Made by a program: the position numbers and the translations under genes. From a virus: a stretch of DNA of 27,975 nucleotides. Positions 1 to 27,975 of the stretch are shown one piece after another. The stretch lies in IMG/VR virus record IMGVR_UViG_3300020183_000366, positions 1-27,975 of that record. One strand, 5' to 3'. Each line of letters opens with the position of its first letter. The first letter of the stretch is position 1. The notes under the pieces were generated by a model that saw only the letters and a program-made list of their open reading frames with translations, had not been told where the DNA came from and made no database searches.

Positions 1-290
1 GTTTATATCGGATGCTATGCCAAGAGAAAAAACGCTACTTGTTGGTGCTGTGCTGTTCCAATAATTAGGGCCATTGATTGGTGCGGCTGTGTCAAGATAA
101 GTCACCATGGTTGCACCAACAGATGCAACATAAACAGACCAATTACCTGTTGAGTCACGGCGTTTTACAATCATCAACTCAGGTGCAACACCTAAGTTGT
201 GCGTGACTGTTCTATTTGAACTCGTCCCCGTATAGCACACCACATCAAAGAAGCCGGGTGCGCGGCTAAAAAAATAACTTATGTGAGTCT
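1..290 (-). repeat. Fibre repeat unit, second copy (partial)
   Basis: On the minus strand this encodes the segment beginning FFDVVCYTGTSSNRTVTHNL and running to WNSTAPTSSVFSLGIASDI at the window edge. It matches the copy at 950-1240 with an offset of 948-951 bases, a one-codon difference within the repeat. Both the DNA and the protein are visibly similar, for example GCTATGCCAAG at 14 against GCTGTGCCAAG at 962 on the plus strand. Confidence 0.85.
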
Positions 291-2307
291 GCCCGTTGGT
301 ATTTCCTCGGATATCAGAACCAGTCCAGTAAGCAGCATTTTGTCGGTCGAATTTTGCCCCATTTGTTGCTGTAGCTTCTGCGACATCACCATCAAAGAAA
401 AGATATTTCAAATCACCGCGCAACCGATCATAGTTATACCAATTGGAATTCGACTCATAATTACAGAACCACGCCCAATCATTGACGAATCCCGTGTCGT
501 TGGAGGTTGTTGTCGTTGCTGTGTATGAAACAGGCGTAAACACACTCGTACCACTCGTCGGTGTTTTCATCGGGCCGCGACGGATGGCGATGTAGATGTA
601 GGTTACGCCGGAAGCATTCCATGCAGCTGAGGTTGCGATCATAGAAAACCCTGTCGCCGTTAAATCTATTGCGTTCGAATCTGTTTCTGCTGTTGCCGCA
701 TTTGGGTGTAGGTATTTATCACCTGTTCCGATTGGTAGGCCGCGCATAGTGTCATATAAAACCCAACTACTGCTGCCACTGGCGCTTTTAATTAAAATCC
801 ACTGCGGCTCATAACCCAACGTAATCGTGTTACCAGCAACTCCTGTCCCCGTATAGCTCCCGCAGCTAATCACATTGTCCAACCCAGTCAGGCCAAAACC
901 ACCTGCGTCATGGGCGAAAAGATAGGCGACGTAGGTTCCGGCATTTGCATTTACATCCGTTGCTGTGCCAAGCGAAAAAACTGTCGATGTCGGGGTGGTG
1001 CTGTCCCAGTAAGTAGCGCCTGTCGCTTTTGCTGCGTTGGTGTTCAGCACCAAATATTCAGTATTAGCAAGACTGCGGTGATACACAGCCCATGCGCCGG
1101 TTGTATCTGTGCGCTTGACGATGATCCACCCCGGCACAGAGCCAAGACTGTGAGCAATAGTACGATTAGTTCCATTCCCCGTATAAGTAACAACGTCAAA
1201 AAACTTCGACTGTTTGCGGAAAGTCCATGAGACGTAATTTTGATTGTTTAGATTTATTTGTGAAGTGTCACCAAGGGTAAACCCGTCATTATTAAAAGAA
1301 GTAAGACCTCTTGACTCTGTGTTTTGTGTAATATTTAAGTTTGACGCTAACTCATACGTAGTACCTCTAGCTGTGTCATATAAAGCATGATTCCTATTTC
1401 CGAGTGAACGACTTTTAATCCAAACTAAACCACCATCAGAAGCGCCAGAGGGAAACGGTCCAGTTATTGATTCTACAGCATTTACTACATTGGCAGTAAA
1501 TGCATTGATTGAATAATCCGTTGTCGGGCTAGGTGACTGACCTATTAGTAACTGAGTATTTGCAACGGCCGTAAGAGGACTTGTACTTGGAGTGAAAGAC
1601 GCTGTATAAAGTGCTGTTCCAACAACTAATCTTAGGTTGGAAATATAACCATTAAATCCTTGACTAGTTGTTGATCCGTAATTTCTTGTTCCAATGTACC
1701 AATCTCTGCCATTATTCGGTACGGCAGAAGAAAAAGCAAGAGTGTCGACCAATTCACCGTTCAAAAATGCTCGTATGGTGTTGCCCGATCTACAAAAAGC
1801 AACATGACTCCACTGATTCGTCAATACAGGAACGTTAAGAGAACCTGCGGTAAGCCATGTCGCCGAATCGTTACCAATGTATAACGCTATATTTGAAGTG
1901 CCATCAATATAGATAACAAAAGGATTATATACTGTAGTGCCACTTTTGCATATTGGTACATATTTTCCTGTCCCATAAGCACTGTTTAACCACATTTCTA
2001 AAGTAAAATCACTGGATCCTAGTTCTAATGATGGATTATCAGCAAAAGTTAAGTAGTCTCCTGTACCATCAAAATAAATGCTTCCACCATCTCCAGTGGA
2101 AGAACCAAGTTCAATTCCGTTGTTGATTTTTTGTCCCGTTCCATTACCCGTATAAAGATACGTTGAAAATACATCCTCAACGTAATTAGCTACTAAAGAA
2201 GTTGAGGGAAACGGAAAACGTCTTAAACTTATTCTGTTTAAGGTAAACTTATTTTGAGATGTCTTTCTGTTAGATAGATTGGAAAGACTGAATCTTTTTA
2301 GACTCAT
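1..2307 (-). CDS. Tail fibre/adhesin: LamG domain plus repeated phage fibre domains (3'-partial)
   Basis: The frame is open from an ATG at 2307-2305 to the window edge (769 codons with no stop), so the C-terminus is missing. After a short N-terminal segment (residues 1-60), residues about 60-250 form a LamG/concanavalin-A-like sandwich, with FDGTGDYL, FTLEMWL, QWSHVAF and GYISNLRLVVG landmarks and the ALYTASFTP strand. From about residue 275 there are tandem copies of a beta-rich unit common in marine phage fibres (WIKSRS, LYDTARG, FFDVVTYTGNGTNRT, VPGWIIVKR). I believe this is the Pfam DUF7483 type, recalled rather than searched. Two copies lie about 950 bp apart. The role is inferred to be binding of host-surface glycans at the end of a fibre. 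The start lies just downstream of the preceding gene's stop. Base composition changes sharply near position 1230. Family assignment is good; receptor specificity is unknown. Confidence 0.85.
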   Translation of the reverse strand, partial: MSLKRFSLSNLSNRKTSQNKFTLNRISLRRFPFPSTSLVANYVEDVFSTYLYTGNGTGQKINNGIELGSSTGDGGSIYFDGTGDYLTFADNPSLELGSSDFTLEMWLNSAYGTGKYVPICKSGTTVYNPFVIYIDGTSNIALYIGNDSATWLTAGSLNVPVLTNQWSHVAFCRSGNTIRAFLNGELVDTLAFSSAVPNNGRDWYIGTRNYGSTTSQGFNGYISNLRLVVGTALYTASFTPSTSPLTAVANTQLLIGQSPSPTTDYSINAFTANVVNAVESITGPFPSGASDGGLVWIKSRSLGNRNHALYDTARGTTYELASNLNITQNTESRGLTSFNNDGFTLGDTSQINLNNQNYVSWTFRKQSKFFDVVTYTGNGTNRTIAHSLGSVPGWIIVKRTDTTGAWAVYHRSLANTEYLVLNTNAAKATGATYWDSTTPTSTVFSLGTATDVNANAGTYVAYLFAHDAGGFGLTGLDNVISCGSYTGTGVAGNTITLGYEPQWILIKSASGSSSWVLYDTMRGLPIGTGDKYLHPNAATAETDSNAIDLTATGFSMIATSAAWNASGVTYIYIAIRRGPMKTPTSGTSVFTPVSYTATTTTSNDTGFVNDWAWFCNYESNSNWYNYDRLRGDLKYLFFDGDVAEATATNGAKFDRQNAAYWTGSDIRGNTNGQTHISYFFSRAPGFFDVVCYTGTSSNRTVTHNLGVAPELMIVKRRDSTGNWSVYVASVGATMVTYLDTAAPINGPNYWNSTAPTSSVFSLGIASDIN
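950..1240 (-). repeat. Fibre repeat unit, first copy
   Basis: This encodes FFDVVTYTGNGTNRTIAHSL followed by VPGWIIVKR and WDSTTPTSTVFSLGTATDV, parallel to the copy at 1-290. The period is about 316 codons. The segment between the copies holds a shorter related motif (YEPQWILIKS, YDTMRG). Confidence 0.85.
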
Positions 2308-2309
2308 TC

Positions 2310-2648
2310 TTAATAGATTTCTGTTCCAAAAGCAGAAAACGCTAACAGCGAACTATTCGCATTGACAGATACAATTGATTCTGCATTGAGTGTCACACCA
2401 AGTGTGAGCGTTACAGTATCTCTGCCTGGCACATTTACACTATACGCAAGATAACTGGCATTAGATACCGCAGCATTTGCCGTGTTGACAGCAACTCTAA
2501 AAGCAGCACCATTTGCCGCAGCCTCATCCAGATTCGCAATTGTAATTGACGAAAGAATAGCCGAATTTCCATTAGGAACAGTGTACAAAGTAGATAGCAC
2601 ATTGGCTGATGGATTTCTTTGTCCTAATATTTTATATGTTCTTGCCAT
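2310..2648 (-). CDS. Small beta-rich virion protein
   Basis: A 112-aa protein with no signal peptide or membrane segment, rich in Ala, Ser, Asn and Val, with alternating strand-like segments. The pattern YTVPNGNSAILSSITIANL followed by a VPG turn and LTLGVTLNAESIVSV resembles the 110-aa protein encoded at 3151-3483, so the two are probably distant paralogues. A Shine-Dalgarno-like AAAAAGGA precedes the ATG. It lies between two fibre genes, so a small fibre-associated or decorating protein is likely. I cannot assign a named family, and the exact position in the particle is unknown. Confidence 0.75.
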   Translation of the reverse strand: MARTYKILGQRNPSANVLSTLYTVPNGNSAILSSITIANLDEAAANGAAFRVAVNTANAAVSNASYLAYSVNVPGRDTVTLTLGVTLNAESIVSVNANSSLLAFSAFGTEIY

Positions 2649-2662
2649 TTAAATTTTCCTTT

Positions 2663-3151
2663 TTACATTCCACCAAACAAAAATGCATCATCAAAGATGT
2701 CGGGAGGTGATACGATATTATTTCCCGAAACGGCATTATTTGCGATAAGATTGCCTGTAATAGCGCCTACGTTAATGTTATTACTACTGATAGTACCGGG
2801 AGCAATCTTATCACTTGTAACTGAGTTTGCTGCTAACTGTGTTGTACCAACGGCACTTGCTAAAATCTGACTTGAAGAAACTTGATTAAATGTTAGTGTA
2901 ATTGGTGAAGTATAGTTCACCAAAATGTTTTCTGTACCTAAAGAAGGCGCTTCAGTAAACGTTACAACACCTGATGAGACATTATATGAGGCAATCGGTG
3001 TCTGTAGTACACTATTAACTACAACGATAATAGCGTTAGCATCATCAAGAGTTCTCGACAAAGTAAACTGAGTACAAGCACCAGTACCGCTAAACTTATC
3101 TACTTTAGCAGTAAAAACATTGACTTCAGGATTGTTGCCAATATAGGCCAT
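2663..3151 (-). CDS. Short tail-fibre-like protein
   Basis: A 162-aa protein starting MAYIGNNPEV, a start common in marine T4-like fibre proteins. Residues about 15-80 form a strand-rich module (TQFTLSRTLDDANAIIVVVN, then TFTEAPSLGTENILVNY) of the kind that often opens phage fibres. Residues about 95-150 are a regular short repeat (GTTQLAANSVTSDKI, GTISSNNINVGAITGNLI) typical of trimeric, intertwined fibre shafts. The C-terminus ends DDAFLFGGM. The start overlaps the stop of the upstream gene by one base, so the two are probably translationally coupled. It is likely a fibre connector or small fibre. Confidence 0.78.
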   Translation of the reverse strand: MAYIGNNPEVNVFTAKVDKFSGTGACTQFTLSRTLDDANAIIVVVNSVLQTPIASYNVSSGVVTFTEAPSLGTENILVNYTSPITLTFNQVSSSQILASAVGTTQLAANSVTSDKIAPGTISSNNINVGAITGNLIANNAVSGNNIVSPPDIFDDAFLFGGM

Positions 3152-3483
3152 TAGGTAATCTCCAAAACCGATACAATTACATCACCAGAAGAAGCAACTG
3201 ACGTATTTACTTGTAAATAATCACCTGCCTCTAACACTAATTTTTGATCGCCGCCAATTGGAACTAATGCACCACCAGGAGCAATTGTCGCATCTTTAAC
3301 AAGATAGACATTGTCGGTAATAGTACCACCACTCAAAATAACATTTGCTGAAATTGGTGAGTTTGTAATATTAGCAATCGTCATACCAATCACAGTTGCT
3401 TGTACACCTGTGTTGGCCGTATAAACATTTTGAGCCGTAGTTCCAGCAGCCTTGAGTGTTTGATTTTTAAAAGTATTCGCCAT
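3151..3483 (-). CDS. Small beta-rich virion protein
   Basis: A 110-aa protein, predicted mostly beta, with YTANTGVQATVIGMTIANIT, an APGGALVPIGG turn and KLVLEAGDYLQVNTSV. This resembles small fibre-tip or accessory proteins of marine phages and, more weakly, the 112-aa neighbour at 2310-2648. It is the first gene after a late-promoter-like AATAAATA at 3507-3514, with AAAGGA about 8 bases before the ATG, so it probably begins a separately transcribed distal fibre unit. No catalytic motif is visible. Function beyond virion accessory is not assigned. Confidence 0.75.
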   Translation of the reverse strand: MANTFKNQTLKAAGTTAQNVYTANTGVQATVIGMTIANITNSPISANVILSGGTITDNVYLVKDATIAPGGALVPIGGDQKLVLEAGDYLQVNTSVASSGDVIVSVLEIT

Positions 3484-3506
3484 TTTTGAGTATTCCTTTA
3501 ATACTG

Positions 3507-3514
3507 TATTTATT
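3507..3514 (-). promoter_or_regulatory. T4-late-type promoter element AATAAATA
   Basis: On the minus strand AATAAATA matches 7 of 8 bases of the T4 late consensus TATAAATA. It lies directly after the TAG stop of the upstream gene and about 24 bases before the ATG at 3483. This leaves room for a start point near 3501 and a leader with AAAGGA. The geometry fits a late promoter; activity is inferred. Confidence 0.5.
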
Positions 3515-4198
3515 CTATCCTAAAGCTATTGCAAAAGCCAATGCGTCAGCCGTTGTTGAATTTGCGGCCGCAAAAGCAGCAGTAACCGTGTTTTGAATAA
3601 TTAAATTACCTACCATTCCCGAATGATTCTGACACTGATAAACATAAGTGTTATTAATCAAATTAAATGGTACTTTCCAGATCAAAGTTCCCGTTGTTTT
3701 TGCTTGTGCATCTGAACCTATTGAAACAACTCCAGTTGTTGAAACATGAGTAAGTCCAACATTATATAATGTGCCACCTGAAGACTGTCTTATTAAAAAT
3801 GGATGACCCGCAACATTAATATTAAAAGATATAGTTTGACCAGGATGTAAATAAATGTCTGGATTTCCACCTGAATATTGATCAAAAAGATAAGATGAAG
3901 CGCCAGAATTCGTAACTTTAAATGTGGTAACTCCTGATTTTACATTAGCATCTGATGAGAAAACGTAACCACTAGCATAAACATTTCCAGCAACGTTAAT
4001 GTCATTGAAGCCAGCATCATCAAGTTTAATATTACCTGTTACAGTGAGATCGCCACCAACAACAAAATCAGTATTCGCATAGAACGTACCACCTACACCA
4101 TTGGTAAGATTATTTGCAACTGAAATTAAATCTTGAGTTGCAATAAGCCATTGTTGAAAAGTATTCGCGGTTGTTACCTGATTAATATTGGCTGGCAT
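3515..4198 (-). CDS. Fibre-like virion protein with cupredoxin-like domain
   Basis: A 227-aa protein. Residues 1-35 (NTFQQWLIATQDLISVANNL) look like a virion-attachment helix. Residues 40-80 carry GGDLTVTGNI and INVAGNVYASG strand repeats typical of phage fibres. Residues about 95-202 resemble a cupredoxin: YLFDQYSGGNPDIYLHPGQT, then GHPFLI with H132, and near the end TYVYQCQNHSGMVGNLII with C189, H192 and M195. Together these are the His-Cys-His-Met set of a type-1 copper site, in the order used by plastocyanin but with C-x2-H-x2-M spacing. There is no signal peptide, as expected for a virion protein. AGAGGA precedes the ATG. Fibre location is inferred from neighbours. Copper binding is inferred from ligands only; it could be a cupredoxin fold used for binding or stability. 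Confidence 0.75.
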   Translation of the reverse strand: MPANINQVTTANTFQQWLIATQDLISVANNLTNGVGGTFYANTDFVVGGDLTVTGNIKLDDAGFNDINVAGNVYASGYVFSSDANVKSGVTTFKVTNSGASSYLFDQYSGGNPDIYLHPGQTISFNINVAGHPFLIRQSSGGTLYNVGLTHVSTTGVVSIGSDAQAKTTGTLIWKVPFNLINNTYVYQCQNHSGMVGNLIIQNTVTAAFAAANSTTADALAFAIALG

Positions 4199-4200
4199 TT

Positions 4201-4410
4201 CTATCCTCTATTTGCAATATGCTGTAACAATAGTTTTATCTCTTGAAAGTCACTCTTTAAAGAGGCAATTTCTTCGTTTAGATGTTCAATATTGTCTTTT
4301 ATTTGTTTCTTGTTTCTATGTTCCGACAATCTTTCTCTATCTACATTTAGTATTGCTTGATTCGAAGGATCTCTTCGAAGATTATTATGATCTTTTACTT
4401 TATGCATCAT
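4201..4410 (-). CDS. Small coiled-coil protein
   Basis: A 69-aa protein, charged and mostly helical. The N-terminal part (MMHKVKDHNNLRRDPSNQA) is followed by a heptad-like stretch at residues about 37-66 (IKDNIEHLNEEIASLKSDFQ). The ATG overlaps the TGA of the 1821-aa gene in an ATGA arrangement, which points to coupled translation, and the next gene starts directly after it. A small helical protein between the large baseplate gene and the fibre genes suggests a connector or assembly factor; this is context only. A plus-strand frame over the same bases is judged spurious. Confidence 0.75.
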   Translation of the reverse strand: MMHKVKDHNNLRRDPSNQAILNVDRERLSEHRNKKQIKDNIEHLNEEIASLKSDFQEIKLLLQHIANRG

Positions 4411-7400
4411 GATAATGCAATCACTCTTAGATTCTTAACCGTTGGAGCATTAACTGGATTAGTAGAGTAAAACACAATTTTAATTGCAAACGTCTTGAAG
4501 TTTGTATATGTTACTGCACCAGATGTATAACTAATCGCATCGGCTTTGTATTCATAATCATAATACTCAGCTAAATTTTGATTAGTCGAAGAAACGCCAG
4601 TTTGTGTCATTAAAGTAAATGGTTTATTTTCAATTTTATCCGAATCAGTTGCCGAAAGCACACGATAATAAACTTCAATTGATGAACCTTGCGGCAAGTT
4701 TTGTTGTAAATAAACTCTTAAAGATTTAGCATCAAATCCTTCACTTAATGTAACTTTTCTTAAAATATACTTAGACAATGCTCCACCGCCAGATGATAAT
4801 GTTTCTGGAAATGAAGTCACATTTGCCGAAGAAGAACTATCTAATAAATTTTTTACTACAGTGTAACTTGAACGTGACGCATCAAAATATGGAGAAACGT
4901 CTGAGTTTAAAGTTATCATTTTAACTCTTACATTTGCATCAGACGAAGTATTAATAATTTTTCTTTGATCAAAAATAATATTTGAGTTAGGTATTATATT
5001 CAGATAATTACTCATTGCTCCTGAAGAATTCGCTTTTGATGCTAATTCAAACATAACATTTGCAGAAGAAGACAATGTTTCATAAGGAATATTAACTCTT
5101 GCAAGATCATAAGTTTGATCATATCCAAAATTAACTGGCGTTAAAATTACTTGTTGAGTTGTGTTTGTAACAAATTTGCACTGTCTTAAAATAAAACAAA
5201 TGTCGCTATTTTGTTCTGGTGTCCATGTGGATGCATTTTGTGATTTAAAGAAAGAACCAATGTATGGTTGAGATACAATAGGTCCTACACCATCAAGCCT
5301 TTGCTGTCCAATTGTGCCAATGTATACAGTATATTCATCAGAATTTGCTTTTATAACAAATGAATATTCACCAGGTTCTAAGAAAATCGGATTATCAAAT
5401 GTAAAAACTGTTGCCACTGGAATGTTAGGATTTGTGGGTAAATTAACACTTGACGGATTTAATGTTACTTGTGAGCCTGAAATAATTTTTTCAGAGGCTG
5501 GAAAACCATTTACAGTTGGTCGTAGTTCAAGAGTGACAGGTATACCAGAATTATCTTTTGTAGCAAAATAGATTTCAATATTCGATACAAAAATACCATC
5601 TGGATTAGTGAAACGATTTACAAAGAAAGTTTGTGAAATTGGATCAGTGCCTATTCCACAGTTTTTTGTTGCGTTTTGTCTATCACTTGAATCTGAACCT
5701 GCTTTTGCGGCATTTACAAAAGCAGCACCTATAAATTCTAATGATGCGCCACCTGCCGCAACTGTAGTCCAATAGTTCATACCAGCCAAATCTGGTGCTC
5801 TGCCTAAAACTTCTCTGTACATTTTATCGATGTAAGCGACAGCAGTTGTGGTACCCGAAACTGTGGTAGAAGTTGCTGCTGGGGCAGCCCTTGATCCAGT
5901 AACATTATTAGTTGCGGTAGCCTGAGAAACCGGTGTGTATGTTGACTGGCCGGTTGCATCTCTTACTGCACTTTTCCAATCAGTTGTTCCACCCAATCTT
6001 TCACCACTAGCACCTGAAGCAGCAGTTATGGCAATTGATGTCACAGTTGTATGAGAATTATACCCACCCACATCAATATAAAAACTTTCTACCGCTGTGG
6101 GCGCATTATTGATACTTGTATTAGATCCTATCGTTGGACCAGTTACCTCAATGATAGGATTAGTTCTAATAGGTACACTTGCAGCTTTTTGCACAGGTGG
6201 GTTTGCGGAATAAAAGAAGGTTTCTGCAAGTGTTGTAGCAGTTTTTGTATTAAAAATATCATCACAGAAAAACAGATGATTTTTTCCTACAGTAAATTTA
6301 TAATACTCATCATTAGGAATAAACAATTTACCTTTAGCATATCCGTTACTATTTGTAGTTAATTGTTCAGTTGTATAACTTGATGTTGAAGTATTAAATG
6401 TTCTTAGGTACCCACTAATACTAATTTTATCCAAATATGCTGTTATTCGTGTGTTTGGCCGCATTCCAAATAATTCAAAATTCAAAGCAGTATTAGCATT
6501 ATAAACTAAAAGTTTATTTTCAATTATCTTAGTATCTGATGCTTTTACTCTGGCATCTGATGTTGTTTGAAGTTTTTTACCAGACTCAGAATAATATGTG
6601 TAAACAATATTAGTTTGATCTGCAAAACTAAGAGATATCCAATCGTTCCACTTAGATCCAGAAAAATTATCTGAGTAAACAAAGTTGTCTAAATTTTTAT
6701 CATCATTAACTACAACATCAGGTCGTGTAGAAAAATCCACCCAACTTGCTGCTGTTTTTTCAAGTCTGACAGAACCAATAAAACCAATAACATTAAATGG
6801 ATTAACGTTAACTGTTTCGGAAGCAATATTTTGAGTAATATAAGGCACTGAAGTATAAGTTAACGTAACAAGATTTCCAGTTGTTGAAAGAGTGTTGCTT
6901 GAAATTGTAAAAGAAGTGCCGTTGCTTTCAAATCTCGGTCTTAGTATTTCATTGTCATAATCAATTGAACATTTATAATCTGTATTAAATACGTCACCAG
7001 TGCTATGACCTCTAAATGAATCTACAACAAATCCATTATTAAATAACTGATTATCTTGATCATCGTAATAAGTCGTAGACGCAATATCTTTTTCTAAAAG
7101 ATTAAGAGCAGTATAATATTCAACTTTAGTTAAACGATTATCAATTGCGCCAATATCTTTCATTGTATATCGTCTGTTATTTTCTGCTTTTATTTTTACA
7201 TTACTTGTGGTATATGTGTAAGGATCAATTGATAAAGTATACAAAGTCATTGCATCTTCTTCATCATTTGGAATTGGCGGATATGATAATGCACTAACTC
7301 CGGTAAGTGATTTAAAAACGCCATTTTTTGTTAATACAATTTTATCATTTCTTCTTAAATAATATTCGAGATTAGTATCAACAACACCAAGAATTGAGTC

Positions 7401-9872
7401 TACGATTTGTTGTGAATCAAATGACATTGAGAGATTTGAATAGACATTAGAAGAAGCATTTGCTGTTCGAACAGGCCTAAAATCTATTGAGTCTCTTAAA
7501 TCAATTATTGTGCCATCTGTTTTTGTGTGCGTTGGAATTGTATCATAAGTTGGATATGATAGTGTATCAAATGCGCCAATACCCGAATGAGTGTAACGAT
7601 CAAATATAATCAAAGTGTTACCCGTGTTAACAGTCACGCCATTTTTTAATTTGATTGTAGCATGATCATAAAAACTATCCCTTTGACCAAAATCAACTGT
7701 AAAACTTCCAACTACGTTTACATTTGCATTGGCATTTGCTGTATTAGAACCTGAAGCAATATAAATTGCCGAAACATTAATTACGTCGGCAACGCCCAAA
7801 GAAAAAGTATTTGCTGAATCTAATACAGTAAAGTATTTAATATTATTTTGCGACAACGTTTTTGTTCTTCTTACTGCTGCGGTAATATCAAGTGTCGTTA
7901 AAATATCTGCTGTACCGTTAAAACCTGAATCTGCAAGATTAATGTTTAACGTGGCTGGAGATCCAACAGAAGGACTAGGAATGCTAATGTACGTATTTGA
8001 ACTTAAATCTACCCATTGACCTCTTGAGTATGCACTACCTGGAGTACGAATACAAATGGCATAATTTTCTTGTTTATTTCCACCAGTAGCACTTGCAAAT
8101 CTTTCAGTGCCATCATTTGTTTGAACTGATCCTATACCAGCAGTAAATGAAACTGATTTAAATACACGTTTGGCGTAGTAATTAACCTGTGAGAACTCTT
8201 TAACTACATCATAAGACGCCTCAAAAACCGAACAATCATAGTTCGTATCGGCCAAATAAGCTGAACGAAACGTTAAAGTTTGTAAGTTGTTGCTAGTTGC
8301 TGGAGTTTGACTAACAGTAATTTGATTGCCATTAATAGCGGTAACATAAGTTGGAAATTTAATTCCTGTGCCATCAACACGCATACCAAGTGTAACACCC
8401 GTTGAGGTTGTTAAATTAATTAATGGATTAGCACTCTCAAATGATCCAGCAATTGAACGAGTAATAATCGAACTTGAATGAATATTACATGTGCCATTTA
8501 CTGAGGTAGAAGTATTAGCAATAATACAGTTAGCTAAATCAATTGGTGTATTACTTGTTTTTACAATATTAAACAATTGCAATTTATAAACGGCAGAAGA
8601 ACCGTTACCACTTACATACTCAATATTTTTTGGGTATGCCTCTGCTATTTTTGTAGCAGCACCAAAGTTTCCGTTATTACTGTGAATTTCAAGTTTTTGA
8701 GCAGTGGAGAAGTTTATTATTTCACCATTTGCTGAAGTAATATGAAAATAGTTACCATAATATGCAGGAACATCATAGCCAGAGACAGATTCAGTAGCAC
8801 GTGATTTTAAAATATCAAGTTGTGTTTTACTTATTGTTTCAATTTCATAACCTTTGACATAAGCCTTACCCGGACTCATTTCAAAGAAAAACAAGTTATT
8901 CGCACTAAATTTTTCAGAGGGAACTCTTGGATCAAGTCCAATTACTTTATAATTACCAGATTCATCATGTGTTCTTTTTGCAAGAGTATCACCAATAACA
9001 GCATAAACGGAAGTTTGAGTTTGTTTTACTAAATCACCATTTCGATATCTGGCTAATTCGATATAGTTTGACGATGTAAGATCAGAAATAGATTCGTCAA
9101 CGTTAATTTGTTTTGCGGTCAACGTAAGGTTTATCTTATATCTATCGGCGCCCGGAGCGATATAATTTGATGCTCCAACTGCTGGGTCTAATAAAGAAGT
9201 GTCTGAAACTGAAGAAACAATAGATTCACTAACGTCAAGTCCAACAGTTACATTAGCATCGTTTGTATATTTTGATATAACTGTTGTTTGCTTATCTGTT
9301 TTTACAAAACAACCATTTGTAAAAAACACACCCTCATTTACAGAAAAAAGTCTTCCAGTATTCGAAGATTCTGTGTTCGATGAAATAACATTACTTACGA
9401 TATTTGAAGATGATAAATCACCAGTTGAATATATTATTAATGTTTCCGAATTGGCAACTGTTACATTTGAATTACCATTAATTACGGTAGAACCTTTAAC
9501 AAACGATAAAAATAAGGTATTTGGATCAGTATCATCGGCAACTACTGCTTTTTTGATTTTATAAACGGCATTGCTGGATGTTGAAAACGCAAAGTATCCA
9601 TTAAAATTGGAAATGTTAATTGTATTACCACTAAAAGTAGGTTGAAGTTTTACTGAAATTACTGTTTCATCAAATATTTCACCACCAGTAACTTTTGAGC
9701 CTTCTTGAAATATGTGCTTACCAAAACGGTCAATTTGATTTTGTAAAATAGTTTGTGATTGTGTCAATTCACGTGCTTGTACCGCACGGCCAGGTCTAAA
9801 CAAAATTCTGTGAAAATTTTTATCTTCATCAAAATCGTCGTAATATGGATTTGTATTAAAATTTAATGCCAT
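4407..9872 (-). CDS. Large baseplate/structural protein, DUF4815 with embedded DUF4214
   Basis: An 1821-aa protein. Its N-terminus (YYDDFDEDKNFHRILFRPGR, then AVQARELTQSQTILQNQIDR) is the hallmark of the DUF4815 phage structural family, found in marine T4-like phages near the baseplate genes. Residues about 485-540 hold a GMRVDGTGI / ITVSQTPAT beta module also seen in the gp8-like protein. Residues about 1343-1400 (YIDKMYREVLGRAPDLAGMN, then YW) match the DUF4214 signature. The C-terminal third is beta-rich with FFVNRFTNPDGIFVSNIEIY and PGEYSFVIKA. AAAGG precedes the ATG, and the gene lies 9 bases after gp8. Position after gp8 is where T4 has gp9, gp10 and gp11, so it may link fibres to the wedge (inference). 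It is far longer than any T4 wedge protein. Confidence 0.85.
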   Translation of the reverse strand: MALNFNTNPYYDDFDEDKNFHRILFRPGRAVQARELTQSQTILQNQIDRFGKHIFQEGSKVTGGEIFDETVISVKLQPTFSGNTINISNFNGYFAFSTSSNAVYKIKKAVVADDTDPNTLFLSFVKGSTVINGNSNVTVANSETLIIYSTGDLSSSNIVSNVISSNTESSNTGRLFSVNEGVFFTNGCFVKTDKQTTVISKYTNDANVTVGLDVSESIVSSVSDTSLLDPAVGASNYIAPGADRYKINLTLTAKQINVDESISDLTSSNYIELARYRNGDLVKQTQTSVYAVIGDTLAKRTHDESGNYKVIGLDPRVPSEKFSANNLFFFEMSPGKAYVKGYEIETISKTQLDILKSRATESVSGYDVPAYYGNYFHITSANGEIINFSTAQKLEIHSNNGNFGAATKIAEAYPKNIEYVSGNGSSAVYKLQLFNIVKTSNTPIDLANCIIANTSTSVNGTCNIHSSSIITRSIAGSFESANPLINLTTSTGVTLGMRVDGTGIKFPTYVTAINGNQITVSQTPATSNNLQTLTFRSAYLADTNYDCSVFEASYDVVKEFSQVNYYAKRVFKSVSFTAGIGSVQTNDGTERFASATGGNKQENYAICIRTPGSAYSRGQWVDLSSNTYISIPSPSVGSPATLNINLADSGFNGTADILTTLDITAAVRRTKTLSQNNIKYFTVLDSANTFSLGVADVINVSAIYIASGSNTANANANVNVVGSFTVDFGQRDSFYDHATIKLKNGVTVNTGNTLIIFDRYTHSGIGAFDTLSYPTYDTIPTHTKTDGTIIDLRDSIDFRPVRTANASSNVYSNLSMSFDSQQIVDSILGVVDTNLEYYLRRNDKIVLTKNGVFKSLTGVSALSYPPIPNDEEDAMTLYTLSIDPYTYTTSNVKIKAENNRRYTMKDIGAIDNRLTKVEYYTALNLLEKDIASTTYYDDQDNQLFNNGFVVDSFRGHSTGDVFNTDYKCSIDYDNEILRPRFESNGTSFTISSNTLSTTGNLVTLTYTSVPYITQNIASETVNVNPFNVIGFIGSVRLEKTAASWVDFSTRPDVVVNDDKNLDNFVYSDNFSGSKWNDWISLSFADQTNIVYTYYSESGKKLQTTSDARVKASDTKIIENKLLVYNANTALNFELFGMRPNTRITAYLDKISISGYLRTFNTSTSSYTTEQLTTNSNGYAKGKLFIPNDEYYKFTVGKNHLFFCDDIFNTKTATTLAETFFYSANPPVQKAASVPIRTNPIIEVTGPTIGSNTSINNAPTAVESFYIDVGGYNSHTTVTSIAITAASGASGERLGGTTDWKSAVRDATGQSTYTPVSQATATNNVTGSRAAPAATSTTVSGTTTAVAYIDKMYREVLGRAPDLAGMNYWTTVAAGGASLEFIGAAFVNAAKAGSDSSDRQNATKNCGIGTDPISQTFFVNRFTNPDGIFVSNIEIYFATKDNSGIPVTLELRPTVNGFPASEKIISGSQVTLNPSSVNLPTNPNIPVATVFTFDNPIFLEPGEYSFVIKANSDEYTVYIGTIGQQRLDGVGPIVSQPYIGSFFKSQNASTWTPEQNSDICFILRQCKFVTNTTQQVILTPVNFGYDQTYDLARVNIPYETLSSSANVMFELASKANSSGAMSNYLNIIPNSNIIFDQRKIINTSSDANVRVKMITLNSDVSPYFDASRSSYTVVKNLLDSSSSANVTSFPETLSSGGGALSKYILRKVTLSEGFDAKSLRVYLQQNLPQGSSIEVYYRVLSATDSDKIENKPFTLMTQTGVSSTNQNLAEYYDYEYKADAISYTSGAVTYTNFKTFAIKIVFYSTNPVNAPTVKNLRVIALS

Positions 9873-9881
9873 GTTTAACCT

Positions 9882-11438
9882 TTAAAATTGTATAATAAAT
9901 CTGATGTTTTCAGCCTGACCATCTGCTCTGTCTATTTTTTGAACGTTTTCCACATATAAAATATCTCCACAATAAGGTTCAAATTCAGGATTCGTAGAGG
10001 CAACTAACGTTCTTGATGTTCCTGATGTAACACCTGTTACAGAGAGACCTACAACAAAACTGCCTTTAACTTGAGTGACCTTTATCGCAGAGGCTGTTTG
10101 TGAATAAACAAAACCATATGCTACAGTGTTATTGCCAGATGTTTGTTGCACATACTCATTTAAAGTATAAGAAGGACCTGGTGTTAATGTTAATGTTCTG
10201 ACTTGAGATACAACAGAATTAGCTGTTGAATTATTTGCTTTTTCTGTTTCACCATATTTATGCGGGTTTCTGAGTAATCCAAATTGTCTAAGAGATGTGT
10301 CCGTTGAAATTAAGCCACTTTCGGTAGAATCTACTTGACCAATTATACTTGTAAGTATTACATTTTTGGCTAACAAATCTTTTGCTGGATTTTTAGCGTG
10401 ACCATATTTTGGTGCTATAATTGCTCTAGCATTTGCTCCTGAACCTGAACCAAATATTAAAACGTTGGCACGTGAATATCCTGTACCAATTGTTGTAATT
10501 GTGATCTTAGAGATTTGACCATTTGCTAAAGTTGCTGATCCAGCGGCATTTATTCCATCACCATCAAAATAGATTCTTGTAGCGATTGATAAATTAGAGC
10601 CATTTCCACCTCCGTTTGCAGTAGCAGGTGATGATAAAGTAATCTTATTATTGGGTGTATCAAGAACAGAAATGACAGTGCCTGTTGGTATGCCTGTTCC
10701 CGTAACTGTCATATTGGCAGCAATATTTGTTGTGTTTGCTACAGTTAATATTGAACATCCCGAAATAAAAGGCGTTACGCCAACACTTGTATTAAAATAA
10801 TTTGAACCATTACTACTAATTACAGCGGTTGTTAACTCACCCTCTACAACACCAGCATCGTTAAGACCATAATCTGATAAATCACTTGTTTGTGTATTTC
10901 TTGTTGGTGTAGGAATCCAATCAACATTTAAAAACTTATTTGATGATTTAACGTTAAACATGTACTTCCAAATATAACCATCAGCAGTTGAAATTGCGCC
11001 ATTAGAGGTTGAAAAATCACCTGTAGGTTCTACTGTAGAATTAGATGAAAAGTTATTCGATAGGCACTTGTAAACATTTTTGGCAGATGTAATGACGTAA
11101 AATGGTTTTAAATTTTGTGTCGTGTTTCCAGTAATTAAATCTGACAAAATAATTGTGTCATCATATTGACGGTATTTTGTATTTGCTGTCCAATTTACTC
11201 TAGGTATAACAAGTTCAACGTCATTTGCCGTAACTTTTTTGGCTGCGAACATGTTATCCCAAATCAGTTTTTCACTAGAAATTGTTTCAGTAATGCTTGA
11301 AGGTGAAGATTCATTGGAATACGGTGTATGATTTCCAATAAAAATATACTGTATAGACGGATCAGAATCACTAAAAGAATCTTTAAATCTTTCAGCACTG
11401 TCTAATGAGAGTTTTTCTGAAGTATAATTTAGCGCCAT
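9882..11438 (-). CDS. 8: Baseplate wedge subunit gp8-like
   Basis: A 518-aa protein. The N-terminal half carries the gp8 pattern: PRVNWTANTKYRQYDDTI, FYVITSAKNVYKCLSNN, STVEPTGDF and ADGYIWKYMFNV. T4 gp8 is 334 aa. The extra length is two inserted beta modules: GCSILTVANTTNIAANMTV with GTGIPTGTVISV (residues about 230-285), and ISKITITTIGTGYSRANVLI with GSGSGANARAIIAPKYG (about 303-345). The C-terminus ends VQKIDRADGQAENIRFIIQF, like other marine gp8 proteins. In T4, gp8 dimers bind gp10, gp7 and gp6 in the wedge. It sits between the 831-aa and DUF4815 genes in baseplate order. Confidence in the family is high. Confidence 0.88.
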   Translation of the reverse strand: MALNYTSEKLSLDSAERFKDSFSDSDPSIQYIFIGNHTPYSNESSPSSITETISSEKLIWDNMFAAKKVTANDVELVIPRVNWTANTKYRQYDDTIILSDLITGNTTQNLKPFYVITSAKNVYKCLSNNFSSNSTVEPTGDFSTSNGAISTADGYIWKYMFNVKSSNKFLNVDWIPTPTRNTQTSDLSDYGLNDAGVVEGELTTAVISSNGSNYFNTSVGVTPFISGCSILTVANTTNIAANMTVTGTGIPTGTVISVLDTPNNKITLSSPATANGGGNGSNLSIATRIYFDGDGINAAGSATLANGQISKITITTIGTGYSRANVLIFGSGSGANARAIIAPKYGHAKNPAKDLLAKNVILTSIIGQVDSTESGLISTDTSLRQFGLLRNPHKYGETEKANNSTANSVVSQVRTLTLTPGPSYTLNEYVQQTSGNNTVAYGFVYSQTASAIKVTQVKGSFVVGLSVTGVTSGTSRTLVASTNPEFEPYCGDILYVENVQKIDRADGQAENIRFIIQF

Positions 11439-11447
11439 AAGTTATAT

Positions 11448-13943
11448 TTATGTGATAATAATCAACGTCTGAGCCGATGTATTTGTTGTAAAAACATTTG
11501 AAACAGTCAATGAAGTATTGCTGACAATTGCGTTAATTGTGCGAATCTCATTATTTATAGCAATTTGAGTACCAATTGAAATGATACCCAAACTATTTGC
11601 GACGTTAAATTTAGTTGAAGTTCCTGTCACGATAATTGAGTTGGCATTTGTAGAAACCAAACCGGAAACTGTTTGAGCAACAGTTGAATTAACGGTAAGT
11701 GTCAAATCAAATGGTCGTAAAAGCGGAAATTCAGCGTAATTCTTAAAACCTGCTGGGTGTAACAAGTTTTTGAGAACATTTGCATATTTTGCGAATTCTG
11801 TGGCCACTGAGGTCACATAAGTAAAATCAATATAATAATCTAGACCCTCTATTTTTCGATCTAGTGAGGAGATAATGCTATCTGATCCAATCCATCTTCC
11901 AGAAAAAGAGACATACGATCTTTCAATTTGCGCTGTGGCTGTCGCTGTGCCGTCTCCATGACCTGATAAGTCAAGTGTTGGTATAAATTGATATCCTACA
12001 CCCGGATTTGTTATTTTAATTTTTGTAATTGCACCCGCAACCCCAGAAGCAGTGATACCAAGTCTTTCACCATCACCCATTAAAGAAGTGATTTGTAGAT
12101 TTGCACTGGTGCCAGTTGTCGAAGACACCGAAACAGATGGAAAGTTATTCTGAACATATCCTTGGCCGCCCACTAAGTATCTATCGTAAACGCCAACATT
12201 TCTTTGAGATGATGTTCTGGTAAAAGACACATTTACATTTAATGATGTTGACGATAAAATAGAATTAACATAACGTGCCTCAGAGTTAATTATAATTTGA
12301 TCACCTACGACCAAATCATTTAAGAAATCAGTTCCAACTCCAACAACAACAACATTACCCGATGTTGTATTAGCATTACCTGTGATTCTTGATGGTTGAA
12401 TTTCAATTTTTGTAATTGCGCCCGAAGCGTTTGTATTTGTGACTGCGGCCGCAAAACCTCTACCATATGTGCCAACTGGATTAGCACCAATTATTAGTTC
12501 ATCTCCAATTTTGTAATTGCTACCACCTGAAACGATATCTATTCTGCCAATTGAACCAAAAGTTTTTATATCAAAAGTATTGGCATATTTTGCACCATCA
12601 GCCTGAATTGTAAGATTTGATACGTCTGTGCCAGAATAAATGATTGACACATTGACCATTGGTCCAATACCAGTGATCGTGTCTTTTGAAAATGCATCAA
12701 CAAGTCGTGTGGCAATATTTTCACCGGTTGGTATTACACTTGATGGAAAACCATAATCTGTATTTGAAAGAACTATGTTTGCATATGTGTTAATTGTATC
12801 AGTAAAAAGAGTATAAGTATTAGCAGAGTTTGCGCCAGATGAATCAATTGCACCTGATGCAAGTGTAATTATACCGTCATCATTAACTGCGTTTATAATA
12901 CCACCAAGAGCAAATCCAGCACCACCATAACCAACAGTTGCGGCATCAGCAAAATCAAATGAAACTTCACTTACAACTGCTTCAGCAAGAGTTTGTGGCG
13001 CACCACCAATAATTGTAACAGAATCACCAACATTGTAACTAGCACCAGCGTTTGTTATGGTAATTGAACTAAGAGTTGCTACTGTGTCTGATCTAATCGT
13101 AAGAAGTGTTTCACCATCATCGGCAAAAATATCGGCCGTAATTGTTTCCGCATTTAAAAATAAACCTCTCAAAGTAATCTCATTGATATAAAGTTCAATT
13201 GATGTTTGTTGTGTAATTAATCTTGGCGCAGCACGTTCAACAATTGCTGTAGCACCAGAAGTTAAACCAGTAATTTTTCTGTTTGTAAAAAGGTTTTCGT
13301 TAAAATCATTATAAACAACTTTTATTTCATCGTTATTTGCAGGAGCAACATCAAATACAATTCTTTTTGCTTCTTTTTGTATATAAAAACCACTAGTTGT
13401 TAATGTATCGTTTACATAAACAGAAACATCAGATTCTTCTACCTCTTGTGCAAGTATAAATATTTTTTTTGTATTATCTCCTTCAAAATAAGAATAAACA
13501 TTGTTATCAATACGAACAACATTTTCTACAGTCCACTTACCATCAGAAGCACGAAGAATATTGTCTTTAGGAAAAGTTATAGTAACTTCTGTACCGTAAA
13601 GTAATCTAAAAAATAATTCAAAAGATTTAATATTACCTTTTGTTAAATAAAACGGCAGTATATTTTTTATTAAAAATGCTTTATCTAAAAAAGTATCCTG
13701 TGGAACTAATGGTGCATATGTATTAATAAAGTGTTTTTGAAACTGCTCTATTGAATCATCGACATCAAAAATATTACGAAGATTTTTTGCTTGAGTGATC
13801 AGATCATTTATTTCTGTGCCTTGTTTTTCTTCGAGAAACTCATAATATGCCTCAAGAAAAGTAATGAACTTGGGATATTCATCCCGAACAAATTCGGGAA
13901 CTTGGCGATTAATGAGTAACGATGTTCTTAAATCTGTGGTCAT
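11448..13943 (-). CDS. Baseplate wedge/virion structural protein (possible gp7 counterpart)
   Basis: An 831-aa protein. The conserved N-terminal region (NRQVPEFVRDEYPKFITFLE, EKQGTEIND, then FYLTKGNIKSFELFFRLLYG, residues about 12-120) is typical of a baseplate-associated protein of marine T4-like phages. The rest is strung with beta modules: three GxxY-type repeats near residues 290-320, 465-520 and 620-675, and a duplicated module of the type VGTDF...GDQIIINSEARYVNSI (near 530-585 and 770-830). It lies between gp6 and gp8 genes, where T4 encodes gp7, and its start overlaps the end of the gp6 gene by one base. Correspondence to gp7 is by position only; I see no clear sequence match. Confidence 0.8.
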   Translation of the reverse strand: MTTDLRTSLLINRQVPEFVRDEYPKFITFLEAYYEFLEEKQGTEINDLITQAKNLRNIFDVDDSIEQFQKHFINTYAPLVPQDTFLDKAFLIKNILPFYLTKGNIKSFELFFRLLYGTEVTITFPKDNILRASDGKWTVENVVRIDNNVYSYFEGDNTKKIFILAQEVEESDVSVYVNDTLTTSGFYIQKEAKRIVFDVAPANNDEIKVVYNDFNENLFTNRKITGLTSGATAIVERAAPRLITQQTSIELYINEITLRGLFLNAETITADIFADDGETLLTIRSDTVATLSSITITNAGASYNVGDSVTIIGGAPQTLAEAVVSEVSFDFADAATVGYGGAGFALGGIINAVNDDGIITLASGAIDSSGANSANTYTLFTDTINTYANIVLSNTDYGFPSSVIPTGENIATRLVDAFSKDTITGIGPMVNVSIIYSGTDVSNLTIQADGAKYANTFDIKTFGSIGRIDIVSGGSNYKIGDELIIGANPVGTYGRGFAAAVTNTNASGAITKIEIQPSRITGNANTTSGNVVVVGVGTDFLNDLVVGDQIIINSEARYVNSILSSTSLNVNVSFTRTSSQRNVGVYDRYLVGGQGYVQNNFPSVSVSSTTGTSANLQITSLMGDGERLGITASGVAGAITKIKITNPGVGYQFIPTLDLSGHGDGTATATAQIERSYVSFSGRWIGSDSIISSLDRKIEGLDYYIDFTYVTSVATEFAKYANVLKNLLHPAGFKNYAEFPLLRPFDLTLTVNSTVAQTVSGLVSTNANSIIVTGTSTKFNVANSLGIISIGTQIAINNEIRTINAIVSNTSLTVSNVFTTNTSAQTLIIIT

Positions 13944-16003
13944 TACGATGTTGTCTTTTGTAACGTTGTAACAATCGATGTTGTATCAGTTTCATCAATT
14001 GTAATAATTATACTTCTGGTTGATTTAATTACACCCTCTTCTGAAACTGCCGTTAAATGCAGTAGGCCATCGCTTGATGAAACTGAAAGTATTTTTAGAT
14101 CGTTTAGTTGAATAATACCTGTGTCATAGAAAATCTCACCAACATTGGCATTAATTACTTGTCTATTGGCACTTTCATCATAAAAGATAACTCTTAATGT
14201 TCCAACTTTTGAATCAATTACTGCCGTTGCTGAACCACTATATCCTCCACCACCAGAAATAGTAACGATAGCACGTGTATAGTCAGAACCACGATTTACC
14301 ATACGTATTTTTGTAATTCTTCCACCCTCAATAACTGCTATTGCTGTAGCACCTGTGCCGTCACCAGAAATAGTAACTGTTGGCACTGATGTGTAACCAT
14401 ATCCAGCATTTACAAGTTCAATCGAAGAGACACCAGTAAATGACTGAGGTATTTCCTCTATGATTGCTGTTCTAGTTACACCTGTTGTATCGGCTACAGA
14501 AAATTCTGTTGTTACCAAACGATCCGTTAACGTGCCTCTTTTAATTGGCACACCAAAATTTACAGTATAGTTTGAACTTAAATTTAATTCTGGCGTAACT
14601 CTTTTTTGAAGTCTAACTAATGTTTCTGATCCTATAATTGCACTGCTAACATCATCAATTTGATCTTGTATTCTAGATAAAGCAAAAGTAGCATTAAATT
14701 TATCTAAATTAGTTTGCTTATAACTTAAAATTGCATTTCTTATTTGCGTAGATAATTGTGTTTCTGTAAATGTAGTTTTCTTTGAGTCATAGCTAACAGT
14801 ATTGTTTAACAAAATATAAAGAAAATCTGGATCTCTAATTTCAGCACTTACAGAAATAATTGATTTTGGATTAATAATCTCATCCAGTATTCTTTGTTTT
14901 TCCGTTTCACTGATGTAATAATTATCTTTTGGTTTTAGTGAAATAAACACTTTACCATAAATTTTAGGTATCTCATCTTCACCACCCCAAACCGACAATG
15001 AGTCTATTGATGGATAGTTTTTTTTGATATATGATTCATAATCTTTTGTAGTAACTAGACGATTCTGTGTCGTGTACTGAAGAGGTGCAGAAAACTTAAT
15101 TTCATCAACAGTTTCTCTTTCAGCACCACCAGATGCTTCACTCACTGGGTTGATGATAAAGTTTGTTAACGAATTACTCAATGAATCAACTAGTGTGCTT
15201 GTCGCTACAAAATTGTTTGCTTTATTAGCCAAAGTGCCGTTTGTGATCAAATAAGAAATCGACACTAAAGAACCATCAGCGATTGATTTACCAATTACAT
15301 CGTCACCAAAATAAATGTCATATTTTTTCGATTTACCTTCTTGTAAATAAAACACAGGAGAAGTTGATACAGTTTCAGAAGCATCTGCGGCTAAAGTAAA
15401 TACTTCCGTCGAAGTATTTGTCGATGTAGGTTGAACGGTAACAGTAATGGTAGTTGTGTCTATACCCTCATCAGGAATAGAAAATATTTGTTTTGGATTT
15501 GTTGCTTGATCATATGTGTAAGTAAACGTTATCAGTTGACCTTCATATATTGGTAAACTTACGAATGAAAAATTGCTATTTGCTTTTGTCGCAATTGCTT
15601 CCTCTAGTGTAACAAACCCATAACTGACACCATCTATTTCACTTGAAAGAAATCTGAATCCCTTTGGAATAGTCAACGTTGCTGCGGTATTTGAGTTTGT
15701 ATTTGCGGTAAAATCAATTGTAGCTACAGACGCTCTTCGGGAATAGGGAACATAACCCAAAGTTTTAGCGTGTGAAATAACAGAATCTCTTAGCAAAGCA
15801 GTATCCAGAAACGACTCATTTGCTATCATGTTGAGATAGTAGGCATTATAGTGTGTGTTATATGCCAATATGTCTAGCAAAATTGACAGACCTGATCCCT
15901 CAAAATCGTAATCAGTAAACTCAGATTGTGCTTGTAAATATGTTTTTAGATTTTGTTTTATTTGGTCAAAATCAAGTTCAGTTACTCTTAGACGTTCAGT
16001 CAT
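13943..16003 (-). CDS. 6: Baseplate wedge subunit gp6-like (Baseplate_J family)
   Basis: A 686-aa protein; T4 gp6 is 660 aa. The N-terminus (LDFDQIKQNLKTYLQAQSEF, then DYDFEGSGLSILLDILAYNT) and YLNMIANESFLDTALLRDSV are the strongly conserved gp6/Baseplate_J signature. The middle has YFGDDVIGKSIADGSLVSISY and the GGAERETVDEIKFSAPLQY / KDYESYI block. Residues about 525-605 carry two adjacent repeats (NAGYGYTSVPTVTISGDGTG, then NRGSDYTRAIVTISGGGG). gp6 dimers form the continuous inner ring of the baseplate and change shape during sheath contraction. It follows gp25 by one base, as in T4-like phages. Assignment is secure. Confidence 0.93.
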   Translation of the reverse strand: MTERLRVTELDFDQIKQNLKTYLQAQSEFTDYDFEGSGLSILLDILAYNTHYNAYYLNMIANESFLDTALLRDSVISHAKTLGYVPYSRRASVATIDFTANTNSNTAATLTIPKGFRFLSSEIDGVSYGFVTLEEAIATKANSNFSFVSLPIYEGQLITFTYTYDQATNPKQIFSIPDEGIDTTTITVTVQPTSTNTSTEVFTLAADASETVSTSPVFYLQEGKSKKYDIYFGDDVIGKSIADGSLVSISYLITNGTLANKANNFVATSTLVDSLSNSLTNFIINPVSEASGGAERETVDEIKFSAPLQYTTQNRLVTTKDYESYIKKNYPSIDSLSVWGGEDEIPKIYGKVFISLKPKDNYYISETEKQRILDEIINPKSIISVSAEIRDPDFLYILLNNTVSYDSKKTTFTETQLSTQIRNAILSYKQTNLDKFNATFALSRIQDQIDDVSSAIIGSETLVRLQKRVTPELNLSSNYTVNFGVPIKRGTLTDRLVTTEFSVADTTGVTRTAIIEEIPQSFTGVSSIELVNAGYGYTSVPTVTISGDGTGATAIAVIEGGRITKIRMVNRGSDYTRAIVTISGGGGYSGSATAVIDSKVGTLRVIFYDESANRQVINANVGEIFYDTGIIQLNDLKILSVSSSDGLLHLTAVSEEGVIKSTRSIIITIDETDTTSIVTTLQKTTS

Positions 16004-16004
16004 T

Positions 16005-16427
16005 TTATCTTATACGCTCTAAAAAGAAGTTAATTGTAATTGGATTTGGCAAGTTGACAATAAAAAACTCCATTGTCACATTGTAGCCATTTTCATCAGG
16101 TGAAGGACTAGCAGTAATTCTTTCTACTGTAACTCTAGGTTCAAAATTTCTTATGACTTCAGTAATCTGCCTTTCTAATGCAGCGCCAGAAACTGAATCT
16201 ACCATTTCAAACAAAATTGAACGCACACCAGAACCTATTTCGGGTCGAAATGGTCGCTCATAAAAGTTTGTCGATACCAGATTCTTTACAGAGTTGATAA
16301 TAGCACGTTCATTTATATGTTTACTGATATCCTTTTTGACAGGGTGAGCAGTAAAGTTCAAGTTCAAATCTCTATAATTTCTCTCCGCAGATATCGAAGG
16401 ATCATTAGATGTTATCGTTGTAGTCAT
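16005..16427 (-). CDS. 25: Baseplate wedge subunit gp25-like
   Basis: A 140-aa protein; T4 gp25 is 132 aa. It shows the GPW/gp25 pattern: INERAIINSVKNLVSTNFYE, RPFRPEIGSGVRSILFE, then ERQITEVIRNFEPRV. The RPFRPEIG stretch corresponds to the conserved EPR-type core motif region of the family. In T4 gp25 sits in the wedge core with gp6 and gp53 and nucleates sheath polymerisation. It lies between gp5-like and gp6-like genes, the usual myovirus order. An AATAAATA string overlaps the upstream stop but is too close to the ATG to be a convincing promoter. Assignment is secure. Confidence 0.93.
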   Translation of the reverse strand: MTTTITSNDPSISAERNYRDLNLNFTAHPVKKDISKHINERAIINSVKNLVSTNFYERPFRPEIGSGVRSILFEMVDSVSGAALERQITEVIRNFEPRVTVERITASPSPDENGYNVTMEFFIVNLPNPITINFFLERIR

Positions 16428-16438
16428 GTCTTATTTAT

Positions 16439-17413
16439 TCAGTCTCCGATAAACACTGTGCCGGAACCAGTTTCAATCTTGTCTGTTCCCGCTGAATTCT
16501 CGTCTAAGTGGCTACCTGTTCCAGCATCACCTGTATCAGCAGTATCACCAATACGAGCCGCACCCATTGTCGGTCCACTTGAATTTTTGTTCAATGTAAT
16601 TGTTTGACCATTTATTCTTATATCGCCAGTAACATTCAAATCATAATCTCCATCAACATAAATTTTTACGTCACCCCTAACATAGACTTGTTCATCACCA
16701 ACAACGACCTCAAACTTATTTCTTTGTATTCTTTCTGAACGATCACCTTCTGGACCCCATTCAGTATATGAACCCGAACGATGATAAAGATGAACTCTTT
16801 CGGCCCCTTTTGTATCATCAAACTCTAGCGCATGTCCAGATTCAGATTCGTATACATTATTGTATGGATATTTTGCGGCATAATATGAAGCCGGTTCCAC
16901 TTTGTTCAGTCTTTTATCTGCTTTTGCTTGATTTATTTCAGACGGATAATCAGAATCATTTCGAGCAAGTCTTGATGTAGTTGGCTCATCTAACTTGCGT
17001 GGATAATTTGTTGCTGACTCATAAGGCTTTACTGGTGCAGCAGACAATTCATCAGATACTCTAGCATCATTGAAGCCTTGTTGATTGTTTGGTTCCATAA
17101 GTGGGATAGCAGGCAAAGCACCTAATATTATAGGCTCTTGAGCATTTTCACCATCAGCAAAAAATCCAAACACCATAGTTCCTTCACGTGGTGGATAAGG
17201 ATTGTTATTATTCGTAGGTAAAGCAGAATACGACCAAGGTAAAGAATCAGTAGGTAATAATGCTTTGTTGTCTGTATGCCAACCAACACAACGAACTTTA
17301 CAACGACCTAATTTTAAAGGGTCATTTAATTTTTCAACAATGCCAATCCACCAAATAAATCCATTTTTACCAGCAAAGTTTTTATTCTCTTCAGACTGTT
17401 CAGGCTGTTCCAT
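16439..17413 (-). CDS. 5: Baseplate central spike gp5-like: OB domain, beta-helix, PAAR-like tip; no lysozyme
   Basis: A 324-aa protein; T4 gp5 is 575 aa. Residues 17-103 form the gp5 OB fold (GFIWWIGIVEKLNDPLKLGR, then REGTMVFGFFADGENAQEPI, LGALP). Residues 104-185 are a polar linker where T4 gp5 has its lysozyme; no such domain is present. Residues 186-275 carry the gp5-type shaft (SESGHALEFDDTKGAERVHL, IYVDGDYDLNVTGDIRING). Residues 284-324 (AARIGDTAD, H302, ETGSGTVFIGD) resemble a PAAR tip, which is a separate protein (gp5.4) in T4. The ATG overlaps the end of the upstream hub gene by 14 bases. It should form the trimeric needle below the gp27-like hub. The PAAR assignment is weaker than the gp5 assignment. 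Confidence 0.88.
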   Translation of the reverse strand: MEQPEQSEENKNFAGKNGFIWWIGIVEKLNDPLKLGRCKVRCVGWHTDNKALLPTDSLPWSYSALPTNNNNPYPPREGTMVFGFFADGENAQEPIILGALPAIPLMEPNNQQGFNDARVSDELSAAPVKPYESATNYPRKLDEPTTSRLARNDSDYPSEINQAKADKRLNKVEPASYYAAKYPYNNVYESESGHALEFDDTKGAERVHLYHRSGSYTEWGPEGDRSERIQRNKFEVVVGDEQVYVRGDVKIYVDGDYDLNVTGDIRINGQTITLNKNSSGPTMGAARIGDTADTGDAGTGSHLDENSAGTDKIETGSGTVFIGD

Positions 17414-18743
17414 AATTTTCTATTTCTTTTGTCTGTGATGTTGTTGCTGCTGGAATAAACTGTAAGTCATTCGACGTTGTTGCTAATTCAACGATTGTTT
17501 CGTGTTTTTGATAACCAATAATATGTCGTGTAGCAATTATTAAATACTTGCCACTCAACGATCTATCTTTATTATCATCTCCTTTTTCACGTAAAGAGAA
17601 ACTAGGGAAGTTCAATGTAAGATTAAAACCAGACGTAAGTTGAAAGTTACCAGACATAACAAGTTTAATTCTTTTGTTCATTAAATTACTTAATATGGCT
17701 TTTCTTTGAAAAACAAAGTCTTCTTGTGATTCAACTTTTGACAGAGATGTTGGATCATATTTTTTTATGTACCTGCTTTCACCTCTAAATGCGCCAAAAA
17801 TGCTCACTGTTTTTTTAGAGTCATATGCTTGTGATGAGTCTTTACCTTCTCTGGTTTGTGAAGAAAAGTAATTTGGATTTTTATTACCATGTTGCATTGA
17901 GGAATAGTGGTCTTCGTAAGTAATCTTTTTAGTGCCAACCGTTCTTGTTATTGGATCAAACCCTATAAATGTACCAGCGTTTACACCCTCACGTGTAGTT
18001 TTAATTTTATCAACTTGAGAAAGAATCTCATAATCTTTAGGACTGAGTAAATCATCTACGGTGTTTGTTTCTTGTAGATTCTTTGGCGGAAACTTAATGT
18101 CAAACAAAGAAGGTAACGTCAACAGGGTTGAAAGAGAAACAAAATTATAACCCAAATTGTTTTCAAAGAACATATAATTTGGTGACTTATTTGAATCTAT
18201 AGAACGTTTCGCACACCATTCAATTGCGTCTAATGGCTTTAGATTTGGCACCACAATGTTACGAATACCAGTAGTTTCTTCAAGCACACCTTTCATTTTA
18301 TTTTCTGGTGTTTTCAAGTAGTCTTTCAATATTACCTTGACTATTTTTGAGTATGTTGAATTGAATCCTTGATTTACTAATTGCTGATCAGAGAACATTA
18401 ATTCATCTGAGACAAAGTGTAGTACATAGGATTCTGTAGTCTGATTCACACTCATTCTATCAGATTGTTTGTAAATTCTAAATGCTTTTTTAAATCTGAG
18501 TGTATCCAAATCACTCATTTTGCCAACGTCAATTAGAACTGATTCTGATCCATCAAACAGAAGTGCTGAAGATAAGCCAATTGAATCTTTGATAAGTATT
18601 GAACCTGTAATTACGGATACTAGTAAAGAATCAAAAATGTTTATTTCCTCATATATTGAAGAAATATCAAACTTACCCGCTTTTGTAATTACGGATAGTT
18701 CATTTACTACAAACTTTGAAGCGGCTGAAAACTGATTAGACAT
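17400..18743 (-). CDS. 27: Baseplate hub protein, gp27-like
   Basis: A 447-aa protein; T4 gp27 is 391 aa. Its N-terminal beta region (FDISSIYEEINIFDSLLVSV, TGSILIKDSIGLS) and the middle IVKVILKDYLKTPENKMKG with LKPLDAIEWCAKRSI are typical of gp27/VgrG-type hub proteins, which thread the tube end onto the spike. The C-terminal part has FQLTSGFNLTLNFPSFSLRE and LSGKYLIIATRHII, a pattern common in tail hub proteins. It is directly upstream of the gp5-like spike and overlaps it. Its start shares one base with the gp53 stop. Identification rests on pattern plus gene order, so a moderately diverged hub protein is the safe call. Confidence 0.75.
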   Translation of the reverse strand: MSNQFSAASKFVVNELSVITKAGKFDISSIYEEINIFDSLLVSVITGSILIKDSIGLSSALLFDGSESVLIDVGKMSDLDTLRFKKAFRIYKQSDRMSVNQTTESYVLHFVSDELMFSDQQLVNQGFNSTYSKIVKVILKDYLKTPENKMKGVLEETTGIRNIVVPNLKPLDAIEWCAKRSIDSNKSPNYMFFENNLGYNFVSLSTLLTLPSLFDIKFPPKNLQETNTVDDLLSPKDYEILSQVDKIKTTREGVNAGTFIGFDPITRTVGTKKITYEDHYSSMQHGNKNPNYFSSQTREGKDSSQAYDSKKTVSIFGAFRGESRYIKKYDPTSLSKVESQEDFVFQRKAILSNLMNKRIKLVMSGNFQLTSGFNLTLNFPSFSLREKGDDNKDRSLSGKYLIIATRHIIGYQKHETIVELATTSNDLQFIPAATTSQTKEIENYGTA

Positions 18744-19405
18744 TATTGATTAAGCACTCTTTCAAGTTCATTCATCAATCCATTTTGTGACACATACTCC
18801 GACTTCAGTAATTTGATTTTTCTTTTGGCTTCGTTTTGTTCCACTTCATAATCATAATATGTTAGCTTAGATTTGGAAATAGTCTCAGTCACTTTTTTAC
18901 CACTTGCTAATGTATATTCAGTTGATGTTGTAGATACGTTAGCATAAGTGTTGGCATCTATTTCGATTTTTTCTGTGATGGTTTCTTTTGTCGGTTCTGA
19001 ACTCACTCTTACCACATTTTTATAATATTTTTTTACGTTGTTTGTGCTTTGCGCCCAAATTATTCCACTTTGAACTGTCGTATTGGCTGCGCCATTTGCC
19101 GAGTATTTGTCATTGACATAGCTAATAAAAGTTCTTTGATCTAATGGCCAATCATACTGTGGATCTATAATATCATTGAACATTAAAACTATCCAATGTT
19201 TTTCGGGTGTACCGTAATACTTGTTGGCAATCGTTTCTGGTGTATCACCATCTTGAATATCATATGGGTAAAAAATAGCACTTTTTTCTTTCAATGAATT
19301 CTCAAAAGAAAATCTTGCGATAATATTTGTCACCGTATCAAGCGATAACGATGTATTCGAATTATTGTAAAAAGTAGTAGGAAAATAGTTAAAATATTTT
19401 GCCAT
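18743..19405 (-). CDS. 53: Baseplate wedge subunit gp53-like
   Basis: A 220-aa protein; T4 gp53 is 196 aa. The N-terminus (MAKYFNYFPTTFYN) is followed by the gp53 signature ETIANKYYGTPEKHWIVLMF and NDIIDPQYDWPLDQRTFISY. This is a LysM-like baseplate segment that in T4 clamps the gp6-gp7-gp25 core of adjacent wedges. The C-terminal part is charged and helical (YYDYEVEQNEAKRKIKLLKS). It lies between the tube-cap gene and the hub gene. Assignment is strong. Confidence 0.9.
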   Translation of the reverse strand: MAKYFNYFPTTFYNNSNTSLSLDTVTNIIARFSFENSLKEKSAIFYPYDIQDGDTPETIANKYYGTPEKHWIVLMFNDIIDPQYDWPLDQRTFISYVNDKYSANGAANTTVQSGIIWAQSTNNVKKYYKNVVRVSSEPTKETITEKIEIDANTYANVSTTSTEYTLASGKKVTETISKSKLTYYDYEVEQNEAKRKIKLLKSEYVSQNGLMNELERVLNQ

Positions 19406-19408
19406 TTT

Positions 19409-20638
19409 TTATCTTTTTGGTGTAGAAAAAATACCAGCTTTCATACCTTCAACATTAGGTCTTGCTGAGGTGTCCGATCTGAAATCTCTCTTAGTAAGAA
19501 ATTGTGTTTCTTTAAATTCTAGTGTCATTTGAATTGCTGTTGGCATACCGGTTCTACCCAAAGCAGGTTTAAATTCAGAAGGCATTTCATATGTTGACCA
19601 ACCGTTTGGCGCATAATTCACTGAAATGTTTTGTAGAACACAACGGGTCATTTGTGGTATGTTTGGATTTATTTGACCCCCATAGTAAAACTCAATTTCA
19701 AATTCCGATGGAGCAATTAGCAACAAGCCATTTGTTGAGTCGTCTAATTCTGGTGCCTGATGAAATCTCAATCTTTCTATGATGTTTTGAACTTCTAGTG
19801 CTTCACGTTCATCACGTGGATAAAACATAAACTCAAAAGTAAACTCACGAAAGTTCGGTGATGTATACAAGATTTCCATTCTTGGATTGACTACTGAACC
19901 ACCTGTTCCTAAAAACAAACCAACTTTTGCGGTTTGTCCGGCACCAAATGAATTTCCAGCCGCTTTGGCTCCTGCTGCTGCTAAAGCAGCCTTGATTGTA
20001 CCACCAGTGTCAGTTGATTGACCGGCTTTCAATTTTTCAAAAGCAGAAACACCTGTGGCTAATGCCTGACCTGCCAGTTCTTTACCCAACTCCATGTTTT
20101 CATAACTTTGAGCATAAGTATATTGAAGAGTATCTGGCATATAAAGGGCAATGGAATCTTTTGTTTCTATTGTGGTATCAATTAATGCTTCTCTTTTTAT
20201 CTTATCAACTTTTTGAATGTATGTCGATGGGTCATTCGTTTTGGCAGCTTCATTTGCCGAACTAAAAGATGCTTTAGATGGCGCAAAAAAGTTTAGTCTA
20301 CCGCTTAGTTTTTGATTGATTGAGTTAAAAGCATTGTCAACACCACGATTAATGGCATCAGAAAATTTTTCTTTAATGTTTGGTAAAGATGGTCCAGTCT
20401 TTCCCCCTGTGCTTGTAACACTAGAAGGGATATCACCTTTTGATTGAACGCCCCCCAATTTAGAGTTTTTTTGTTCGAAAATATGAATGACCATATAATG
20501 GGCTTTGTCATAGTTTCCAATATCAATCGGGTATCTGAAAAGATTTTTCTTGCTGACACCCTCAAACAAAGGTGCTAGTGGACCAGTTCTTTCTCTGTCT
20601 GTGCGAATGGTAATGTCTGATAGACCGAAAAATGCCAT
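19409..20638 (-). CDS. 48: Baseplate tail-tube cap protein gp48-like
   Basis: A 409-aa protein; T4 gp48 is 364 aa. Residues about 25-60 (KKNLFRYPIDIGNYDKAHYM) and the C-terminal block NPRMEILYTSPNFREFTFEF, PRDEREALEVQNIIERLRFH and NGWSTYEMPSEFKPALGRTG are characteristic of the gp48/gp54 tube-cap family. These proteins sit on the hub and start tail-tube assembly. The middle (residues about 195-250) is Ala/Gly-rich and hydrophobic. It is first in the minus-strand operon, with AGGA about 8 bases before the ATG and a late-promoter-like element about 30 bases upstream. Confidence 0.83.
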   Translation of the reverse strand: MAFFGLSDITIRTDRERTGPLAPLFEGVSKKNLFRYPIDIGNYDKAHYMVIHIFEQKNSKLGGVQSKGDIPSSVTSTGGKTGPSLPNIKEKFSDAINRGVDNAFNSINQKLSGRLNFFAPSKASFSSANEAAKTNDPSTYIQKVDKIKREALIDTTIETKDSIALYMPDTLQYTYAQSYENMELGKELAGQALATGVSAFEKLKAGQSTDTGGTIKAALAAAGAKAAGNSFGAGQTAKVGLFLGTGGSVVNPRMEILYTSPNFREFTFEFMFYPRDEREALEVQNIIERLRFHQAPELDDSTNGLLLIAPSEFEIEFYYGGQINPNIPQMTRCVLQNISVNYAPNGWSTYEMPSEFKPALGRTGMPTAIQMTLEFKETQFLTKRDFRSDTSARPNVEGMKAGIFSTPKR

Positions 20639-20672
20639 GAGGATTCCTGTTTTGATTGACTAGATAGTATTT
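20639..20672. other. Divergent intergenic spacer
   Basis: Only 34 bases separate the two divergent operons. The minus-strand leader lies here, with AGGA before the gp48 start. For the plus strand I see no clear Shine-Dalgarno before the gp4 ATG and no good promoter match, so the plus operon may start from within the gp48 gene. Confidence 0.7.
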
Positions 20673-20675
20673 ATG
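20668..20675 (-). promoter_or_regulatory. T4-late-type promoter element CATAAATA
   Basis: On the minus strand CATAAATA matches 7 of 8 bases of TATAAATA. It is about 30 bases upstream of the gp48 ATG, giving a predicted start near 20662 and a leader of about 24 bases. The element overlaps the start codon of the divergent gp4 gene. Activity is inferred from position and sequence. Confidence 0.5.
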
Positions 20676-21107
20676 TCAAATAAAGGAAGATTCAAACCAA
20701 AAAACCCACAGAAATACAAAGGTGATGCGAACAACATCATCTACAGGTCTACGTGGGAAATAAAGGTAATGAGATATTTAGATGATAATTCAAACGTGCT
20801 TTGGTGGGGTTCGGAAGAGTTACCTATACCCTATTACAGCCCCGTTGACAAAAAGAAGCATCGTTATTTTCCAGACTTCATTGCCAAAATGAAGAAAGCA
20901 GACGGCACAGTAATGACTTACATCATTGAAGTCAAGCCAGAGAAACAAACTCAACCACCCACACAAAAACGCAAGACAAAGACTTTTCTACATGAAGCAA
21001 TCACTTACGAAATCAATAAAGCAAAGTGGTATGCGGCTACTGAGTTCTGTAAAGACCACGGCTGGCAATTTTTAATTTTAACTGAAAAGCATCTCGGCAT
21101 AAGATAA
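20673..21107 (+). CDS. 4: Head completion protein gp4-like (PD-(D/E)XK nuclease fold)
   Basis: A 144-aa protein; T4 gp4 (gp50/gp4) is about 150 aa. The conserved IIYRSTWEIKVMRYLDDN, WWGSEELPIPYYSPVDKKKH and YFPDFIAKM segments mark the family. A PD-(D/E)XK-like residue set is visible: E29 in STWE, D68 in YFPDF, and E86 and K88 in IIEVK. The protein is added to packaged heads before tail joining. It is divergent from the gp48 gene and 7 bases upstream of the gp2-like gene, reproducing the T4 2-4-53 neighbourhood. Nuclease activity is inferred from the motif. No strong ribosome binding site is seen, but the N-terminus matches the family. Confidence 0.88.
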   Translation: MSNKGRFKPKNPQKYKGDANNIIYRSTWEIKVMRYLDDNSNVLWWGSEELPIPYYSPVDKKKHRYFPDFIAKMKKADGTVMTYIIEVKPEKQTQPPTQKRKTKTFLHEAITYEINKAKWYAATEFCKDHGWQFLILTEKHLGIR

Positions 21108-21114
21108 ATAATCG

Positions 21115-21696
21115 ATGGCGAAACGACTCATCGATAGAATTAAGGAATCCCTTGCGAAATCAGGATACACACCACGTTCCCGTGAGGCTCGTTCGTGGTT
21201 GAAATCCAAAGTTCCGGCACTCAAACCCACTAAGGGTGATCTGATGCGTGACCGTGAACGATTACGAAATCAGTCTATCATTGGTCGTATGTACTTTTAT
21301 TATTATGATCCAAAGACGAAAGATTCGTTGCCATATTACGACAGGTTCCCATTGGTAATTCCAATAGAACGATATTCAGACGGTTTTTTAGGGTTGAACT
21401 TACATTATCTTCACCCAAAGCGACGAATCATTCTTCTCGATAAATTAAGTGTCATATTAAACAATCGTGATTATGACGAAACCACAAGGTTCAGAATCAG
21501 TTATGATTTTCTGAAAAGAGCATCTAAAATTTATGAAGCAACACCGTGTATCAAACGATACTTGTCTGGACATGTTCAATCTAGATTTTTAGAGATAACA
21601 GCCGATGAATGGGACATCGCTGCTCTATTGCCTGTGGAATCTTTTGCCAAAGCAACGGCCAGCAAAGTCTGGTCAGACTCAGAGGATAAATTTTAA
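21115..21696 (+). CDS. 2: DNA end protector gp2-like protein
   Basis: A 193-aa basic protein; T4 gp2 is 274 aa. The block IIGRMYFYYYDPKTKDSLPY, YDRFPLVIPI and GFLGLNLHYLHPKRRIILLD is what is annotated as gp2 DNA end protector in T4-like cyanophages. The N-terminal 50 residues are rich in Arg and Lys (SREARSWLKSKVPALKPTKG), fitting DNA-end contact. T4 gp2 binds the ends of the packaged genome and shields them from RecBCD. The stop overlaps the next gene's ATG by one base. Next to gp4, as in T4. The family name is recalled rather than searched. Confidence 0.68.
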   Translation: MAKRLIDRIKESLAKSGYTPRSREARSWLKSKVPALKPTKGDLMRDRERLRNQSIIGRMYFYYYDPKTKDSLPYYDRFPLVIPIERYSDGFLGLNLHYLHPKRRIILLDKLSVILNNRDYDETTRFRISYDFLKRASKIYEATPCIKRYLSGHVQSRFLEITADEWDIAALLPVESFAKATASKVWSDSEDKF

Positions 21697-22427
21697 TGTC
21701 GTTTTCACCTAATCTATTTCTGTCAAACATAAACAGTAAAGGTGGTCCTGCCCGACCATGCCGTTTTGAAGTCATCATACCGTTACCTGCTTACATTGGT
21801 CAAGCAGTTGGCAATTCTGTATTAGAAAAAATTCTGAACTTTCCAAATTCAGTTTTTAGTGATGTCTCAAGCGCAATCAATCAGGCCCTTGGTACAGGAA
21901 ATGGCAGCAATGGTGCCAATCCAACAGTCTCACGTTTTCTTGCTCTACAGTGTGAAGCAGCAGAACTACCAGGAAGAACACTAGAAACCGCTGACGTAAG
22001 AATCTATGGACCATTATTCAAAGTTCCATATCGTATGCAGTATACAGATACAAACTTTACTTTTATCTGTACAAATGATTTCTATGAAAGAAAATTGTTT
22101 GACCGTTGGATGGATGCAATCATACCACCAGACACCAACAATGTAAGATTTCCAAAAAGCAATGCGTCAAGATATTTGACTAATATAAAAGTCATACAAT
22201 ACGATGATATCGTTCGTCAAATATTTGCTGTTGAATTGATTGACGCATTTCCTGTTGGTATAGCACCACAATCTTTGAGTTGGGGTGATGATGGATTTCA
22301 TCGTTTGTCGGTAAGTTTTGCTTATCAGAGATACAGACCAATATATGAAGGCAACTTTGATATCGGTCAAACATTAGCAACGTTGGGTGCTGGAGCCATT
22401 TCAACGATTGGTAGAAGTATATTTTAA
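21696..22427 (+). CDS. Tail-tube-like protein, probable gp54 baseplate tube initiator
   Basis: A 243-aa protein. Residues about 80-235 have the tube-protein fold pattern: LALQCEAAELPGRTLETADV, YGPLFKVPYRMQYTDTNFTF, YERKLFDRWMDAI and IDAFPVGIAPQSLSWGDDGF with LSVSFAYQRY. This matches gp19-family tube proteins and the related gp54/gp48 initiators. It is longer than T4 gp19 (163 aa) and shorter than gp54 (320 aa). With no sheath gene beside it and the hub chaperone gene gp26 next, the initiator gp54 is the better guess than the main tube protein. Either way it lies on the tube axis. Confidence 0.7.
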   Translation: MSFSPNLFLSNINSKGGPARPCRFEVIIPLPAYIGQAVGNSVLEKILNFPNSVFSDVSSAINQALGTGNGSNGANPTVSRFLALQCEAAELPGRTLETADVRIYGPLFKVPYRMQYTDTNFTFICTNDFYERKLFDRWMDAIIPPDTNNVRFPKSNASRYLTNIKVIQYDDIVRQIFAVELIDAFPVGIAPQSLSWGDDGFHRLSVSFAYQRYRPIYEGNFDIGQTLATLGAGAISTIGRSIF

Positions 22428-22445
22428 TTATTTTGAGAGGAAATT

Positions 22446-23177
22446 ATGTTACCTAAACTTGATGTGCCGATTTATTCTGTAAAATTGATTTCAAATGGAA
22501 AAGAAATCAGAATACGTCCGTTTCTTGTAAAAGAACAAAAGCTATTTCTGATGGCAGCAGAAGCAGAGGACTCAAAAGAAACAATCAACACAATTAAGCA
22601 AGTTTTAAAAAATTGTGTTCTAGATGATATTGATATTGATTCTTTACCTACATTTGATCTTGAATATCTGTTCATGAATCTTCGTGCAAGATCGGTAGAA
22701 GAAGTTGTCAATCTCAAATATAAATGTAACAACACTGTAAAAGATGAAAAAGGTGAAGATACTGTCTGTAATGGCACCGTAGAATTTAATGTAAACTTGT
22801 TAGAAATTCAGCCAACAAAACATGCTGAACATTCGAACAAGTTTATGATAAATGAGAAAGTTGGTATTTGTTTGAGATATCCGACATTTGAGGTTGTTCA
22901 AAAGTATGAACAAATGGAAGAAAATGATATTATGGTCAACATTTTAGTTGACTGTATAGATTATCTTTATGATGAAGAACAAATATATTATGCTAAAGAT
23001 TCAACACGCAAAGAACTAGAAGAGTTTGTAGATTCAATGCAACAAAAAGACCTTGAAAAGATTCGTGAGTTTTTTGAAACAATGCCTGAAATTAAAAAAG
23101 AAGTTGATTTCAAATGTCCAAAATGTGGATATGAAGAAAAAATGGAGGTCAAAGGTTTACAAAATTTTTTCGCTTAA
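22446..23177 (+). CDS. 26: Baseplate hub assembly protein gp26-like
   Basis: A 243-aa protein; T4 gp26 is 208 aa. MLPKLDVPIYSVKLISNGKE, IRIRPFLVKEQKLFLMA and LEYLFMNLRARSVEEVVNLK match the T4 baseplate (gp26) family. Four cysteines, C94, C108, C224 and C227 (FKCPKCGYE), form a plausible zinc ribbon, with the last pair at the C-terminus. GAGAGG precedes the ATG. The stop at 23175 directly follows a run of six T in which a -1 shift would continue into the gp51-like frame. In T4, gp26 and gp51 act in hub assembly. Position between a tube-like gene and tape-measure-like genes is also that of tail assembly chaperones. Confidence 0.86.
   Translation: MLPKLDVPIYSVKLISNGKEIRIRPFLVKEQKLFLMAAEAEDSKETINTIKQVLKNCVLDDIDIDSLPTFDLEYLFMNLRARSVEEVVNLKYKCNNTVKDEKGEDTVCNGTVEFNVNLLEIQPTKHAEHSNKFMINEKVGICLRYPTFEVVQKYEQMEENDIMVNILVDCIDYLYDEEQIYYAKDSTRKELEEFVDSMQQKDLEKIREFFETMPEIKKEVDFKCPKCGYEEKMEVKGLQNFFA
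23144..23149 (+). promoter_or_regulatory. Internal Shine-Dalgarno-like sequence before slippery site
   Basis: GGAGGT lies inside the gp26 coding region, 12 bases before the A_AAT_TTT heptamer and 15 before T_TTT_TTC. No start codon in a useful frame follows at normal spacing. An internal Shine-Dalgarno at roughly this distance stimulates -1 frameshifting in E. coli dnaX, so the same role is inferred here. Confidence 0.45.
23162..23171 (+). promoter_or_regulatory. Candidate -1 frameshift slippery site
   Basis: AAATTTTTTC contains two overlapping X_XXY_YYZ heptamers in the gp26 frame: A_AAT_TTT (23162-23168) and T_TTT_TTC (23165-23171). The zero frame stops four bases later (TAA 23175-23177). 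The -1 frame is open for 63 codons to 23362. Confidence 0.65.
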
Positions 23178-23362
23178 TTTTTCGTTATGATACATTGGCA
23201 AACTATTATCAGACAAACTTTGCGATGATGCAGCATCACAAATATAGTTTGACCGAACTTGAAGACATGTTACCTTGGGAAAGAAACATTTACATTACAT
23301 TATTGATTAAGTATTTGGAAGAAGAAAAAGAACGTATTAACGCACAAAAACAAAAACGATAA
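23171..23362 (+). CDS. 51: gp51-like baseplate hub assembly protein, probable -1 frameshift extension of gp26
   Basis: An open frame of 63 codons after the slip point, ending in TAA at 23360-23362. It reads RLIFRYDTLANYYQTNFAMM, then QHHKYSLTELEDMLPWERNI, then a helical tail ending INAQKQKR. The YYQTNF / KYSLTELEDMLPWER block looks like the gp51-type hub assembly proteins of marine T4-like phages, and is far shorter than T4 gp51 (249 aa). No ATG with a ribosome binding site is available: the first ATG (23225) is inside the conserved block and TTG at 23195 has no Shine-Dalgarno. It lies in the -1 frame relative to gp26 exactly at a slippery run, so a gp26-gp51 fusion of about 305 aa is the likely product. 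Its stop overlaps the next ATG by one base. Confidence 0.72.
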   Translation, partial: RLIFRYDTLANYYQTNFAMMQHHKYSLTELEDMLPWERNIYITLLIKYLEEEKERINAQKQKR

Positions 23363-25227
23363 TGGCATTTTTAGACGCATTTAAAAAAGAAAAAAACCCA
23401 AAATCACCAACAAAAGCAGGTGAACAAGTAGAGGGTTCTATTAGCGCAGATATTATACCTTTTTTAAATATCATTGCTAAAAACTCTCTTGCTCTTCCAG
23501 GTATGGCAAAAGACATGAATGTTCTTCGTCAAAATATTGTGAAGTTGGTCAAACTAAAAAATGTTGAAGCTATCACGAAAGCAGATAAGTTCTTCAAAAA
23601 AGAGGATGAACGTGAAGCAGAATTAGAAGCTGCTCGTAAGCAAGAAACTGGACCCAAACCAGAAAGAGAAGGCAAAGCAAAAAAAGAAAAAATGGAAAAG
23701 GGTCGTGAAGAAGAAGGCATACTGAGTGTTCTTTTTGATGTAATTAAAAGTGTTTTAGTTGGTCTGTTTATTGGCTTAGGTCTTGCTTTTGCTAAAGTGT
23801 TTGACTTAGGTAAAATAGTAGCTGGCATTGTTGAAAAATTAAATCCTATGCCTCTCATAGAAGGATTATTCAAAACACTGAAAGAGGGTTGGAAACAAAT
23901 CACCGAAACAGACATAGTAAAAGAAACACTTATCAAAGGATTTGGTAAGTTTTTAAATTTTATTACAGCAGGTTTGTTTGGTGAAAAAGAACTTCGTCGA
24001 TCTTTAGACGATCTAAAAACTTATCTTACACCAATGATGGATGTTTTAGGTGAGACATTTGATAGAGTTGTGGCATGGTTGAAAGATAATGTTGGTTGGG
24101 ATTCTTTTACAATACCACTATCAAAAGCAACAGATTTTTTACCTGATTGGGCTAAATCAAAGTTTTCACTTCCCGACATTAAAATTCCAGGTTTCAGACC
24201 TTTCAAAAACGCAGGAAAGAAAGAGGAAAAGCCAAGTGGTGGAGCAAAAGGTGGTGGCGGTGCTGCTACTCCATCAACATCTACTGAAACATCAAAGACT
24301 ACACCAGAAGCAATGATGCCTGTCGCAGATAAAACATCTGCTCTTGGTATGCCAGCTTTTCCTGCTACAGGTGACAAAACAAAAGATTCTGCTATTCAAG
24401 ATTTCTTTAGTGGTGGTTCATCAGCGTTAGGCTCTGGTGATCCTTCAGCAATGTTTGCTAATATGTTGGCACTCAAAGAAAAATACAAAGATGTTTCTGG
24501 TGCGCCAGCAGCAGCGGGAACAGGAGCAACAGTAAGAGATCCATTAGATAATTTTAAGGGTGCTGCGCCCACACCATCAAAAGCAGCAGAACCAGCACCA
24601 GCGGTTGCGCCAACACCAGCACAAGAACCAGCACAGACAGCGGCAGCACCGACAGCACCTCAGCCCGACAAGATGAGTGATTCGACTCGTAAAGATTACG
24701 TAGAAAAATCGGGAAAAGATTATAAAGGTGCAATTAATTTTATGAAAAGAGTTCTAAGAATTTTACCAAGAGGCAATACTTATGAAAACTTAGACACCGG
24801 CCAAAAATATTCCGAATCTGAAGTTAAAAGTAAAATTAAAGAAGCAGGTGCCGATCCAGATAAAGTTTTAGGTCTAATCAGCGGAAATTCAAAACCTGAC
24901 GGTACAAAATTAGATATATCAAGCGGAAATGTGAACACAGTTACGGGTGGAGCAATCGGTGGTGGTGCCGGTACATCACCGATGCCAATGTCTGGTGGCG
25001 GGTCTTCATCACCATCACCATCACCATCCGCACCAGCATCATCAGGTGCTTCATTATCATCAGCATCTTCAGAGGTAGCAGAAGGCCAAAGAATGGATTC
25101 GGCTGCTAGTGCTGGTGTGTATGTTGATGCTGGTACAGTAAACAGTGGTTCAACTACAACAGGTAAACAACCTAAACAAACTGCTAGTGCCTACAACAGC
25201 GACTTCATCAAGTCATACGCTTCATAA
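23362..25227 (+). CDS. Tape-measure/hub-like structural protein, first of three paralogues
   Basis: A 621-aa protein. The N-terminus carries IPFLNIIAKNSLALPGMAKD followed by MNVLRQNIVKLVKLKNV (residues about 31-68), a motif shared with the next two genes. A Lys/Glu-rich segment (70-115) precedes a hydrophobic stretch at about 119-147 (VLFDVIKSVLVGLFIGLGLA). Residues about 285-450 and 540-600 are Ala/Pro/Ser/Gly-rich and probably disordered, including a short SPSPSP run from a TCACCA DNA repeat. A globular segment near 455-515 has YVEKSGKDYKGAINFMKRVL. The start overlaps the gp51-like stop. Location after the gp26/gp51 pair and the hydrophobic-plus-linker layout suggest a tube-lumen or hub protein; no T4 protein is clearly matched. 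Confidence 0.78.
   Translation: MAFLDAFKKEKNPKSPTKAGEQVEGSISADIIPFLNIIAKNSLALPGMAKDMNVLRQNIVKLVKLKNVEAITKADKFFKKEDEREAELEAARKQETGPKPEREGKAKKEKMEKGREEEGILSVLFDVIKSVLVGLFIGLGLAFAKVFDLGKIVAGIVEKLNPMPLIEGLFKTLKEGWKQITETDIVKETLIKGFGKFLNFITAGLFGEKELRRSLDDLKTYLTPMMDVLGETFDRVVAWLKDNVGWDSFTIPLSKATDFLPDWAKSKFSLPDIKIPGFRPFKNAGKKEEKPSGGAKGGGGAATPSTSTETSKTTPEAMMPVADKTSALGMPAFPATGDKTKDSAIQDFFSGGSSALGSGDPSAMFANMLALKEKYKDVSGAPAAAGTGATVRDPLDNFKGAAPTPSKAAEPAPAVAPTPAQEPAQTAAAPTAPQPDKMSDSTRKDYVEKSGKDYKGAINFMKRVLRILPRGNTYENLDTGQKYSESEVKSKIKEAGADPDKVLGLISGNSKPDGTKLDISSGNVNTVTGGAIGGGAGTSPMPMSGGGSSSPSPSPSAPASSGASLSSASSEVAEGQRMDSAASAGVYVDAGTVNSGSTTTGKQPKQTASAYNSDFIKSYAS
25009..25027 (+). repeat. Short TCACCA tandem repeat
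   Basis: About three copies of TCACCA inside the 621-aa gene encode an SPSPSP run in a Ser/Pro/Gly-rich linker. Such a run can change length by slippage without shifting the frame. Confidence 0.7.
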
Positions 25228-25229
25228 AA

Positions 25230-27470
25230 ATGTTATCGAATCTGCTAGGTCTTACAATAGATAAGGGTGACCTAAACAAATCATCTCCTTCTCCTGTAGT
25301 AAGCACACTCAAAAAAACAGCAATTAACTACCTTGCCATTGGTAAAATGGCAGAGGATTTGAAGTTAATTAAACTAAACTTCTCCCATTACTTAGCAATG
25401 GAAGGTGTAAAAGTCAAAGACACACCCGACATGCACTTTCTCAAAGATGATGAACGTACAAAGAAGTTCAATGTTCTACGTGAAAAACATGTACAATCAA
25501 AAATGTCAGCGGGCGCCAAAGACGGCACTAGTGGTAACAAAGGATGGGCTAAAAATCTAATTAAAGGATTTATCAATTATAAGGTTACAAAAAAGTTTGA
25601 AAGAAATCTTTCAGCAGCAATACTAAAGAAATACAGAAAACTTACTTTGATTCGAAAGATGATTCGTTTCAAACGTAAGTTGACAATTGGTCTGAACAAG
25701 CTGCTTGGAAAACTAAACATCAAAAAGATGTTTCTGGATTGGTTCAAGACTAATTCACAAAAAATACTAAAGCCTTTGACCGAAATGTTTACAAACGCTA
25801 TAAAACGTTTTGTGAAAAAAGGTTTGACAAAACTCATTCAACGAGCAACAGTTTCAATATTAGCATCAGTTTTTGCTGGTCCCTTTGCGCCGATTGTTGC
25901 TGGTGTTATTTTACTAGGACTTGTATTATGGGAGCCAGTAAAAGAAGCATGGGAAGCATACACAAAAGGTAAAGATTTTATTGACACTTTCATTGTCAGT
26001 GTAATTGATTCTATTACGTTTGGTATATTTGGTAAAGACAACATCAAAAATTTTAAAGATGCGATTGCTGGCTGGTTTGATACAATGTCAAGAAAAGTGT
26101 TTGAAACGATAGACGAATCTATAAAATATATTAAAGAAAAAACAACAAAGTTCACAGACTTTCTTATCAATAAAGGCAAAGCATTACTTACACCTAATGA
26201 TACACCAGAAAAATTCACATCAGCTCTTGATGAACTGAATGCCAAAAAAGCACAAGAACATAATGAGATGTTAGAAAAGTACAACAAGTATTTTGAAGAG
26301 ATGAATGAAAATATTGAATACATCCAAATTAGAATTGCTCAATTAAAAGTTGAAATTGCTGTATTAGAAAACGAAATTAAATCTTTTGTCGAAGGTCCAG
26401 AAAAGGCTCGTCTGAAAGAAGCTAAAATAGAAAAAGCAAAAGAAGAACTCAAACTTGCGAAACTTCAAAAAGAACAAAGTAAAGAAGCTCAAGTTGGAGA
26501 TTATGTAGCAGAAGAAAAATCTAAGAAAACAACAGCGCCTATATCAAAACCAGCACCAACATCAGTGCCGGCGTCAGAGTCTAAAGCGACTGCAAAACCT
26601 GCACCAGCACCGCCTCCGCCAACACCTCAGCCACCCGCATCTATGCCAAAATCAACAACTGTATCTTTAGGAAAAGAACCAGTTGTTTTGCCAACAGAAA
26701 AAGTTGCCATGGCAATAGAAAAAGCATCTAGACTTGTTGGAGTGGATACGGCATTGATGTACGCCATAGCAAAACAAGAAAGTGCTTTTAATCCTGAAGC
26801 AAAAGCAAAAGGAACTACTGCTAAAGGTTTATTTCAGTTTATTAAAGGCACTTGGGAAGGAATGGTCAAAACTTATGGAAACAAGTTTCCAATTTTAAAA
26901 GAAAGGGATGCACTTGATCCCGAAGCGAATGCTTTGGCTGGAGCATTATACATTAAAGAAAATGCTGACATTTTATCTAAAGCAAAAATTGCTGTTGATG
27001 CTACTTCAATATATGCCGCACACTTCTTGGGTTCAAGTGGAGCAAAAAAACTGTTTTCTTTAAAATCATCTGAAATCGCCGCAGAAAAAATGCCAGATGC
27101 GGCAAAAGCCAACAAATCAGTTTTTTATAAAACAGATGAAAAAGGAAAACCTAAATTAGATGAACCCAAAACTGCCTCTGAAGTCATTGAATTTTTATTC
27201 AAAAAAGTTGGCCAATATCAAGGAGTGTATGCTGCTATTTTACCTAAAGGCACTTCAACACAACTTGCTTCAACTGATCCAACAAACAGTAAAATTATAG
27301 ATCAAAATTCTAAACAAGTGGCACAAGCACAAAGAGAACAATTAAAACCTAAAGATATAAATGTCGCAGACGTAAGTAAAACGAATAACGTAAAGAAAAC
27401 AAACTATCAAAACGTTGCCATGGGTGACGAACCAGATTTAGGTGTTGAAATGGCAAGAAGAGCAACATAA
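25230..27470 (+). CDS. Tape-measure/hub-like protein with lytic transglycosylase (SLT) domain
   Basis: A 746-aa protein. The N-terminus has INYLAIGKMAEDLKLIKLNF, parallel to the motif in the flanking genes. Residues about 105-205 are strongly basic. Residues about 208-235 are a hydrophobic segment (ILASVFAGPFAPIVAGVILL). Residues about 330-425 are coiled coil, and 435-480 a Pro/Ala linker. Residues about 490-620 are an SLT lytic transglycosylase: LMYAIAKQESAFNPEAKAKG with catalytic E517, then AKGLFQFIKGTWEGM, DPEANALAGALYI and IYAAHFLGSSGAKKLF. These enzymes cleave the MurNAc-GlcNAc bond of peptidoglycan. Tape-measure proteins of many phages carry such domains to open the wall during DNA entry. 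It starts two bases after the previous stop. This probably supplies the wall-cutting activity missing from the spike. Confidence 0.87.
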   Translation: MLSNLLGLTIDKGDLNKSSPSPVVSTLKKTAINYLAIGKMAEDLKLIKLNFSHYLAMEGVKVKDTPDMHFLKDDERTKKFNVLREKHVQSKMSAGAKDGTSGNKGWAKNLIKGFINYKVTKKFERNLSAAILKKYRKLTLIRKMIRFKRKLTIGLNKLLGKLNIKKMFLDWFKTNSQKILKPLTEMFTNAIKRFVKKGLTKLIQRATVSILASVFAGPFAPIVAGVILLGLVLWEPVKEAWEAYTKGKDFIDTFIVSVIDSITFGIFGKDNIKNFKDAIAGWFDTMSRKVFETIDESIKYIKEKTTKFTDFLINKGKALLTPNDTPEKFTSALDELNAKKAQEHNEMLEKYNKYFEEMNENIEYIQIRIAQLKVEIAVLENEIKSFVEGPEKARLKEAKIEKAKEELKLAKLQKEQSKEAQVGDYVAEEKSKKTTAPISKPAPTSVPASESKATAKPAPAPPPPTPQPPASMPKSTTVSLGKEPVVLPTEKVAMAIEKASRLVGVDTALMYAIAKQESAFNPEAKAKGTTAKGLFQFIKGTWEGMVKTYGNKFPILKERDALDPEANALAGALYIKENADILSKAKIAVDATSIYAAHFLGSSGAKKLFSLKSSEIAAEKMPDAAKANKSVFYKTDEKGKPKLDEPKTASEVIEFLFKKVGQYQGVYAAILPKGTSTQLASTDPTNSKIIDQNSKQVAQAQREQLKPKDINVADVSKTNNVKKTNYQNVAMGDEPDLGVEMARRAT

Positions 27471-27975
27471 TGTTAGACAAACTTTTCAACAAAAAAGATC
27501 CGAAGAGTAAAGTCACAAAAGCAGAAGATACAAAGAAAGGTGTATCTTCAATGCGTATTATTGCCAAAGAAACTCTAATGTTTCCTTCAATGGCAAAACA
27601 ACTCAGGTCTTTGAGTAATGTGTTTGCTCGTTATGTAAAATTACACAACATCAGACCTGCCACACCCGGTTCTATTTCTGATGTAAAAAAGTCTCTGTCC
27701 GAATCAAAAGAAATAAAAGTTGCCAGCATCAAAGTAAAAAAATATGGCACAGAAAAAAAGAAAACTTTTTTAGCAGGAATACTTGATAGCATTATTACAA
27801 TCATCAAAGGTTTAATTATTGGAACTTTGTTAGCTGGTGGTTATATTGTTTACAAATTGATTGAAATTATAACTCCTTATGTCGAAAGTCTAATGGCCAA
27901 AGCAGAAGAAGGTATAACTTTTATTTCCGACGGCATAAAAAACTTCTATGAAAATGTAAATTGGTTAGATTTGTT
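27470..27975 (+). CDS. Tape-measure/hub-like protein, third paralogue (3'-partial)
   Basis: The ATG overlaps the previous stop by one base (TAATG), and 168 codons run open to the window end. The N-terminus MLDKLFNKKDPKSKVTKAED resembles that of the 621-aa protein (MAFLDAFKKEKNPKSPTKAG). MRIIAKETLMFPSMAKQLRS with ARYVKLHNI matches its IIAKNSLALPGMAKD and KLVKLKNV. A hydrophobic segment follows (IITIIKGLIIGTLLAGGYIV, residues about 108-130), again as in the first paralogue. It is a virion structural protein of the same set; the remainder and any enzymatic domain lie outside the window. Confidence 0.82.
   Translation, partial: MLDKLFNKKDPKSKVTKAEDTKKGVSSMRIIAKETLMFPSMAKQLRSLSNVFARYVKLHNIRPATPGSISDVKKSLSESKEIKVASIKVKKYGTEKKKTFLAGILDSIITIIKGLIIGTLLAGGYIVYKLIEIITPYVESLMAKAEEGITFISDGIKNFYENVNWLDL

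Follow-up and report, generated by a model that had tools for sequence, protein, structure and literature searches.

Organization of the gp26-gp51 locus

The window, i.e. the whole 27,975-nucleotide stretch of DNA analyzed here, corresponds to positions 1-27,975 of the IMG/VR record IMGVR_UViG_3300020183_000366, and the preliminary description of it focused on positions 23144-23362. All features described below are on the + strand. The gp26 gene (22446-23177), which matches PF12322 and phrog_150, encodes in the zero frame a 243-aa protein, the putative short form (TAC-N). It is preceded by a gene for a gp19-like tail tube protein (21696-22427; phrog_45 tail tube, 1.4e-35), which agrees with the earlier placement of gp26 after a tube-type gene. 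The 3' end of gp26 reads GGT TTA CAA AAT TTT TTC GCT TAA and contains the slippery heptamer T_TTT_TTC in zero-frame phase (23165-23171), with the stop codon TAA (23175-23177) one codon past it. The -1 frame, whose codons start at 23171, is open for 63 codons and ends with TAA at 23360-23362; this region (23171-23362) encodes the gp51 or TAC-C domain, which matches phrog_634 and the C-terminal part of phrog_150. If C23171 is read a second time, the next codon is CGC and 63 residues are added; the predicted gp26-gp51 fusion is 242 + 63 = 305 aa. The coordinates confirmed the end of gp26, the open -1 frame and the products of 243 and about 305 aa given in the preliminary description.

The downstream neighbor (23362-25227, 621 aa) has an ATG that overlaps the gp51 stop. 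No family match was found for its product in Pfam and PHROG profile scans; it is possibly a tape-measure or tail-interior protein. Among the long genes downstream of gp51, one has an SLT domain and the tape-measure matches are weak (best phrog_9570, 2.3e-4). The N-terminal 65-70 residues encoded by 23362-25227 match the products of the next two genes, 25230-27470 and 27470-27975 (blastp 8e-8 and 4e-5), and this likeness among three consecutive genes suggests tandem paralogues encoding tape-measure or tail-interior proteins. The middle gene, 25230-27470, encodes the SLT transglycosylase domain.

Family assignment and predicted fold

Profile searches assigned both reading frames to T4-type families. 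The gp26 product matched PF12322 (T4_baseplate) over residues 8-243 at 1.1e-61 (208.7 bits, cut-off 24.5) and is a full-length member of phrog_150 (baseplate hub, 2e-68), while the -1 product belongs to phrog_634 (baseplate hub assembly catalyst, gp51; 1.3e-27) and also matches positions 230-279 of phrog_150 (4.1e-8). No match to a lambda-type Phage_TAC profile was found in a Pfam scan to E = 1, which returned PF12322 and chance matches only. The sole PDB matches of the gp26 profile, weak ones to MtrB (E 0.009 and 0.027), were taken as chance.

In the AlphaFold2 model of gp26 (pLDDT 87.5), residues 1-87 are nearest to tail assembly chaperone folds. The first Foldseek match in the PDB was the HK97 tail assembly chaperone gp13 (2ob9), with an E of only 0.7, and VIA-align of residues 1-93 placed YqbN (3klu), RBSTP2171 (3fgx) and 2ob9 at the top with Z scores of 7.5-7.6, the next being 4.8. 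In BFVD, the model matched gp26-like proteins from many myoviruses. The modeled N-terminal fold is thus suggestive of a resemblance to HK97 gp13 and two prophage proteins, the scores being modest and not proof.

Conservation of the slippery heptamer

The alignment of homologous junctions called for in the preliminary description was carried out on 158 distinct junctions. These came from uncultured relatives as well as from cyanophages and further T4-like phages, and span 30-100% protein identity. The heptamer and the -1 phase were constant: an in-phase T_TTT_TT[C/T/G] was present in 158/158 junctions (TTC in 155, TTT in two and TTG in one), the gp51 frame was -1 in every one, and the gp26 stop was located one codon past the heptamer in 157. 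TTT TTC was observed 155 times versus 33 expected, and the codon before the TTT of the heptamer ended in T in all 158 junctions versus 95 expected from synonymous usage, counts which overstate the significance because the sequences are related and not independent. The residue encoded ahead of TTT TTC varies (N, S, D, A or G), the codons being AAT (65), AGT (44), TCT (32), GAT (8), GCT (7) and GGT (2). Given the 30%-100% spread in identity, unselected common descent is unlikely to be the cause of the invariant third positions. The slip site is, on this comparative evidence, under nucleotide-level selection.

In the close relatives, 80 IMG/VR sequences at 70-100% identity, TTT TTC followed by one codon, the stop, and gp51 in the -1 frame was found without exception. 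Among 61 distinct members of the window clade, codons 240-242 (AAT TTT TTC) had a pairwise codon identity of 1.00 versus 0.57 expected, and AAT, TTT and TTC were unchanged wherever the residue is kept; all four Gly codons are used in the clade for Gly237, a few codons before the slip site. The in-phase heptamer was found in the cyanophages S-CAM1, P-RSM6, S-ShM2, P-HM1, Syn33 and ACG-2014a/d/e/f, as well as in Caulobacter Cr30, Sinorhizobium phiM12, Delftia phiW-14, Stenotrophomonas Ps15, Rhizobium Y68, the KVP40-like ValKK3, Aeromonas CC2, Vibrio Bakedbeans and 85 further IMG/VR loci. Comparison of gp6 places Melnitz and HTVC008M among the nearest named relatives; both have T_TTT_TTT with TAA immediately after it and gp51 in -1. 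IMG/VR scans with gp26 of Cr30, ValKK3 and phiW-14 yielded one or two loci per query.

Two slippery heptamers had been proposed in the preliminary description. T_TTT_TTC was borne out in all 158 junctions; the overlapping A_AAT_TTT (23162-23168), slippery in principle, is present in the stated phase in the window but is not conserved, and it was ruled out as the slip site since the preceding codon varies across the 158 junctions (AGT, TCT, GCT and GAT also occur).

Homopolymer runs are error-prone, and a sequencing error or assembly artefact could have split what is truly a single gp26-gp51 frame. This explanation, to which a negligible probability was assigned, is refuted by the -1 relation itself, which recurs in all 158 distinct junctions, drawn both from numerous metagenomes and from finished phage genomes.

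Translation of the -1 frame

Nucleotide diversity of the -1 region in the window clade was 0.158, 0.048 and 0.308 at the first, second and third codon positions; this coding-type pattern indicates that the gp51 region is translated in the -1 frame. As had been described earlier, the frame has no plausible start of its own. The sole start-type codon near the -1 junction, TTG at 23195-23197, was rejected as the gp51 start, because it is TTG in only 5/55 close relatives, the others having TTA, CTG, CTA or CTC. In the window clade, the region around the junction has neither an ATG nor a conserved GTG or TTG, and cyanophages have no conserved one there either. An ATG first becomes common at -1 codon 20, within the conserved domain. 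Judged from these codons, the gp51 domain in the window would be reached only via a frameshift.

The alternative that gp51 is a separate protein, made from a non-ATG start or by re-initiation past the gp26 stop (translational coupling), is improbable for the window. It draws on the codon-20 ATG, which is present in 50 of the 55 close relatives, but a start there would remove the conserved N-terminal block, and in the window clade a junction-near ATG is absent and GTG/TTG codons are unconserved. It also draws on Cr30, phiW-14, Ps15, ValKK3, K474 and RHph_Y68, in which the gp51 ATG overlaps the gp26 stop in the gp51 frame (TRATG). Candidate separate gp51 ATGs, named in the preliminary description, together with a ribosome binding site, as evidence against a frameshift, occur in these distant relatives; the window clade has none near the junction. 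Furthermore, separate translation leaves the invariant phased T_TTT_TTC unexplained, and the heptamer is kept in most TRATG phages as well. All of these TRATG phages except K474 retain the slip site, and so could make gp51 in free form as well as within a fusion.

In the deposited records of S-CAM1, ACG-2014e, ACG-2014d, CC2, ACG-2014a and Syn33, gp51 is unannotated or its start is placed downstream of the point where the conserved domain begins, because the frameshift was not annotated. Within the -1 frame, synonymous conservation was raised in the window clade at codons 13-18 and 25-30 (23207-23260 in the window); these two segments can pair (CAAACT with AGTTTG), without covariation, and the pattern was not seen in cyanophages.

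Sequence elements flanking the slip site

Comparison of the 158 junctions revealed a conserved Shine-Dalgarno (SD)-like element, GAGGG/AAGGG, 9 nt upstream of the heptamer. For the 8-mer that ends 9 nt before the heptamer, the anti-SD duplex energy averaged -5.6 kcal/mol. Over the rest of the 120 nt upstream it was +1.8 to -1.8 kcal/mol, except for -5.3 at the adjoining position -6, where the 8-mer overlaps this element too. At the Glu codon of this element, GAG and GAA were used in a ratio of 70:19, versus 7:33 where Glu-Gly pairs occur elsewhere in these genes. In the window, the conserved position is occupied by a weak AAAGG (23151-23155), which ends 9 nt before the heptamer. The stronger GGAGGT (23144-23149; anti-SD energy about -10), 15 nt before T_TTT_TTC, is indeed present as noted earlier, but it is peculiar to the window and missing at the same place in relatives, so that the role of stimulator suggested for it passes to the purine-rich element 9 nt upstream as the conserved candidate.

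No conserved downstream stem-loop or pseudoknot was found by RNAalifold in the window clade or in cyanophages, the former giving just one distant, nearly non-covarying hairpin and the latter nothing. Single-sequence folding z-scores were -1.5 to -1.8 versus -0.3 to -0.8 in controls, which is mildly low and not convincing. The SD-like element and the stop one codon on are the likely stimulators of the frameshift.

Transcriptional slippage on the T run, which would generate mRNAs joining both frames, is even less probable than separate translation of gp51. The junction does contain a run of six Ts, and six is short for efficient slippage by RNA polymerase; the phase of the heptamer, the fixed distance of the SD-like element and the nearby stop all indicate the ribosome.

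Proposed mechanism

We propose, with a probability of about 0.93, that gp26-gp51 is the tail assembly chaperone gene of an uncultured marine or freshwater T4-like phage and is expressed in part by frameshifting. The -1 frameshift joining gp26 to gp51, as first put forward in the preliminary description, is supported by the 158/158 in-phase heptamers and the constant -1 position of gp51. Most ribosomes would terminate at the gp26 stop and yield the 243-aa TAC-N. In a minority, the tRNA-Phe molecules in the P and A sites on U_UUU_UUC would re-pair one base back (UUU, UUU), and the slipped ribosomes would read CGC next and produce the 305-aa gp26-gp51 long form, TAC-NC. Production of the fusion, like its rate, is a prediction. 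By analogy with lambda G and GT, the two forms may act as chaperones of the tape measure protein and bring in the tail tube.

A broader and more tentative proposal, which we rate at somewhat below even odds, is that T4-like phages share a fixed TAC cassette consisting of the SD-like GAGGG/AAGGG, 9 nt, T_TTT_TTC, one codon and the stop, without downstream RNA structure, and that in several lineages a TRATG-enabled free gp51 is added to give three products per gene. The fixed cassette with its SD-like element may be previously undescribed, as may the dual output from slip site and TRATG.

Relationship to T4 genes 26 and 51

The hub assembly chaperones listed for T4 include gp26 and gp51, the latter being required for assembly and missing from the particle (PMC3004832). 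Window gp26 matches PF12322 over its length, and T4/T2 gp51 matches PF12322 and carries the gp51 C-terminal domain in addition. T2 gp51 matched PF12322 over residues 1-201 (4.3e-55) and phrog_150 over residues 3-248 (7.1e-88). In hhalign comparisons, the frameshift fusion aligned end to end with T4-type gp51 (242 columns, probability 99.1, E 5e-19), and its alignment with T4-type gp26 extended as far as the slip point; thus T4-type gp51 corresponds to the fused long form and gp26 to the short form. The earlier statement that gp26 and gp51 are separate genes in T4 is correct, and the two are divergently oriented neighbors in T4-type genomes, but T4 gp51 is more than the downstream domain, since it comprises a whole gp26-like protein plus the gp51 domain, so that in T4 a second gene supplies the long form. 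T4 has two genes without a slip site, whereas the window has one gene and a probable frameshift.

Copy numbers follow the same division. PF12322 was single copy in every slip-site genome examined, and two copies were found only in T4, T2, Klebsiella Mineola, Aeromonas AhMtk13a and Acinetobacter Acj61, where the slip site is absent and the second copy is a gp26+gp51 fusion. One copy without an intact slip site was found in the Ackermannviridae S118, ECML-4 and FKP10 and in Vibrio K474, in which the site is degenerate. The ends of gp26 in S118, ECML-4 and FKP10 read GAG/GAA ATT TTC ATT TAA TTTTTGAAATTG, with a degenerate slip site, and these phages keep a gp51-like domain in -1, without an ATG, next to a single gp26 copy.

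Comparison with known systems

The reading of gp26 and gp51 as a tail assembly chaperone pair gained comparative support, and the idea is already published. Vladimirov, Gautam and Davidson (Virology 2022, 566:9-15) reportedly identified T4-like tail assembly chaperone genes in the same gp26/gp51 pair, and are said to have found frameshifting conserved in several T4-like groups and separate genes in the T4 group. In the passages that cite it, this work is credited with T4-like phages that have a short gene and a long fusion gene without frameshifting (PMC10885494) and with poly-T slippery sequences in T4-like TAC-N genes (PMC12846349). As far as these citing accounts go, the main inference of the preliminary description therefore agrees with published work, with reportedly the same gene pair and a poly-T frameshift signal in TAC-N; the window differs in representing an uncultured clade whose nearest named relatives are at about 40% (gp6, gp26). 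It is a further example of a published T4-like chaperone, of a known kind of mechanism.

This example places a large uncultured clade of marine and freshwater T4-like phages among those making tail chaperones by frameshift, and gives independent support to single-copy frameshifting and the T4 two-gene state as alternative solutions. It also provides a guide for annotating gp26/gp51, as several of the deposited genomes examined miss gp51 or give it a false short start, and the fixed cassette including the SD-like element makes the mechanism easily testable in E. coli.

As in E. coli dnaX, where an SD-like element lies about 10 nt upstream of the slippery heptamer, the junctions studied here carry such an element; dnaX differs in its heptamer and in its downstream hairpin, the conserved counterpart of which was not found in the relatives of the window. 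Like lambda G/GT, the window gene is located just downstream of the tail tube gene and is predicted to give a short product and, through a -1 shift close to where the short frame ends, a long one; the modeled gp26 N-terminal fold may also resemble that of HK97 gp13. Unlike lambda, gp26 has no lambda-type TAC family match, the tail is contractile and T4-like, and the slip sequence is another one, that of lambda being G_GGA_AAG. Mu gp41/gp42 provides a frameshift-made tail chaperone in a contractile-tailed phage, a likeness to the window. The Mu shift is -2 (PMC5009743), unlike the predicted -1 shift of the window.
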